Assembly (NCBI GenBank): GCA_025358925.1
Contig: JANYHT010000039.1
Location: 186,001-250,000 of the forward strand
Source of the DNA: Gemmatimonadaceae bacterium
GTDB lineage: Bacteria > Gemmatimonadota > Gemmatimonadetes > Gemmatimonadales > Gemmatimonadaceae
Direction: 5' to 3'
DNA length: 64,000 nt
Positions 1 through 64,000 of this stretch are shown here, in pieces; position 1 is the first letter of the stretch, and each line of letters begins with the position of its first letter. Position numbers and translations under genes: made by a program. The notes below the pieces were generated by a model, which was not told where the DNA came from, made no database searches, and worked only from the letters and a program-made list of their open reading frames with translations.

Positions 1-1213
1 TTTCCCCGTACTTCGTCGCAACCTCAACGCCGAGTTGCACATGCGTTCCTTCATGCTCGTGCGTCAATACTTTCCCGACATCGTGCAGGATCGCACCGCG
101 CTTCGCGAGCGCAACATCGAGTCCAAGTTCTGCCGCCATCATACCGGCGAGCCACGCAACTTCTTTCGAGTGATTGAGAATGTTTTGTCCATAACTGGTG
201 CGCCACCGCATACGTCCAATCAGCTTGATGAGCTCGGGATGCAACCCGACCACACCAACTTCGTACGCCGCTTGCTCACCCGTTTCAACGATCATCACCT
301 CGACTTCTTTGCGCGCCTTGGCCACAACCTCTTCAATGCGGCCTGGATGGATTCGCCCGTCACTCACCAATTTCTCGAGCGCAAGGCGCGCCGTTTCGCG
401 GCGCACCGGATCGAAACACGACACCACCACCGTGTCGGGCGTGTCGTCAATAATGACGTCCACGCCGGTCGCGAGTTCAAACGCGCGAATATTGCGACCT
501 TCGCGACCAATGATACGCCCCTTCATCTCGTCGTTCGGCAGCGAGACGGCCGAGACTGTCGTTTCGGCCGTAGTTTCTGCGGCAACACGCTGTACAGCGA
601 GCGCAACGATTTTCTTCGCTTCGCGCTCGGCGTTGCGCTTCGCGCTCTCGCGTATTTCTCGGAGCCGGGACGCTGCGTCGGCGAGTGCCGCATCCTCCAT
701 GCGCCGCATCAGCTCCGTCTTCGCTGATTCGGCAGACAGCCCCGCCAATTGTTCGAGCCGGCGTCGCTCTTCCTCAACGAGGCGCGTGAGTTCGGTTTCC
801 CGATCGTTGGAACGAAGTTCGCGCTTGCCAACGTCACCCAATCGACGCTGCATTTCGGTCTCGCGTCCCTCGAGTGATTCACGCGCCCGATCCAGCAATC
901 CTTCACGTTCGAGCACGCGCTTCTCCTCGCGTTCGACGTCCCCGCGACGCTGCCGCATCTCTTGCTCGATGCCTTCGCGCAATTGCAAGATTTCTTCTTT
1001 ACCCGCCACGACGGCGCCTTTGCGCAACGTCTCAACTTCACGGCGCGCCTCATCCACAAGGCGAACCGCCATCTCTTCGCCCGTCGCCTTCGCTCGGCGT
1101 TGTTCGGCGACTTCTTCCTTTCGTCCCGATCGTCGTCCAACCGCGTGCCACACGACAGACGAGATCAGTCCCAGCGCGCCAGTGATGAGCGCGGCGAGGA
1201 GAGAATCTCCCAT
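1..1213 (-). CDS. rny: Ribonuclease Y, N-terminal 404 codons (cut by window edge)
   Basis: Membrane-anchored endoribonuclease that starts mRNA decay. The ATG at 1213-1211 opens 404 codons that run off the left edge. Residues 5-24 are a hydrophobic anchor. Residues 30-215 form a charged coiled coil. A KH domain follows with [10 protein letters not shown] near 232-241. The HD domain begins with NHSKEVA (H348) and has the metal-binding ILHDVGK at 375-381. Family members are about 510-520 residues, so roughly the last 110 are outside the window. It is the last visible gene after pheT, the coiled-coil gene and zapA, an order also found in other phyla. The family is certain. Confidence 0.95.
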
Positions 1214-1280
1214 GGGGATCTATGCTCCACCGCGTCGGGGCGCGGATTCGTTGTGCGTTAAAAACACACCGGCGCTATCA

Positions 1281-1415
1281 GAGCCTCGATACATCGCAAA
1301 AACCAACGCGTTGTACCGGTAGCGGCACCCGCTGCGCCTTACAGCGTGAACGTACGGAAATGCTTGTCACGCCGCAACCTGCACCCTCTGCTGACAATCA
1401 TGCTGCGCCCCATTC
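1281..1415 (-). ncRNA. ssrS: Candidate 6S RNA (ssrS) between zapA and rny
   Basis: The gap between zapA and rny carries no ORF, but on the minus strand it shows a 6S-like apical arm. TTGCGGCGTGACA is followed by a loop, then TCACGCTGTAAGGCGCAGC, which pairs GTTGCG with CGCAGC and CGTGA with TCACG. TTGT and ACAA segments further out can pair across a nearly symmetrical internal bubble. The motif order resembles the apical part of Escherichia coli 6S RNA. A run of five T follows near 1279-1283. 6S RNA genes are often found beside zapA. The ends are approximate and the call rests on eye alignment and synteny. Confidence 0.45.
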
Positions 1416-1417
1416 CT

Positions 1418-1729
1418 TTAACCGACGGCAGCGTCATCTCCCCGTTTCGCCGGTGGAAGCAACGGACGGATATCAGTGGCCAACTGCCGAATTTCACCTG
1501 CCAATGACGACGTCGCCGAGCGCTCGCGAAACAGCTCGTCCGTGATCTGCAGCGCTGCAAGAATCGCAGCTTTCTGCGTTTCCATTGATACTCCAGCTGC
1601 CAAGATGGCGCGAATGGTCCGGTCGACATGCTCGGCCACCGCTTGCGTGTGCTCGGCGGTCTCGTCGGTTCGCAGGGTGTACTCCTCACCGACAATACGC
1701 ACTCGGACCACACTCTTGCTTTCCATCAC
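1418..1729 (-). CDS. zapA: Cell division protein ZapA
   Basis: Small FtsZ-associated protein that cross-links protofilaments at the Z ring. It is 103 residues, usual for the family. The N-terminal beta-strand region VVRVRIVGEEYTLRTDE is followed by helices with HTQAVAEHVDRTIR and a C-terminal coiled-coil helix. The frame opens with GTG at 1729 overlapping the upstream stop (GTGA). The next codon, ATG at 1726, is an equally good start in a TGATG junction. It is co-transcribed with the coiled-coil gene at 1726-2226 and followed by the 6S candidate and rny. Confidence 0.9.
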   Translation of the reverse strand: MMESKSVVRVRIVGEEYTLRTDETAEHTQAVAEHVDRTIRAILAAGVSMETQKAAILAALQITDELFRERSATSSLAGEIRQLATDIRPLLPPAKRGDDAAVG

Positions 1730-2226
1730 CGTTCTGCCCCGGCGGTCATCTGTTGACGGAGGAAACGCACCCGTTCGACCATTTGCGCTGTGCGATCACG
1801 AGCCTCGGCCAGCCGCGCGCGCAATCGCGCATTCTCTGCTAAGAGCGCCGTCTCCACAGGCGACGCCTCACCTTTTGCAATGGCGGCGGCCGCCGCGGCA
1901 CTCGCCACATCAGCGGCTCGACGCTCGGCCAACATCGCTTCCGCCAAATCTCGCGCGAGCGTCATGCGTTGCACGGCGTCCTTGAGCGCCATGTCACGCG
2001 CCGCAACTTCGGTGGCGTTCGCAATTGCCACGTCGCGCGCCGCATGGGCCAACTCCACTTCCGTCCGACCGTCGCCAAGTAGCGTGTCGAACCCGTCCAT
2101 CTCGTGCTGTAATTCTTTGGCACGCGCTTCCGCCGACAACGCCCGACGGCGATAGCCAGCCAGTTGATCGCTCAGATTGCGAACGAGCGTATCAAGTTCA
2201 CGAAACGCGATGACTTCAGGGCGCAC
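1726..2226 (-). CDS. Uncharacterised coiled-coil protein between pheT and zapA
   Basis: A 166-residue protein with no recognised enzymatic motif. It is rich in Ala, Arg and Glu in heptad-like spacing over residues 5-60 and 95-160, with an Ala-rich stretch near 105-116. It has no signal peptide or membrane segment, so it is probably cytosolic and helical. The GTG start at 2226 lies inside the end of pheT (11-base overlap), and its stop overlaps the zapA start, so translation is probably coupled to both. In several phyla a MerR-type regulator sits here; this protein has no visible helix-turn-helix. A structural partner of ZapA is a guess from position only. Confidence 0.75.
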   Translation of the reverse strand: MRPEVIAFRELDTLVRNLSDQLAGYRRRALSAEARAKELQHEMDGFDTLLGDGRTEVELAHAARDVAIANATEVAARDMALKDAVQRMTLARDLAEAMLAERRAADVASAAAAAAIAKGEASPVETALLAENARLRARLAEARDRTAQMVERVRFLRQQMTAGAER

Positions 2227-4663
2227 GCGGACGGATTCCTAGTTCGGTGTCGAGCACTTCGAGGAGTTTCGCGCGACGACCATCAATTTCCTTATCTCGG
2301 AGGGTGCGGTCAGGATGTCGAAAGGTCAACCGCCAGGCAAGACTGCGATGTCCATCAGGAATTCCCGTGCCGCGAAATTCGTCAAAAAGCGCGACGCGCT
2401 CCAACAGGTCGCCGCCGACACGTTGTAAAGCATGTTCAACGGTCGCTGCCGTCGTTCCGTCTGGCACGACGAGCGCCAAATCAAACTCGGCGGCCGGTGT
2501 ATCAGGCAGGGCGCGAAAACGCCGCGATGATACCGCTTGGATTGCCTGCGCGTTATTTGCTGCGCACACGTGCGCGTGTGCCCCGTGCTCGGCGACATCG
2601 GTTGAGTCGACAACACCCAACGTGATTTCAACACCGAATGCCTCGCTCGCCCAGACCGGCTGATCAAGTATCACGCGCACAACGCGACCAACTGTACCAC
2701 GTCCTTCGATGCGTAATGTCCAGATGCACTCAGCGTCGCCATCGTGGAACGTTGCGTTTTGCCCGAGAAATGCCGCTGCAAGCAGCCGTTCGGCCATGGA
2801 TTTCACATCCCACACATCAAAGGCGGGCGGTTGCGGTTCCGTAAAATGTGATGGTCGACGCGCACCCATAATCAGTGCGGCGACACGCGTCTCTTCGCGC
2901 GGTAGTCGATCACGCGATGCGACAAATGCGTTGCCAACCTCGAAGAGGCGAACGTTCCCTTGCATGCGCGACAAGTTGTACTCCGCCCGGCGCGCGAGCG
3001 TATCAAGCAACGACGCACGTAGAAATGGTTCGTCGTCCGCCAGCGGATTTCGCACACGAGGCGTGTCGACCGTGCCGACGCTCGTGAAGGGCATCGGTCG
3101 CACTTCCGCAAGTCCGAGCGAAACGAGCGTGTCTCGTACGCGACGCCCCATCACATGAAGCGGATGATCCGGCGTGGCGCCAACGCGAAACGGACGCAGC
3201 TCGTTCGGCAGCGCGTCAAAACCAAGCAGTCGCGCAACTTCTTCAATGAGGTCAACTTCGAGCCCGAGATCGTGGCGCCACGACGGTGGCGTCACGTGCA
3301 GCACGTCACTGGCCTCCGCGACCGCGCACCCCAACACTTCCAACCGCGCAATAATCTCTTCCACCGGTACGACAACGCCGAGTAATCGTGCAAGTCGGTA
3401 CGGGCGCAATTGAATGGTTGCCTGCGCGGCCGGATGCGCACCCACGACAAGCATCGTCTCGAGATGACCACCAGCAACCTTGGCAATCATCGCTGCGCCA
3501 AACATCGCGCTCTCACTTGCCGCGCCAGCGTCGATGCCGCGCTCATATCGGTAGCTGGCATCAGTACTTAACCCAACACCGCGTCGCACACGACGTACGA
3601 AGCCTGGCGCGAAAACAGCTACTTCGAGCAGCACATCCGTAGTCGTCTCGGTCACTTGCGACTCGCGCCCGCCCATCACGCCGGCGAGTGCGACCGGGCG
3701 TTCTGCGTCGCAGATCACTGTCGTGCCCTCCGCGATCGCACGCGTGACCCCATCAAGCGTTACGATGGATTCACCGTGGCGCGTTGGACGAACCACGATC
3801 GCCTGCCCAGCTAACTTCGCGAGATCGAATGCATGCACTGGCTGCCCGAGACCGTGCAGGACGTAGTTCGTTGCATCGACGACATTGCTGATGCTACGCA
3901 CGCCGACGCTTTCGAGCCGCTGCACGAGCCACGATGGACTCGGGGCAACCTTCACGCCGCGAATCACAACCGCGATATAAAGCGGGCAGCTGACCAAATC
4001 ATCGACACGCACACTGACGCCGTTGTGCGAGGATTCGTGTTCGTCGTGCTGGGAATGCGCCGGAGCGGCAAAGTCGCCGAAATCCTGCGTCGGTGTCGGT
4101 GAAAATGCTGCGCCCGTGATGGCCCGAATTTCACGGGCAACGCCACGATGCGACAGCAGATCTGGTCGGTTCGGTAGCACGTCGAGCTCAAGACGTGCAT
4201 CACCGGCTGACAACACATCGAGCAACAGTGTACCTGGAGCCGCATCCGTTTCAAGTGTCAGAATGCCGTTGTGTTCTTCACCCAAGCCCAGTTCGCGAGC
4301 TGAACACAGCATCCCGTTGGACGTCTCGCCTCGAATTTTTCGTTTCTCAATTTTGAGTCCGCCAGGCATCACCGTGCCGCTCCGTGCAAACGGATACGCC
4401 GCACCAGCGACGACGTTTGGGGCACCACACACAACGTCGAGCAGTGTACCGCTTCCATCATCGACCTTTGTCACCCACAAATGATCGGAATTCGGATGTC
4501 GCCCTGCCTCCACGACACGCGCTACGACAAACGCGGACAGATCGGCGCCGACGTATTGGATACCGTCCAGTGTTACGCAGTGTCGGCTGAGTAGATCGCC
4601 GATCTCCTCCGCAGATAGGGCATGCGGGACAAACTGTTTAAGCCACTCGTGCGAAACGATCAT
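2216..4663 (-). CDS. pheT: Phenylalanyl-tRNA synthetase beta subunit
   Basis: Beta chain of the (alpha-beta)2 enzyme that charges tRNA-Phe; it carries editing and tRNA-binding functions. 815 residues, usual length. The N-terminal start MIVSHEWLKQFVP is typical, followed by an OB-fold tRNA-binding domain (about 40-150, with NSDHLWVTKVDDG), B3/4 editing and B5 domains, the catalytic-like fold, and a C-terminal anticodon-binding ferredoxin-like domain ending with FRHPDRTLRDKEI. An upstream frame extension to 4771 lies inside pheS. The ATG at 4663 is preferred because it gives a 4-base ATGA overlap with the pheS stop and the family N-terminus. Confidence 0.97.
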   Translation of the reverse strand: MIVSHEWLKQFVPHALSAEEIGDLLSRHCVTLDGIQYVGADLSAFVVARVVEAGRHPNSDHLWVTKVDDGSGTLLDVVCGAPNVVAGAAYPFARSGTVMPGGLKIEKRKIRGETSNGMLCSARELGLGEEHNGILTLETDAAPGTLLLDVLSAGDARLELDVLPNRPDLLSHRGVAREIRAITGAAFSPTPTQDFGDFAAPAHSQHDEHESSHNGVSVRVDDLVSCPLYIAVVIRGVKVAPSPSWLVQRLESVGVRSISNVVDATNYVLHGLGQPVHAFDLAKLAGQAIVVRPTRHGESIVTLDGVTRAIAEGTTVICDAERPVALAGVMGGRESQVTETTTDVLLEVAVFAPGFVRRVRRGVGLSTDASYRYERGIDAGAASESAMFGAAMIAKVAGGHLETMLVVGAHPAAQATIQLRPYRLARLLGVVVPVEEIIARLEVLGCAVAEASDVLHVTPPSWRHDLGLEVDLIEEVARLLGFDALPNELRPFRVGATPDHPLHVMGRRVRDTLVSLGLAEVRPMPFTSVGTVDTPRVRNPLADDEPFLRASLLDTLARRAEYNLSRMQGNVRLFEVGNAFVASRDRLPREETRVAALIMGARRPSHFTEPQPPAFDVWDVKSMAERLLAAAFLGQNATFHDGDAECIWTLRIEGRGTVGRVVRVILDQPVWASEAFGVEITLGVVDSTDVAEHGAHAHVCAANNAQAIQAVSSRRFRALPDTPAAEFDLALVVPDGTTAATVEHALQRVGGDLLERVALFDEFRGTGIPDGHRSLAWRLTFRHPDRTLRDKEIDGRRAKLLEVLDTELGIRPRAP

Positions 4664-5670
4664 CGAGCAAATTGCTCCAGAAATCGAACATCGGAATCGT
4701 ATAGCACGCGAATGTCGTGAATGTCGTATCGTGTCATCGCGATGCGAGCGGGACCCATGCCGAACGCCCAACCGGTGAATTTCTCACTATCGAGTCCAGC
4801 CGCGTCAAGCACATTGGGATGCACCATGCCACAGCCGAGAATTTCGACCCAACGAAGGCCTTTGCCGTCGCGCAGATCCACCTCCACATCCATTTGCGCA
4901 CCGGGTTCGACAAACGGAAAGTACGATGGGCCAAAACGTACGCGTCGAGTCGCACCGTAGAAACGTCGCGCGAATTCGGCGAGCGTGGCTTTCAAATCGA
5001 CGAACGAAATCCCTTCGTCAACGGCAAGGCCTTCAAGCTGCATGAACGCGGGGGCGTGCGTCGAATCAAAGAAATCGCGGCGATACACTTGGCCCGGCGC
5101 GAGCACGCGCACCGGCGGAGCGTACTGTTGTAGCGTGCGGACTTGTACAGGCGACGTATGTGTCCGAAGGAGCGTACCATCAGACAAGTACAACGTGTCG
5201 TGTAACTCCATCGCCGGATGATCGGGCGGAAAGTTGAGCGCGCCAAAATTGTAGCGTTCCGTTTCTGCTTCCGGGCCGAGCGCAATCGTAAAACCAAGCT
5301 CTCGAAAGATTTCGCAGATTTCGTCGATGACAATCGTGACAGGATGCAATGAGCCTTGCCACGTGCGTCGCGCCGGCATCGTTGCATCAAATGTGGCAGC
5401 GGTGGCGGTGGTGCGTTGGCGCGCAACGAAGGCGTCGAGACTCGCCTGCAACGTCGCTTTCAGCGCGTTGAACGCCCCTCCTGCGGCGCGCCTATCTTCT
5501 GGCGCAAGTGCACGCAACGCTCCCTGTAGTTCGGCGACCCGTGCGTCTTTCAACGCGTTGAGTCGCCCTTTCGCGTCGTCGACACGCATCGCCGGATCAA
5601 ATGCGTCCAACAGGACGCGCGCATCGCGTGCGAGCGCGTCCGTTTGCGCGAGGTACTCAGAAAGTTGCAC
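4660..5670 (-). CDS. pheS: Phenylalanyl-tRNA synthetase alpha subunit
   Basis: Catalytic chain of class II phenylalanyl-tRNA synthetase. 336 residues, normal. An N-terminal coiled coil (1-90) is followed by the catalytic core. Visible motifs include HPVTIVIDEICEIF (start of core), the motif 2 region RVLAPGQVYRRD, TSPVQVRT, and motif 3 with FGMGPARIAMTRY near 305-317. The stop overlaps the pheT start by four bases. It is separated from rplT by 86 bases containing a strong hairpin, so pheST may be partly insulated from the infC-rpmI-rplT transcript. Confidence 0.97.
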   Translation of the reverse strand: MQLSEYLAQTDALARDARVLLDAFDPAMRVDDAKGRLNALKDARVAELQGALRALAPEDRRAAGGAFNALKATLQASLDAFVARQRTTATAATFDATMPARRTWQGSLHPVTIVIDEICEIFRELGFTIALGPEAETERYNFGALNFPPDHPAMELHDTLYLSDGTLLRTHTSPVQVRTLQQYAPPVRVLAPGQVYRRDFFDSTHAPAFMQLEGLAVDEGISFVDLKATLAEFARRFYGATRRVRFGPSYFPFVEPGAQMDVEVDLRDGKGLRWVEILGCGMVHPNVLDAAGLDSEKFTGWAFGMGPARIAMTRYDIHDIRVLYDSDVRFLEQFAR

Positions 5671-5699
5671 AAGGTTGGGGAAGAAGCGGAGATAAGCGC

Positions 5700-5730
5700 G
5701 GGGCCGGCCTCACTGAGAGAAGCCGGCCCC
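5700..5730 (-). terminator. Strong hairpin between rplT and pheS
   Basis: Arms GGGGCCGGC and GCCGGCCCC pair perfectly (9 bp) around a 13-base loop that can itself close CTC with GAG. No T-run follows on the minus strand, so this is not a classical intrinsic terminator. It may be an attenuator, a pause site or an mRNA end between the ribosomal-protein genes and pheST. Confidence 0.5.
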
Positions 5731-5756
5731 GATTATGATCATAGTGCGACGAGCGA

Positions 5757-6131
5757 TCAGGCGGCGGACTTATTCGCCTCGTAGGCTTTGCGAGCCAACT
5801 CGGCGATAGCCGTAAACGCTTCCGGCTCACGTACGGCCAAATCGGCGAGGACCTTACGATCCACCTCAATGCCGGCGGCGTGCAGTCCGTTGATGAAGAC
5901 GCTGTACGACATGTCGTGCGAACGTGCCGCCGCGTTGATACGAATAATCCACAGGCGACGGAAATCGCGTTTCTTATTTTTACGATCGCGATATGCGTAA
6001 CGCCAACCGCGCTCGACCGTTTCCTTTGCTGCCTTCCAAAGCTTGCTCCGACCGCCGTAGGCGCCCTTCGCATGCTTCATGATTTGCTTTTTCCGCTTAA
6101 GGCGGACGACGTTTGATTTGACGCGAGGCAT
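5757..6131 (-). CDS. rplT: 50S ribosomal protein L20 (bL20)
   Basis: Early-assembly 23S rRNA-binding protein. 124 residues with the very basic N-terminal tail [16 protein letters not shown] and the globular motif [10 protein letters not shown] typical of bL20. It follows rpmI by 12 bases in the standard infC-rpmI-rplT order. In Escherichia coli and Bacillus, L20 represses this operon by binding its mRNA. I did not find a clear L20 mimic here, so that control is only possible. Confidence 0.98.
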
Positions 6132-6143
6132 GGATTGAGTTCC

Positions 6144-6341
6144 TCAGGCCAGAATGAGACGCTTGATGCGCCTGATTTCGCCGACCGTGGTCACGATCGT
6201 CGGGCGACGCAAACCGCGCTTCCGTTTGGCGTCCTTCTTGGTCAGGATATGGCTCTTGTAGGCCTTCAGGCGCCGAATCTTTCCCGTACCGGTCACGGAA
6301 AAGCGCTTCTTGGCACCACTGTGGGTCTTCATCTTCGGCAT
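6144..6341 (-). CDS. rpmI: 50S ribosomal protein L35 (bL35)
   Basis: A 65-residue basic protein with the family signature [14 protein letters not shown] at the N-terminus and a Lys/Arg-rich body. Length and position between infC and rplT are canonical. The gap to infC is 65 bases and to rplT 12 bases, so all three are one operon. Confidence 0.98.
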
Positions 6342-6406
6342 GACATGCTCGCGGCTGCGGTAATCCGCCTGACGATCAGGCGGCCCTGCGTTGGATCGCG
6401 CGCTGA

Positions 6407-6925
6407 CTACTTCGGCGCGAGAATCATCGTCATCGATTTTCCTTCCATGGTGGGCGAGCTCTCGATCTTCGCCATATCGGCAAGCTCCACGGCGACGCGG
6501 TCAACCACCTGCTTCCCAAGCTCGGGATGCGCGATCTGTCGCCCACGGAACATAAGCGTCACCTTCACCTTGTTTCCTTCCTCGAGAAAACGTCGCGCGT
6601 GTCGCGTTTTCGTCTCGAAATCGTGATCGTCAATCCCAGGACGGTATTTCACTTCCTTGAGATGAATCACGTGCTGTTTTTTCTTCGCGATACGCGCCTG
6701 CTTCGCTGCTTCAAACTTGAACTTCCCGTAATCCATGATGCGGACTACTGGCGGACGAGCCGTCGCCGCGACTTCGACTAGGTCGAGCCCCTGCTCGACA
6801 GCTTGGGCCAGTGCCACATCGACTTCCATGATGCCGAGCTGACTGCCATCGGCCGCAATCACGCGGACGGGGCTGATCCGGATCTGCCGGTTCACCCGTG
6901 GCGGACGCTTCGTGGAATCCTGAAT
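6407..6925 (-). CDS. infC: Translation initiation factor IF-3, AUU start
   Basis: IF-3 binds the 30S subunit and rejects non-standard start codons. The N-domain has [14 protein letters not shown] and [11 protein letters not shown]; the C-domain has [17 protein letters not shown] and [10 protein letters not shown] place the start at ATT (6925-6923). A perfect Shine-Dalgarno AAGGGAG at 6940-6934 lies 8 bases upstream, and this gives 172 residues, the usual IF-3 length. The frame also has a TTG at 6952, but it lies in the leader upstream of the ribosome site. A rare AUU start is the known basis of IF-3 autoregulation in Escherichia coli; the same is inferred here. Confidence 0.95.
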
Positions 6926-6940
6926 ACGCCGAACTCCCTT
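6926..6940 (-). promoter_or_regulatory. infC ribosome binding site fixing an AUU start
   Basis: AAGGGAG at 6940-6934 followed by an 8-base spacer to ATT at 6925. No ATG, GTG or TTG sits at the correct distance. This is the sequence basis for the AUU start call. Confidence 0.75.
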
Positions 6941-6950
6941 GGAGAGAAAC

Positions 6951-6980
6951 AAAAAACGCGGACCCCTGAGGAATCCGCGT
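6951..6980 (-). terminator. Intrinsic terminator or attenuator in the infC leader
   Basis: On the minus strand ACGCGGATTCC pairs with GGGGTCCGCGT around a TCA loop (11 bp with two G-T pairs), followed at once by six T. This is a complete Rho-independent terminator only about 26 bases before the infC start and 10 bases before its Shine-Dalgarno. It either ends an upstream transcript or, more interestingly, attenuates infC-rpmI-rplT. Confidence 0.75.
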
Positions 6981-7251
6981 CGGCACAGTCACGATCCTAC
7001 CCACGCGTGGCTCGCATAGTAGAAAAATGCCTGTTCGATGGACTCCTACAGCGCGCCTCGGGGAATGCGAACACTCCACTACGAGGGCCGAAGGGTGAGA
7101 ATGGCGTCGCTGCCATCCCGCTTTCCGATTAGTCGTGTCAACGAACCTGCCGCCAATCCGACCTGAAATCAAAAACAGCAACTCAACCCATAAGCTACGC
7201 AACCAGCACCGGTTGGGCAAGCCCACGGGGCGATCGAGGCCACCACTGTCA
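6981..7251 (-). other. Gene-free stretch upstream of infC (leader and promoter region)
   Basis: About 270 bases between the lactonase-like gene and the infC terminator with no credible ORF. A TTGACA hexamer (plus-strand 7136-7141) lacks a convincing -10 at 17 bases. A TACTAT box is present near 7015-7020 without a matching -35. A weak GGGC-GCCC inverted repeat near 7214-7229 could mark the end of the upstream gene. The region probably holds the infC promoter and a long structured leader. Confidence 0.5.
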
Positions 7252-8133
7252 CTACCCGGCGCTCGCCAAGTGATACCCCTTCCCATCCTGCGCCACGCGA
7301 CCAAAACCATGATGTGCATCATGCTCGAACACCAATAACCACTCTTCGACCAACGCATCCGCGAGCAGCGTACGCTTGCTCTCCAACGTTCGCAGCGGTT
7401 CAACGTCGTACCCCATGATCCACGGCAATGGCAGGTGATGCGTTGTCGGCACCACGTCGCCCAAGAAGCAGGCGGTCGCACCGTCCGAACGCAGTAGCAC
7501 GCTTTGGTGATAAGGGGTGTGCCCCGGGGTGGGGTGCAGTACGATGCCCGGGAGAATTTCTACGGTGCCGTCAACAAATTCAAAACGTTCGGCCGCGATC
7601 ACGGGATCCCAGTTGTGTGGGAAATAGCTCGCCGACGTCCGCTCGTTGGGTCGCGATGCGTACTCGTACTCTCCCCGCTGGACGACATAGCGCGCGTTAC
7701 GAAAAGTCGGTTGCACGAGGCCATCCGGTGTACGCGTCGTATTGCCTCCCGCGTGATCAAAATGGAGATGCGTGTTCAACACCAGCGTGACATCGGACAA
7801 CGAAAAACCGGCCGCTCGTATGCCATCTTCGAGTGCCGTCGGACCATCGGCGACCGTGTTCTCAATGCCGTAAATCTCGTGGAACTTCGCGTTCTCCTTG
7901 TTGCCAACACCGGTGTCGATCAACACCAGCTCATCTTGGTGTTCGACGAGCAAGCAGCGCATGCCCATCGGCACACGATTGCGCGCATCGGCGGCGAGTC
8001 GTCGCTCCCAGAGAGGCTTCGGCACGACGCCGAACATCGCGCCGCCATCTAACTGTTGGCCGCCAGCTTGAATCGCGTGTACGCGCCATCGTCCAACGGT
8101 GCGCATGTCATGAAGAGGACCGGGAAAGCTCAC
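7252..8133 (-). CDS. Metallo-beta-lactamase fold hydrolase, lactonase-like
   Basis: Zinc-dependent hydrolase of 293 residues. The metal site THLHFDHAGG is at 121-130 (H122, H124, D126, H127). Further ligands are probably in the PTPGHTPYH motif and the aspartate in FLGDVV. The N-terminal MFGVVPKPLWERR and general layout match the AiiA/YtnP-like group, which includes N-acylhomoserine lactonases. The substrate cannot be told from sequence. The GTG start at 8133 overlaps the exonuclease stop (GTGA); an internal ATG at 8106 is an alternative. No signal peptide is seen, so it is probably cytosolic. Confidence 0.85.
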   Translation of the reverse strand: MSFPGPLHDMRTVGRWRVHAIQAGGQQLDGGAMFGVVPKPLWERRLAADARNRVPMGMRCLLVEHQDELVLIDTGVGNKENAKFHEIYGIENTVADGPTALEDGIRAAGFSLSDVTLVLNTHLHFDHAGGNTTRTPDGLVQPTFRNARYVVQRGEYEYASRPNERTSASYFPHNWDPVIAAERFEFVDGTVEILPGIVLHPTPGHTPYHQSVLLRSDGATACFLGDVVPTTHHLPLPWIMGYDVEPLRTLESKRTLLADALVEEWLLVFEHDAHHGFGRVAQDGKGYHLASAG

Positions 8134-9089
8134 GCGCTGTAATCCTCGCGAACGGGATGTGGGAAGGCTCGGCGACGTCGGTCTGCTGCGCTTGCACCAC
8201 GACTGTTTCGACGAGTTGCGAGATACGACTCAAGATCTGACCATGTGCACAGTCCGAGATCGGCCGCGACACGCAACAGCCGCAACAACACTTCGGCAGT
8301 GGCCACTGCGTCGCCCGCCGCGCGATGTCGTGCGCCGATGTTGATACCGAAGTAGTGCGTCACGTGATCTAGCGAGCGCCGCGACAACTGCGGCAGCAAT
8401 ACGCGCGCCATGCGTACCGTACAGAGTCGCGGTCCGGATAACTGGACACCCACTCCGCGCCGAAGCTCTTCAGTGACGAAGCGCCAATCGAACGCCGCGT
8501 TGTGCGCGGTGAACACGCGACCGGCCAAGCGCGACGTGACTTCCGTGGCGATCTGCCGAAACGCAGGCTGCTCTCTGACCATCGCCCACGAAATCTGCGT
8601 CAACGTGGTGATATGCGGAGGGATCATTCGTTCCGGATTGACGAGCTGCGTAAACACGTCGCACACGGCACCCCCCCGCACGTCCGCGATGGCAATCTCG
8701 GTGACGCGATCACCGTGGGAGGCGCGTGTGCCCGTGGTCTCAACGTCGACCACGGCAAACGAGATATCGGTGAGCGACGGTGATGCTGCCTGTGCGACGG
8801 TGTCCATTCGTAACGCGGTCAGCGCGCGCGTCACGAGGGCGCCGTCATCTCCGCGCAACGCCCAGTGTCCGGACGGCAAACACACGAACTGCGCATGACT
8901 CGACAGCAGCGCCACCGCCATACGTTCGGCGGCGTCTTCATGCAATCGCGGCACTTGGCACACGTGACGCATCAGCGAGACCGCATCCAACGGTCCATGA
9001 ACGAGCGCGTCCGCCGCGCGTGCGGACAGTGTGGTCGGACGTCGGAGTACCGAGGTCGAGAAGGGATCCGCATACGGAGGCATAGTCAT
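8130..9089 (-). CDS. DnaQ-family 3'-5' exonuclease (DEDDh)
   Basis: About 319 residues. A unique N-terminal 105 residues precede the exonuclease fold: Exo I VVDVETTG (about 113-120), Exo II HNAAFDW, and Exo III with HRAAGDAVAT, which gives the DEDDh His-Asp pair. It resembles the epsilon proofreading subunit or a standalone DNA/RNA exonuclease. The frame stays open upstream to 9953, but that part is antisense to rex, so I start at ATG 9089 (9083 is an alternative). Neither start has a good ribosome site. It is divergent from rex, and the N-terminal region may be a small winged or helical adaptor. Confidence 0.85.
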   Translation of the reverse strand: MTMPPYADPFSTSVLRRPTTLSARAADALVHGPLDAVSLMRHVCQVPRLHEDAAERMAVALLSSHAQFVCLPSGHWALRGDDGALVTRALTALRMDTVAQAASPSLTDISFAVVDVETTGTRASHGDRVTEIAIADVRGGAVCDVFTQLVNPERMIPPHITTLTQISWAMVREQPAFRQIATEVTSRLAGRVFTAHNAAFDWRFVTEELRRGVGVQLSGPRLCTVRMARVLLPQLSRRSLDHVTHYFGINIGARHRAAGDAVATAEVLLRLLRVAADLGLCTWSDLESYLATRRNSRGASAADRRRRAFPHPVREDYSA

Positions 9090-9161
9090 CAGCGGAGAAG
9101 ATAGCCTCCGCAGAGCGCTGCGTGTAACGACGGTATTTTTGCGCTTTCCGTCTAGCAAATC

Positions 9162-9851
9162 ATGGAACGCAAGCGTACCTTTGTGAAGTATTTCACAAGC
9201 CAACGCCCCGTGAAACGCATAGCCGACTCTACCGTCCGTCGCCTCTCGATGTACCTCCGCTACTTGGAGGATCTCGACGCTGGAGGCCAACACACTGCTT
9301 CGAGTGACGAACTCGCGCATTTGTGCGGCACTACGCCGGCACAAGTTCGCAAAGACCTGTCGTTCTTCGGCTCCTTTGGGAAACGCGGTCTCGGATATCC
9401 GGTGCACGAACTCACGTCGCACCTGCGCGAGATCCTCGGCCTCGAACGCGAATGGAAGGTCGTTATCGTCGGCGCGGGCAAAATTGGTGCGGCGCTCGCC
9501 AACTACCGCGGATTTCGCCAACGCGGATTCAAAGTGATTGGTGTCTATGACAATAGCACGGAAAAAATCGGGCAGCCTTGGGGTGAAGCAATCGTGCGCG
9601 ACATCGTCGACCTCGAACGCGATGTCCGTGCCGAAGAAGCGTTGATTGCGGTACTCGCAATTCCGTCGGATGACGCGCAGAGTGTGGTGGATCGACTGGT
9701 TGAAGCGGGCATACGCGCGATCCTTAATTTTGCACCAGCGCAAATCACCGTGCCGTCGCACGTCTCGCTCAAGTCCGTAAACATGGCAATGGAACTCGAA
9801 GGATTGTCGTTTGCGCTGACCAATACGATGACGAGCAAAGGAGCCGCTTAG
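9162..9851 (+). CDS. rex: Redox-sensing transcriptional repressor Rex
   Basis: NADH/NAD+-responsive repressor of fermentative and respiratory genes. A winged helix with SSDELAHLCGTTPAQVRKD (47-65) and SFFGSFGKRGLGY is followed by a Rossmann domain with VIVGAGKIGAAL (101-112) and FAPAQITVP near the end. The frame begins at ATG 9162 (229 residues). Aligning the family start (KIPxATxxRL) to KRIADSTVRRL suggests the true start may be GTG at 9210. A perfect Rex operator lies between the two, at 9181-9198. Neither start has a clear Shine-Dalgarno. It is convergent with rsmA and divergent from the exonuclease. Confidence 0.95.
   Translation: MERKRTFVKYFTSQRPVKRIADSTVRRLSMYLRYLEDLDAGGQHTASSDELAHLCGTTPAQVRKDLSFFGSFGKRGLGYPVHELTSHLREILGLEREWKVVIVGAGKIGAALANYRGFRQRGFKVIGVYDNSTEKIGQPWGEAIVRDIVDLERDVRAEEALIAVLAIPSDDAQSVVDRLVEAGIRAILNFAPAQITVPSHVSLKSVNMAMELEGLSFALTNTMTSKGAA
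9181..9198. promoter_or_regulatory. Rex operator at the start of rex
   Basis: TTGTGAAGTATTTCACAA is an exact match to the Rex-box pattern TTGTGA-N6-TCACAA with perfect 6-base arms. It lies just 12 bases before the GTG at 9210, which fits negative autoregulation of rex. If the ATG at 9162 were used, the box would be within codons 7-13. Confidence 0.85.
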
Positions 9852-9871
9852 GCGGGTGGCGCGGCCGCGTA

Positions 9872-10660
9872 CTACGCGTTCAACGCACCCACCAAACGGG
9901 CAAAGTCTTCCGGAGAGAGCACTTCCGGACGCGCATCTGGTCGCAATCCACATCGCTCGATAATTTCGCCGGCCGCCACAGGGTCGAGTGCCGTGACCGT
10001 TCGCACCACGCGGATAAGTTGCTTGCGTCGCAAGCCAAACGCCGCTTGCACAAAGCGACCGAATCGCTGCTCAAGCATCTCATTGACGACGGGGTCCGCG
10101 CGCGGTGTCACGCGCACGATCGCCGAGTCAACCGTTGGCGGCGGATTGAACGCGCCCGGCGGTACGCGTTTCACGACCTCGACCCGTGCGACGGCCTGCA
10201 CGTTTACACTGAGCGCGCCGTAAATTTTGTCGCCGGGCGGAGCCGCCATGCGATCCGCCACCTCTTTCTGCACGAGATAGATGGCAACGTCAGCGCGCGG
10301 ACGTTGGAGCGCATGAAAGAGTATCGGTGTCGTGATGTAGTACGGGACGTTGCCCGCCAGCACGAACGGGCCGCCCGCCGCGTCAGCCAGCGACGTTTCT
10401 AATACATCGCCTTCGATAATGGTGACGTGCGGACGATCGATGTAGCGTTGTCGCAGGTGTGCCGCGAGATCGCGATCTAGCTCAATCGCTACCACGCGCG
10501 CAGCGCGCTCCACCAGTCGATCGGTGAGCGCTCCGCGACCTGGTCCGATTTCCACGACCGTCTTGGTGCCAAGCGGTCCGAGGGCATCGACAATCGTATC
10601 TAATACACGCGTGTCGTGCAGGAAGTGTTGACCAAATCGTTTACGCGGAATCGGCAGCAT
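9872..10660 (-). CDS. rsmA: 16S rRNA A1518/A1519 dimethyltransferase RsmA (KsgA)
   Basis: Dimethylates two adjacent adenines in helix 45 of 16S rRNA late in 30S assembly. The N-terminal RKRFGQHFLHD, SAM motif I VEIGPGRGALTDRL, VVAIELDRDL, and the catalytic NVPYYITTPIL (NxPY) are all present. The ATG at 10660 is chosen because AAGGAG lies 6 bases upstream and the next gene ends at 10690; the longer frame start at 10696 would run into that gene. 262 residues, usual size. Last gene of a minus-strand operon, 20 bases from the convergent rex. Confidence 0.96.
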   Translation of the reverse strand: MLPIPRKRFGQHFLHDTRVLDTIVDALGPLGTKTVVEIGPGRGALTDRLVERAARVVAIELDRDLAAHLRQRYIDRPHVTIIEGDVLETSLADAAGGPFVLAGNVPYYITTPILFHALQRPRADVAIYLVQKEVADRMAAPPGDKIYGALSVNVQAVARVEVVKRVPPGAFNPPPTVDSAIVRVTPRADPVVNEMLEQRFGRFVQAAFGLRRKQLIRVVRTVTALDPVAAGEIIERCGLRPDARPEVLSPEDFARLVGALNA

Positions 10661-10689
10661 CTGCGGCTCCTTCGGTCGTGGCCGATGCC

Positions 10690-12345
10690 TTACCATGGCC
10701 GATCCACCACCACTACGGCTTGATCATCGCGCAGCGGTGTTTCACCGGCATGCGCAGTCACGACCGCAAACATCTCAGTCAATATTACTTCGGGCGATTC
10801 GGCATGCGACATCCGTGACAACGCGCGCACCATCGCCGCTTCACCCAGTCGCCGATCGCGCTCATCGAGCGCGTCAACGAGCCCGTCCGTGAATAACACA
10901 AGGCGATCGCCTTGTCGCCATGCCATCACACACTCGTCGATGGGTGCGTTGCTAAACCCGATGGGTGGCGCAACCGCCGATAGTCGCTCACACACGCCGT
11001 CAGCGCCCAATCGAAAGGCATGCGGATGTCCGGCGTTCGCGAACCGCAGCTCACCAACCCGCGAATCGATCACCGCATAACACAATGACAACGACATTTC
11101 GGTGGACGCGAGTTCGTCCGCAAGTGAACGCTGCACGGCTTCCAAAGCGATGGACGGGTCGAACGCCGCCTGCACGTGAATCGCGGCCGCGCTTAACGCG
11201 AGCGCCATCACCAATGCGGCTTGAAAACCATGTCCTGAGACGTCGCCGATCAAGACACCCGTGCGATCTCGATCAAGGCGCGCCAGCAGAAAAAAATCGC
11301 CACCGACACTTTCCGCCGACACAACGCGCGCTGCAGCTCGGGCCTCTGGCTCGACGACGGACGGCTTCGGGAGCAGCTTGAGCTGGAGCTCGTGAGCCAC
11401 GCGCATTTCGCGGACAAGCTGTTGTCGCTCGACCGCCGCTCGCACCAGCGACGCGTTGTGCATGGCCACACCAATCTGCATGCCGACGGCCATTGCGAGC
11501 TTGCGATCCCCCGCCGTAAATGGCGCACCGTGCGCGCGTCCCCCCAAGACTAACACGCCTGATGGTGCAGCACCGACGCTCTCAAAATGTGGTGTGCCGA
11601 CGCGACGTGATGAGACCACGGGAAACTGTCCGGTGACGTTCATGCCGGTACTTGGCCGCGAAATAGCCACGGCCAACAGTGGACCCCCGTCTTCGGCGAT
11701 CAACGGATCAGCGAGGCGCGATGAAACACCGTCCTCCGTGCACGCACCACCTGCGCGCCAAGCGCGAACCGCGATGTGCGACGCATCGTCCAGCGCGATC
11801 GACGCGTACTCGCGATCGCGTAAGCCCATCGTCGCCACGGGAGCGAGCGTCATCGGTACACGTCGCGTGAGCAAGAACACCGCGCGTGTTGCGCCGACGG
11901 TTGTGGCGAGTTCATGCAGCAGGGTGTCGGCAACGTCTTCCACCGCAGCGGCGCCACCGAGCAGTTCTCCAATCGCGTAGAGCAGATTGATTTCTTGGTA
12001 ACGCTCGACCGACTCGCGCGCAGCGCCATCTCGTTCACGGGCAAGTCGCCAAACGAACGGTACCAACCGACCGAGCAATCGATTGCCCTCTGACGTTATG
12101 GCTGGTTCAGCGAACAACCAGCCTGCGCTATCGCCAGTGTTGACGAGCTGCGCGCTTAGTCCACGCTGGCGTGCCCACGCGTTGACGTCCCACGCCAACG
12201 CACCCGTCTCCGTGAGCGCCGCGAACGCGATTGACGAGGCGCCGAGTAGCGACAGCGCAACCGTGCCGTCTCGACGTTCCCATATCGCCGCCTCTCGCCC
12301 GGTGGCCTCGTGGAACGCGGCCATCAGGGTGGCGACCTCCATCAT
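10690..12345 (-). CDS. RsbU/SpoIIE-type PP2C phosphatase with GAF domain
   Basis: About 551 residues. The N-terminal 120 residues are not recognised. A GAF-like sensor (about 125-295) contains INLLYAIGELLGGAAAVED. A linker helix with VREMRVAHELQLKLLPKP leads into a PP2C phosphatase with VGGDFF, VLIGDVSGHG, ANAGHPHAF, LFTDGL and the terminal DDQAVVVV metal motif. Such enzymes dephosphorylate a STAS-domain antagonist to free a sigma factor or other output. The ATG at 12345 overlaps the kinase stop (ATGA). Upstream lie the kinase and the STAS protein, so the set is a complete partner switch; the signal sensed by the GAF domain is unknown. Confidence 0.92.
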   Translation of the reverse strand: MMEVATLMAAFHEATGREAAIWERRDGTVALSLLGASSIAFAALTETGALAWDVNAWARQRGLSAQLVNTGDSAGWLFAEPAITSEGNRLLGRLVPFVWRLARERDGAARESVERYQEINLLYAIGELLGGAAAVEDVADTLLHELATTVGATRAVFLLTRRVPMTLAPVATMGLRDREYASIALDDASHIAVRAWRAGGACTEDGVSSRLADPLIAEDGGPLLAVAISRPSTGMNVTGQFPVVSSRRVGTPHFESVGAAPSGVLVLGGRAHGAPFTAGDRKLAMAVGMQIGVAMHNASLVRAAVERQQLVREMRVAHELQLKLLPKPSVVEPEARAAARVVSAESVGGDFFLLARLDRDRTGVLIGDVSGHGFQAALVMALALSAAAIHVQAAFDPSIALEAVQRSLADELASTEMSLSLCYAVIDSRVGELRFANAGHPHAFRLGADGVCERLSAVAPPIGFSNAPIDECVMAWRQGDRLVLFTDGLVDALDERDRRLGEAAMVRALSRMSHAESPEVILTEMFAVVTAHAGETPLRDDQAVVVVDRPW

Positions 12346-12809
12346 GCTCGGCGCAGTCTGAGCTGAACGGTATGGCCCTGCGTGGCGCCTTCGCAACGAC
12401 TTTCCACGTGATCCATCAGCGCACGCATCAGAAAAATGCCGCGCCCGTCTTCACGTTCCAGCCAATCTGCGTCAGCGGGCGAATGTTGCACCGCATCTGC
12501 GTCAAACCCATCCCCTTCGTCAGTGACGTCAAGCACGAGGGACTCTGCTTCGATCGCTGCACACACGCGCACGGCGCGCGTTCGATCACCGCGATTGCCA
12601 CAAATGATGGCATTCGAGAGCGCTTCAGTGAGCGCGACGGGCACATTGAGTCGACAGAGGCGCGATGAAAACCCTGCAGCGACGCACAGTTGCGTCACCG
12701 CCTCGACAACCGCACCGATCTCTGCGACGTCGGACGCGATAGTCCACGTGTGCTGTTGGATTGGGAGCGGTATGGCGAGCGTCGGTTGGCGAGAACGACG
12801 CATGGCCAT
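12342..12809 (-). CDS. RsbW-type anti-sigma serine kinase (HATPase)
   Basis: GHKL ATPase kinase of about 155 residues. The N-box ALTEALSNAIICGN, G1 box DEGDGFD and G2 box GRGIFLMRALMD are all intact. Kinases of this type phosphorylate a STAS protein and, in the unphosphorylated switch state, hold a sigma factor. The frame opens at 12869, but the preceding STAS gene ends at 12814, so I take ATG at 12809 (12803 also possible; no good Shine-Dalgarno). No sigma factor is adjacent, so the client is unknown. Confidence 0.88.
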   Translation of the reverse strand: MAMRRSRQPTLAIPLPIQQHTWTIASDVAEIGAVVEAVTQLCVAAGFSSRLCRLNVPVALTEALSNAIICGNRGDRTRAVRVCAAIEAESLVLDVTDEGDGFDADAVQHSPADADWLEREDGRGIFLMRALMDHVESRCEGATQGHTVQLRLRRA

Positions 12810-12813
12810 GGGC

Positions 12814-13146
12814 TTAGCGCGAAGCGACAGCATCAGCGCGCGTCGCAAACAACGGAAACAATGCATCAAGCCGGGTCAACTCAAACAGCGTTCGCAAATC
12901 GTCATTGAGACCCGCCAAGCGCAAATCGCCACCCAGTTCACGCAAGCGTTTACCGAGCGACACGAGTGCACCCAATCCGGAGCTATCGATGTACGGCGAC
13001 GCGGCGAAGTCCACGATTACCAGACGCGCGCCTCGTTCGACCTCGTCAAGCACTGCCTGTTTAAACTCATGCCGATTCGTTACCACCAGCTGACCGTTAA
13101 CTTCGACAAGCAACGTCTCGTTGTCGCGCGCAAGAATGAAACTCAT
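12814..13146 (-). CDS. STAS-domain anti-sigma factor antagonist
   Basis: 110 residues. The STAS fold has VDFAASPYIDSSGLGALVSL, with the conserved phosphoacceptor serine at about residue 55 in DSSG. The start ATG at 13146 lies 7 bases after the pta stop and the stop is 4 bases before the kinase start. It should be the RsbV-like partner: phosphorylated by the kinase at 12342-12809, dephosphorylated by the phosphatase at 10690-12345. A longer frame to 13422 overlaps pta and is discarded. Confidence 0.9.
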   Translation of the reverse strand: MSFILARDNETLLVEVNGQLVVTNRHEFKQAVLDEVERGARLVIVDFAASPYIDSSGLGALVSLGKRLRELGGDLRLAGLNDDLRTLFELTRLDALFPLFATRADAVASR

Positions 13147-13153
13147 AGGTCGC

Positions 13154-14185
13154 TCAGCTGGAGGCACCGGACGCGAGGGAGATTCCCGGCGTCCCCACTT
13201 GGAGTGCCGTAATCGCCGCAACATGCACAATGTCGTCCGTTGTAGCGCCTCGGGACAAGTCACTGCACGGCTTCGCGAGTCCTTGTACAATTGGTCCGAT
13301 GGCGGTCGCGCCCGCCAATCGTTGCACCAGCTTGTATGCGATGTTGCCTGCGTCGAGCGACGGAAAAACGAGAACGTTCGCGCGACCAGCGACCGCTTCG
13401 CCAAACGCTTTGCGGCGTGCAATGTCGGGCACTAATGCCGCGTCGGCCTGCAACTCGCCCACCGCGTGTAGCTCCGGTGCCTCAGCACGAACCATCGCCA
13501 ATGCTTCGCGCACGCGACTCACTGATGGGCCATCCGCACTTCCCATCGTGCTGTACGACAAGAACGCAACGCGGGGTTCATCACCAACAATGCGACGACG
13601 ATCTGCCGCAGCAGCTAATGCGATATCAGCAAGTTGTCGCGCGGTGGGATCAGGGACGACCGCGCAATCGGTGAACGTGAGCACCTCGCCCTCCCCGCTG
13701 CGAAACGACGGCACGATCATATAAAACGCGGACGACACGGTGCGAACCCCGTGCGCCGCACCGACCGTCCAGATAGCGGCTCGCAACACGTCCGCCGTGG
13801 TGTGCGATGCACCGGCAACGCATCCGTCGGCCTCACCGAGCGCGACCAACGCGTCAGCGAAGTACAACGGATCGCGCGCAAGTCGTTCGGCTTCACTCCG
13901 CACAAGCCCTCGATCGCCTCGACGCGACAACAAGTGCTCGACTACGCGCGGTGTAAGTGTGTCCGTCAGCGGATCGAGAATCTCTGAGCGCCCGGCTGGT
14001 ACGACGCCGGTTGCTGCGTCGCTGCGGCGCACGAGGACCGGAATTACTGAGCCGCGTCGTCCGAGTGCGATCACCGCTTCTACAGTGCGAACGTCTGTTG
14101 CTTCGGGAAATAAAATTCGACGCGGTCTTTCCGCCGCGCGCCGGTGCACGGAATCCAAGAACGCAGACGCGGCAGCAAGCGACAT
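13154..14185 (-). CDS. pta: Phosphate acetyltransferase
   Basis: Interconverts acetyl-CoA and acetyl phosphate. 343 residues, the short single-domain form. Signatures: [15 protein letters not shown] at the N-terminus, [34 protein letters not shown], and the C-terminal [18 protein letters not shown]. Phosphate butyryltransferases are related, but the last motif favours Pta. No acetate kinase gene is visible in the window. It is followed directly by the STAS gene, linking acetyl-phosphate metabolism and partner switching by position. Confidence 0.93.
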
Positions 14186-14190
14186 GACGG

Positions 14191-14694
14191 TTAGCGTGCG
14201 AAGCGTTCGGCGAGCTTGCGCGCAATCAGCGGATGCACCAGGTCGGACACGTTGCCCCCGAATCGCGCCACTTCGCGCACCATACTGGAGCTGATGTACG
14301 TCGTATCAAGCGACGGAGCCATGAAGATCGTTTCGAGATCGGGTAACAAATGTCGATTCATCAACGCCATTTGGAATTCGTACTCGAAATCGCTCACTGC
14401 CCGCAAACCGCGCACCGTGATACGCGCGCCCGTTTCTTTGGCGAGGTCGACAAGCAATCCGGAGAAGGCGCGCACTTCAACGTGCAGGCTGTCGCTCGTA
14501 ATTTCCCGGATGAACTGCACACGTTCCTCGATCGTGAAGAGCGGCTGCTTACTGACGTTGACCGCCACCGCAACGACCAGATGATCCGTAAAAGCGGCCG
14601 TGCGTTTGATGAGATCCTCATGCCCGTGTGTGATCGGGTCGAACGAACCGGCGTAGATGGCAATTCGAGCGTTGGGACTCGACGGTGACGGCAT
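14191..14694 (-). CDS. coaD: Phosphopantetheine adenylyltransferase
   Basis: Penultimate step of coenzyme A synthesis. 167 residues. [16 protein letters not shown] carries the nucleotidyltransferase T/HxGH motif; [18 protein letters not shown] and the [10 protein letters not shown] (ISSTxxR-like) motif complete the active site. The ATG at 14694 shares a base with the rsmD stop (TGATG). A TTG one codon earlier is possible but less likely. It sits 5 bases before pta, placing CoA supply beside acetyl-CoA use. Confidence 0.97.
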
Positions 14695-15218
14695 CAATTG
14701 GAGGTCGCGCGATAAAAGGTGAGAGCGTTCGCACCGTAGCGGCGCGTTTCCCCAGGAGCCGGCATCGCCACGTCGGCCGAGTGTTCAATACCGAACACGT
14801 GTGCGAACGGAACCGTCAACCATTGCGCCACCAAGACGCTCCCCGTCTCCGCCAAGTACGGCGGATCTGCAAACGCAACATCATAGGCACCGGCGGCGAG
14901 CGTCGTCGCAAAGTCCAGCGCGTCCGCACGATGAATTACCGCGCCATCATGACCGCCAAGGGCATCGAGATTTGCCTGAATGGCCAGCAGTGATCGCGGC
15001 GCGCGTTCGACGAAATCGCACGACGCCGCACCGCGTGAGAGCGCTTCAAGTCCGAGCGCGCCACTGCCAGCGCAAAGATCAAGCACTCGCGCCTCCGGTA
15101 AGAGATGATGCACGATGCTCATCCACGATTCACGTACACGATCACCGGTGGGTCGCACCGAATCTCCGTCGGGCGCGTCGATGCGACGACCTCGCCAACG
15201 CCCCGCAATAATACGCAT
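14694..15218 (-). CDS. rsmD: 16S rRNA G966 N2-methyltransferase RsmD
   Basis: 174 residues. MRIIAGRWRGRRI at the N-terminus, PTGDRVRESWM, SAM motif VLDLCAGSGALGLEALSRGA and the catalytic ADPPY are characteristic. It follows recJ by 4 bases and is coupled to coaD, the usual rsmD-coaD pair of many bacteria. Confidence 0.96.
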   Translation of the reverse strand: MRIIAGRWRGRRIDAPDGDSVRPTGDRVRESWMSIVHHLLPEARVLDLCAGSGALGLEALSRGAASCDFVERAPRSLLAIQANLDALGGHDGAVIHRADALDFATTLAAGAYDVAFADPPYLAETGSVLVAQWLTVPFAHVFGIEHSADVAMPAPGETRRYGANALTFYRATSN

Positions 15219-15222
15219 CGCG

Positions 15223-16941
15223 CTATTTCTCCAACTCGGGCTGGCGGAAATCCGCCAACTTCAGTTGCAGACGATTCGCACCGCGATACTCATCCCGCTC
15301 TAAGCGAAAGGCTAATTCGAGCGGACGCGCTGTGTCGAGTTGCTGCGCGCGTTGTGCCATTCCCCAGCCGATGGCCTCGAGCGATCCATGCCCCACATCA
15401 AGCGCTAGGCGCACGCCATCCGTGCCTATCCGTTTTGGCGTCGCGACGAGTCGCACGTCGTGCGCCTGAAAGAGCGGCGCAGGATTTCCCATGCCGAACG
15501 GTTCAAAGTGGCGCACCACTTTCTCTAACTCCTCACCAACCATATCGAGTGGCACGGTGAGGTCGACACGGAGTTCTGGCACCAGATCCTCAGCACAGAG
15601 TCGTGCGTGCGCGACTTCATCAAACGCGTCCCGAAACGTGGGTATGTGTTCGGCGTGCATCGTCAGACCTGCCGCCGCGCGATGCCCACCGTATCGCAAA
15701 AAGTGTGCACGACACTCACCTAATGCGGCGTGCAAATCAAAGGCACTGATGGATCGACCTGAGCCTTTGCCGATACCGTTTTCGATTGCCACGAGCACTG
15801 CCGGTCGCGCCGTGTGCTCGACAATACGCGAAGCCACGATTCCAATCACCCCAGCGTGCCAACCTTCACTCGCCAGCACAAACGCGAACCGATCGCGCAT
15901 GTCTGGTGCCTCAACTTGCCGCATGGCAGCATCGAGCACTGCCCGATCCAAATCTTGCCGCGCGCGATTCAACTCTTCCAAATCGCGCGCAATTGCATTC
16001 GCTTCGTCCTCGCGTTCCGACAGCAACAGCGCGAGTCCCAGCTTCGCATCAGCGATGCGTCCCGCGGCGTTGAGCCGGGGAGCAAGTACAAAACCAACGC
16101 GCCCTGCGGTGAGCGGCTTTCCGTCTAAGCCCGACGAGCGAATGAGTGCGCGAAGTCCGGGATGCTCCGATTCTGCGAGCAACTTGAGGCCGTACCGCAC
16201 CATGACTCGATTTTCGCCGCGCAAGGGCGCAACGTCCGCGATTGTCGCGAGCGCAACGAGATCGAGTTGCCGATGCGCTAAAGTGCGTGACACGCTGAAC
16301 GCATCGCACAACGCGAGTGCGATCTTGTACGCGACGCCGACCGCCGCGAGATCTTTATCCGCCGATGAGCATTCCACCCGACGCGGGTTGCACACCGCAT
16401 ACGCTGATGGCAGCGGTCCGCCGGGCAAGTGATGATCCGTGATGATGACGTCGATGCCCGCCGCCTGCAGTGTGTCGACCGCGTCGCGTGCACTCGTGCC
16501 ACAATCGCACGTGATCACTAATGTCGCATGCGCTGCCATGGCGGCCGCGACACCTGCCGGCCCTAAGTCGTAGCCGTCGGTCAGTCGGTTTGGCACAAAC
16601 GGGATCACGTGCCTCGCACCAAGTCCGCGCAACACGCGGGTCATGAGTGCGGTCGAACTCATTCCATCGACATCATAATCGCCGTGCACGAAAATTATGT
16701 CGTCAGCCCGCACCGCATTCGCAATGCGCTCTACCGCGCGTGGTAAATCGTAAATGGTCTCCGGCGCGGCCAGTTGCTCGAGACGTGGTCGCAGAAACTG
16801 CATGGCCAGCGTGGGCTCGACGTACCCGCGACTCGCGAGCAAGCGACACACGGGTTCTGGCAATAACAATGCTGTCATCAACGTGCGAACACAGTCCGTT
16901 GACGGTTCGGCGATGGGCACCCAACGCGCGCTCGGCCGCAT
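15223..16941 (-). CDS. recJ: Single-stranded-DNA exonuclease RecJ
   Basis: 5'-3' single-strand exonuclease for recombination and repair. 572 residues from ATG 16941, where the family N-terminus (ARWVPIAEPS) begins. DHH-domain motifs: HGDYDVDGMSSTALM, VITCDCGT, VIITDHHLPGG and ALATIADVAPL. The DHHA1 part has GKGSGRS and RYGGHRAAAGLT. The frame stays open to 17091 with an unrelated proline-rich stretch, which I treat as leader. A GC-rich hairpin (CGCGGC-CAGG-GCCGCG, around 17001-17016) lies in this 198-base gap. Confidence 0.95.
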   Translation of the reverse strand: MRPSARWVPIAEPSTDCVRTLMTALLLPEPVCRLLASRGYVEPTLAMQFLRPRLEQLAAPETIYDLPRAVERIANAVRADDIIFVHGDYDVDGMSSTALMTRVLRGLGARHVIPFVPNRLTDGYDLGPAGVAAAMAAHATLVITCDCGTSARDAVDTLQAAGIDVIITDHHLPGGPLPSAYAVCNPRRVECSSADKDLAAVGVAYKIALALCDAFSVSRTLAHRQLDLVALATIADVAPLRGENRVMVRYGLKLLAESEHPGLRALIRSSGLDGKPLTAGRVGFVLAPRLNAAGRIADAKLGLALLLSEREDEANAIARDLEELNRARQDLDRAVLDAAMRQVEAPDMRDRFAFVLASEGWHAGVIGIVASRIVEHTARPAVLVAIENGIGKGSGRSISAFDLHAALGECRAHFLRYGGHRAAAGLTMHAEHIPTFRDAFDEVAHARLCAEDLVPELRVDLTVPLDMVGEELEKVVRHFEPFGMGNPAPLFQAHDVRLVATPKRIGTDGVRLALDVGHGSLEAIGWGMAQRAQQLDTARPLELAFRLERDEYRGANRLQLKLADFRQPELEK

Positions 16942-17139
16942 TCGCAGCACGGACTCCGCCGCGTCGGCGTGGGAGCCTGACAGAGGCGAATTTCGGCGCG
17001 GCCCTGGCCGCGGATCAGAAGCAGAAAAGACCGTCACCGCAGAGAATGTATCGAGCGCACCGCCAAACAGGCACCCAAAAACGTGCGGCATGGGTCACGC
17101 GAACGCCGCCGTGAGCGGAAAGCCCCCTCGCCGCAGATG

Positions 17140-17862
17140 TTATGCGGTCGATCGCGCGACATCAACGTACAAGAGTGCTCCACATCCCTCACACGTTTCT
17201 ATCACGACGCCGCTCGCCATTGAGGGACGTCGATTGCGCGGGATCGCCGTGTCGCAACTTCCACACGCATAGTCGGCACTGAGCGCAAAAACTGCTGCGC
17301 CGTTGCGACGACTTTGTACGCGATCATAGCGAACGAGTAACGTACGCTCAACGCCGTGTGCGGATCGCTCTCGGCGCACCCGTGCATCAGCGATTTCGCT
17401 GTCAATCGACCCGCGCTCTGCGGCGTGTGCTGTGCGCGCATCTACCTGTTCGAGCGCTAACGTGTCAATGGCACCACGGCTCAGGATGGCCGCCGTGCGC
17501 AAATCCGTGATACGCCGCGTGATGCCGAGGAGCTCACTCTCTTCGTCCGCAAGTACCTTGCGCGCGGCCTCAACCTGTGCGAGTGCCGCCGTCGCCTCTT
17601 TGAGTTTATGCGCCTGATCGAGCACCGCCAGATTTTTCTCGTGTCGCTGTCGATGTTCGACCATGCGCGCCTCGAGCACGTGCAGTCGTTCGAGTTCACG
17701 CTCTAATGCCGCCTCATTTCGTGTCGCCTCGTCCGCGACACGCTGTCTGGCCTTGTCGAGTGCCACCAATCGCGGCACCAACGCATCACGTCGCGCCTCG
17801 ATAGCACGGATCCGCTCGTCGTCCTGCTGAACGATCAATAGTGCTTCCAGCTCCGAATTCAC
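17140..17862 (-). CDS. Coiled-coil protein with C4-type zinc ribbon
   Basis: 240 residues. Residues 5-170 are a long coiled coil. The C-terminus is a four-cysteine zinc ribbon, CGSCDTAIP then CEGCGALLY, as in a widespread uncharacterised family (YbgI/CT398-like). The start is GTG at 17862 because TGGAGG lies 4 bases upstream; the longer frame to 18015 overlaps dnaG. These proteins resemble nucleic-acid-binding zinc ribbons, but the role is unknown. It lies between dnaG and recJ in a replication and repair operon. Confidence 0.82.
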   Translation of the reverse strand: MNSELEALLIVQQDDERIRAIEARRDALVPRLVALDKARQRVADEATRNEAALERELERLHVLEARMVEHRQRHEKNLAVLDQAHKLKEATAALAQVEAARKVLADEESELLGITRRITDLRTAAILSRGAIDTLALEQVDARTAHAAERGSIDSEIADARVRRERSAHGVERTLLVRYDRVQSRRNGAAVFALSADYACGSCDTAIPRNRRPSMASGVVIETCEGCGALLYVDVARSTA

Positions 17863-17890
17863 TGCGCCTCCAGAAAGTTGACCAACGTCT

Positions 17891-19831
17891 TCACCCTTTC
17901 GGTTTAGTTCGTGGGCTGCGGATCGGCAAGAGCAAACGCAGTTCTCGATCCAATTCCATCCGTTCGCGCATAAGCTCGTTCTGACGCTCAACGGTCGCAC
18001 GTGACATCTCGGCAAGTATTTCGTCCATGCGCGCTTCCAACGGTCGCGCGTTTAGTCGTGCGAGACTCATGCTGATATCGAGCGCGGCTTCGGTGGCGTT
18101 TCCCTCTGCCGTGTTGGTGAGGTCGCGCAGTGCCTGTAGCGGTTGCGCGCTCAGCCCCTCAGCAATGAACTCCAAGTCGTCGTCATGACCAGCCGAGAGC
18201 AGCGCCTGAAATACCGCGCGATAACTGAGATCTCGAAATACGTCAGACCCGTGACGTTCGGCAACGCGTTCGACCAGCGATCGATCAATCAGCATAGCGC
18301 GCAACAATGTGCGCTCGACCGGTTGGTCTTTACGCGGACGTGGCGGCACGTTAGTGGCTTGCCATTCGGGTCCCGTGACTCTCCCTCGCTTTCCCTTCCA
18401 AGCGTTGCGCGCTTGCGCGTTTGCATACGGAGAAGGAGCGGACGCAGCATCAGGCGCGCGATCCGATCCCAGCTCCGACGATGCCTCTACGGATGGTCCT
18501 GGATCACCATCGTCACGCGCTACGGCGCCACGCGCTGTTCGCGACGTTGTCGGTGGTTCGTCGGCCTCACTCGCGAGCATGTTTTTATCGAGGTGCGAGA
18601 CGTCAGCCAAGCGTGCGAGATACAATTCACGTGTGAGCGGATCTCGCGCTGCACGAATCGTTGGCAAGAGCTTGTCGATCGCGAGGCGTTGTTTCCGCAA
18701 ATTCGCAAACCATCCGAGTCGCTCAAGCACCTGCACTTGTCGATCAAAGAGATCAATGGCCTGCGCGAGCAGGGTCTCCAAGCCGCCGCGTCCATGCTTA
18801 CGCACAAAGGTGTCTGGGTCATCACCGTCAGGGAGCGTGACGACACGCACCGACGCACGATGACGCAGCAGCTCCTTCCCGGAGCGAAACGTCGCCTTCT
18901 GCCCGGCTTCATCGCTGTCATACAGTAAGAAGACTTCGGGTGCATATCGCACGAGCAATTCACCCTGCTCCTCCGTTAACGCGGTGCCAAGTGGCGCCAC
19001 GACCTCCTCAATACCCGCGAGCGCAAGACGAATCGCGTCGAGATATCCCTCGACAACGATGGCGCGACTATTCCGTCGCATTGCGTTCTTTGCCGCGTAC
19101 AAACCGTACAACGTGCGACGTTTTTGAAAGACGCCCGATTCTCCGCTATTCAGATACTTCGGTGCCTCGTCACCGAGCGCACGACCTCCGAACGCCACGT
19201 GGTGGCCAAGTTCATCCACAATAGGGAACATGATCCGACCGAAAAACCGTTGACGCGGCTCGGTCTCGCCATCACGCAAAACAAGGAGTCCGGCTTCGAG
19301 CAAACGGGCATCGTCAAAGCCGAGACCGTGCAAATAACGGCGCAGTGACTGCGGATCACGAGGCGAGAAACCAATACCGAATCGCGCGCACGCACTCTCG
19401 TCAATGCCACGTCCGCTTAAATACTCGCGCGCATCACGACCAATACTCTCAGCGGCCAGCTGCGTGCGAAACCACTCCGCGGCTGTCGCCAACACTTCCC
19501 AGTTTCGTTCATTCGGATCGGCCACGACCATGCGTGACGGCGTGTCAATCACCTCAATGCCCACTCGCTCACCGATCATCTTAATCGCGCTCGGCCAATC
19601 GAGACCAAGTCTCTTGCGCACAAATGTAAAAACGTCACCGCTTTCCGAGCAGACGAAGCAATGGTAACTGCCCTTTTTTTGCGATACCGAAAAGTTTGGT
19701 TTCGTGCCGCCGTGAAAAGGACACGCGCCTCGATAGTCCGCGCCGCTGCGCTTGAGTGGCACATACTCCGAAATGATCTGCACGATATCAGCGGCAGAGC
19801 GCACGCGCTCAACAGTTTCGTCGGAGATCAT
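17891..19831 (-). CDS. dnaG: DNA primase DnaG
   Basis: Makes RNA primers at the replication fork. 646 residues. The CHC2 zinc finger is CPFH at about 37-40 with the YHCFVC pair near 56-61. The catalytic core includes FGIGFSP and YLNSGES; the Toprim acid residues are in VVEGYLDAI and LLYDSDEAG. A low-complexity Ser/Ala/Asp linker (about 430-500) precedes the C-terminal helicase-binding domain. It follows mutS2 by 7 bases. Confidence 0.97.
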   Translation of the reverse strand: MISDETVERVRSAADIVQIISEYVPLKRSGADYRGACPFHGGTKPNFSVSQKKGSYHCFVCSESGDVFTFVRKRLGLDWPSAIKMIGERVGIEVIDTPSRMVVADPNERNWEVLATAAEWFRTQLAAESIGRDAREYLSGRGIDESACARFGIGFSPRDPQSLRRYLHGLGFDDARLLEAGLLVLRDGETEPRQRFFGRIMFPIVDELGHHVAFGGRALGDEAPKYLNSGESGVFQKRRTLYGLYAAKNAMRRNSRAIVVEGYLDAIRLALAGIEEVVAPLGTALTEEQGELLVRYAPEVFLLYDSDEAGQKATFRSGKELLRHRASVRVVTLPDGDDPDTFVRKHGRGGLETLLAQAIDLFDRQVQVLERLGWFANLRKQRLAIDKLLPTIRAARDPLTRELYLARLADVSHLDKNMLASEADEPPTTSRTARGAVARDDGDPGPSVEASSELGSDRAPDAASAPSPYANAQARNAWKGKRGRVTGPEWQATNVPPRPRKDQPVERTLLRAMLIDRSLVERVAERHGSDVFRDLSYRAVFQALLSAGHDDDLEFIAEGLSAQPLQALRDLTNTAEGNATEAALDISMSLARLNARPLEARMDEILAEMSRATVERQNELMRERMELDRELRLLLPIRSPRTKPKG

Positions 19832-19838
19832 GCGTCGA

Positions 19839-22313
19839 TCATGCCAGTTCGGCGACCGTTACGCCAGCACCACCTTCGTTCCACGCACCAAGACGGAATC
19901 CGCTGACGCGTGTGTCCTTCTTGAGCATTGCGCTCACGCGCGAGCGTAACGCACCGGTCCCTTTGCCGTGAATAATTCGCAGTTCGCGCAAGTCCGCGCG
20001 AATGGCTGTGTCGAGCGCTTGCATGACGCGCTCATCGACTTCGTCCACACGAACGCCGCGTACATCGACTTCGCGCACGGGCTCGACGTCCGGAAGATTG
20101 CCTGACAGCGACAGGCGAAACGCCGGTGGTGGTGGAGCCGCCGTGCGCGTCAACGCACTGACGGGAACGGACAACGTCATGGAACCAACTGCCACCCGTG
20201 CGTCGGTGCCGCGCACCGACACGATACGTCCGAGCTTACCGCCGAGCGTTTCGACCAACACGTCGTCGCCTGTCGTGAGCGGTGCGGCGGCACGTAATTC
20301 GGCGGCACTTGCAACGCGCACTGCTGGCACGGTACCCGGAACCGCCGCGCCGGAACGTTCTTCGCGTTGCTTCGCTGCCGTGCGTTCTCGCGCGCGAGAT
20401 TCTAGCAACGCAACGCGCCGCGCGGCTTCGCCCTGCGATGCGGCCGCTTCTTCAATCGCTCGACGTGCGGCCCGTGCCGATTCATCGAACGCGTCTGCCT
20501 GTTCGACGGCGGTCGTACGCACGTCAGCGATCGCTCGCTCCACTTCCGCGCGCGCTTCGAGGAGATACTTACGTGCATCTTGCCGCGCACTGCGCTCAAT
20601 CTCGCGTTCTCGTTCGCGCACCTTGAGTTCACGATCCGCGACCGTGGCCAATCGCGACTGAACTTTATACTGCTCGGTATCCATCAACCGTTCGCGATCG
20701 GTGAGCAGTGCTTCGCGCGCCTCAATGTCGGCCAACAACACCGCGAGGTCACGCTCTCCCGTCGGGAGTCGGTCTTCCGCCCGCTGCAGCACGTCCTCTG
20801 GCAATTGCAAACGTCGTGCAATGCTGATGCCGTAGCTGCGCCCGGGCACGCCCTTCAACAATCGATATGTTGGTGCAAGCTGCACCGCATCGAACTGCAA
20901 CGACGCATTCACCACGCCGTCAACTTCGGTGGCCAATAATTTGAGTTGGCCAAGGTGCGTGGTTGCGAGTGTGAGCGTTCCGCGTTGTGTGAGTGTTTCA
21001 AGAATAGCCCCACCAAGCGCAGCGCCCTCTGCCGGATCCGTACCCGAGCCCAATTCGTCGACCAACACCAACGATGCTGCCGACGCCATGCGCAAAATTT
21101 CCTCCAGATTTTTGACGTGCGCACTGAAGGTGGAGAGGCTCGCTTCAATGCTTTGCTCATCACCGACATCCGCAAACACATCGTCAAACACGGGGAGTCG
21201 ACTGGTCGGGCCAACGGGTGCCGGCACGCCCGCTTGCGCCATCATCGCGAGCAAACCGATGGCTTTCAGCAACACCGTCTTACCACCGGTATTGGGGCCC
21301 GAGACCAGCATCGTGCGTTCAGCGGCATGCAATGTCAAATCGAACGGCACTACGATGGTGCCGCGCGCAAGCAAGAGTGGGTGACGTCCATCAACAATCA
21401 CGAGTCCGTCAGACGCCGCACCGAACATCAGCGGCGCGCAACCATTGTCGATCGCGTATCGCGCCCGTGCGTACAACGAGTCGAGCGCGACCAGTGCATC
21501 GAACGCGCCACGCATCGTTTCGTGATACGGTCGCAGCGTTTCGGTGAGCGCCTGCAACACTCGCTCTACTTCACGTTGCTCTTCGAGCTCTAGCTCGCGC
21601 AGTCGATTCCCGAACTCAACGGCTGCTGGCGGTTCCACGAAAATCGTTTCGCCCGTACCCGAGCTGTCATGCACAATGCCGCCGACATAGCCGCGTCCAC
21701 CACGACGCATCGGCATGACCCATCGACCATTGCGAACCGTGACCGAAAGGTCACTGACTTGATGGTGTGGTTCGAGCTTGCGCATTTCGCGCTCGAGCAG
21801 CCGAACAAGTTCCCCTTCCGCTTGCCGTAGCTCTCGACGCACACGACGGAGACTCGGCGATGCATCGTCTCGTACCGTACCGTCATCAGCGATGGCCCGT
21901 GCGATGCTGTCCTCGATGGCTCGCAGGTCGACGAGCGCAACGACGAGGTGTGAGAGGAACGCGAGCACGACAGGCGGGCGACGCGGGTCGCGCAACGCAT
22001 CGCGTGTACGTCGTGACGACCGAAGCAGTGTGGCACCCTGCAACAGTTCCGTTGCGGTCCAGCTCAGCGCGCCAATACGCAATCGCTTGAGCGCGTCGGC
22101 AAGATCAGGAATTGGTTCGGCGGGCCAGCCATTTTCGGACGTGACTAATGATCGCACCGCGTTTACACGCGCGTGCTCGCCGTCAATCCAACCACGATCC
22201 GTGCGTGGCTCCAACGCACGCACGGCGGCGGCTCCCGGCGCGGAGTGCGCGCGTCCGGCCACGTGCGTCATGAGACGCGGAAAATCTAAAATACCGAGGG
22301 CGTGCGCGTTCAT
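19839..22313 (-). CDS. mutS2: Endonuclease MutS2
   Basis: MutS-like ATPase with a nuclease tail that acts on recombination intermediates or collided ribosomes. 824 residues. Walker A GPNTGGKT, Walker B LVLVDELGSGTDP, the ABC-type STFSAHVKNL, a long coiled coil (about 510-650), a KOW-like region near 690, and a C-terminal Smr domain with DVRGVRVDEV and HGKGTGALR. There is no mismatch-recognition domain, which separates it from MutS. A possible promoter lies in the gap to yqeY. Confidence 0.96.
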   Translation of the reverse strand: MNAHALGILDFPRLMTHVAGRAHSAPGAAAVRALEPRTDRGWIDGEHARVNAVRSLVTSENGWPAEPIPDLADALKRLRIGALSWTATELLQGATLLRSSRRTRDALRDPRRPPVVLAFLSHLVVALVDLRAIEDSIARAIADDGTVRDDASPSLRRVRRELRQAEGELVRLLEREMRKLEPHHQVSDLSVTVRNGRWVMPMRRGGRGYVGGIVHDSSGTGETIFVEPPAAVEFGNRLRELELEEQREVERVLQALTETLRPYHETMRGAFDALVALDSLYARARYAIDNGCAPLMFGAASDGLVIVDGRHPLLLARGTIVVPFDLTLHAAERTMLVSGPNTGGKTVLLKAIGLLAMMAQAGVPAPVGPTSRLPVFDDVFADVGDEQSIEASLSTFSAHVKNLEEILRMASAASLVLVDELGSGTDPAEGAALGGAILETLTQRGTLTLATTHLGQLKLLATEVDGVVNASLQFDAVQLAPTYRLLKGVPGRSYGISIARRLQLPEDVLQRAEDRLPTGERDLAVLLADIEAREALLTDRERLMDTEQYKVQSRLATVADRELKVREREREIERSARQDARKYLLEARAEVERAIADVRTTAVEQADAFDESARAARRAIEEAAASQGEAARRVALLESRARERTAAKQREERSGAAVPGTVPAVRVASAAELRAAAPLTTGDDVLVETLGGKLGRIVSVRGTDARVAVGSMTLSVPVSALTRTAAPPPPAFRLSLSGNLPDVEPVREVDVRGVRVDEVDERVMQALDTAIRADLRELRIIHGKGTGALRSRVSAMLKKDTRVSGFRLGAWNEGGAGVTVAELA

Positions 22314-22384
22314 CGGGATAGCGGGGTGCCGAAGCCAAAAACCCGAACCGGCGTATACGCAGGTCCGGGATCAGGCAAAGCTGC

Positions 22385-22413
22385 TTCGTAGATCAGAGTG
22401 CTGTCGCTGTCAA
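22385..22413 (-). promoter_or_regulatory. Possible promoter for mutS2-dnaG
   Basis: TTGACA, a 17-base spacer and TACGAA, placed at the yqeY stop and about 70 bases before mutS2. The -35 is perfect; the -10 matches at three positions. It may allow mutS2-dnaG expression apart from rpsU. Confidence 0.35.
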
Positions 22414-22874
22414 CCGCGCGCGAGTTCTTCGCGAGCTATCGAATTGATCGTGCTGCCATCAGCGCGCCCTTTAAAGAGAGGCATCACGCGCGCCATCACC
22501 GCGCCGACGTTGGTTGCGCCTCCAGCAATTGCCTCGCGAATCGCCGCGCGAAGTTCGTCCGGATTCACTTGGGCAGGCAAATACGCTTCGAGGGCTAGCG
22601 CTTCGGCCTGCTCCTTATCGGCGAGATCAGTTCGCCCCGCTTTACCGTACAGTTCGACCGATTCTTTGCGCTTTTTTATACCCTTTCGAATGACGTCAAC
22701 CACGTCTTCGTCGACCGCATCACGTCGTAGCTCAATCTCGCGGTTTTTGACTTCCGAGATAACCATGCCAAGCAGGAGCAACTGATTCTTGTCTTGCGCA
22801 CGTCGAGCCGATGTTTGATCCGCTTGCAACCGCACAAGCAGCGCAGCGCCGCCAGCGGTCACGAGGAAACTCAA
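22410..22874 (-). CDS. YqeY/GatB-tail domain protein
   Basis: About 154 residues. The YqeY fold, related to the tail domain of GatB, has [26 protein letters not shown] and [12 protein letters not shown]. It may bind tRNA or ribosomes; the function is not established. The frame opens with TTG at 22874 overlapping the rpsU stop (TTGA). GTG at 22862 or 22835 would give a better family N-terminus (RLQAD...). rpsU-yqeY pairs occur in several phyla. Confidence 0.88.
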
Positions 22875-23059
22875 CCCTGACGCGTGCGACGATTTTTACG
22901 AACAGCCGCGTTCATTTTGCGCTTGCGACGCTCGGATGGCTTTTCATAGTGACGATGCTTGCGCAGATCGGACAGGATACCGGCCTTCTCGCACTTCTTC
23001 TTGAAGCGCTTAAGGGCCCGCTCAAAATTCTCGTCCTCGTGGATGATGACTTCGGACAA
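22871..23059 (-). CDS. rpsU: 30S ribosomal protein S21 (bS21), TTG start
   Basis: 62 residues, [21 protein letters not shown] then a Lys/Arg-rich tail with [14 protein letters not shown], typical of bS21, which touches the 3' end of 16S rRNA near the anti-Shine-Dalgarno. I start at TTG 23059: AGGGAG lies 9 bases upstream and the family begins at this point. A longer frame to 23116 is leader. First gene of the rpsU-yqeY-mutS2-dnaG series. Confidence 0.93.
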
Positions 23060-23204
23060 ACTCGATCTCTCCCTGGGGGTCCCGTTCACTGCTCTCGCAC
23101 GAGGCGGCAAGAACACAGCGGCAGGAAACGCGGCTCGCGCGATCGCTCACGGCAGGAGGTGCCGAGGGCTTCGCGCGTCCTAAGTAAAGGCACGACAGCC
23201 TTGT

Positions 23205-23233
23205 ATCTTACCTATAGTCGGCGAGACGGTCAA
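23205..23233 (-). promoter_or_regulatory. Sigma-70-type promoter for rpsU
   Basis: TTGACC, 17-base spacer, TAAGAT, between the HIT stop (23245) and rpsU. It leaves a leader of about 140 bases before the TTG start, which is gene-free. Confidence 0.6.
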
Positions 23234-23244
23234 GGCGCTTCCGC

Positions 23245-23586
23245 CTATCCAGGCGGCCAATGCATCGCCCGACCGCCCAGCACGTGCGCGTGTAGATGGG
23301 ACACCGACTGCCCCCCGTCGGCACCCGTATTCAGTACCAGCCGAAACCCAGACCCCGCCACACCTTCGGCGCGGGCAACTTCGATCGCCAGTTGCATCAC
23401 CGCGTTCATTGGCGCCGGGTCTGTGGCCTCGAGCATGGACTCGACGTGGGCACGAGGGATCACCAAAACGTGAACGGGCGCCTGCGGGTGGATGTCCCGG
23501 AATGCAACCGCCAGCGCATTCTCTGCCACAAATAACACGGGAACATCGCCTCGCGCGATACGACAAAACAGGCAATCGTCACTCAT
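23245..23586 (-). CDS. HIT-family protein
   Basis: 113 residues from ATG 23586. CLFCRIARGDVP at the N-terminus and the histidine triad HLHAHVLGG near the C-terminus mark the HinT-like group of nucleoside phosphoramidases or nucleotide hydrolases. It overlaps the end of rsmE by 8 bases, so it is probably co-translated. The natural substrate is unknown. Confidence 0.92.
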   Translation of the reverse strand: MSDDCLFCRIARGDVPVLFVAENALAVAFRDIHPQAPVHVLVIPRAHVESMLEATDPAPMNAVMQLAIEVARAEGVAGSGFRLVLNTGADGGQSVSHLHAHVLGGRAMHWPPG

Positions 23587-24349
23587 CAACCATGCTCCGC
23601 GTTGGAAAGGAGACCGCGCTTCTTGCAATGGCGAGTGCTGCGATACCCGCCGTTTCAAAGCGCAAAATTGTAGGTCCTAATCGTGCGCGGCGAAAACCGG
23701 CTGCTTCGAGTGCGGCAAGTTCGTCGTCTTCGATTCCCCCTTCCGGACCGAGGGCAATCACCACCGGCGCTGCGTTCGCATGCACCGCATCGCCCATCGG
23801 CATTCCGCGCAGATCTAACACCAATCGATTCCCGGGCGGCGACGCCAAGAGTGCGCGTTCGAGATTGGCCTCCGGAAATAGCTGGGGCAGCCAAGCGCCC
23901 TCGGATTGCGCGAGCGCGCCTTCCATCCGAGTGCGCACTTTCGTTTGAAATGTAAGTCCTTCGCCTCGCGGTAATACACTGCGTGAGCGCCGCCAGAGCA
24001 CTGGTCGCCAGCTCGTACACGCCAATTCACATGCCTTTTCGGCCAACCACAACATGCGATCTCGATCGGCGACAGGCACCAGCAAGTGCACCGCAGGCAC
24101 TAGATCGACGATGCGCAATTCTTCGACGTCAATCACCGCCTGCGACTTGGTCAAGCGCACGATTCGCCCTGAGCCAATGCGACCCTGCCCATCGCGCAGT
24201 CCCACGATGGCGCCGATTTCGAGCCGCAACACGCGCATGTGCCGTGCGGCCTGCTCGTCAAGCGCGCAACTATTGCCAACCGCAAATGCGTCTGCGGTGA
24301 CAAACGTTGGCTTGCCGGCTGCTAGGCCCGCGCGATCGACGCCGACCAC
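23579..24349 (-). CDS. rsmE: 16S rRNA U1498 N3-methyltransferase RsmE
   Basis: 256 residues. The N-terminal PUA-like part has DEQAARHMRVLRLEIGAIVGLRDG. The SPOUT knot has VIALGPEGGIEDDELAAL and RLGPTILRFETAG. The start is GTG 24349, inside the prmA end: GAGGA lies 7 bases upstream and no ATG fits. The pairing prmA-rsmE is very common. Confidence 0.93.
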   Translation of the reverse strand: MVGVDRAGLAAGKPTFVTADAFAVGNSCALDEQAARHMRVLRLEIGAIVGLRDGQGRIGSGRIVRLTKSQAVIDVEELRIVDLVPAVHLLVPVADRDRMLWLAEKACELACTSWRPVLWRRSRSVLPRGEGLTFQTKVRTRMEGALAQSEGAWLPQLFPEANLERALLASPPGNRLVLDLRGMPMGDAVHANAAPVVIALGPEGGIEDDELAALEAAGFRRARLGPTILRFETAGIAALAIARSAVSFPTRSMVDE

Positions 24350-25173
24350 CAGATGTCCTCGGCATCTCCGGTGAGCACCGTCCAACCCGTTGTGTGCAGA
24401 TACTGCAACATTTGGTCGCGCTCTTCCAACAGAATCCCGCTGATGATCACCCCACCATCGGGCGTGATCGACGCGGCAATAATTGGCAACAGCTCGACCA
24501 ACACCGACGAGATGATGTTGGCCAACACGACGCGTACCGGGGCAAGTAACGGCAACATTGCTGCCGCATCCGCTTCGAACAAATGCACCTGTCCAACCAC
24601 GTCATTGCGTTCCACGTTTTCCTGCGCATTTGTCGTCGCCTCGCCATCAAGTTCCACCGCATACACACGAAGTGCCCCGAGTTTTGCTGCGGCGATGCTT
24701 AGCACTGCACTACCAGAGCCCAAATCCGCAACAACATCCCCGACGCGCAGCACCGCCGGGAGCAATCGCACAACGCCACGGGTGGTCGCGTGATCGCCCG
24801 TGCCGAAGGCCATCCCAGGATCGATAAGAATCGTACGCGACGGATCGCGACCCTCGGCGAGCCACGGAGGGGCAATAGTGAGCGCACCCAATTCGTGCAC
24901 TCCTATTCGCGTCTTCCACGCCTCGCTCCAATTGATGTCCGCGACCGCTGCCGTTTCGATGATCACATTACTGTCCGCCAGCGACAACGCCTCATGCACG
25001 GCAACTAAATCAGTGCCGGGCGCGAAGTGCGTCACGAGTGAGGTGCCATCTTCGTGTACGCCTTGCGCGCCGACCGCAAAGAGCGCCGCGAGACATGCAC
25101 GTCGCGCGCTCTCGCTCTCCGCAGATGGACGCGCTCGCACGCTTGTCCAGGTCACCCCATCGTTATGCGCCAA
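24322..25173 (-). CDS. prmA: Ribosomal protein L11 methyltransferase PrmA
   Basis: 283 residues. The N-terminal domain ends with NWSEAWKT; the catalytic part has DPGMAFGTGDHATTRG, SAM motif VVADLGSGSAVLSIAAAKLGA, and VVLANIISSVLVELLP. The start overlaps the dnaJ stop by 11 bases. Methylates L11 near the GTPase centre in known bacteria. Confidence 0.95.
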   Translation of the reverse strand: MAHNDGVTWTSVRARPSAESESARRACLAALFAVGAQGVHEDGTSLVTHFAPGTDLVAVHEALSLADSNVIIETAAVADINWSEAWKTRIGVHELGALTIAPPWLAEGRDPSRTILIDPGMAFGTGDHATTRGVVRLLPAVLRVGDVVADLGSGSAVLSIAAAKLGALRVYAVELDGEATTNAQENVERNDVVGQVHLFEADAAAMLPLLAPVRVVLANIISSVLVELLPIIAASITPDGGVIISGILLEERDQMLQYLHTTGWTVLTGDAEDIWWSASIARA

Positions 25174-26293
25174 GGGCTTCCTTCATCCTGGACCAAATGC
25201 TCTTTTCGCGCTGCGGTGGCGCCTGCCCCTGCAATGACGACAACTGTTTGATCAATTCCTCTTCCTCGGCCTGCAGCGCCTGCGGCGTCCACAGCTGCAC
25301 TTTGACATGCAAGTCACCCACGCCGGTGGCGTTCACGCGCGGCAACCCGCGTCCACGCAGATGAAAAACCGCGCCGCTTTGCGTACCCGTCGGGACTCGC
25401 AGCGACAAATCGCTGAGCACACCCGGCACGCGAATGTCGGCTCCGAATACCAACTGCGGATACGTCACGAGTGCTTCGCAAAAGAGATCTTCGCCATCGC
25501 GATCAAAGCGTTCATCATCCTCCACTTCGAACACAACCAGGACGTCGCCACGCGTACCGCCGCGCGGTCCGATGTTGCCCGATCCGCGCATCGTCATATA
25601 CTGGCCCGTCGCTACGCCAGCAGGCACCGCAATCTTGAGCGTCCGTTCCGCTCGCGCACGTCCTTCGCCACGACATTTCTTGCACGGCGCCGACACTACC
25701 ACGCCCTCACCTGCGCACGTTGGACACGGCGCAACCGACACAAACTGTCCAAAGAACGAACGCTGCGCGCGTCGCACTTCACCGGCGCCACCACACGTTG
25801 CGCACGTCTGTGGTTTGGTGCCCGGTTCCGCGCCCGACCCCTCGCACTTATCGCACGCTTCGAGCACCTTGAGAACGACCGTTTTCTCAACGCCCATCGC
25901 CACTTCCGCGAGCGTAAGTGCGAGCGGCAACTTGATGTCAGCACCTGCGCGTGGGCCCGAGCGTCGGCCGGCAGCATTGCCACCAAACAGATCACCGAAT
26001 CCCCCAAAGTCGCGCATGAAAATGTTCAGCGCATCCGATAGGTCGACATGTTGGTAGTTGGCTTGCGAGCTACCGCGCAATCCTGCCTCGCCGTATCGAT
26101 CATACGCGGCGCGTTTTTGCGGATCGCGCAGCGCGTCGTACGCTTCGGTAATTGTCTTAAACTTCTCTTCGGAGTCTTTTGAACCGCCATTCCGATCGGG
26201 ATGCCACTGCATCGCCAGTCGTCGGTATGACTGCTTGATGTCGTCGTCGGAAGCATCGCGCGGCACATCGAGCACCGCGTAAAAATCGGCCAT
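25163..26293 (-). CDS. dnaJ: Chaperone DnaJ (Hsp40)
   Basis: 376 residues. J domain with YRRLAMQWHPDRNGG (HPD), Gly/Phe region, four CxxCxGxG repeats (CDKCEGSG, CATCGGAG, CPTCAGEG, CKKCRGEG) and the C-terminal substrate-binding domains with VFHLRGRGLP. Start ATG 26293 is the family N-terminus MADFYAVLDV. It sits between hrcA and prmA without dnaK or grpE in the window. Confidence 0.95.
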   Translation of the reverse strand: MADFYAVLDVPRDASDDDIKQSYRRLAMQWHPDRNGGSKDSEEKFKTITEAYDALRDPQKRAAYDRYGEAGLRGSSQANYQHVDLSDALNIFMRDFGGFGDLFGGNAAGRRSGPRAGADIKLPLALTLAEVAMGVEKTVVLKVLEACDKCEGSGAEPGTKPQTCATCGGAGEVRRAQRSFFGQFVSVAPCPTCAGEGVVVSAPCKKCRGEGRARAERTLKIAVPAGVATGQYMTMRGSGNIGPRGGTRGDVLVVFEVEDDERFDRDGEDLFCEALVTYPQLVFGADIRVPGVLSDLSLRVPTGTQSGAVFHLRGRGLPRVNATGVGDLHVKVQLWTPQALQAEEEELIKQLSSLQGQAPPQREKSIWSRMKEALGA

Positions 26294-26364
26294 GTAGAAA
26301 TCCCAGGAAGGCAACGTCGTAGCACCATCGCCGGTGGAGCAAGAGTAACCGGCGACGGACTTCG

Positions 26365-27408
26365 TCAGCAAAGCAAGTCAGACACCAACTGCGAGGTGTG
26401 TCCAACCAACGCAATGATCTTGTCGTACGGCATGCGCGTGGGACCGATAACACCGATCACGCCGCTCAACGATCCAGCAGTGTATTCGGCTGTCACAACG
26501 GTAAATGGTTCAAGGCGTGGATCACCATGCTCGTTTCCGATCGTTATGGAGATGCCGTTCGATCCTGGCCTCACTCCCATCAACGTGGCGATCTGCTGCC
26601 GCGTTTCGGTGAGTTCGATCAGTTGCCGCAACCGTTCGCCACTGGCGAATTCTGGTTGCTCCGCGAGTAAGGACGGTTGACCAATGACCACCGTTTCTAA
26701 CGGGTCAGCCGCACGGCTAAAAACTTGTTCACCTTCTTGCACGAAAATATTGAGCAGCTCGGCTGAACCGGGCTTGGTTTGCACGTCGCGTAATCGCGCG
26801 GCTAAAGATGTTTTTACTTGATCCAGCGTCAACCCAGCGAGACGTTCGTTGAGCACAATGGTGACTTCCACCAGCGCTTCGTCGGCGATGATGCCCGGCA
26901 CCTCGACAAAAATAGTGCGCACGGCACCGCCCGTCAGCGCCAACACCATCAACAGCCGATCCGAAGCCACGCGAACCAGTTCGAGCTGACGCAAGGTGGC
27001 GCGTTCAAACCGAGGTCCCAGCGCGACACCCAACTCTTGCGTCAAAATACCGAGAGACTGTGCCGCACGACGTAAAATCGTTTCAATCGCCGAGCCGCCC
27101 GACGAAATCTCCTCGGCCAGCATTCGTTTTTCAGCGCGCGAGATCGGGTCGACGCGAATGAGTGAATCCACGTAAACGCGATACGCTTTGTCGGTGGGTA
27201 TTCGACCAGCAGACGTGTGCGGGTGGAAGAGATAACCTTTCTCTTCCAAATCACTCATCGTGTTTCGAATCGTAGCCGGTGAAATTCCCAACGCGAATTG
27301 TCGCGACAACATGCGCGATCCCGCTGGTTCGGCGGTCGCGACGTAACTATGAATCACGGCCTCAAGGACCTGTCGCTCCCGCTCCGAGAGCTCTCCGACT
27401 TGCGTCAT
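26365..27408 (-). CDS. hrcA: Heat-inducible transcription repressor HrcA
   Basis: 347 residues. N-terminal winged helix with ERERQVLEAVIHSYV, ISPATIRNTMSDLEEKGYL, SAGRIPTDKAYRVYVD, then the GAF-like and IDD domains. HrcA normally binds CIRCE (TTAGCACTC-N9-GAGTGCTAA). I saw no CIRCE before hrcA or dnaJ. The ATG at 27408 has no Shine-Dalgarno, and a possible -10 lies only 8 bases upstream. Confidence 0.96.
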   Translation of the reverse strand: MTQVGELSERERQVLEAVIHSYVATAEPAGSRMLSRQFALGISPATIRNTMSDLEEKGYLFHPHTSAGRIPTDKAYRVYVDSLIRVDPISRAEKRMLAEEISSGGSAIETILRRAAQSLGILTQELGVALGPRFERATLRQLELVRVASDRLLMVLALTGGAVRTIFVEVPGIIADEALVEVTIVLNERLAGLTLDQVKTSLAARLRDVQTKPGSAELLNIFVQEGEQVFSRAADPLETVVIGQPSLLAEQPEFASGERLRQLIELTETRQQIATLMGVRPGSNGISITIGNEHGDPRLEPFTVVTAEYTAGSLSGVIGVIGPTRMPYDKIIALVGHTSQLVSDLLC

Positions 27409-27415
27409 AAGTGTA

Positions 27416-27445
27416 AGGCTATCAACGACTTCGAATGGCTGTCAA
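27416..27445 (-). promoter_or_regulatory. Possible hrcA promoter inside the end of hemW
   Basis: TTGACA, 18-base spacer, TAGCCT (TATAAT-like at three positions). Transcription would start about at the hrcA ATG, giving a leaderless mRNA. The -35 overlaps the last codons of hemW. Confidence 0.35.
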
Positions 27446-28585
27446 GGAGGCGGCTAACGAATCTAGCCTGAGCCATCCATGCGGAGTACAGCGCACTCGC
27501 GGATTAACGCGGTCCTCATTCCATTCTACCCAGCCTTCGGTCAGCCACGGCGACACGTGCGCGTGCTCGTCGAGCGTGATGGAAAGGCCGTCTTGCGTGC
27601 GCAATCCAAGGTACACCGATTCCGCGATGCGGTTCTCGACGGACAAGTGCTCAGCGCCGCCAATCGGGTCGCGATGTTGTCCGAGCTCGCGTTCCCACGC
27701 CGCATAGGCAGCAATGTTCCAGCGACGCTCATTTCCGTCGAATCCGTGCGCTGATGGGCCGATACCGAGATAGGGCGCGCCCGTCCAATACGCACTGTTG
27801 TGCCGCGCGCGATGGCCAGGTTTTGAAAAATTCGACACCTCGTAGTGATCGAAGCCCGACCGGACAAGGGCCGCGTGCGCCGCAAGAAATTCTCCCTCAT
27901 AGCGCTCTTCGGGACTCTCGTTTACCTCACCACGCGCGGTCCATTTGCCGAGCGGCGTGTGTGCTTCAATTGTGAGCCCGTAGAGCGAGACGTGATTTGG
28001 ATCTAGCGCGAGTGTTTCGTCAATATCGCGCTGCCAGTCGCGCGACAACGCATCGGGGATCGCGAAAATCAGGTCGATGGAAAACGCAACGAGGCCGCCT
28101 GCGCGCGCAATGCCAATCGCGCGCCGTGCCGTGGCGGCATCGTGCGCGCGGTGCATCCACGAGAGCACCCGGTCATCGAAACTTTGAATGCCGATCGAGA
28201 GTCTCGTGACGCCAGCGTCGCGCCACGCTCGCACGGCGGACGGTGTGATGTCCTCCGGATTTGCCTCGAGCGTGACCTCCGCGTCTGGCGCGATTTGCAC
28301 GGCATGACGCACTGTGCGAAGCAAGGCGACAACGCCGTCTTCGCCGAGGCGCGATGGTGTGCCGCCGCCGAGATACAGCGTATCAAGCGTGTCGCATCGC
28401 CAACTCGCTTCGCGCAACGTCAATTCGTTCGCCACCGCGTTGACGAATGCTCGCACCGGTACATCGCGGCGAACCGAGATGGAGAAGTCGCAGTAGCTGC
28501 AGCGACGCGTGCAAAACGGAACGTGCAAATACAGATGCCGATACGCGACCGCACTGCGCACCGGTGCTCGTTGGGTTTCGCTCAC
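27422..28585 (-). CDS. hemW: HemW-like radical SAM protein
   Basis: 387 residues. Radical SAM cluster CTRRCSYC in HVPFCTRRCSYCDF, LYLGGGTPSRL, TLEANPED, RLSIGIQSFDDRVL, SIDLIFAIP and the C-terminal HNSAYWTGAPYLGIGPSAHGF. This is the HemW (heme chaperone) group, often labelled coproporphyrinogen III oxidase-like. The GTG at 28585 overlaps the dprA stop (GTGA). Confidence 0.93.
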   Translation of the reverse strand: MSETQRAPVRSAVAYRHLYLHVPFCTRRCSYCDFSISVRRDVPVRAFVNAVANELTLREASWRCDTLDTLYLGGGTPSRLGEDGVVALLRTVRHAVQIAPDAEVTLEANPEDITPSAVRAWRDAGVTRLSIGIQSFDDRVLSWMHRAHDAATARRAIGIARAGGLVAFSIDLIFAIPDALSRDWQRDIDETLALDPNHVSLYGLTIEAHTPLGKWTARGEVNESPEERYEGEFLAAHAALVRSGFDHYEVSNFSKPGHRARHNSAYWTGAPYLGIGPSAHGFDGNERRWNIAAYAAWERELGQHRDPIGGAEHLSVENRIAESVYLGLRTQDGLSITLDEHAHVSPWLTEGWVEWNEDRVNPRVRCTPHGWLRLDSLAASLTAIRSR

Positions 28586-29637
28586 GCCGACGTGATGGTC
28601 GAACGCACGCGTCCATCTGCATCGATAAAAACTAATCCTTCAAGTTCTAACGCGCTCAACGCGGTTGAGACGCTGCGCATGCTCAATCGCGTGACACGCG
28701 TGATTGACGCGACGTCGGGCGCCCCATGCTGCACGGCGTCCCAACACGACGCCGCATCATCGTCGAGGATTGGTTGCGCGCTTGGCGCGGCGCGGAGATC
28801 GAGGAGCGCTAGTACGTCGTCCGCACAGAGCACGGGCTCTGCATTTCGTTTCAGGAGCGCGTTGCTCCCGGCGGCCCCAGCCACATCAATCGCGTTGGGC
28901 ACACACGCAACGATGCGTCCGAGTTCGATGGCTTGGTCGGCCGTGATGAGCGCACCGCTGCCGTGCCCAGCTTCGACAACGACGGTCACGTCGGCAAGGG
29001 CCGCGATAATCCGGTTGCGGCGCGGGAATGTGCCGCTATGTCCGCTGGCGCCTGGCGATAGTTCAGAGAGCAAGAGTCCATCACGTGCAATATTCTCTTG
29101 GAGCGATCGATGACTGCGCGGATAGTACACATCGAGGCCGGTGCCGAGTATAGCTACCGTGCGACCGCCTGCCGCGAGTGCGGCCTCGTGCGCCGCACCG
29201 TCTATACCCCGCGCAAGACCACTCACAACGGTTGCACCCGCCCGCGCGCATGCAGTAGCAATCGCACGAGCGACGCGAATGCCGTAATTGCTCGCCATGC
29301 GTGTGCCGACGATGGCCACTGCGGGAGGCTCAGCGGCGGCAATGGTACCTCGCGCAAAGAGCACCGCAGGCGAATCATGGAGTTCGTTGAGTCGAGCCGG
29401 GTAGTCGGTATCGGCACCAATAAGTACGCGCGCGCCAATCCTGCGCGCCGAAACAAGCACAGCGTCGGCGACGGCGACGGCAGCCTCGCGCGCCGACAGT
29501 GGATAGCGCAATAGGACTGCCTCCGCGCTCCCGCACTCCGCAAGTTGTCGTGCGATCGTCACATCGCCAACACCTGGCAATGCGCTGAGCGCGACCATCG
29601 CCCGCGTCCGCGCAGCGTTAGGGGAGAGGTGCGTCAT
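28582..29637 (-). CDS. dprA: DNA-processing protein DprA
   Basis: 351 residues. Loads RecA on incoming single-stranded DNA during transformation in competent species. Rossmann-like core: VAIVGTRMASNYG, VVSGLARGIDGAAHEAAL, VAILGTGLDVYYPRSH, LLLSELSPG, FPRRNRIIAALADVTVVVEA and SGALITADQA. The C-terminal 60 residues look like a winged helix. The ATG at 29637 overlaps the obg end by 20 bases. The frame also runs up to 29802 inside obg, which is rejected. Confidence 0.94.
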   Translation of the reverse strand: MTHLSPNAARTRAMVALSALPGVGDVTIARQLAECGSAEAVLLRYPLSAREAAVAVADAVLVSARRIGARVLIGADTDYPARLNELHDSPAVLFARGTIAAAEPPAVAIVGTRMASNYGIRVARAIATACARAGATVVSGLARGIDGAAHEAALAAGGRTVAILGTGLDVYYPRSHRSLQENIARDGLLLSELSPGASGHSGTFPRRNRIIAALADVTVVVEAGHGSGALITADQAIELGRIVACVPNAIDVAGAAGSNALLKRNAEPVLCADDVLALLDLRAAPSAQPILDDDAASCWDAVQHGAPDVASITRVTRLSMRSVSTALSALELEGLVFIDADGRVRSTITSA

Positions 29638-30643
29638 CCTGCGTGGTCGGGCGTTCTTCAACGGCGCGCATCGACAACAGTTGTCGCCACCACGCGTCGA
29701 GCATGGTGTCGAGACCAATGCGCCCTGGAGCGGAGATGGCGAACAGTCCAAAAGCACCGGGCGCGTTGATATCCGGGATATAGTGTTCGCCGAGCAAATC
29801 AAGTTTTGAGAAGACCACGCAGTACGGTTTTGCGGCCAGCTCCGCAGAGTACTCCGTTATTTCGTGTCGCAGTTGATCGAGCTCTGTTTGCCAATCGTCG
29901 GATTCGATCGGGATGACAAACGCGAGCATGCGGGTGCGTTCGATGTGCCGAAGGAATTGCAATCCAAGTCCTTTGCCTTCGTGCGCGCCTTCGATGATGC
30001 CCGGAATATCCGCGACGACAAATGAGCGATGATCGCTGAGCGGAACAACACCAAGATTCGGCGACAGCGTGGTAAACGGATAATTCGCGATCTTTGGTCG
30101 AGCCGCCGAAATCACCGACAGGAGCGTGCTCTTCCCGGCGTTGGGTTGACCGACCAATCCGACATCTGCGATGAGCTTCAGTTCGAGTTCGAGCGAGCGA
30201 ACATCGCCTTCTTCGCCCGGCTGCCATTCGCGCGGCGACTGATGGGTAGCGGTCACGAAAAATGCATTGCCTTTACCGCCTCGACCACCTTTCGCAACGA
30301 CGAATGAATCGCCGATGTCGAGAATTTCTCCCAGTAACTCCTGTGTTGCCGCGTCACGAATGATCGTGCCCTGCGGCACCGGTAACACAATGTCCTCGCC
30401 CGAGCGACCCGTCCGGTTGGAGCCCTCGCCATGCTGCCCACGCTCGGCCTTCCACGCATCGCGATACGTATAGTCGAGCAGCGTAGTGAGGTTGCGATCG
30501 GCGCACACGATCACATTGCCGCCACGCCCGCCGTCACCGCCATCCGGTCCGCCCATCGGCGTGAACCGCTCGCGACGAAACGACGTTTGGCCGGAGCCTC
30601 CGGTACCCGCTTCTACCTTTACGATGACACGATCGACGAACAT
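29618..30643 (-). CDS. obg: GTPase Obg (CgtA)
   Basis: Ribosome-associated GTPase for 50S assembly and stress control. 341 residues. Glycine-rich OBG domain (GTGGSGQTSFRRERF, GGPDGGDGGRGG), then G1 GQPNAGKST, G2 TTLSPNLG, G3 DIPGIIEGAH and a G4-position SKLD instead of NKxD. There is no OCT domain after residue 330. It is followed by dprA. Confidence 0.95.
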   Translation of the reverse strand: MFVDRVIVKVEAGTGGSGQTSFRRERFTPMGGPDGGDGGRGGNVIVCADRNLTTLLDYTYRDAWKAERGQHGEGSNRTGRSGEDIVLPVPQGTIIRDAATQELLGEILDIGDSFVVAKGGRGGKGNAFFVTATHQSPREWQPGEEGDVRSLELELKLIADVGLVGQPNAGKSTLLSVISAARPKIANYPFTTLSPNLGVVPLSDHRSFVVADIPGIIEGAHEGKGLGLQFLRHIERTRMLAFVIPIESDDWQTELDQLRHEITEYSAELAAKPYCVVFSKLDLLGEHYIPDINAPGAFGLFAISAPGRIGLDTMLDAWWRQLLSMRAVEERPTTQDDAPLP

Positions 30644-30709
30644 GGATTTTGTGTTGAACGAGAGAGCAGCCGCAGCTGCGAAAAATCATCGACGGTGATG
30701 CGGTGCGAC

Positions 30710-31402
30710 CTACTTTCCAATCACGCGTGCCCACAGCCCTTGATAGCGGCGACGATCATCGTCGCTGAGCAGATCAGACACGACATCCAGCGTGTGTGTG
30801 ATTGAGGCCGACGACGCACCCGCGTGGAGCGCACCGTGTAAGTGTGAATGCAGTTGCCGATCTTGCCGCGCGGCGGCACACGCCGCAACGACGCAGAGTT
30901 CGCGCCGAGCGAGATCCAACTGCGGACGTCCTAACACCTTGCCGTAGCCGTCGACAATCATCCACGTATCGAGCGCCGGATGCAGTTCCCGAATATTGAC
31001 CCGCAGTCGCTCGTAAAACGGCCCATACACCTTCGCGCAAGTTGTTTCGCCGCGCGCAACAAAAAACGTGTTGTCTTCCGTACCAGTCTCCACGTCGGGT
31101 ACCGCCAGACGGCCCGATACGCGACGCCACTCTCGCGCTGCATTAAGCGCGCGTGGGAAGCCGGCAAAGAGATAGGTCTGCAGGATCAGCTCTTCGACCC
31201 ACACCGGATTGACGCACGGCAGCGCTGCTGTCAGCGCACCGCGAATCTCTGCCTCGCTGCCGACGGTTAACAACGCGGACAAACGCACCAGTGCGATCGT
31301 CTCGCTATCTAACTCACGAAGGATGACCGTGCCATCAACCGACTGCAGCACCGATTGATCGCTTATCGTGACATCGGAACGCACCAGAGCGTCTGCATTC
31401 AC
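30710..31402 (-). CDS. Carboxymuconolactone decarboxylase-like protein
   Basis: 230 residues. The C-terminal half has VDGYGKVLGRPQLDLARREL, CVVAACAAARQDRQLHSHLHGAL, the layout of the carboxymuconolactone decarboxylase/AhpD fold; the N-terminal half looks like a diverged copy. Family members are decarboxylases or peroxidases; without neighbouring protocatechuate genes the substrate is open. GTG start at 31402 overlaps the asparaginase stop (GTGA). Confidence 0.8.
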   Translation of the reverse strand: MNADALVRSDVTISDQSVLQSVDGTVILRELDSETIALVRLSALLTVGSEAEIRGALTAALPCVNPVWVEELILQTYLFAGFPRALNAAREWRRVSGRLAVPDVETGTEDNTFFVARGETTCAKVYGPFYERLRVNIRELHPALDTWMIVDGYGKVLGRPQLDLARRELCVVAACAAARQDRQLHSHLHGALHAGASSASITHTLDVVSDLLSDDDRRRYQGLWARVIGK

Positions 31403-32478
31403 GCCGGATGACCAACGCGCGCATCACCAAATTGAATATCTCCCACCACCTCACCTCGCGTATTACGCACAACGCGAGACGAGAAATCGCGCAACGTTTC
31501 GGGGAGCGGGTCAGGCAGCGCGCCGAGTTGCGTGAGAATGGCCAGCACGGGGAGATACTGTGCGCGCGGCGCACCATCCTCGACTTTTACCGCAATGCCA
31601 ATGCCTCGATCGAGCAACGCGAGGGTATGCACGCCTTCCGCGCCAATCTTGCACAGCACGCGACCGTCGCATGCCTCCATCAGCAACGTATCAAAGCGAT
31701 CTGTACCAGCAACCAAGAATGGATTGCGCGTCATCGCGTTGACGACAAGGGCCGGTCCATCATCACCGCGCGACGCAGCGGACACGAGCCGCGCAAAGGC
31801 AAGCGCCATATTCGCAAGCGGTAGTCCGAACACCGGTACGCCGCATCCGTCAATCGCGAGCTCTAATGCCGCCGGTTGCATCAGCGCCCACTCCGCGACC
31901 GCCGCGCGCGCCGCGATCTGCACCGGATGATCGGCGCGCTCGTATCCCGCAGTCGACCACGACGCATCGACCGCGCGCGCAAGCATGGCCGCGTGCTTAC
32001 CCGAACAATTATTGTGGAGCCGCGAAAGCGGATGGCCCGACTCCCGCAGCAATCGAGCACCGCGCGCCGTCAGCGGTTCGTGCGCGCCACACGCGAGATC
32101 GCCCTCTTCAAGTCCCAGTCGCGCCAACATTGATGCCGCGAGTGCCACGTGCTCCGGTTCGCCCCCATGCGATGCGCAGGACAGGGCGAGCTCGTCTTGC
32201 CCCCAACCAACTCGCGCCATTCCACCGTCTTGCACAAATGGCAAGACCTGAAATGGTTTCGCACACGACCGCCACCAGCTCACGAGATGCGGATCACGCC
32301 ATGCGTGCACCAGTGTGCCATCCGCCGACACGACAGCCGCGTGCACGCGATGGCGCGATTCAACTAACGCGCCACGACTGACGAGGACGTCAAGCGACGG
32401 CAACGCGTCAAACGAGAGATCGAAACGCTCGCCGGTCGGGCGGGCGGAAGATACGGTGAAAGCGGAGGACGTATGCAC
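31399..32478 (-). CDS. Type II (Rhizobium-like) L-asparaginase
   Basis: 359 residues from GTG 32478. Features of the asparaginase II family (distinct from the AnsA/AnsB fold): WRSCAKPFQVLPF (SxxK motif), LSCASHGGEPEH, LHNNCSGKHAAMLA and IDGCGVPVFGLPL. Known members hydrolyse asparagine with Cys and Ser-Lys residues. No clear Shine-Dalgarno; the frame upstream of 32478 overlaps the transporter. Likely operon with 30710-31402. Confidence 0.88.
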   Translation of the reverse strand: MHTSSAFTVSSARPTGERFDLSFDALPSLDVLVSRGALVESRHRVHAAVVSADGTLVHAWRDPHLVSWWRSCAKPFQVLPFVQDGGMARVGWGQDELALSCASHGGEPEHVALAASMLARLGLEEGDLACGAHEPLTARGARLLRESGHPLSRLHNNCSGKHAAMLARAVDASWSTAGYERADHPVQIAARAAVAEWALMQPAALELAIDGCGVPVFGLPLANMALAFARLVSAASRGDDGPALVVNAMTRNPFLVAGTDRFDTLLMEACDGRVLCKIGAEGVHTLALLDRGIGIAVKVEDGAPRAQYLPVLAILTQLGALPDPLPETLRDFSSRVVRNTRGEVVGDIQFGDARVGHPA

Positions 32479-32498
32479 GCATGAAAGATAACCGCCCG

Positions 32499-33494
32499 CT
32501 AACGTCGGGCGGCGAACATGACGCCGGTCAGCACAAGCGCGCCTCCCACAATCGTTCCAATTCCGGGCACCTCGGCGATGCCGGGTAGCAGCGCGGCCAG
32601 CAACGTTGCCCCGATCGGTTCTCCTAGGGTGGTGAGGTTGACCACGTAGGCCGGGAGGTGCCCCAACGCCCAAATCATACCCGTATGCCCAAGCAGCATC
32701 GGACCTAGAGCCAATCCAGCAAAGATCGCGAGCTCACGCGGAGGCTGCGGATTGAGCGATGCGCCGGTGACGGTCGCGAAAAAAACGCAAGCGAGGAACG
32801 CCGCTCCGTAGACGAGTCCGACGTACGGCCACAAGGCCAACGTTTGTCGAACTCGCCGACCGATGAGAAAATAAAACGCTCCTGTGACTGCACCGATACA
32901 GGCCAACACGTCTCCAAAGAGTGAGCGCACACGCGCGACGCTAGCGCCCTTCGCGTGATTGTCGATCGCCCCAGCGGTGAAGGCCTCGAACAGGCCCGAC
33001 ACGCCGCCAGGAACGTCCGCGAGCCCCACCACGAGTGCGCCGAACACGGCGAGGGCGATACCATACCACTGCTTCCGTGACGCGTGCTCTCCGAGCCATC
33101 GCGCTGAGAAAAGCGCGATCACCACCGGCTGCAGGTTCACCAATGCAACCGACGCGGCCACACTTGTGTATCGCAACGAGGCGTTCCAACTCCAAAAATG
33201 CAGCGACAGCAACACGCCTGCGCCAACGGCGAGTGCGACGTCACGACGGGCGAGTGTTCGCCAGGCGCGCCATTCTCCGCCGATCACGAGCGCAATGGCA
33301 ACGATGACTAGCGAAAATCCGAGCCGCCACGCTGCAATCACCAGTGCCGGCGCATGCGACAACCGCACCAGCGGTGCCGCGAACGAAATGCCCAAAAGAG
33401 AAGCCGCGAGCACGAGCAGCGGCGAGCGACCGGGCGCGGTCGAATCAACAGTTTCGGCGCGCTGAGGACGGGATGTTCGAGATGGTGTCGTCAC
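32499..33494 (-). CDS. EamA/DMT-family transporter
   Basis: About 331 residues with ten hydrophobic segments in two EamA repeats, e.g. LLVLAASLLGISFAAPLV, VNLQPVVIALFSARWLGE and TTLGEPIGATLLAALL. Inner-membrane export or import of small metabolites; substrate unknown. The frame opens with GTG at 33572, but that leaves only 24 bases to the divergent hldA start. GTG at 33494 leaves about 100 bases for two promoters and loses only a Thr/Arg/Pro-rich tail, so I prefer it. Confidence 0.88.
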   Translation of the reverse strand: MTTPSRTSRPQRAETVDSTAPGRSPLLVLAASLLGISFAAPLVRLSHAPALVIAAWRLGFSLVIVAIALVIGGEWRAWRTLARRDVALAVGAGVLLSLHFWSWNASLRYTSVAASVALVNLQPVVIALFSARWLGEHASRKQWYGIALAVFGALVVGLADVPGGVSGLFEAFTAGAIDNHAKGASVARVRSLFGDVLACIGAVTGAFYFLIGRRVRQTLALWPYVGLVYGAAFLACVFFATVTGASLNPQPPRELAIFAGLALGPMLLGHTGMIWALGHLPAYVVNLTTLGEPIGATLLAALLPGIAEVPGIGTIVGGALVLTGVMFAARR

Positions 33495-33596
33495 GGCGGG
33501 CAACGTAACGCGTGCTGCACGAATTGGCAGCGCACCACCCACAAATGTTCGCGCCACAGACGCAGGGTTCACCGAACACCACTACATTTTGTCGCC

Positions 33597-34592
33597 ATGA
33601 TACCAACGATTGCTCGTAGCCGGCTCCGCACGCTCCTTGCGGCAGCGCATCAACAACATGTGGTGATCGTGGGCGACGCGATGCTCGATGTGTATTTGCG
33701 CGGCGACGTAGATCGTATCTCGCCCGAAGCGCCCGTACCGGTCGTGCGCGTGCGCGAACGCAAGTTCGCACTCGGCGGCGCAGCGAACGTGGCGCAAAAT
33801 GTCGCCGCGCTCGGCGCCGCGTGCGATCTTGTCGCCGTCGTCGGTGACGATGTTGCCGGTAACACGCTGCGTGAGCAATTGCAGGCGGGTCGCATGGAGT
33901 CGCGATCCCTCGTGAATGTTGAACGCCCGACAACAACGAAGACCCGCGTGATGGCGCGTTCGCAGCAACTCGTGCGATTCGATGAGGAAGAGGACAGTGA
34001 TCTCACCGCTGCCGAGGTAACGCGCGTGCTCGACGCGATTGCGCGTGTGTTGCCGCAGGCGACGGCGCTTATTTTCGAAGACTACAACAAAGGCGTCCTC
34101 GTGCCCGCCGTGATTGAAGGCGCGATCGCACTCGCGCGTAGTCGCGGATTGCCCATCGTCGTGGATCCGAAGTTTCGCAATTTCTTTGCGTACCGCGGTG
34201 CGACCGTGTTTAAACCGAACCGTCGCGAACTCGAGAATGCGCTTGGGGCGGCCGTGGATTTGGATCACCCTGCCGCCCTTCCCACCACATTCGCGCGGCT
34301 CGGCGTCGAGCATCTGCTCTTGACCCTCGGTGAACGCGGTATGGCGCTCATGTCGGTCGATGGCGTGGTTCATCGCGTGCCGACCACTGCGCGCGAGGTG
34401 TACGACGTCGTAGGTGCCGGTGACACCGTCACGGCATATCTTGCAACAATGCTCGCCGCAGGTGCGACGGCGTTTGAAGCGGCGATTGTGGCGAATTATG
34501 CCGCAGGCGTCGAAGTGGGAAAACTGGGCGCCGCGACGGTGACGCCGGAAGAGGTGCTTGAAGCCTTCGACGGACATACGGACAACGGTTAA
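33597..34592 (+). CDS. hldA: D-glycero-beta-D-manno-heptose-7-phosphate kinase
   Basis: PfkB-fold kinase of 331 residues. VIVGDAMLDVYLRGDVDRISPEAP..., FALGGAANVAQNVAALGA, FEDYNKGVL, VVDPKFRNF, FKPNRRELENAL and YDVVGAGDTVTAYLATML match the HldE kinase domain (RfaE1). It ends after the kinase domain, so the nucleotidyltransferase is a separate gene elsewhere. With GmhA (41008-41583) it supplies heptose for LPS core. The start is ATG 33597; the frame before it is antisense to the transporter. Two tRNAs follow on the same strand. Confidence 0.93.
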   Translation: MIPTIARSRLRTLLAAAHQQHVVIVGDAMLDVYLRGDVDRISPEAPVPVVRVRERKFALGGAANVAQNVAALGAACDLVAVVGDDVAGNTLREQLQAGRMESRSLVNVERPTTTKTRVMARSQQLVRFDEEEDSDLTAAEVTRVLDAIARVLPQATALIFEDYNKGVLVPAVIEGAIALARSRGLPIVVDPKFRNFFAYRGATVFKPNRRELENALGAAVDLDHPAALPTTFARLGVEHLLLTLGERGMALMSVDGVVHRVPTTAREVYDVVGAGDTVTAYLATMLAAGATAFEAAIVANYAAGVEVGKLGAATVTPEEVLEAFDGHTDNG

Positions 34593-34679
34593 GTGCGGCT
34601 CGGCGGTGCTCCTGTGCGTTGCTTCGCGTGAGCGCACACGACAGATTCACCGTGCACGATGGTCACCGCGAAGTGTGGA

Positions 34680-34753
34680 GGTCCGGTAGCTTAGTTGGTC
34701 AAAGCGCTCGACTCATAATCGAAGGATCGTGGGTTCAAGTCCCACCCGGACCA
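34680..34753 (+). tRNA. tRNA with CAU anticodon (Ile2 or elongator Met)
   Basis: Full cloverleaf: acceptor GGTCCGG/CCGGACC, D arm GCTT-AAGC, anticodon loop CTCATAA, T arm GTGGG/CCCAC with TTCAAGT. The anticodon is CAU. C4-G69 and C5-G68 in the acceptor are known TilS-recognition features of tRNA-Ile2, so lysidine-modified Ile is possible; elongator Met cannot be excluded. Position 27-43 is a C-A mismatch. No CCA is encoded (A73 then TTT). Confidence 0.93.
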
Positions 34754-34840
34754 TTTATCAGGGGGTTCCATGACCCTCGCGTTACCGTTACGTTTTTTCC
34801 TCTACACGTATTGCGCAGTCGTTGTGATGCAGGTCGGGAA

Positions 34841-34914
34841 GGTCGCGTAGCTCAGCTGGTTAGAGCGCTGCTTTCACACAGCAGAGGTCCGGGGTTCGAG
34901 TCCCTGCGCGACCA
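34841..34914 (+). tRNA. tRNA-Val (CAC)
   Basis: Cloverleaf with acceptor GGTCGCG/CGCGACC, D arm GCTC-GAGC, anticodon stem CTGCT/AGCAG, loop TTCACAC (anticodon CAC, codon GUG), and T arm CGGGG/CCCTG with TTCGAGT. CCA is not encoded. 87 bases after the CAU tRNA and probably co-transcribed. Confidence 0.95.
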
Positions 34915-34920
34915 TTTACG

Positions 34921-34968
34921 CAAACACTCGGGGCCGACGATCGAACGATCATCGGCCCCGAGTGTTTG
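34921..34968. terminator. Long bidirectional terminator hairpin
   Basis: CAAACACTCGGGGCCGA pairs without mismatch with TCGGCCCCGAGTGTTTG (17 bp), and the 14-base loop can add GATC/GATC. It lies between tRNA-Val (plus) and hflX (minus), which are convergent. Short T or A tracts at both ends fit termination in both directions. Confidence 0.85.
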
Positions 34969-34991
34969 TCTGTTCAATGCGTCGCTCCCCG

Positions 34992-36305
34992 TTACGCTTC
35001 CGGTGTTGTGCTCGCTGCAACGGCCGCGGCAATCCGACGCTCCGTGCTATGCGACACACTCGTCACAGTGATGCGCGCGCCAGCCTGGCGCATTCGACCC
35101 ATGGATCGCTCGTCGAGACGCGCACGCACGACCATCACGTCGTCTTCGTTGCGTTGATCAAGCACTTCACCATCGCGATGCAATTCGGCCAGTAGGCGAC
35201 CATCGGACGCCGGAATGCGGATCTCCAGCAACGGTCGTTGTTGACGCAACGCCGTCCGCAGTGCGTCGCGCAGCGGATCGATTCCATGCAGTTCCGTTGC
35301 CGAAACGAAAATTGAATCTGGCATAATGTTCGCGACACGGAGTCGCATCGCTTCTGCTTCGTCGGCCGGTAACAAATCCATCTTGTTCATCACGTACATC
35401 GTCGGTTGCTCGGCCAGTTCGAGATCCGCGAGCACCGCATCGACAACTTGTCGCTGCTCCTCCCATACCGATGCACTCGCGTCAATTACGTGCAACAACA
35501 GGTCGGCCTCCCGTGCTTCCGCGAGCGTGGCACGAAACGAGGCGACCAGATGATGGGGCAGCTTGCGAATAAACCCAACGGTGTCGGTGAGAAGTACGGT
35601 GTATCCATCGCCAACATCGATTTCACGCGTGAGCGGATCGAGCGTCGCAAAGAGTCGGTCTTCCACAAACACATCTTGATCGTTGGCAAGCGTGCGCAAA
35701 ATGGATGACTTGCCCGCATTGGTATAGCCGACAAGTGCAACGCGGAAGTGTGCCTTGCGTCCCTGCCGTTGGACTTCGCGTGCGCGATCCACGTCCGCGA
35801 GATTGCGCTTCAAAATTTTGATACGCGCTTGAATGAGTCGACGGTCTGTTTCAAGCTGTGTCTCGCCAGGCCCGCGCATACCAATGCCACCGCGCATCTT
35901 CTCTAAGTGCGTCCACATACGTGTCAGTCGCGGCAGTAAATACTCCAACTGCGCAACCTCCACCTGCATGCGCGCCTCGCTTGATCGAGCGCGCGTCGCA
36001 AAGATATCGAGGATGAGTTCTGCACGATCCATCACGCGCGTATTCACCATCAATTCGACATTCTTACCTTGCGCCGGAGATAGCTCGTCGTCAAAAATTA
36101 CGAGCGTTGCACCGAGTTCGAGCACACGTTGTTTCAGCTCTTCGACTTTACCTTTGCCGAGATACGTGCCTGGATGGGGGCGGTCAAGTTGCTGCGTCAG
36201 CGTGCCCACGACAACGGCGCCCGCGGTGTCAGCCAGCCGCGCTAACTCTTCGAGATGTTCGTCCGCATGAATGCGCGCCCGACTGCTTTTGGCAGGCGCA
36301 CTCAC
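34992..36305 (-). CDS. hflX: Ribosome-associated GTPase HflX
   Basis: Splits stalled ribosomes. 437 residues: GTYLGKGKVEELKQ and VIFDDELSPAQGKNVE in the N-domain, GIGMRGPGETQLETDRR at the linker, G1 VGYTNAGKSS, G3 DTVGFIRKLPHHLV, G4 NKMD. The frame begins at GTG 36305, but family N-termini start earlier; the codons before it read IEKAILVSAP in frame back to a stop at about 36405 with no ATG, GTG or TTG. A ribosome site AAGGA at 36369-36365 lies 8 bases before an ATC codon, so a non-standard start is possible. Confidence 0.92.
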   Translation of the reverse strand: MSAPAKSSRARIHADEHLEELARLADTAGAVVVGTLTQQLDRPHPGTYLGKGKVEELKQRVLELGATLVIFDDELSPAQGKNVELMVNTRVMDRAELILDIFATRARSSEARMQVEVAQLEYLLPRLTRMWTHLEKMRGGIGMRGPGETQLETDRRLIQARIKILKRNLADVDRAREVQRQGRKAHFRVALVGYTNAGKSSILRTLANDQDVFVEDRLFATLDPLTREIDVGDGYTVLLTDTVGFIRKLPHHLVASFRATLAEAREADLLLHVIDASASVWEEQRQVVDAVLADLELAEQPTMYVMNKMDLLPADEAEAMRLRVANIMPDSIFVSATELHGIDPLRDALRTALRQQRPLLEIRIPASDGRLLAELHRDGEVLDQRNEDDVMVVRARLDERSMGRMRQAGARITVTSVSHSTERRIAAAVAASTTPEA

Positions 36306-36401
36306 GAGAATGGCCTTCTCGATTTGCGGCGTCAGAGAAATAATATCGCGACTGATGAGCGGATTCCTTAAGCGAGACGACGTGAGAGAGCGAAGCGCAT
36401 G

Positions 36402-36896
36402 TTATCGGCTCTTGCCGGCGATCGACGAGTACCGACCTGTCCGATCGTACGGTCGAGTGAAACTGCCAAGGGGTGTCCCGACTGTGAAGTCGCCGCGGAC
36501 ACGATAATTAATTGAACCCGCCGTGATCATTGATCGACCAGCCGCACCGAGACCGGCATACGTGAATTGCACGGGTAATCGCACGAGCGACGAATCTCCG
36601 CTTTGCACGACGAACCGGTCGGCGAGCTCACCACTGCCCAACTGAATCGAGTCAACGTCGACGCGATACGTCATCTTCGAAGCGTCGAGCTTAAAGCGAT
36701 TCGGGTTGTAGACAGATAGCACAACGTCAACACTGCCGCCGGTCAAACCCAAACCGGTGACGGTAAATTCCTTCAAGCTCACGACTGGCTCTTTAAAACT
36801 CGCTCGCCCAAGCGAGGCGCAACTCGCCGTGACGGCCACGAACGTCAACACAGCGACGCTGCACCATCGACGCGACAACGGAGAATGCGACATCAT
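36402..36896 (-). CDS. LEA14/WHy-like lipoprotein
   Basis: 164 residues. The start ATG 36896 overlaps the rarA stop and has AAGGAG 7 bases upstream. A signal peptide with the lipobox VTASC (Cys at about residue 26) predicts a lipoprotein. The mature part has LEA type 2 features: GGSVDVVLSVYNPNRFKLDASKMTYRV and an Ig-like beta pattern. Related proteins occur in stress protection and in outer-membrane systems; the function here is unknown. Confidence 0.8.
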   Translation of the reverse strand: MMSHSPLSRRWCSVAVLTFVAVTASCASLGRASFKEPVVSLKEFTVTGLGLTGGSVDVVLSVYNPNRFKLDASKMTYRVDVDSIQLGSGELADRFVVQSGDSSLVRLPVQFTYAGLGAAGRSMITAGSINYRVRGDFTVGTPLGSFTRPYDRTGRYSSIAGKSR

Positions 36897-38287
36897 GTAG
36901 GTGCTCCTTCGGAAGTGTCCGTGAAGCTGCTGGATGCAGCAGCGTCGCTCAAATCGGTCGTGCGCTCGCGCAATTGTGCCCACCATGCCAAGCGCTTCGC
37001 AATGTCTCGCTCAAAACCGAATGGTCCGGGCTCGTAAAACGTTTGTCCCTCGAGTGCCGGTGGCAAATAGGTTTGCGGAAGGTATGCCGCAGGCACTGCA
37101 TGCGCGTATTGATACCCATCGCCATATCCGAGTTCCTTCATGAGGCCGGTAGGCGCGTTACGCAAATGCATGGGCACCGGAGCCGCCGGCGTTGCTCGTG
37201 CGGCTTCGAGCGCCGCTTTCCATGCCTCGTATACACGCGCTGACTTTGGTGCCGTTGCGAGGTACACCACCGCTTCGGCAATCGCGAGCTCCCCTTCGGG
37301 AGAACCCAACCGCTCAAACGTGTCGGCAGCAGCAAGTGCAATTGTAAGCGCATGTGGATCGGCTAAGCCGATGTCTTCGCTGGCCATACGAATCATGCGT
37401 CGCGCAATGTAACGCGCATCTTCGCCGCCCTCGATCATGCGAGCGAGCCAATACAGTGCACCCTGCGGATCACTTCCGCGCAACGACTTGTGCAGCGCCG
37501 AGATGACATTGTAATGCGCTTCTCCGCTGCGATCGTAGTGTGGTACGCGATGTTGTACGGCCGCCTCGATGTTCGCGCGTGTAATGGTGGCATTGTCATC
37601 GAGCAACGACGCGGCGGCGTCAAGGATGCCGAGCGTTCGGCGCGCGTCACCGTCGGCCTGCTCCGCAAGCAAGGTTCGCGCGTCGTGATCGATGCTGAGC
37701 GTCCGCGAACCGAGTCCGCGATCAACGTCCGTGAGCGCGCGCTCGATCAGCGCTTCCAGATCCTCGACCGCGATGGCGTGCAGCACTATAACGCGCATGC
37801 GGGATAGCAGTGCGCCCGTTAACGCGAACGATGGATTCTCGGTGGTGGCACCCACCAAGGTGACCGTGCCCGCCTCAACATGCGGAAGAAACGCATCCTG
37901 TTGCGCTCGATTGAAGCGATGGATTTCATCGACAAACAGAATTGTCCCTCGCCCACCATTCCGACGATTTTCCGCTTCCGCCACGACTTCGCGCACGCGT
38001 GCGACACCGTCGCTGACCGCGGAGAACGATACGAATGCGGCGTCGGCCAATTGCGCGAATAGGCGAGCGAGGGTGGTCTTGCCGACACCAGGCGGCCCCC
38101 ACAACACCATCGAATCCACGATGCCTCGGGCGAGCGCCTCACGCAGCGGCATGCCCGGACCAAGCAGATGTCGCTGGCCGATGTATTCGTCCAATGTTCG
38201 TGGACGCAATCTCGCCGCGAGCGGTTCTGGCACTTTCGCCGCGAACAGCGACGGCCCCGCCGTTGGTCGGACGTTGCCTCGACTCAC
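36893..38287 (-). CDS. rarA: Replication-associated AAA+ ATPase RarA (MgsA)
   Basis: 464 residues. RPRTLDEYIGQRHLLGPG, Walker A GPPGVGKTT, Walker B FVDEIHRFNRAQQ, sensor GATTENPSF and the C-terminal tetramer region with YWLARMIEGGEDARYIARR. Acts at stalled replication forks in Escherichia coli. GTG start at 38287 overlaps the stop of the unknown gene before it (GTGA), and its own stop overlaps the lipoprotein start (ATGA). Confidence 0.95.
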   Translation of the reverse strand: MSRGNVRPTAGPSLFAAKVPEPLAARLRPRTLDEYIGQRHLLGPGMPLREALARGIVDSMVLWGPPGVGKTTLARLFAQLADAAFVSFSAVSDGVARVREVVAEAENRRNGGRGTILFVDEIHRFNRAQQDAFLPHVEAGTVTLVGATTENPSFALTGALLSRMRVIVLHAIAVEDLEALIERALTDVDRGLGSRTLSIDHDARTLLAEQADGDARRTLGILDAAASLLDDNATITRANIEAAVQHRVPHYDRSGEAHYNVISALHKSLRGSDPQGALYWLARMIEGGEDARYIARRMIRMASEDIGLADPHALTIALAAADTFERLGSPEGELAIAEAVVYLATAPKSARVYEAWKAALEAARATPAAPVPMHLRNAPTGLMKELGYGDGYQYAHAVPAAYLPQTYLPPALEGQTFYEPGPFGFERDIAKRLAWWAQLRERTTDLSDAAASSSFTDTSEGAPT

Positions 38288-38829
38288 GGCAGTGCATCCG
38301 CGAGCAACGAAACGGGACGCAGATGCAGACGCGTGACGACGGTCGCGAGCGTCTCGGTCAGCTCCTCAACTGCACGCAACGTTTGGCGACGAGGAGACCA
38401 AACGGCAAGCGGCGGCACTTGGCGCTGCGCTAGTCCCAACGTCAGCAATAGCTCTGTCCAGCGCTCGCTGCGCGCGTAGATCACAATACCAAGCTCCGCG
38501 GTCAGCGAGATTTGATCATTTTCTGTGAACGCCGTCACTTCGACACCGCCGTGCGCCGCGAGTAACCATCGCGCGCGCTCAAACGCGGCGACCATATCGG
38601 TTATCGCCACGGTGTCACCGCGCCACGCCGTATCGTTGCGAAAACTCACAATCGCCAGATCGACCCGTGGGGACACGTGAGACGCGAGTTCGAAGTACAA
38701 CTCGAGCAGCCGTTCGGCGCTCCCTCCAATTGTGGTCACGCAAATGGATTCAACGATCGACGAGATAAACCAATCTGCGTCGCGGCGAAATCGCGCGGTC
38801 TCATCAGAGCCTTCGCTCACCACGTCCAT
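38284..38829 (-). CDS. Uncharacterised protein between cca and rarA
   Basis: 181 residues from ATG 38829, 7 bases after the cca stop; longer frame to 38892 overlaps cca. No family recognised. It looks globular and mixed alpha/beta, with LELYFELASHVSPRVDLAIVSF and IVIYARSERWTELLLTLGL. There is no signal peptide, membrane segment, cysteine cluster or nucleotide-binding loop. The final 40 residues are helical. Its overlap with rarA suggests coupled synthesis. Confidence 0.75.
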   Translation of the reverse strand: MDVVSEGSDETARFRRDADWFISSIVESICVTTIGGSAERLLELYFELASHVSPRVDLAIVSFRNDTAWRGDTVAITDMVAAFERARWLLAAHGGVEVTAFTENDQISLTAELGIVIYARSERWTELLLTLGLAQRQVPPLAVWSPRRQTLRAVEELTETLATVVTRLHLRPVSLLADALP

Positions 38830-38836
38830 GTCGAGT

Positions 38837-40177
38837 TCAGTCGACCGTCGGCGGGAGCGCCGCGAACTCCCGCGCGAGCCGCAGCAATTCAACGTGCGTA
38901 TTCAGCGTCGGCGACACCAACACGCGCTGGAGCAGCAGCGCGAGGACGCGACCCAATTGCGGCCCTGGCGCAATCCCCGCCGCACGCAGGTCGTCGCCAT
39001 CGACGGCGAGGTCAGCGACCTCAATGGCATCGTGAAAGGCCGCGCGATGCAACCGCCGGTAGAGCGCGCGCGTGTCGTGCGCGGTAGGCGCGGGATACGC
39101 ACTTGGCAGACGCTCACTGCGCAGTCGCGCGCTGCTCCAACGCGCGTGCGCCATGCGCGCAAATGAGGCGACGCGGAGCCGACCGATCCGTGCGGCCACC
39201 GTGCGCAACGTCGCATCAGTCACTCGCTGATCGCGAATCATGCCCTCCACGTCACCGTGCAATGTGTCCCACCGTTCCACCAGCGCGGACAACCACGATA
39301 TCTCGGCATTTGAAAAACGTAGCGCGCGTAACGCCTTCGCGGTTCCAGCGCCATCGAGTTCGCTAAACAACATCGCCAGCCGCAGCGAGCGTCGCTGTGC
39401 CGCTTTCGCTCCGTGCGGTGGCAGAATCATATCGACCGCCAGCAACGTCTCGTCGCTCACGGAGGCGAGTGCAGGCACGAGCGCGGCAAATGCGCCGGCA
39501 TTGCGCCACCGTGCAAACGCCCGCGATGGACACGTCACTTGCTCCATGGTTTTCTGCAGTTCCTGCTTGACGCGCTCTGGCGACAACCGTCCGAGATGCG
39601 GGGCACTCTCTTCAATCGCGCGCCACGTCTCAGGGGCGATCTCGAACGCAAAACGCGCCGCAAATCGAATCGCCCGCAACGCACGCAGTCGATCTTCGCG
39701 CATACGCTCGCGGGCGTCGCCGACGGCCCGCACCACCCGTCGGTCAAGATCGCCTCGACCGTCAAACGGATCATGCACTCGATGCTCTAATGGATGAAAG
39801 GCAATCGCGTTCATCGTGAGATCGCGCCGCGCCAAATCGTCGTTCAGCGAAACGCCAAACTCCACCACCGCGTGTCGGCCGTCCGTGTCCACGTCACGGC
39901 GAAAGGTGGTCACCTCATGCATGATCCCTCTGCGATCCAACACGCCAATCGTTCCAAATTCAATGCCGACTGGAATGGTCCGTCGAAAAAGTCGTTGTAC
40001 TTGCTGCGGCGTCGCGGCGGTCGCGAGATCCCAGTCCAAACTGGGGTGACCCAATAGCGCATCGCGCACAGCGCCTCCAACACACCACGTTGAGAAACCC
40101 GCGTGTTCGAGCGTGCGCGCAATATCGACCACCCCATCTGGCGGCCGTAGTGCAAGTGACACGTCGTTCGTCGTCAC
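38837..40177 (-). CDS. cca: CCA tRNA nucleotidyltransferase
   Basis: 446 residues. Class II nucleotidyltransferase: STWCVGGAVRDALLG, DWDLATAA (catalytic DxD), DLARRDLTMNAIAF, RMREDRLRALRAIRFAARF (RNA-binding), then a helical tail. It can be an A-adding enzyme or full CCA-adding; a single such gene is seen and both window tRNAs lack CCA, so it is needed for tRNA end synthesis. GTG start overlaps the dehydrogenase stop (GTGA). Confidence 0.94.
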   Translation of the reverse strand: MTTNDVSLALRPPDGVVDIARTLEHAGFSTWCVGGAVRDALLGHPSLDWDLATAATPQQVQRLFRRTIPVGIEFGTIGVLDRRGIMHEVTTFRRDVDTDGRHAVVEFGVSLNDDLARRDLTMNAIAFHPLEHRVHDPFDGRGDLDRRVVRAVGDARERMREDRLRALRAIRFAARFAFEIAPETWRAIEESAPHLGRLSPERVKQELQKTMEQVTCPSRAFARWRNAGAFAALVPALASVSDETLLAVDMILPPHGAKAAQRRSLRLAMLFSELDGAGTAKALRALRFSNAEISWLSALVERWDTLHGDVEGMIRDQRVTDATLRTVAARIGRLRVASFARMAHARWSSARLRSERLPSAYPAPTAHDTRALYRRLHRAAFHDAIEVADLAVDGDDLRAAGIAPGPQLGRVLALLLQRVLVSPTLNTHVELLRLAREFAALPPTVD

Positions 40178-40929
40178 CCGCAGAGCACGCTGCCACCATT
40201 CACGTTCAACACCTCGCCGGTCACGTGGCGCGCCAGACTGCTCGCCAAAAACAGAATGGGCCCCGCGATATCCTCGGCCGATGCCACCCGTCGCAGCGGT
40301 ATCCCCGCCTCAATACGCGCCCTGCCACCGTCGGCAAATGGACGCTCCACGGCCTCGGTATCTACCCAGCCTGGCGCCACGCAGTTAACGGTGATGTCGC
40401 GAGGTCCCAGCTCCACGGCGAGCGATTTCACGAAAGAAATCATGGCGCCCTTCGACGCCGCATAATCCGCGTGCCCTGCCTCTCCGCGTTGTCCAGCCGT
40501 ACTCGACACGAAGATCATCCGACCACCCGCAGTCATCACCGACGCTATCGCACGAGCCGCGTAAAACATTCCATCAAGATTTGTCGATATTGTACTCTGC
40601 CAACGATCATCAGCCAATTTTTCAACATTTACGGCATTTGGAGGCCAAACACCAGAGTTACCGACAAAAATATCCACACCTCCGAAAATTTCTACGCCCC
40701 GACTTACGAACTCATCATTGGCCAGACGTGTCGATAAATCGCCCGCAAAAGCGAAGCTGCGCACACCAGAACGCTCCAGCTCAGCCACCAATGCCTCGGC
40801 TTCCATCACGCGAGATCGATATGCGACCCCAACATTCGCACCGGTTTTTGCGAACAATCGGGCAGTTGCCGCTCCGATACCTCGCGCGCCGCCAGTGATA
40901 AGTGCGCGCTTTCCAGTCAGGTTGATCAT
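40174..40929 (-). CDS. Short-chain dehydrogenase/reductase (FabG-like)
   Basis: 251 residues from ATG 40929. The NAD(P) loop TGGARGIGAAT, NSGVWPP (NNAG-like), SSTAGQRGEAGHADYAASKGA (Ser-Tyr-Lys) and the terminal VTGEVLNVNGG are complete. FabG-like but more general SDR; the substrate is unknown. The middle of the gene (about 40600-40720) and the gap before it are clearly AT-richer than neighbours. It splits gmhA from cca. Confidence 0.88.
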   Translation of the reverse strand: MINLTGKRALITGGARGIGAATARLFAKTGANVGVAYRSRVMEAEALVAELERSGVRSFAFAGDLSTRLANDEFVSRGVEIFGGVDIFVGNSGVWPPNAVNVEKLADDRWQSTISTNLDGMFYAARAIASVMTAGGRMIFVSSTAGQRGEAGHADYAASKGAMISFVKSLAVELGPRDITVNCVAPGWVDTEAVERPFADGGRARIEAGIPLRRVASAEDIAGPILFLASSLARHVTGEVLNVNGGSVLCG

Positions 40930-41007
40930 CCCTGTGCTACCTCGAAAACTGGTTGACGTGATGTACCGCAAAATCCACAATAACAATCTCTTGCGTGACA
41001 ACCAGTG

Positions 41008-41583
41008 TCACAGTGCTTGCTCGATAATTTCACAGATCGCGTGTTGGATACAAAGATGAATTTCTTGCGCACGATCGGTTCGATCTGTCGGAACGATCAC
41101 GCTGTGATCTGCTAACGCCCGCAAAGCACCGCCATCTCGCGCCGAGAATGCGAGCACCGGGACACTCAGCCCGCGCGCTGCCTCCGCCGCTCTCAAAACA
41201 TTGGGTGAGTTACCGCTCGTGGAGTGAATAATGAGCAGATCACCTTTCTTCGCGAGTGCTTCTACCTGGCGTGCAAAAATGTGATCGAATCCAAAATCAT
41301 TGCCCACGGCCGTCAACAGCGACGTATCAGTCGTCAGTGCAACTGCGGGGTACGCGCGTCGATTGCGCATGTATCGCACAACGTACTCCGTGGCCAAGTG
41401 CTGGGCGTCAGCAGCAGATCCGCCGTTCCCACAGAAGTACAGCGTGCCACCACCCCGCACGGTTTCGCTCACCATGGCCAAAGCGCGCTGGATATCTGGT
41501 TCGATGTCTCGTGCGGTTCGTTGTGCCGTGCGCGCGAGCTCGAGCAGGGCGTTCACGAGGGTAGCGGACGAGGGTTCTATCAT
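41008..41583 (-). CDS. gmhA: Phosphoheptose isomerase GmhA
   Basis: 191 residues, SIS domain. GGTLYFCGNGGSAADAQHLATE, AVALTTDTSLLTAVGND, IIHSTSGNSPNVLRA and HLCIQHAICEIIE are family signatures, including zinc-binding His and Glu. Converts sedoheptulose 7-phosphate to D-glycero-D-manno-heptose 7-phosphate, substrate of HldA (33597-34592). It follows the CpsB-type phosphatase by 24 bases. Confidence 0.95.
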   Translation of the reverse strand: MIEPSSATLVNALLELARTAQRTARDIEPDIQRALAMVSETVRGGGTLYFCGNGGSAADAQHLATEYVVRYMRNRRAYPAVALTTDTSLLTAVGNDFGFDHIFARQVEALAKKGDLLIIHSTSGNSPNVLRAAEAARGLSVPVLAFSARDGGALRALADHSVIVPTDRTDRAQEIHLCIQHAICEIIEQAL

Positions 41584-41607
41584 GGAATTGTATTCGAGGA
41601 AATGGAA

Positions 41608-42351
41608 CTAACCGCCGAAAAAACGCCTAAAGCGATCAACAAGTCCCGGCTTCAGCGGTGGCACGGGCAGCGGATCTTCATCATTCAGCACCAGCATGGC
41701 GTTGGTGTTCGTCAGCAAGTCCACCTGCGCCGTACCGCCGCGCTCGATAAGCCAGTCCCGAACTGCAGCGAGACTTCGATGATCCCCGTGATTGTCTGAG
41801 GCAAGGATGTCGATGAGTCCACCGCCGAGCATGGCGCGTGCAATCTCGCCCGGTACTCCCCGTGCGTTAAGCATGGACGCATCAGTCTGAATCACCACGC
41901 CAATCGAACGCCACTCATGAACCAGTTCGAGAGTGCAGCCAAAATACCGCTCGGGATGTGCAAGAATAGCCGTCCGGCCGCTGCGAATGATGCGTCGCAA
42001 TTCCGCCGTCGCTCCCCTCGGCATACCGCCTCTGGTGAACTCCACTAACAAGGCGCGCGAGTCACCGAGTGTCAGTGTCGGCGACGTGAGATCCACACCC
42101 GGGCTGTCGAGCATGATCTCCCAGCCAAGCCGCAGTTCAGGCATGCGGGGAGCCGCACGTCGCAGCTCGGCGAGGATGTCCACATACTCGGCGTGCGGCG
42201 CGCTGCGCGCCTGAGACGCGTTCAGGTGCGGCGTGCAGACCAGTATTGCCACGCCGTCCTTCCCGAAGCGCTCGAGCACTGGTACAGAGACTTCGATCGA
42301 CGGAGAGCCGTCGTCAACGCCGGGCAGCAGATGCGAGTGGATGTCGATCAT
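41608..42351 (-). CDS. CpsB/YwqE-type PHP tyrosine phosphatase
   Basis: 247 residues. MIDIHSHLLPGVDDGS is the N-terminal metal site of the PHP family; TPHLN, EIMLD, LAHPERY and SDNHGDHR supply the further ligands. In Gram-positive and some Gram-negative bacteria these dephosphorylate BY-kinases that control polysaccharide export. No kinase or Wzy genes are in the window, so the partner must be elsewhere. Its place beside gmhA fits surface-sugar control. Confidence 0.9.
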   Translation of the reverse strand: MIDIHSHLLPGVDDGSPSIEVSVPVLERFGKDGVAILVCTPHLNASQARSAPHAEYVDILAELRRAAPRMPELRLGWEIMLDSPGVDLTSPTLTLGDSRALLVEFTRGGMPRGATAELRRIIRSGRTAILAHPERYFGCTLELVHEWRSIGVVIQTDASMLNARGVPGEIARAMLGGGLIDILASDNHGDHRSLAAVRDWLIERGGTAQVDLLTNTNAMLVLNDEDPLPVPPLKPGLVDRFRRFFGG

Positions 42352-42384
42352 GCAGGTCGAAGCGAGAATGAAGACGGCGCCCGT

Positions 42385-42711
42385 TCAGTCAGGTCGGTTT
42401 TCCGGCAGCGACGCAATGCGGGCCATCGCGCGCGCGGCGCGCGCTTCAAGTCGTTGCGGCTCATCGGCGGCCGCTTGAAACGCATACGTCACCAACGCAT
42501 CAACCGCCAGGAGATCGAGCGCCGTACCCCGCGTGGTCGCACCGGATGCCAATAGTGCGTCGAGTAAATGTTCGCCAGCCGCTAGGCACGATTCCGGCAC
42601 GTGCGTCGCACCTAAGGACTGGTATGGTTCGAGCAGTACGGCCAGACGCGCAGCGAGCGCCGGCGGCGGAGCCGGCTGTACCGCAGCAAGCCACGCCGCA
42701 ACGGTGGTCAC
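42385..42711 (-). CDS. Uncharacterised small protein after alaS
   Basis: 108 residues, GTG start overlapping the alaS stop (GTGA). Alanine-rich and helical, with AGEHLLDALLASGATTRGTALDLLAVDALVTYAF; no transmembrane segment or known motif. It may be a helical partner protein; no function can be assigned. Confidence 0.72.
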   Translation of the reverse strand: MTTVAAWLAAVQPAPPPALAARLAVLLEPYQSLGATHVPESCLAAGEHLLDALLASGATTRGTALDLLAVDALVTYAFQAAADEPQRLEARAARAMARIASLPENRPD

Positions 42712-45491
42712 CCGTTGCCTATCACGCGCGCGAGCACATCAAAAGCTGAGACCAGTGCCGCATCGAGCTGCGCACTGTCTACCCCTGCTTGTGCCATGTG
42801 CGCTTTGCCGCCACCGCGTCCGCCTACCGTGGACGCGATGTCCCGCACGATGCTATCCGCACGTAGACCACGAACACGAACGTCCTCAGCGGCGACGACG
42901 AGCAGCGCGCCTTTCCCATCTGGTAACGCAGCGGCCAACACGCCCACGCCACCGCCCATAGTTTCGAGCAACGCATCGCCAAGCGATTGCAGCGATTTGA
43001 CGTCGGCGACGTCAACGCGCGAGACAATGACGCGAGTGCCATCTACCTGAACGGCCTTCGCGCAAAGCTGTTGTACCACACCATTCGCGCCCGCACCTCC
43101 GAGCAACGCCTCGTCCAAACGCTTCTCCAATTGCTTGCGTTCTTCGAACAACGATTCAAGCTTGCGCTCAATTTGGTCGAGGCTGTTGGACGTACCGCTC
43201 ATCGGCACCTTCAACCGGGACGCGACCTGCACCAAAGCATGATCGCGTTCGGCCAGCAATTGAAACGCACGTGGCCCAGTCACTGCTTCGATACGTCGCA
43301 CGCCGGCGGCAACACCCCCCTCAGACACGATGCGCAGCAATCCGATTTCGGCCGTGTTACGCACATGGGTGCCGCCGCATAACTCAACGGACAGCGCCTC
43401 GATTTCTACCACGCGCACAACATCACCGTATTTCTCACCGAATAATGCCATCGCGCCTTGCGCCACTGCATCGGCATACGCTTCTTCGCGAATACGAACC
43501 GGCGCTGCCGTCCAGATGCCAGCGTTCACGCGCTGTTCAATGTCGGCCAACTGCGCGCTTGTGAGCGGACCGTGATGTGTAAAGTCGAAGCGCAATCGAT
43601 CAGGCGTAACCAGCGACCCTGCCTGGTGTACGTGCTCGCCGAGTACCATGCGAAGCGCCGCGTGCACTAAATGCGTCGCGGTGTGATGACGCTCCGTATC
43701 ATGTCGAAGTTCCCGAGGCACTACCGCGCGCGCCGCACCAAACGTGATTTCGCCAATTGGCGTACCGATGGCCGCGATGCGTCCGTCAAGCTTCCGCACC
43801 TCAGTAACGTCGACGGACCAACCGGTTCCCGCTATCGAACCGCGGTCTGACACCTGGCCGCCTGACTCCGCATAGAATGGCGTCTCACTCAGCATGACCG
43901 CGACGCGCCCGTCGGGCAGCGAGCGAACGGCGGTGACAAGCGTATCGATCTGAAGCTGGTCATACCCAACGAAGCGACCGAGCGCCGCTGCGTGCTGCGC
44001 GTCATGCGACCACTGCGTCGGATCGCCGAAATCGTCCGCGCTTACGGTGAGTTGCCGTGATTTGCGTTCGTCTTGTGATTGTTTGCGTTGTGCCGCCAGC
44101 GCTTGCTCGAAACCCGCACTGTCAACGAGGTACCCCCGTTCGCGCGCCATCAACTCTGTCAAATCAAACGGAAAGCCGAAGGTATCGTAGAGTCGGAATG
44201 CGTCGTCGCCCGCAATCGTGCCGCGGAGTGCGGACGACCCCTGCGTCGAACCGATGGGCGCCAGCTCATCGAAGCGAAACATGCCGGCATCGATGGTTGT
44301 GAGGAACCGTTCTTCCTCGGCGCGCGTCGTGTCGATGATGTGTTTGCGACGGGTCTGCAACTCCGGAAAATTATCGCGCATTGTGTCGATCAACACTTCA
44401 ACGACGTGTACCAGCGTTGGCTCGCGTCGTCCGAGCAGCCACGCGTGACGCACCGCGCGACGGAGGATACGACGGAGCACGTAGCCCCGGCCTTCATTTG
44501 ACGGGAACACGCCATCCGCCATGAGAAACGAAACTGCACGCGCATGATCGGCAATCACACGGAACGAGGCAGGATCGGTCTCGCGACCGTCGGGAAAGTG
44601 TGCCGTACCAAGTCCAACACCGGGCCGATACGGATACTTGATGCCGACGACGTCTTCAACTTTCGCAATTAGCGGTGCAAAAAGGTCGGTGTGAAAGTTG
44701 TTTGTGACGCCCTGCATTACTGCGGCAATACGCTCTAGTCCCGCACCAGTATCGACCGACGGTTTCGGCAGTGGAACGAGTGTGCCGTCGATCTGCCGAT
44801 CGAACTGCATAAACACAAGATTCCATATCTCAAGGAAGCGACCGGCCTCGGCGCCCTCGACAAAGGCGTCGAGCGAATACTCCTCAAGGTCGGTGCGCGT
44901 CCACTCGCCGTGCGCGTCTTTTGGGAATGCCCAGTCGGGCGCGATTTTGGCAAGATCAACGTAGATCTCTGTGCACGGTCCACAGGGGCCAGTGTCCGCC
45001 ATCTGCCAAAAATTGTCGCGTGCACCGAGTCCGTAGATGCGCGATTCCGGTACGTTGGCGACCTCTTGCCAGAGGTTGCGTGCCTCGTCGTCCTCATGAA
45101 ACACGGTGACCCGCAAATGCTCGCGCGGAATCTTCAAATCTTCGGTGATAAACTCCCACGCGAACCGAATTGCCTCTCGCTTGAAGTAGTCGCCGAACGA
45201 AAAATTTCCCAGCATCTCAAAGAACGTGTGGTGCCGGGCGGTGTGGCCCACCTGTTCGAGATCGTTGTGTTTGCCACCGGCGCGCACACACTTCTGCGAC
45301 GTGGTAGCGCGCCGCTTTCCATCCGGCGCATCCTCCATGCCGAGAAACACTTTCTTGAACTGCACCATACCTGCGTTTGTAAACAGCAGGGTCGGATCGT
45401 CGGCTGGAACGAGCGAGGAGCTCGAACGGACGGCGTGGCCATTCTTCTCGAAGAAGGCTAGGAATCGGGTGCGGATTTCGGACGCAAGCAT
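42708..45491 (-). CDS. alaS: Alanyl-tRNA synthetase
   Basis: 927 residues. Class II core with RTRFLAFFEKNGHAVRSSSSLVP, DDPTLLFTNAGMVQFK, and motifs for Ala-AMP formation; the editing domain has RHHTATHLVHAAL and CGGTHVRNT (zinc site), followed by a C-Ala domain with GGRGGGKAHMAQAG. Usual length. The ATG at 45491 has the family N-terminus MLASEIRTRF. Downstream of recX by 35 bases. Confidence 0.97.
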   Translation of the reverse strand: MLASEIRTRFLAFFEKNGHAVRSSSSLVPADDPTLLFTNAGMVQFKKVFLGMEDAPDGKRRATTSQKCVRAGGKHNDLEQVGHTARHHTFFEMLGNFSFGDYFKREAIRFAWEFITEDLKIPREHLRVTVFHEDDEARNLWQEVANVPESRIYGLGARDNFWQMADTGPCGPCTEIYVDLAKIAPDWAFPKDAHGEWTRTDLEEYSLDAFVEGAEAGRFLEIWNLVFMQFDRQIDGTLVPLPKPSVDTGAGLERIAAVMQGVTNNFHTDLFAPLIAKVEDVVGIKYPYRPGVGLGTAHFPDGRETDPASFRVIADHARAVSFLMADGVFPSNEGRGYVLRRILRRAVRHAWLLGRREPTLVHVVEVLIDTMRDNFPELQTRRKHIIDTTRAEEERFLTTIDAGMFRFDELAPIGSTQGSSALRGTIAGDDAFRLYDTFGFPFDLTELMARERGYLVDSAGFEQALAAQRKQSQDERKSRQLTVSADDFGDPTQWSHDAQHAAALGRFVGYDQLQIDTLVTAVRSLPDGRVAVMLSETPFYAESGGQVSDRGSIAGTGWSVDVTEVRKLDGRIAAIGTPIGEITFGAARAVVPRELRHDTERHHTATHLVHAALRMVLGEHVHQAGSLVTPDRLRFDFTHHGPLTSAQLADIEQRVNAGIWTAAPVRIREEAYADAVAQGAMALFGEKYGDVVRVVEIEALSVELCGGTHVRNTAEIGLLRIVSEGGVAAGVRRIEAVTGPRAFQLLAERDHALVQVASRLKVPMSGTSNSLDQIERKLESLFEERKQLEKRLDEALLGGAGANGVVQQLCAKAVQVDGTRVIVSRVDVADVKSLQSLGDALLETMGGGVGVLAAALPDGKGALLVVAAEDVRVRGLRADSIVRDIASTVGGRGGGKAHMAQAGVDSAQLDAALVSAFDVLARVIGNG

Positions 45492-45526
45492 AGGCGCGGA
45501 AATATAGACGACGTGCCCGCTTCGTC

Positions 45527-46276
45527 TCAGGGGGCGTGGCGTTCTCGTTTGATTTCGTCCAGCACGGTGCGAATGACTGAACCGCTAAATCCTCGCCGCC
45601 GCAAAAAACCAACGAGGCGACGACGCGCGACATCGGGAGTGAGTGACGCCAGCGATCGAGACCGTTTCTGGGCGACCGCCAGACACGATGCGAGTTCGTC
45701 AAACCCATTCTCCTCAATCGCTGCCACCACCGCTTCATCGGCCTCTCGAGCTGTAATACCCTTGTGCCGAAGCGTTTGCTTCACACGCGCGGGCGCTTCG
45801 CCCCGACGCAATCGGGAGACCGCTTCCGCGCGTGCTACGTCAGTATCGGAGAGCACGCCGGATGCTTCCAGTCGATCCAGCGCGGCCGCAATGATCGTTG
45901 TTTCAGCCTCGCGACGTCGGAGCCGCACCTCAAGCTCACGACGGGTGCGTCGACCGCGGGCAAGCGTCGCGAGCGCCCGATCAACAACTGCGATAACGCG
46001 GCTGGCGCGCATGAGCGCACCGACCGCAGTCGCATTGAGCGATACACCTACACGCGTCGCACCCAAGGCCGATAGAGTGTCAACGTCGACCAGAAAATGC
46101 CGATCGTCATCGAGCGTCAATTCATAACGGCCAACGCGGCGCGGCGACTCGCGCAGCGATTTCACAACGCCGCCAATTAGCTCAAGCGAAGAACCATCGT
46201 CCGGCGTTTCGTGATTCAAACCAGAGGAAAGAGCCGAGGGGCTACTCACGATGAGCCGTGGTGATCCGGGCACCAC
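45527..46276 (-). CDS. recX: Regulatory protein RecX
   Basis: 249 residues. Modulates RecA filaments. Helical repeats with ALATLARGRRTRRELEVRL, VLSDTDVARAEAVSRLRRG, IEENGFDELASC and the C-terminal RRRLVGFLRRRGFSGSVIRTVL. It follows recA by 63 bases. The GTG at 46276 is the first of two adjacent GTG codons; a shorter start is possible. Confidence 0.9.
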   Translation of the reverse strand: MVPGSPRLIVSSPSALSSGLNHETPDDGSSLELIGGVVKSLRESPRRVGRYELTLDDDRHFLVDVDTLSALGATRVGVSLNATAVGALMRASRVIAVVDRALATLARGRRTRRELEVRLRRREAETTIIAAALDRLEASGVLSDTDVARAEAVSRLRRGEAPARVKQTLRHKGITAREADEAVVAAIEENGFDELASCLAVAQKRSRSLASLTPDVARRRLVGFLRRRGFSGSVIRTVLDEIKRERHAP

Positions 46277-46316
46277 TTCTCACCGCAAGCCACCCCTCGG
46301 CCCGCACTTTCCGTTT

Positions 46317-46332
46317 GCATCCGAATGGATGC
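46317..46332 (-). terminator. Stem-loop between recA and recX
   Basis: GCATCC-ATTC-GGATGC, a 6-bp stem with a tetraloop just after the recA stop. There is no T-run. A weak terminator between recA and recX, reducing recX relative to recA, is known in Escherichia coli; a similar role is possible. Confidence 0.4.
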
Positions 46333-46339
46333 GCGGCGT

Positions 46340-47380
46340 TTACTCTTCCGTTTCTTCTGCCGCTGTTTCCGCTGGTGGCTTGATGCCAAGTACGACTTTT
46401 ACTTTCTCTTCGATTTCGGCGAGCAGCACCGGGTTGTCTTTGAGAAACATCTTGGCGTTTTCGCGTCCTTGTCCGATGCGCTGCGTGCCGTAGCTGTACC
46501 ACGCGCCCGACTTGTCGATAATGCCCGACTCTGCGCCAATGTCGACGAGCAGTGACGTGTGGCTGATGCCTTCGGCGTACATGATGTCAAACTCTGCCTG
46601 CTTGAACGGCGGCGCAACTTTGTTCTTCACCACTTTCACACGCACATGGGACCCGATCACTTCCTCTTTTTCCTTCACGGGTCCAATGCGACGGATGTCG
46701 AGGCGCACGGACGCGTAGAACTTGAGCGCCTTACCACCGGTGGTGGTTTCTGGGCTGCCAAACATCACGCCGATCTTTTCGCGTAACTGATTGATGAAGA
46801 TGACGGACGTTTTGGAGCGTGCGATAGCGCCAGTGAGCTTGCGGAGTGCTTGACTCATGAGGCGCGCCTGCAACCCCATGTGTGACTCACCCATGTCGCC
46901 CTCGATTTCTGCTTTGGGTACCAGCGCCGCCACGGAGTCGATCACGATCACATCCACAGCGCCCGAGCGAACGAGAATCTCGCAAATCTCGAGCGCTTGT
47001 TCGCCGGTGTCCGGCTGCGAGATGAGCAGGTTTTCGATATCGACGCCCAGCTTCTTTGCGTACTCCGTATCGAGCGCGTGCTCAGCATCGATGAACGCCG
47101 CCACACCGCCAAGTCGCTGCGCGTTGGCGACAACATGCAAACAGAGCGTGGTTTTTCCGCTTGACTCCGGACCGTAAATTTCGCTGATGCGTCCGCGCGG
47201 AATACCACCAACACCGATTGCTGCGTCGAGATTGATTGCGCCGGTGGGAATGGCTTCGACACGGACTTTTGAATCGGTACCGAGACGCATGATCGAGCCT
47301 TTGCCGCAGCTCTTTTCGATTTGTGCAACTGCGAGCGCCAGGGCCTTGCGCTTCTCCTCTGTCATCACTGTGCCCGCCAT
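46340..47380 (-). CDS. recA: Recombinase RecA
   Basis: 346 residues from ATG 47380 ([14 protein letters not shown]). Walker [34 protein letters not shown] and the L2 loop [20 protein letters not shown] are conserved; the C-terminal tail is acidic (AAEETEE). The long frame to 47755 is leader. No LexA box was found upstream. Confidence 0.98.
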
Positions 47381-47464
47381 GAATCCGCCGTTGTGAAAGG
47401 TGAAGCCGCCATGCCCTGGCTCGCGAGAATCTACCGGAAGCGCGAGCAGGACCAAGACCCGAAT

Positions 47465-47493
47465 AAAGTACGAACAAACTACGATGTGGACAA
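47465..47493 (-). promoter_or_regulatory. Possible recA promoter
   Basis: TTGTCC, 17-base spacer, TACTTT, about 85 bases before recA, within the yraN-recA gap. It overlaps no recognisable SOS palindrome. Confidence 0.3.
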
Positions 47494-47552
47494 CTCCCAC
47501 TTTTTGGCCAGTTTTGACTGACTTCGACCGGTTGCTGAGCCTGCTGGACGCC

Positions 47553-47930
47553 TCAGCACGCTGGCTGAGGAAGCGGAAACGCGTCTGGGATGTGTCGGAC
47601 GCGAACGCTCGGGCCGTCCACGAGCACGCCAAAGACATCAAAACGGTAGGAAAGCTCCGGCGAGCCGAATCGGTCAACCCAGACGCGGGCTGAGCGCCCA
47701 AGCTCCCGTTGTTTGCGGTAGTGCACCGCTTCCACCGGCCCTCCAAACCCATCACCGCGTCGTGCCTTCACTTCAACGAACGCCACCAAGTCGCCACGGC
47801 GCACGATCAAATCCACGTCACGATGTCCGCTTCGAAAACGGTGGGCGATAACGCACCAGCCATCGCGCCGTAGCCAGCGCGCTGCGACGCGCTCGCCCAA
47901 GAGTCCCAACGCCTGTCGATGTTTGCTCAT
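47553..47930 (-). CDS. YraN family (UPF0102) nuclease-like protein
   Basis: 125 residues. [39 protein letters not shown] (PD-(D/E)xK-like core: D, ExK) and [17 protein letters not shown] are the family features. Related to Holliday-junction resolvase folds; function unproven. Sits upstream of recA. Confidence 0.9.
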
Positions 47931-48063
47931 GGAGACACGCTAGCGGCAATGCGGCGATAGTCCGTCACCAAAAGCTTGCTGGTGGCATCGGCGCCACGCC
48001 GGCCCCATCTTCTGTCTCATTACGCATTTGGCGCAGGAAACGCGTCTTCCCCAACACCACTGC

Positions 48064-50553
48064 ATGCGTCCTTCTCCACTCGGTACCGCCGTCGCCGTCA
48101 TGTTGCTTGGCGCGACCAGCTTCATCGCCGCACGGCCTACCGGACCTCTGCCGGCACTTGGCCCGTTCCTCGATCCTGTGCACGGTATCTGGAGTGCGGT
48201 GAACTCCGTGGATTTGCCGATTGATGCAAGCGCCACAATACCCGGGCTCTCGGCCGAAACGCGCGTCATTTATGATGATCGCGCGGTACCGCACATTTTT
48301 GCGCCAACAACAGCAGACGCATACCGTGCCCTTGGATACGTCGTTGCGCGGGATCGCTTGTTTCAACTAGAACTACAAGGACGTTCTGGCGCAGGTACGC
48401 TCACGGAGCTTGTCGGGGCGAGTGCGCTGCCGATTGACCGTGAAACACGCGCCTCTGGTATGCCGCGTTCGGCTTCGCGGCGATTCGCGCTGATGGATAC
48501 CACCGACACATCATGGCGCATGTCACGCGCATATGTCGACGGTGTCAATGCGTACATCGATGCACTCACACCCGCGCAGTATCCGCTTGAATACAAATTG
48601 CTCGGTCGCACGCCGACCCGGATGCAGATCATTGACATTTTGCACCTGCTGAATCGAATGGGCGCGACGCTCGCTACAACGTCGGATGAGCTGGTGCATT
48701 TGCGGGCGAGCGCGCGCGTTGGACGTGCGGCTGCAGATGCCCTGTTCCCTGTGCATTCACCGATTGTTGAACCCATCCAACCGAACGGTCAAGAGCAGAC
48801 GCGCTATGATGCCGTCGCGATTCCCGCGCCAGGGGCACCGGACGCGACGGCCGTCGCGATGCTCGAGACTATGCGCAGCGCCGACCCGCAGTCCATGCTT
48901 GCGTTGGGACTGCGTCGCAGTGACGATGCGATCGGCAGCAATAACTGGGCGGTCGCGCCAACGCGTACGAAGGCTGGCTATGCGCTCCTCGCCGGTGATC
49001 CGCACTTAGAGCTTACCCTGCCATCGATTTGGTATGAAGTACACCTCGTCGTCAAAGACTCGCTCGATGTGTACGGCGTGACGATCCCCGGTGCACCTGG
49101 CGTCGTGATCGGCTTCACACAGGCCGTTGCATGGACGTTCACCAACACGGGCGGCGACGTCATGGACTATTACGCCGAGGAGGTCGACAACACCCGGTCG
49201 CCCACGAAGTACAAGCTCGACGGTGCATGGAAACCCGTCGCGTTAACGATTGAGCATTATCGCACGGGCAACGGACATGAAATCGCGCAGGATACGTTGC
49301 GCTTTACGCACCGTGGCCCGTTGCGCAGAGTTGGCGCGCAATGGATTTCAGTTCGATGGACCGTGCTCGAGACCACGCGCGGCATTGACGCATTTGATGC
49401 GGCGGCACATGCGAAAACGGCAGACGAATTGTTGGCAGGTATGGCCGATCGCTACCAAGCACCTGCGCAGAACGTGCTCACGGCCGACACGGCGGGCACA
49501 ATTGCTATTCGCTCAACTGGGCGTTACCCCGTTCGACCGGGTGACGGGCGTGGCGATTGGTTACGCGATGGGACACGCAGTGCCAACGATTGGCTGGGCG
49601 ATTGGCCGGTGACCGACTATCCGCAATCATTTCGACCTGCACAGGGATTCTTGGCGTCCGCCAATCAGGAACCGTTCGATCCGAACGTGCAGTCGCACTA
49701 TTTCGGCGCGCAGTGGGAGCGCCCGTGGCGCGCGATGCGTATCAACACCCTGTTGCGCGCCGATGCGGCCGTGACACCTGATGCAATGCGTCGCTATCAG
49801 TCGGATCCGGGTAGCGCGCGTGCGGATGTGTTTGTGCCCGCATTTCTTGCCGCGGCGCGAGCAACTCTCGTCGACACTAAAGTCACACAAGCGGCCACGC
49901 TCCTCGGCGAGTGGGATCGACGGTATGTGAAAGACAACCGACGGGCGGTGCTCTTTGAAGAGATGATGCGACAACTGTCGCTGCGACTCTGGGATGAGTT
50001 TCGGAACGACTCAACGCCTGGACCGGTGCCAAATGACATGATGACGGCCGCGCTGTTACGTGACTCCGCGAGTACATGGTGGGACGACCTTGGCACTCCG
50101 ATGCACGAGACGCGCGATGACTTATTGCGACAGGTGATGGCAAGCGCGCTCGATAGCGTAATCGCGCAGCATGGCGCACCGACCAGTGATGGCTGGTTGT
50201 GGTCGAAGGTGCGTTTCGCAAACATTCTGCATCTCACGCGATTGTCTGCATTCTCTCGCTTGAATGTGCCGGTGCAAGGCGGCGGCGCAACGCTCTGGCC
50301 GTCGACGGGTGACGGACATCATGGGCCAAGTTGGCGCATGGTTGTTGAGATGAGTACGCCGAGACGCGCGTGGGCAATTTATCCCGGTGGACAGTCGGGA
50401 AATCCACTGAGCGCGCGCTACGACGATCGGCTGAATAAATGGTCTCGCGGTGAGTTAGACACATTGCGGTTGCCGACCAGAGAGGTCGATTTGTCCGCAG
50501 CGCAAAAACGCGCCACGCTTCTCCTCACGCCATCCAGGAGCGCATCGCGATGA
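48064..50553 (+). CDS. Penicillin acylase family protein
   Basis: 829 residues from ATG 48064 (TTG at 48028 is the far alternative). An N-terminal hydrophobic segment (TAVAVMLLGATSFIAA) directs it to the envelope. VIYDDRAVPHIFAPT opens the alpha chain; the Ntn nucleophile is Ser 292 in AIGSNNWAVAP, after which autoproteolysis gives the beta chain with GDPHLELTLPSIWYEV. The family includes acyl-homoserine-lactone acylases, but the substrate cannot be read. No Shine-Dalgarno. Followed by a small membrane protein (ATGA overlap). Confidence 0.92.
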   Translation: MRPSPLGTAVAVMLLGATSFIAARPTGPLPALGPFLDPVHGIWSAVNSVDLPIDASATIPGLSAETRVIYDDRAVPHIFAPTTADAYRALGYVVARDRLFQLELQGRSGAGTLTELVGASALPIDRETRASGMPRSASRRFALMDTTDTSWRMSRAYVDGVNAYIDALTPAQYPLEYKLLGRTPTRMQIIDILHLLNRMGATLATTSDELVHLRASARVGRAAADALFPVHSPIVEPIQPNGQEQTRYDAVAIPAPGAPDATAVAMLETMRSADPQSMLALGLRRSDDAIGSNNWAVAPTRTKAGYALLAGDPHLELTLPSIWYEVHLVVKDSLDVYGVTIPGAPGVVIGFTQAVAWTFTNTGGDVMDYYAEEVDNTRSPTKYKLDGAWKPVALTIEHYRTGNGHEIAQDTLRFTHRGPLRRVGAQWISVRWTVLETTRGIDAFDAAAHAKTADELLAGMADRYQAPAQNVLTADTAGTIAIRSTGRYPVRPGDGRGDWLRDGTRSANDWLGDWPVTDYPQSFRPAQGFLASANQEPFDPNVQSHYFGAQWERPWRAMRINTLLRADAAVTPDAMRRYQSDPGSARADVFVPAFLAAARATLVDTKVTQAATLLGEWDRRYVKDNRRAVLFEEMMRQLSLRLWDEFRNDSTPGPVPNDMMTAALLRDSASTWWDDLGTPMHETRDDLLRQVMASALDSVIAQHGAPTSDGWLWSKVRFANILHLTRLSAFSRLNVPVQGGGATLWPSTGDGHHGPSWRMVVEMSTPRRAWAIYPGGQSGNPLSARYDDRLNKWSRGELDTLRLPTREVDLSAAQKRATLLLTPSRSASR

Positions 50554-50882
50554 AATTTCTTCGACTGCTTCTCTTGGCCGCGCTGCTTGCCGCAGGAACG
50601 CTGTTTATCGGGTGGTGGACGGTGCCGGTCATCGCCGCTGTATATGCGTTGTTGCGACGCAATGCGACGGCGCCCCGTGAGGCCATGCTCGCGGCGCTCC
50701 TTGCCTGGTTATTGCTGTTCTCGCGTGTCATGTCACAGCCGACATTCGCGACACTGATCGATCGCTTAGGCAAACTATTTTCGATGCCAGGTATTCTTGT
50801 GTTGGCGCTCGCATTTGGCTTAGTGGTCGTGCTCGCGTGGAGTGCGGCGCGTGCAGTCACTGGGGTCGTGTCGCGAGCATAA
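50550..50882 (+). CDS. Small membrane protein of the acylase operon
   Basis: 110 residues. Three or four hydrophobic segments: LRLLLLAALLAAGTLFIGWW, VIAAVYALL, AMLAALLAWLLLF and ILVLALAFGLVVVLAW. No recognised family. ATGA overlap with the acylase. Its 3' end overlaps the convergent glycerophosphodiesterase by 26 bases. Confidence 0.78.
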   Translation: MKFLRLLLLAALLAAGTLFIGWWTVPVIAAVYALLRRNATAPREAMLAALLAWLLLFSRVMSQPTFATLIDRLGKLFSMPGILVLALAFGLVVVLAWSAARAVTGVVSRA

Positions 50883-51630
50883 GCGCAGGGTCATCGCTGA
50901 TGATGCCGTTCACGCCATCCGCCCATAACCGCATGGCCTGCGCCGGATCATTGATAGTCCAAACATGTGTCACGACACCGCTCGTGCGCAGTGAGCAGGT
51001 GAGTGCGGCGATGGGTAACGGGATCCTGTGCCAACGCGGCGGAATACACAGTGCTTGAAACGATGTTGATTTCACGTTTCGTCTCAGCAACGCCGACAGT
51101 AAGAGCTTCGCAACATCCGGCGTGCTCGCTCCAAGCGCAAACCCCGCATCGCGTAACGGACGTGTTGCGGCTGGATCAAAGCCGGCGACAATGACGCGGC
51201 GTGCGATGTCATGACGTTTGATCGCGCGACGTATTGGTTCAGTTGCGTTCGTCGTCTTCAGTTCGACAATGCAGGGCAAATCACGAGGCAGCGATTCGAT
51301 GATGTCATCAAATGTCGAAATTGTCACGCCGCGCCCGCGCCACGGAAACGTTCGCCCGTTGTCCATCGTGAATTGCGCGCCCGCATCGAACGTTCGTAGC
51401 TCGGCAACAGTGTATTGCGCGATCGCGCCGTGTCCATTCGTCGTGCGATTCAATGTGGAGTCATGCACCACCACAAGTTCGCCGTCGCGCGACACATGTA
51501 CGTCAAATTCGAGTCCGTCAACACCAAGCGCTACCGCCTCACGAAAGGACTGCAAGGTGTTCTCTGGTGCGTGCGCGCGATTGCCGCGGTGCCCGATGAC
51601 AGGGCGAGCGTTTGGATCGAGAAGAATCAT
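50857..51630 (-). CDS. Glycerophosphodiester phosphodiesterase
   Basis: 257 residues, TIM-barrel GDPD fold. VIGHRGNRAHAPENT (catalytic His), GLEFDVHVSRDGELVVVHD (Glu, Asp, His), LPCIVELK and HVWTINDPAQAM are all present. Hydrolyses glycerophosphodiesters to glycerol 3-phosphate; cytosolic UgpQ-like because no signal peptide is seen. Confidence 0.95.
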   Translation of the reverse strand: MILLDPNARPVIGHRGNRAHAPENTLQSFREAVALGVDGLEFDVHVSRDGELVVVHDSTLNRTTNGHGAIAQYTVAELRTFDAGAQFTMDNGRTFPWRGRGVTISTFDDIIESLPRDLPCIVELKTTNATEPIRRAIKRHDIARRVIVAGFDPAATRPLRDAGFALGASTPDVAKLLLSALLRRNVKSTSFQALCIPPRWHRIPLPIAALTCSLRTSGVVTHVWTINDPAQAMRLWADGVNGIISDDPALMLATRPQ

Positions 51631-51645
51631 ATCGAAATTGTCCGA

Positions 51646-51680
51646 CGCGGGGCGGCGCGCAGATTGCGCACTGCCCCGCG
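51646..51680 (-). terminator. Hairpin downstream of the TonB receptor gene
   Basis: CGCGGGGC pairs with GCCCCGCG, with GCGC-AATCT-GCGC inside. About 22 bases after the receptor stop and before the phosphodiesterase start. The T content downstream is low (ACAATTTC), so it may be a weak terminator or mRNA end. Confidence 0.5.
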
Positions 51681-51701
51681 AGGTAACGCGTAACGGTGTG
51701 A

Positions 51702-54632
51702 CTAAAACGAGTATTGCAACCGCGTCATCACGAGCCGTCCAATCTCCGGAACGCCCGGGAACGTGCGCACGCGGTTGTCAAAGACGTTGGTCGCGTTGAT
51801 CGACCACAGCAACTTCTGCGCGCCAATATTGAAGCGCTTCGACACTTGTGCGTCAACCGTGAACGCCTGTGAGACACCTTCGTAGCAATACGTGCCACCG
51901 GTTGCCGGGCACTTGCCGAATCCGGTCGTCGTTGGCGTTGTGGTTGGTGCGCCAGGCAATCCTGCGGCAATCGGAAATGCAACATTTGACGCGTACACAC
52001 CGGAGTTCACCGGATATGCATCGTTGTATCGGCCGCGCAGTTCGAAGCCGATGCCGTTGTCCTCGTTCCGATAGCGACCACCGGCAGAGCCGCGCGATTT
52101 CGGTGAATTCGACATCAGGGCCGCGCCGTTACCACCGTTGATGCCGTCAAACACGTTCTTGTTCTGCCAGCTATACGCCACATCCAACGTGAGACGGTCG
52201 GTGGCCACGATGTCCGTTGCGAGGTCAAGTCCACGCACCCACAGCTTCTGGCTTGACGTGAGATACGTTGCGTAAATCGCCGTGGGAGATGTCTGACCGT
52301 TCGCGAACGTGACGACGCCGAGCGGCAGTGAAGCGACAGAAGGGGTGAGCGCCCCAGCGACTCCAGTGACAATCGCGCCAATCTGCGCTGGTGTGAGACC
52401 GAGGGCCGCGAGCTGCGGTCCGAGGTTCGCGCCTAACTGCGCGCCGAGGTAGCCGCCGAGCTGCTGCGGGTTGCCGAAGAAGACGTTTGGTGTGGACAGT
52501 GCTGCGGATGTTCCGACATCACCCCGTTCTTGACCCCAGAACGACACGTCGTAGCGGAAGCGGTTTCCGAGAATGCCCTTATACCCCATTTCATAGGTGT
52601 TGTTAAACGATGCCGACAATGGAGAGATATCGTCGAGCCCAGTCACGGGCACTGTGGCGCTCGTCAAGAACGACACGCGTGTGGCGAGGTCGGTATTTGT
52701 TGGCGCCCGCGTGCCGAGGAACTGCACCGCACCGGCCGCTAATTGCGCGGCAATGGTGGCCGGTAAACCCGCCTGCTGCAACGCACCCGCGATTCCCGGC
52801 GTCAACCTCGGCGCGAGGGCTTGAATCGCCCCTGGGAAGGCGGCGGCAGCGCTCGTGCTGACGAACGCACCCGATCCCGCAAATGCCGACTTCATGCAGT
52901 AGTTGGCGAAGGCGCTGTTGCTGGTGCACGTGCGATTGAACTGATAGCCCTGCTTCGGTGGATTGCCGCGTGCCACGACATCGAAACCAGAACCGCCAGC
53001 GTTTGGCGTTTGAATAAGGTCAAGGAAGAACGAAAAGTTGGCCGGTGTCGAGAAGGCGCGATTGAAGGTGAAACGGATGTTTTGATTATCCGTCGGCTTG
53101 AAAATCAATGCTGCGCGCGGCGAGAAGAAAGAACCTTTGATCACATTGTTCGCGTCGGCGCGCGCCGCGAGCAAAATCTCCACCTGCTTGGTGGGCTTAG
53201 TGGACGACTGGATGTACGCGCCATATTCGGTCGTGTTGTCGACTGCTTCATTCTGACCGTTGATCGTGCCCCCGCTTTGCGGATTGGTCCAGATGTAGTC
53301 GACACCGTACGTGAAACTTTGCTTCTTGCCGAGGTCAAATCCGTGTTGCAACTGCACAGCCGCCACACGCGACTTGTCAACGATTGGCTGACCCGAGCGC
53401 AGGAGATACGTACCCTTATCCGAAGTGGACGTGTCGTTGCCAGCGTTGTTGAGATTGATGAACGCTTGGGCGAACAATCGATTCCAACGGAAGCGCTGCT
53501 GCAAGCTGGTGTACGACCAATTCTTGATCTGCGAGGAGCCGTTCGCACCGGTCAATTCGATCGCACTGCCGATCTTGGTGTAGCCAACGCTGGAAATCAA
53601 TTCGGTGGACTCGGAGGGGCGGATATCCACGCGTGCCTCTCCAGTCATGCGCTGTACATCAAAGTCACGCTGGTTTGTCGCGCCGCGGCGTGATGCCGGC
53701 ACGTTGAGCGAGGTGGGGAATTTTGCCGGCTCCGACTGATCGTTGTATTCCCAATCGCGGCCCTGCATGTATTCGCCCGATACTTTATATGCCAATTTAT
53801 CGTTCACTTTTCCCGCGTGCCGCAATCCGGTGCGAATGATCGATCGCTCACCGCCGTCCACGCTGATCGTGGTACCCTGCGAATTGAACGGCGACTTGGT
53901 GATTACATGCAGCACACCGTTGCCGCTGTTTGGTCCGTACAGCGCTGATGCGGGGCCGAGCAAGACTTCCATGCGATCAATGTCTTCGTTGGTGCCAGTA
54001 AACAGAAACGGCACATTCACGCGCAGCGACGGTACACCTGCAAAGCGATAATCTTGCAGCATGAGCATCGAGCCGCTGAACGCGTTGTTGAATCCTCGAG
54101 CGACGATGTTGGCCTGCGTGATACCGCCTTTGTTGATGTCCACACCTGGCGTTGAGCGCAAATGATCTGTCACAGTGATCGCTGGCCGCTCTTCAATTTT
54201 CTCGCTTGTCACAACGGAGATGGACGCTGGTGCATCAAGCGCCTTTTCTGGACGACTCCGACTCGCGGTGACGACGGTCTGATTCAGTTGTGTGGGCTTT
54301 TCGTTGAGCGCCGCATTGACCGTCGCACCCGGTCGAATGCCAGCGAACATGCGCTGCGCATATCCAATTGAGCGCACGGTGACGGCATACACACCGTCCG
54401 GAAGGTTTACGAGGCGATACACACCTTCAGCGTTCGTAATGGCGCCGAACGCTTGGCCGCCGGGCGCCTGCCCTTGGACTTGTGCATTCTCAAGCGGTCG
54501 ACCACTTGCCGCGTCGGTGACCTTACCGGTAATGGTGCCAGACTGCGCGTATACCTGCCTCGATGCGAACGGCAGCGCACACAGTGTCAGTAACGTGATG
54601 AACAAGAAACGACGGACGCGAAACAGGGACAT
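51702..54632 (-). CDS. TonB-dependent receptor with carboxypeptidase-regulatory domain
   Basis: 976 residues from ATG 54632 (GAGGT 6 bases upstream). Signal peptide FLFITLLTLCALPFASRQVYA, then a CarboxypepD_reg domain (GTITGKVTDAASGRPLENAQVQ), the plug domain (PASISVVTSEKI, DIDRMEVLLGPASALYGPNS) and a 22-strand barrel ending with LQYSF, the terminal outer-membrane signal. SusC-like architecture but no SusD beside it. A long loop (about 640-760) is Ala/Gly-rich. Substrate unknown. Confidence 0.94.
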   Translation of the reverse strand: MSLFRVRRFLFITLLTLCALPFASRQVYAQSGTITGKVTDAASGRPLENAQVQGQAPGGQAFGAITNAEGVYRLVNLPDGVYAVTVRSIGYAQRMFAGIRPGATVNAALNEKPTQLNQTVVTASRSRPEKALDAPASISVVTSEKIEERPAITVTDHLRSTPGVDINKGGITQANIVARGFNNAFSGSMLMLQDYRFAGVPSLRVNVPFLFTGTNEDIDRMEVLLGPASALYGPNSGNGVLHVITKSPFNSQGTTISVDGGERSIIRTGLRHAGKVNDKLAYKVSGEYMQGRDWEYNDQSEPAKFPTSLNVPASRRGATNQRDFDVQRMTGEARVDIRPSESTELISSVGYTKIGSAIELTGANGSSQIKNWSYTSLQQRFRWNRLFAQAFINLNNAGNDTSTSDKGTYLLRSGQPIVDKSRVAAVQLQHGFDLGKKQSFTYGVDYIWTNPQSGGTINGQNEAVDNTTEYGAYIQSSTKPTKQVEILLAARADANNVIKGSFFSPRAALIFKPTDNQNIRFTFNRAFSTPANFSFFLDLIQTPNAGGSGFDVVARGNPPKQGYQFNRTCTSNSAFANYCMKSAFAGSGAFVSTSAAAAFPGAIQALAPRLTPGIAGALQQAGLPATIAAQLAAGAVQFLGTRAPTNTDLATRVSFLTSATVPVTGLDDISPLSASFNNTYEMGYKGILGNRFRYDVSFWGQERGDVGTSAALSTPNVFFGNPQQLGGYLGAQLGANLGPQLAALGLTPAQIGAIVTGVAGALTPSVASLPLGVVTFANGQTSPTAIYATYLTSSQKLWVRGLDLATDIVATDRLTLDVAYSWQNKNVFDGINGGNGAALMSNSPKSRGSAGGRYRNEDNGIGFELRGRYNDAYPVNSGVYASNVAFPIAAGLPGAPTTTPTTTGFGKCPATGGTYCYEGVSQAFTVDAQVSKRFNIGAQKLLWSINATNVFDNRVRTFPGVPEIGRLVMTRLQYSF

Positions 54633-54783
54633 CGCACACCTCGGGTGGGCAGAAGACGTACGTCGGAAAGTCCGGGGCTCTAAGGAGGGAGTTGAGCCGT
54701 AGTAGGAAGGGGATACCACTATGTTCGTTAAACAACCGCACAGCGTCAATACGTCACGCGTGGCAAAACTGCACAGATGTTGC

Positions 54784-57096
54784 TTACGGATTTCCGCAAA
54801 TGCGATCCAAGTCCTGCATGCCTACCAACACTTCACGGGGACGCGCAGCGCCCTCGGATGGCGAAAGCACTCCAGCTTCCTCCAATTGATCAATCATGCG
54901 CGCTGCGCGCCCGTAGCCAACTTTCAGGCGACGCTGCAATAACGACGTTGACCCTTGTCGATGCTGGATAACCAATTCTGCGGCTTCGCGAAAACGCGCA
55001 TCGCGATCACCACCGTTCGCCTCGCCGTCGTCGTCTCCATCGCCAGACGCCCGTGCCTCCTGTGCTTTTACCACGAGCAAAATATCCGGTTCGGCTGATA
55101 CCGCCGGATCCGCGTTCAGAGCGTGCCGCCGCGTGGACGCGTCGCGATACCAGCCAAGCAGCTTTTCGGTCTCCTCGCTGGAGAGATACGCGCCTTGTAA
55201 CCGCGCTGCTTCGGACTTCCCGGGCGGTATGAACAACATGTCACCATTACCAAGCAACGATTCCGCTCCGGCGCCATCGATAATTGTGCGACTGTCGATC
55301 TGCGAGGCCACGCGAAACGCGATACGACACGGAAAGTTTGCCTTGATTAATCCCGTAATCACGTTCACGCTCGGTCGTTGCGTTGCCAGGATCAAATGAA
55401 TGCCGATTGCACGCGCTTTCTGCGCCAGCATCGCAATCGGTGTTTCCACTTCCCCTTGCACCGTCATCATCAAATCCGCCATTTCGTCAATCACGACGAC
55501 AATGTACGGAAGAATCCCGCCACCATACGTGCGGTCTTCGAATGCGGTATCTGGATTTTTCGGTCGCTGCGGCGCCGACCCCTCACCCGCGTCAAACTGC
55601 TGCACGCGTCGATTGAACTCTTGGAGATTCCGACACGCATTCGCTTCGAGTAATCGATAGCGATCCTGCATCTCCATCACTGCCCATTTCAACACCGCCG
55701 CGGCATCACGATTATCCGTGATCACGGAATGGCGGAGATGCGGCAACGTATTGTACACGCTGAGCTCGACCATCTTCGGGTCCACCATCAAGAAACGCAG
55801 CGTTTTCGGCGTATGCCGATAGACCAGACTTGTGATGATGGTGTTCACGCACACGGACTTGCCAGAGCCCGTTGCACCGGCAATCAGCAAATGCGGCATC
55901 TTCGCCAAATCGGCCACGACGGCGCGCCCCTCGAGATCCTTGCCAAGCGCAATTGGCAGTGCCGCGCGCGCTTGCTGAAACTCGCGGGACTCCAATACTT
56001 CGCGCAGCACCACCATCTCAGGCGTCGGATTGGGCACTTCAACGCCAACCGCACCGCGGCCAGGAATCGGCGCAACAATGCGGATGCTTTGCGCGCGCAT
56101 CGCGAGCGCCAGATCATCAGCGAGCGCAGCAATCTGCCGCACCTTCACACCAGCCGCTGGCTCGATTTCAAACTGCGTCACTGTTGGACCGGTGGTGCGT
56201 CCGACCAGCTCGCCATCCACCTTAAATGTACGCAACGACGTCATCAGCTTTTCGCCGGCAAGATCCAGCTCGCGTCGCCCCGCATCCGCGTTGCGCGGCG
56301 GCGCCTCCGCTAGCAGCGTCGTCGGCGGTAGTTCATCGCTAAACTGCGCAACGTCATCCGCCTGCAGTGCGACATCCACCGCTGCCTCGCGCGCGGCATC
56401 ACGCGACTTGCGCGCACGCTTCTCCGACATGTGTTGATCACGAGGCAATGTCGAGGTGTCGTTTAACGCATCGCGCGCAAGACCGGGATCAATCGCGGGC
56501 ATTTCTTCCGGCGAAGGCGCGAGGCGTTCGGCCAGCGTCGCGCGCACTACCAGTGATTCGCGCACAACCGCGGCTCCCTCTCGCTTTGGCGACGGGCCGA
56601 GCAGGACTCGAATCGGATTCCAACGAAGCGTCGCAATTGTGAGCGCGCTCGTGACCAACAAGGAGAAGACCCACGCGCCCGCTGCGCCAAATCCTTTGCG
56701 CAGATAGTGCGCCGCAAAGCTTCCCCACAAACCCGTTGCCGTTGACGCAGTGGGCTCGCCACCAATCGCCAATCCGATCGCGATCGGCACGAGCAACACC
56801 ACACCTACCAACAGCACTCCCCATTCGCGCACTTCGTCCGTCTCGCTTTGCAAACGGCCGAAGAGCGTGAGTGCGATGCACAGACAACCAAGTGCCACCA
56901 ACGCTGCGCCAGGCACGCCAACGGTCATCACGAGTGCACAGCGCGCCCACGTACCCACAGGTCCAAACGCACCGACGGCGTCGAGGCAACCCGCGCCGTA
57001 TGGCACGCGCTGAAATATGAGTGCGCCCGCGACGAAGACGGACAACAAGGTCAGCGCCACTGCGGAGAACTCTCTGCGCAACACGTGCGTCTCCAT
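54784..57096 (-). CDS. ftsK: DNA translocase FtsK/SpoIIIE
   Basis: 770 residues from ATG 57096. Four hydrophobic segments near the N-terminus, an Arg/Asp-rich linker (about 200-290), then the motor: LRTFKVDGELVGRTTGPTVTQFE, Walker A AGATGSGKSVCVN, Walker B VVVIDEMADLMM, and RPSVNVITGLIKANFPCRIAF. The gamma domain (winged helix for KOPS) is GSTSLLQRRLKVGYGRAARMI. Shorter linker than the Escherichia coli protein. Follows accC by 23 bases. Confidence 0.95.
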   Translation of the reverse strand: METHVLRREFSAVALTLLSVFVAGALIFQRVPYGAGCLDAVGAFGPVGTWARCALVMTVGVPGAALVALGCLCIALTLFGRLQSETDEVREWGVLLVGVVLLVPIAIGLAIGGEPTASTATGLWGSFAAHYLRKGFGAAGAWVFSLLVTSALTIATLRWNPIRVLLGPSPKREGAAVVRESLVVRATLAERLAPSPEEMPAIDPGLARDALNDTSTLPRDQHMSEKRARKSRDAAREAAVDVALQADDVAQFSDELPPTTLLAEAPPRNADAGRRELDLAGEKLMTSLRTFKVDGELVGRTTGPTVTQFEIEPAAGVKVRQIAALADDLALAMRAQSIRIVAPIPGRGAVGVEVPNPTPEMVVLREVLESREFQQARAALPIALGKDLEGRAVVADLAKMPHLLIAGATGSGKSVCVNTIITSLVYRHTPKTLRFLMVDPKMVELSVYNTLPHLRHSVITDNRDAAAVLKWAVMEMQDRYRLLEANACRNLQEFNRRVQQFDAGEGSAPQRPKNPDTAFEDRTYGGGILPYIVVVIDEMADLMMTVQGEVETPIAMLAQKARAIGIHLILATQRPSVNVITGLIKANFPCRIAFRVASQIDSRTIIDGAGAESLLGNGDMLFIPPGKSEAARLQGAYLSSEETEKLLGWYRDASTRRHALNADPAVSAEPDILLVVKAQEARASGDGDDDGEANGGDRDARFREAAELVIQHRQGSTSLLQRRLKVGYGRAARMIDQLEEAGVLSPSEGAARPREVLVGMQDLDRICGNP

Positions 57097-57119
57097 CGTC
57101 GGCGAGTTACCGTGCCCCG

Positions 57120-58478
57120 TTATACCGGTTCCTTCAAGAGTTCCGCGCCTTCGAACTCCAACCACTTTGTGTGTACTTTGCCCGCTTGAAATCCGGGATG
57201 CTGCATCACGCGAGCGAGAAACGGCATCGTGGTTTTCACACCCTCGATGACAAAACTTTCGAGCGCGATTTGCATCCGCTTGAGTGCCTCTTCTCGATTG
57301 GAACCCTGCACAATCAACTTGGCAATCATCGAATCGTAGTACGGCGGAACGGTGTAACCCGCGTAAGCATGCGTATCAATGCGCACGCCGGGGCCGCCGG
57401 GCTGATGAAATGTCTCGATGCGACCCGGTGACGGCTGAAAATTTCTCGACGGATCCTCCGCGTTCACACGACACTCGATCACGTGACCGCGAAATGCGGG
57501 CGTTTCCTTCACGCTTAACTCAAGTCCAGCTGCAACACGAATTTGTTCTTTTACAAGATCCACGCCGGTGAGCATTTCCGTCACGGGGTGTTCGACCTGA
57601 ATACGGGTGTTCATCTCCATGAAATAAAACGACCCGTCTTCGTCGAGCAGCATTTCGACCGTACCTGCGCCAACGTAGCCGATCGCCTTCGCGCCGCGCA
57701 CAGCCGCTTCGCCCATGCGTTCGCGCAACTCCGGCGTCATCACCGGACACGGCGCCTCTTCAATAAGCTTCTGATGACGACGCTGCACCGAGCAATCGCG
57801 TTCGCCAAGATGAATTATGTTGCCATGCATGTCGCCCATGATCTGGAACTCGACGTGGCGCGGCCGCTCGAGGAATTTCTCCACGTACACATCACCATTA
57901 CCGAACGCCGACAGTGCTTCGGAGCGTGCGAGTTGGAACGAGCGCGCAAAATCGTCGGGATCGCGTGCAACACGCATGCCTTTTCCACCGCCGCCCGCCG
58001 CCGCCTTGATAATCACGGGAAAACCGATACCGCGAGCATACTCCAACGCTTCGTCCACGTCTTCGACGGGACCCGGTGTTCCGGGCACAATGGGCACGCC
58101 GACATCGCTCATTGCGCGGCGGGCTGACGCCTTGTCACCCATGACGCGAATCTGTTCGGGCGTGGGGCCAATGAACGCGATCCCGGACGCACGACACGTT
58201 TCCGCGAACTCTGCGTTTTCGGCAAGGAATCCATACCCCGGGTGAATGGCATCCGCGCCCGTGATTTCTGCGGCCGCGATGAGACGGGGAATTTTCAGAT
58301 ACGAGTCACGACCCGCTGGCGGACCGATACAGACATCATCATCGGCGAAGCGCACATGCAACGACTCGCGATCAGCCTCGGAGTACACTGCGACCGTAAG
58401 GATGTCGAGTTCTCGGCACGCACGGATGACGCGGAGAGCAATTTCACCGCGATTTGCGATCAGAACCTTTTTGAACAT
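57120..58478 (-). CDS. accC: Biotin carboxylase subunit of acetyl-CoA carboxylase
   Basis: 452 residues from ATG 58478 ([17 protein letters not shown]). ATP-grasp features: [47 protein letters not shown] and [16 protein letters not shown]. Carboxylates the biotin of AccB. Separated from accB by pilT. Confidence 0.97.
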
Positions 58479-58566
58479 GTCGATGGGCAGGGGGCCGGCA
58501 TCGCGTGCCAACGGCAGTCACCGTCGGACGCCGAGACACACGCATCGCGCATTGTCCCGTGTCGAG

Positions 58567-58587
58567 CCACGCCGAATGGTGGCGTGG
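58567..58587 (-). terminator. Second hairpin between pilT and accC
   Basis: CCACGCC-ACCATTC-GGCGTGG, a 7-bp stem with a 7-base loop, about 90 bases before accC. No T-run. Confidence 0.4.
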
Positions 58588-58600
58588 TCCCCTCATTGAC

Positions 58601-58639
58601 GCTAGGTGCGCGCCAGTCCCGAAGCACGCCGCACCTAGC
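58601..58639 (-). terminator. Hairpin at the pilT stop codon
   Basis: GCTAGGTGCG pairs perfectly with CGCACCTAGC (10 bp), loop 19 bases; the upstream arm contains the pilT stop TAG. No T-run. With the next hairpin it may set an mRNA end between pilT and accC. Confidence 0.45.
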
Positions 58640-59813
58640 TTCGGCCGCTACCCTGTTTGAAGCCGTCCCAGCTCTGATCACTCGCACCATCCACACCTTG
58701 AACGCGCAATCCGAATTCCGCTGGATTGGTCGCGTAAAACAGCGCATTGTCGTACGAAATCACGCCCCGCGTGTACCAATTCATTAAGGATTGATCAAAG
58801 CTCTGCATTCCGTAGGCAACACTGCCCTCTTTGATCAAGTCAGGAATATTGAGCGTCGCCGAGATGTCACGAATTTGATCTGCCACCGCTTCGGTGTTTA
58901 CTAGGACTTCGCAGGCCGGCACACGCCCTGGCTCATCCGCGCGCGGGACAAGGCGCAGCGAAACAACGGCGGACAAAGCATTCGCCAGTGCAAATCGCAC
59001 TTCATTTTGTTGATGGGGCGGATAGAACGAGAGCATGCGATTGATCGTGAGCGTGGCATTCGTCGTGTGCAACGTTGAGAACACGAGATGCCCCGTCCCA
59101 GCGGCTTTCAGCGCGACGTCAAGTGTTTCGAGGTCGCGAATTTCGCCGATCATGATCACATCGGGATCTTGGCGCAGTACGCGACGCAAGGCCTGCGCAA
59201 ACGTGGCGGTATCAGTTCCGACTTCGCGTTGATTGATGTGGCTTTGCACATCGCGATGCACAAATTCGATCGGATCTTCGATCGTAATAATATTCGCGGA
59301 GCGGCGTTCGTTAATGTGGTGCACCATCGCGGCCAGCGCCGTGCTTTTGCCGGAGCCCGTGACGCCGGTGACTAGTACGAGCCCTCGCGGTCGCAGCGCA
59401 ATTTGCTCGAGGACTGGCGGCAAATTAAGATCGCGAATGGTGGCGGCCGCGTGCGCGATGGCGCGCATTGCGAAAGCCACCGTGCCTTTTTGCTGATAAA
59501 CGTTGACGCGGAAGCGACCGATACCGGGGACGTTGATGGCAAAGTCGGCCTCGCGCATTTCAACGAACTCGCGCAATTGCGCGGGCGGTAGTAACTGCTC
59601 GGCGAGCGTCCGTAACTCTTCTGGGCGCATCGACGGCATGGCGAGCGGAACGAGATCTCCATGCAACCGCAATGTTGGCGGTCGCCCCACTTTCAAATGC
59701 AGGTCGGACGCGCCTTCGCGCACCATCCGCTGCAATGCGGCCTTGAGATCAAGGCCCGTGGCAGGCGCGGCGCCCGTGACGGCGCCCGTGACGGCGCCAG
59801 AGACCATCGTCAT
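58635..59813 (-). CDS. pilT: Type IV pilus twitching ATPase PilT
   Basis: 392 residues. Retraction ATPase: GASDLHLKVGRPP, Walker A VTGVTGSGKSTALAAM, Asp box TIEDPIEFVH, RVLRQDPDVIMIGEIRDLET (Walker B) and the His box LHTTNA. An AIRNLIRE-like tail motif is replaced by GSVAYGMQSFDQSL. The N-terminus has a 12-base tandem repeat coding GAVT. No other pilus gene is in the window. It lies 11 bases after accB. Confidence 0.95.
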   Translation of the reverse strand: MTMVSGAVTGAVTGAAPATGLDLKAALQRMVREGASDLHLKVGRPPTLRLHGDLVPLAMPSMRPEELRTLAEQLLPPAQLREFVEMREADFAINVPGIGRFRVNVYQQKGTVAFAMRAIAHAAATIRDLNLPPVLEQIALRPRGLVLVTGVTGSGKSTALAAMVHHINERRSANIITIEDPIEFVHRDVQSHINQREVGTDTATFAQALRRVLRQDPDVIMIGEIRDLETLDVALKAAGTGHLVFSTLHTTNATLTINRMLSFYPPHQQNEVRFALANALSAVVSLRLVPRADEPGRVPACEVLVNTEAVADQIRDISATLNIPDLIKEGSVAYGMQSFDQSLMNWYTRGVISYDNALFYATNPAEFGLRVQGVDGASDQSWDGFKQGSGRS

Positions 59814-59824
59814 GTCATCGTGTC

Positions 59825-60313
59825 TCAGCCGGTCGGATCGAGGCGATAGAGCACTTGTCCATACTCGACGGGATGCGAATCGGTCACACCGATTTCGCGA
59901 ACCACGCCATCGTACTCAGACTCGAGCTCATTCATGATCTTCATCGCTTCGATGATACAGACGATCTGTCCTTTGCTGATGCGATCGCCGATCGACACGT
60001 ACGGCTTGGCACCTGGCTCTGGAGCAGAATAATACGTCCCCACCATCGGCGACTTGATCTCGAGGAGAGCGACCTTCGGTGCCTCGGCCTTCGGCGCCGC
60101 CACCACTCCCTCCTCGGCAGGACGCACTGGCGGCGCTGCGGGCAACACGGCGACTGGCGCAGCGGCCGCGGCAACGGTCATCGTGGCAGCACGCTGTTGT
60201 GCGCTTTTGGAAATACGCAGCTTCATGCCTTTGTCGGTGGAGATCTCAATAGAGTCCACCGTGGAGCCGTCGAGCATCTCGATCAGCTTTTTCACGTAAC
60301 GCAGGTCGATCAT
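59825..60313 (-). CDS. accB: Biotin carboxyl carrier protein of acetyl-CoA carboxylase
   Basis: 162 residues. MIDLRYVKKLIEMLDGS N-terminus, Ala/Pro-rich linker (about 45-80), biotinyl domain with EAMKIMNELES (biotin on the Lys of MKM-like motif). In many bacteria efp precedes accB; here the 84 bases upstream hold no efp, and the aminopeptidase is next. Confidence 0.97.
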   Translation of the reverse strand: MIDLRYVKKLIEMLDGSTVDSIEISTDKGMKLRISKSAQQRAATMTVAAAAAPVAVLPAAPPVRPAEEGVVAAPKAEAPKVALLEIKSPMVGTYYSAPEPGAKPYVSIGDRISKGQIVCIIEAMKIMNELESEYDGVVREIGVTDSHPVEYGQVLYRLDPTG

Positions 60314-60397
60314 GGCAGGGAAGACAGGCGGGGGGAACGGGGCGACGCCTCTCGCAGCCGAACTGGCGCGACGGGAGCCGAGTGAATTTCCTACGGG

Positions 60398-61486
60398 TCA
60401 GTCGATCTCGATCAGATCCCGCGCGAAACTCGTGAGGAGGCGCGGACCATTGTCGGTGAGGAGCACGTCGTCCTCGATGCGCACCCCGCCCCATCCCGCC
60501 CGATAGATCCCAGGCTCAATGGTGACGACCGTACCAGCTAGCAGCGGCGCGTCGATCGACTTCGCGAGTCGCGGAGCCTCATGGATTTCTAGGCCAATAC
60601 CATGACCAAGAGAATGCCCGAACTCCTCCCCATACCCGCGGGCGTCAATGTACTCTCTCGCGACGGCATCTGCAGCCATCCCGGGCATCCCAACCCGAAT
60701 CGCGCCCGAAGCGCGCGCATTCGCTTCGCGAACGATTGCATAGACGTCGCGCTGCGCCTCGCTGGCGCTCCCAAGCACGACCGTGCGCGTGATGTCTGAG
60801 CAGTAGCCTTCGTAGACCGCTCCGAAGTCGAGCAGCACGAAATCACCCGCGTGTAGTTCGCGTTCCGAGGCGCGCGCATGCGGTAACGCGGATCGTGGAC
60901 CCGAGGCGACGATGGACGCGAACGGAAAGGCTTCACTTCCGGCGTCGCGGAGATTGTGCTCGAGAATCCCGGCCAACTGCGTTTCGCTGAGTCCTCGCCG
61001 TATCTGCGGCAGCGTCGCGTGCAGTGCGGCTTCAGCGATTGCTACTGCGCGCTCGATTTTGGCCACTTCGTCAGAATCTTTGCAGACGCGGAGCACCTCG
61101 ACCAGATCGGTCGTGGGGCGCCACTGCCAGCGCGCACCCTGTTCAAGGAGTCGCTGAAAATCACGATGCACCATGTGGAACGATTCAAAACCAAGCCGCG
61201 CGATTGCGGGCGAAGCCGTCAAGTGCGCCCAAAGTCCCGCCCACAAATTTGACGCCTCAATGCGTATAGTGGCGGCCGCGCCGACCTCCGCTTGCACCTG
61301 CGTGGCGTAGCGAAAGTCGGTCAGTAAGAGGGACTCCTTGGCGGTTATTACGACGAGCGCGTTGCTTCCCGAAAAACCGGTCAAATAGCGAATGTTGGCA
61401 AGACTCGTCACCAATAACGCGTCGAGATCAGCTCGTGCGAGCGCGTCACGCAGTGCAGTCAGGCGTTGGAATCGCGAATCAGTCAT
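60398..61486 (-). CDS. Xaa-Pro aminopeptidase (M24 family)
   Basis: 362 residues, PepQ/YqhT-like. Creatinase N-domain then the pita-bread fold: LLDFGAVYEGYCSDITRT (two Asp), GHSLGHGIGLEIHE (His), VVTIEPGIYRAGWGGVRIEDD (two Glu). Binds two metal ions. Between aroQ and accB, as in the yqhS-yqhT-efp-accB order of Bacillus but without efp. Confidence 0.93.
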   Translation of the reverse strand: MTDSRFQRLTALRDALARADLDALLVTSLANIRYLTGFSGSNALVVITAKESLLLTDFRYATQVQAEVGAAATIRIEASNLWAGLWAHLTASPAIARLGFESFHMVHRDFQRLLEQGARWQWRPTTDLVEVLRVCKDSDEVAKIERAVAIAEAALHATLPQIRRGLSETQLAGILEHNLRDAGSEAFPFASIVASGPRSALPHARASERELHAGDFVLLDFGAVYEGYCSDITRTVVLGSASEAQRDVYAIVREANARASGAIRVGMPGMAADAVAREYIDARGYGEEFGHSLGHGIGLEIHEAPRLAKSIDAPLLAGTVVTIEPGIYRAGWGGVRIEDDVLLTDNGPRLLTSFARDLIEID

Positions 61487-61498
61487 CGCGCGGCCGAC

Positions 61499-61939
61499 TC
61501 ACATCCGCGCGCGTATCGCGCTCACCAATCCACGCAATGCGAACTCGTAGCCGACTGCCCCGAAACCACACACCACACCGATTGCTGTGGGAGCGAGCAT
61601 TGAATGTCGACGCTCAGGTTCGCGCGCATATACGTTCGTGAGGTGCACTTCGACAAAGGGAAGCGATGTTGCCGCAAATGCGTCGCGCAATGCCAAACTG
61701 CTGTGGGAATAGGCGCCCGCATTGACCACGACGCCATCAACATCGCCGCGCCACGCGTGCAACACGTCAATGAGCTGCCCTTCCCCGTTGCACTGCGCGG
61801 TGACGAGCTGTGCGCCAAGCGTTGTCGCAATACGTGCTAGCTGTGCTTCAATCTCCGGCAATGTGGTGTGTCCGTATACTGCAGGTTCGCGAACACCAAG
61901 CAAGTTGAGATTTGGTCCGTTGAGAATGCCGATCTTCAC
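61499..61939 (-). CDS. aroQ: Type II 3-dehydroquinate dehydratase
   Basis: 146 residues from GTG 61939, whose GTGA overlaps the TPR gene stop and gives the usual length. ILNGPNLNLLGVREPAVYG, QCNGEGQLIDVL, NAGAYSHSSLALRDA (catalytic) and EVHLTNVYAREPERRHS are diagnostic. Third step of the shikimate pathway. A longer GTG at 61963 exists but is not favoured. Confidence 0.96.
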   Translation of the reverse strand: MKIGILNGPNLNLLGVREPAVYGHTTLPEIEAQLARIATTLGAQLVTAQCNGEGQLIDVLHAWRGDVDGVVVNAGAYSHSSLALRDAFAATSLPFVEVHLTNVYAREPERRHSMLAPTAIGVVCGFGAVGYEFALRGLVSAIRARM

Positions 61940-63807
61940 CGGGTGCCCAGTCCTTTTAGCCACGCGGAGAACTCCGCTAAGTCGTCGCCCGCAGCCGGAG
62001 CCATCGGCACCGATGGATCGGTGCTTGGGGACGTCGCGGCGGGGTCGGGAAAGAAGCGATCGAATGAAAACGCGTCGTGAGATGTCGCTGGTGTTGCGGA
62101 CACTGCGGTTGAAACGTAGGTCGGCGTTACCGCGGCAACAGTGGGAGTCGACAACGGCGTACTCGAGGCAAACGAAAGGTCGAGCGTAGCACCGTCGGCC
62201 ATGTTCGCGGCGCTAATCGGCACAAACGCATCGGCCAGTGAACGCGCCGCAGCATCGTCCAGTGGCGCTGCGGCAAAGCCGAACAACATCGACAAACCGT
62301 CAGCGGGATCTTCGATGGCAAGGAGGGGCTGCAGTGGTGTGCGTCGTGGCACGCGCCGCGCCGAAAGCCGCGCAAATGTGCTCCGCGCGGTCGGTGGCGT
62401 CAGCACCGGCGTCCACACGGGTGTCTCGCTTACTATTTCCCCGTCCACAGGCGTGCCGTACAGTGGCGTTGGTACCGGCGCAGCGACCGCAGCATCACGA
62501 CTCACGCGCAACTCAGCTAGGCGTACTCGCAATGCACCATCATCTGGATGACGTCGTGCGAGTTCTTCGTAAATATCCGCCGCGCGTGCCACGAAGCCCT
62601 GCGCGACGAGTAGTTCCGCCATCGTCTCTGTCACGAATGCTGGTGAATCGGTCGCGGTCTCGTCATACGGCACTTCTTCGTCCATCACGTCAGCAAACGA
62701 CGTTTCGACACTTGGCGGCGGTGTGTTCGACACCGTCTGCATGGTGACCGCATCGTGATCGCCGACGCCATGCGCATCCTCGGCAAACGCCTCCGCTATC
62801 TCCTCAATTTCACGCTCCTCGTCGACCGCAACCGCTTGGTCAGGTGCGGTGATCCATTGTAGTGCTTCGGTAGATGCGGGCGTGACAAGCCACGTCAGAT
62901 GCGGTGGTTTCTCGATCTCGTTATCGGCGTCCGTGCTCTCGTGTACGAGCGCTGCCTCGACGCGCTGTTCGTCGTGCGGCGACGGCGGATCACCTGCTTC
63001 CCGACCAAAGGCGGCGGCTTCATCAAACGTGATTGGCACATCCACCGGCGTGAAGTTCCGAGCAGTAACGACGCGGGCTTCGAGGTCTGACGTGTCAGGC
63101 CATTCCGGTGCGATTAACCCCTCTTCAAAATCACCGCCGGGTGCATCAGCACCCGTATCGGCTGATGCGGCATCGGCGGATGCGGCATCGGCGAGTTCAG
63201 CGGCGATCGGAAAATTGAATGCCGCGTCGGTGTCGCGCTCGGCGTCTTCGATTGCTTCGAGGTCGAGCGGACTATGATGCGCGATGCGCGCATTCACCCG
63301 ATCAAAGTCGACGGCGCGCATGGACGCGTCCGGCGTAGGAATCGCGGTGAGCCCCAGCGCTGACATACCAAAGGACGGTGTGAGTGCCGAAGAAAAACGC
63401 GGTGTCGCCGCGACGACCAACGTTGCAAGTTGCGAGGCAATGTCATCGTTGCGCGGATCGGCATCGAGTACGCGCTCATACCAACGACGCGCAGCGCTCG
63501 CATCGCCACTCATCTTTGCGATGTCGCCGAGATGTCGGAGCGCAATGAGATTTTCCGGATCGAGCGCCAGTGCTTGCTCGAAGACCGTGCGTGCCTCGTC
63601 CAACGCGCCAGACTCGAACAGGGCCTGACCGAAGACGATGTAGCCACTCATATGACCGGGCTGCTTCGGCAAATGCTCGCGACACAGCGCAATCGCTTGC
63701 GCGAGTTCGCCGGTTTTCCGGTACTCGTTGGCTAGCGGCGCAAAGTAGCGGCGCGGGTGCTCTTCAAACTTCTTGCGAAGCTCGTCGATGCGGGTAGCAA
63801 TGCTCAT
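61936..63807 (-). CDS. TPR-repeat protein
   Basis: 623 residues. Three or four tetratricopeptide repeats in the first 140 residues (e.g. SGYIVFGQALFESGALDEARTVFE) and another near 440 (LAELLVAQGFVARAADIYEEL). The middle (150-400) is acidic and low complexity, with short ASAD repeats, and the C-terminus is Pro/Thr/Ser-rich. Cytosolic scaffolding role is likely; partner unknown. First gene of the aroQ-accB operon. Start ATG 63807. Confidence 0.85.
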   Translation of the reverse strand: MSIATRIDELRKKFEEHPRRYFAPLANEYRKTGELAQAIALCREHLPKQPGHMSGYIVFGQALFESGALDEARTVFEQALALDPENLIALRHLGDIAKMSGDASAARRWYERVLDADPRNDDIASQLATLVVAATPRFSSALTPSFGMSALGLTAIPTPDASMRAVDFDRVNARIAHHSPLDLEAIEDAERDTDAAFNFPIAAELADAASADAASADTGADAPGGDFEEGLIAPEWPDTSDLEARVVTARNFTPVDVPITFDEAAAFGREAGDPPSPHDEQRVEAALVHESTDADNEIEKPPHLTWLVTPASTEALQWITAPDQAVAVDEEREIEEIAEAFAEDAHGVGDHDAVTMQTVSNTPPPSVETSFADVMDEEVPYDETATDSPAFVTETMAELLVAQGFVARAADIYEELARRHPDDGALRVRLAELRVSRDAAVAAPVPTPLYGTPVDGEIVSETPVWTPVLTPPTARSTFARLSARRVPRRTPLQPLLAIEDPADGLSMLFGFAAAPLDDAAARSLADAFVPISAANMADGATLDLSFASSTPLSTPTVAAVTPTYVSTAVSATPATSHDAFSFDRFFPDPAATSPSTDPSVPMAPAAGDDLAEFSAWLKGLGTR

Positions 63808-63875
63808 CCGTCGAGTGCTCTCAAGTGTAGTCCCGTCGCAACGGAGGCTCGTCAACTTCGCCACAATCGCGGGCC

Positions 63876-63905
63876 AAGTTAGCCGTCGTCTCTCGGGTAA
63901 GTCAA
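63876..63905 (-). promoter_or_regulatory. Possible promoter for the TPR-aroQ-acc operon
   Basis: TTGACT, 18-base spacer, TAACTT, about 70 bases before the TPR start. The rest of 63808-64000 shows no gene; an ATG at 63983 on the plus strand could begin one beyond the window, but six codons are not enough to claim it. Confidence 0.4.
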
Positions 63906-64000
63906 TTGCGCGGGTGCTGCTGAAGTCGTGACGTCTCTTGCTTTTAGCGAATCGCGGCGGCTATTTTTCCCGACTGCGCGCGATGCGCACTCTCTCTAGG

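Follow-up and report, generated by a model that had tools for sequence, protein, structure and literature searches.

We found that the window (the whole stretch of 64,000 nucleotides that was analysed, from a Gemmatimonadaceae bacterium) appears to carry a known kind of regulatory switch in a new, fixed setting. A STAS protein, an RsbW-like kinase and a PP2C phosphatase form a predicted partner-switching module whose place in the coaD-rsmA operon is kept across the class, and the STAS protein is likely to be its output. Several lineages have dropped the kinase and the phosphatase and kept STAS, which argues that STAS, not a stress sigma factor, probably delivers the signal. The genes concerned are the following.

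9162-9851: rex
9872-10660, minus strand: rsmA, 16S rRNA dimethyladenosine transferase (RrnaAD, 208.5 bits), the fixed downstream neighbour of the switch; start at 10660 or 10696
10690-12345, minus strand: PP2C (SpoIIE/RsbU-type) phosphatase gene, 551 aa, with an N-terminal region and a GAF-like domain
12342-12809, minus strand: RsbW/SpoIIAB-like serine kinase gene, about 155 aa; start uncertain, ATG at 12809 or 12833
12814-13146, minus strand: STAS protein gene, 110 aa, with Ser55 (DSSG) as the predicted phosphosite; its product is proposed to be the switch output
13154-14185, minus strand: pta, phosphate acetyltransferase (PTA_PTB, 341.2 bits; NF007233, 330.4 against a cutoff of 310)
14191-14697, minus strand: coaD, fixed in the class as the neighbour upstream of the switch

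On the minus strand these genes are tightly packed in the order recJ, rsmD, coaD, pta, STAS, kinase, PP2C, rsmA. Seven bases (13153-13147) separate the stop codon of pta from the ATG of STAS, four bases lie between STAS and the kinase when 12809 is taken as the kinase start, and the stop codon of the kinase overlaps the start of the phosphatase (ATGA). The sequence-only reading had described a STAS gene seven bases after pta, followed by a kinase and a GAF-PP2C phosphatase with intact motifs up to rsmA, and no sigma factor next to them; this description agrees with the domain scores and motifs given below, the GAF label being the weaker part, and none of the listed Sigma70_r3 and SigBFG matches of this genome lies in the window. 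The closest named record for the phosphatase is from a Gemmatimonadaceae MAG (92% identical). A contig deposited as Candidatus Kuenenia stuttgartiensis (CALQGY020000198.1, locus L032), probably mis-binned or mislabelled, encodes a phosphatase 72% identical to that of the window.

All three proteins score well above the curated cutoffs of their domain families: 75.5 bits (cutoff 22.6) for STAS (PF01740), 78.8 bits (cutoff 27.4) for HATPase_c_2 (PF13581) in the kinase and 134.8 bits (cutoff 25) for SpoIIE/PP2C (PF07228) in the phosphatase. The STAS protein also passes TIGR00377, anti-sigma factor antagonist (61.9 versus a cutoff of 53.45). The motifs comprise DSSG with Ser55 in STAS; EALSNA, DEGDG and GRG as the N, G1 and G2 boxes of the kinase; and the aspartates of GGDF, GDVSGHG, TDG and DD in PP2C. 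These residues, the functionally important ones in these families, hardly vary across the class. The STAS phosphosite is Ser in 138 of 139 sequences and Thr in one; E, N, D and GRG of the kinase are invariant (131/131); and the PP2C aspartates are kept in 129/129 sequences for GGD and GDV and in 127/129 for TDG and the final Asp of DD, two sequences having a gap at these sites. By its domains and intact catalytic motifs, the set thus qualifies as a predicted partner-switching module. The phosphatase may, in addition, have an N-terminal GAF-like domain. Its GAF_3 match (24.3 bits) is under the Pfam cutoff of 27, and the structure model of this part, with Foldseek matches that include tandem-GAF structures, has moderate confidence (mean pLDDT 63.8), so that this label is weaker than those of the other domains.

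The RsbV/RsbW/RsbU and SpoIIAA/SpoIIAB/SpoIIE systems of Bacillus are built from these three domain families, with matching catalytic motifs. The closest solved structures to the window kinase are RsbW and SpoIIAB, and those to the STAS protein also come from these systems. However, the window proteins are far under the equivalog-level cutoffs (spore_II_AA 41.6 versus 114.75, spIIAB 41.1 versus 135, RsbW 37.3 versus 145, spore_II_E 38.4 versus 490.8), and the genome is without SigB/F/G. Foldseek matches of the phosphatase model are the Rv1364c, SiaA, SpoIIE and RssB phosphatases, together with tandem GAFs. Rv1364c of Mycobacterium tuberculosis (3ke6), which matches the PP2C best in both sequence and fold, combines an RsbU and an RsbW domain in a single chain, whereas the genes of the window are separate, and fused loci of the class have the order kinase, then PP2C. 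RssB and SiaA of Pseudomonas share the PP2C catalytic domain; they differ in their sensor parts, and the window PP2C reaches 41.7 and 28 bits, respectively, against cutoffs of 700 each.

We studied conservation of the locus in 150 genomes of the phylum, 145 of them of the same class, using one locus from each of 143 class genomes; the class total also includes the window, whose switch is complete, and G080, in which no rsmA was found. Loci L114-L117 of family f9, which is outside the class, and L172-L174 (extra loci of G003, G001 and G096) were dropped from the class counts. Query matches were found in 144 of the 150 genomes for STAS, 133 for the kinase, 142 for the PTA_PTB protein and 138 for the phosphatase, the weakest of the latter being probably paralogues. 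Among the 143 class loci, 114 have the complete switch as separate genes, 15 have a fused kinase-PP2C, eight are reduced (seven with STAS alone and one with STAS plus kinase) and four have no switch; the remaining two (G054 and G052) stop at contig ends and were not scored as losses. The order coaD-pta-STAS-kinase-PP2C-rsmA was found in 107 of the 143 loci (four of them with a degraded Pta) and the same order minus pta in 14 more, and such an arrangement is, judging from these counts, far beyond chance. The order is present in every sampled family of the class, bar a family represented by one genome, in which STAS alone is left. Outside the class, the f9 genomes have related sets elsewhere in the genome in the order PP2C-kinase-STAS (PP2C 28-31% identical), and the switch is absent from the rsmA loci of the two f9 genomes checked; on these comparisons, the order is a trait of the class and not of the phylum. 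Within the class, an order confined to one strain is excluded by these data; the conservation across the phylum that had been put forward as a check extends, in this sample, as far as the class.

In up to 40 sampled complete loci, mean pairwise identity is 0.693 for STAS, 0.462 for the kinase, 0.496 for PP2C and 0.626 for coaD, and STAS ranks first in conservation among ten operon genes, a ranking that applies within the operon. The STAS match of G138 (L069) holds one in-frame TGA, which reflects either an error in sequencing or a changed end of the protein. Downstream, rex and rsmA face opposite ways in each of the 46 loci scored in the family of the window, and share one direction in each of the 76 scored in the other families; the gene orientations are indicative of a small inversion specific to the family of the window.

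Kinase and PP2C are encoded in one open frame, kinase domain first, in 15 of the 143 loci, from two families, and it is therefore suggested that the pair behaves as one control unit. Most of these loci are without most of the GAF part, which G066 retains. On a FastTree tree of five concatenated neighbours, where the count of changes does not tell gains from losses, the fused state corresponds to four changes; fused and separate forms are mixed within one clade, and the fusion has at least two origins. In genus g51 (L111-L113, L159-L162), the fused protein is extended at its N terminus by a part that looks receiver-like by eye; Pfam gave no receiver match for L111, the one that was scanned. One further candidate fusion, CoaD-Pta-STAS in one open frame of G035 (L080), was rejected as an assembly artefact, the joints being runs of X (N) and poly-G.

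Losses at the locus are one-sided. STAS is found without kinase or PP2C in seven of the 143 class loci (G084, G102, G130, G109, G120, G096 and G137), corresponding to at least five changes on the tree, whereas a kinase without STAS was found in none of the 143; complete absence of the switch corresponds to three changes. In six of the seven genomes (all but G137), no kinase match at 1e-5 and no PP2C match at 1e-3 was detected genome-wide, and HATPase_c_2 matches are confined to frames of at least 289 aa, that is, not to a free-standing small kinase, with the caveat that these MAGs are 89-95% complete and genes can be missed. In G137, a PP2C-like fragment and unrelated sequence lie between STAS and rsmA, and another RsbW-like kinase is located on another contig; this gene content is that of a recent break of the switch. 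Because the genes for kinase and PP2C are adjacent, a single deletion could remove both together; if a deletion of two neighbours were equally likely to take STAS plus kinase, we infer that STAS would be spared five times by chance with a probability of about 1/32.

The STAS frame is open in all seven of these loci. For the pair G084/G102, dN/dS of STAS is 0.089 (Fisher p 5e-11), compared to 0.089 for coaD, 0.091 for rsmA and 0.063 for rex; for G109/G120 the ratio is 0.28 (Fisher p 8e-7), a weaker purifying selection than in the first pair. By these substitution ratios, the kinase-less STAS is under purifying selection. Of 33 near-invariant STAS residues, 30-32 are kept in G084, G102 and G130, 19 in G109 and 21 in G120. 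Once kinase and PP2C are gone, STAS evolves more quickly than in relatives with a complete switch; this holds for four of the five lineages compared, G137 being the exception, and part of the conservation of STAS is therefore owed to its kinase and PP2C partners. STAS is strongly altered in G109, G120 and G096, and these genes could be slowly decaying relics. The coaD-rsmA interval of G096 (L168) holds a lone, divergent STAS gene with a Thr phosphosite (DTPG); G096 belongs to a long-branched family. The view that we favour from the pattern of losses and substitutions is that STAS has a use that outlasts the kinase and the phosphatase.

We consider it fairly probable, with considerable room for doubt, that the locus encodes a reversible serine-phosphorylation switch acting on a single STAS protein, with STAS, acting on a target distinct from the kinase, as the output, and the kinase and phosphatase as a removable control layer. 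The direction of the switch is inferred from the protein families: the RsbW-like kinase would phosphorylate Ser55 of STAS, and the GAF-bearing PP2C, driven by a cytoplasmic signal, would strip the phosphate. Unphosphorylated STAS would then act on its presumed target and deliver the output, as argued for SypA and RbaV. The STAS protein SypA of Vibrio fischeri is described as an output (PMC8256260), SypE is a dual serine kinase/phosphatase of the same species (PMC3610818), and for RbaV/RbaW/RbaY of Rhodobacter capsulatus, which has no identified sigma client, the determinant of output preferred by the authors is RbaV (PMC3999984). The resemblance to the Rba system lies in a STAS protein, an RsbW-like kinase and a PP2C phosphatase with a sigma client not identified; the difference is that the Rba system has no known coaD-rsmA operon link, whereas the place in Gemmatimonadota is fixed in the class, with fusions and STAS-only lineages. 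The 15 fused class loci resemble SypE in having kinase and PP2C in one chain, but SypE has a central receiver domain, the kinase and PP2C of the window are separate, and there is no syp-like locus here. In a limited literature search, no publication dealing with partner switching in Gemmatimonadota came up. Since the losses single out STAS, the kinase may be the wrong bait for a pull-down.

The main alternative is a canonical anti-sigma switch with a distant client, in which the kinase would hold a group 1, group 2 or FliA-like sigma factor and unphosphorylated STAS would free it. The kinase resembles SpoIIAB and RsbW, and the genome of the window has four larger sigma-70 factors that could serve, three RpoD/RpoS-like and one FliA-like, the latter named from resemblance and a flagellar neighbour; moreover, PMC6482189 reports orphan partner switches in Pseudomonas that have RpoS or FlgM as their targets. 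However, no SigB/F/G sigma factor over the cutoff was found in any of the 150 phylum genomes (the best SigBFG match in the genome of the window reaches 122.9 bits versus a cutoff of 234.35), and no sigma match lies in the window. In the six genomes mentioned above, STAS outlasts any RsbW-like kinase, although a protein that served solely as an anti-anti-sigma factor would have no need to persist there. Numbers of sigma factors fail to separate genomes with the switch from the few without it. An anti-sigma role with a client of another sigma group is possible, albeit doubtful in our estimation.

A more specific version of the STAS-output model is that STAS is an effector on an operon-linked target, in CoA/acetyl-CoA metabolism or 16S rRNA maturation, with the kinase-phosphatase pair as a removable dimmer and a Pta-fold protein as a possible non-enzymatic partner; we regard this version as speculative and rather unlikely. 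The adjacency of rsmA by itself would allow that the switch may be linked to ribosome maturation. With respect to the pta position, a pta-like gene adjoins STAS in 120 of the 143 class loci (five of them degraded) and is absent from 22, with 11 changes on the tree; G097, counted among the 22, and G085, left uncounted, have no contig upstream of STAS. The degraded Pta-like gene lies between coaD and STAS in G131, G108, G036, G119 and G040 (L088, L090, L093, L164 and L165, respectively), all with a complete switch, and neither Pta (PF01515 at E 1e-8) nor AckA was detected in these five genomes. It keeps 12-23 of 59 residues that are invariant in other Pta, two of the five being partial or split in the alignment, and direct PF01515 scans give 27.9 bits for G131 and 41.6 bits for G036. 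This gene is under purifying selection in all four pairs tested, which were drawn from G036, G040, G108 and G131 (dN/dS 0.23-0.27, Fisher p < 1e-13). Because these five genomes retain it at the pta position, there may be a non-enzymatic link through the Pta fold. A partner of this kind, if real, would account for the retention, in one lineage and exactly at this place, of a Pta relative that lacks the conserved catalytic-type residues.

It is improbable that the operon position means shared expression only and that STAS-only genes are relics awaiting deletion. The neighbours recJ, rsmD, coaD and rsmA are indeed unrelated housekeeping genes, pta comes and goes, and STAS identity falls in kinase-less lineages; but dN/dS of the kinase-less STAS is well below 1 and its frames are open, whereas the first half of this explanation, a position without meaning, is compatible with STAS as the output.

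Least likely of all, and hardly credible as a general rule, is a role of the switch, by way of Pta, in reporting or controlling the acetyl-CoA/acetyl-phosphate state, as the sequence-only reading had suggested from the gene order: in spite of the frequent adjacency and the short intergenic gaps within one operon, 14 complete switches have no pta at the locus, four loci have pta without the switch, 16 of the 20 genomes searched for AckA are without it (several of these with Pta), and the five complete-switch genomes have neither enzyme, therefore Pta-made acetyl phosphate cannot be the general signal. By its distribution among the loci, pta is a frequent but dispensable neighbour of the switch.

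Returning to STAS as the probable output, the locus bears on the wider question of what lone STAS output proteins, SypA and RbaV among them, bind. The locus described here lets the same STAS gene be compared with regulators that are separate, fused, half-lost or fully lost, and the six genomes of 1.8-2.7 Mb with STAS, in which no RsbW-like kinase was found, would make the search for a target narrower.
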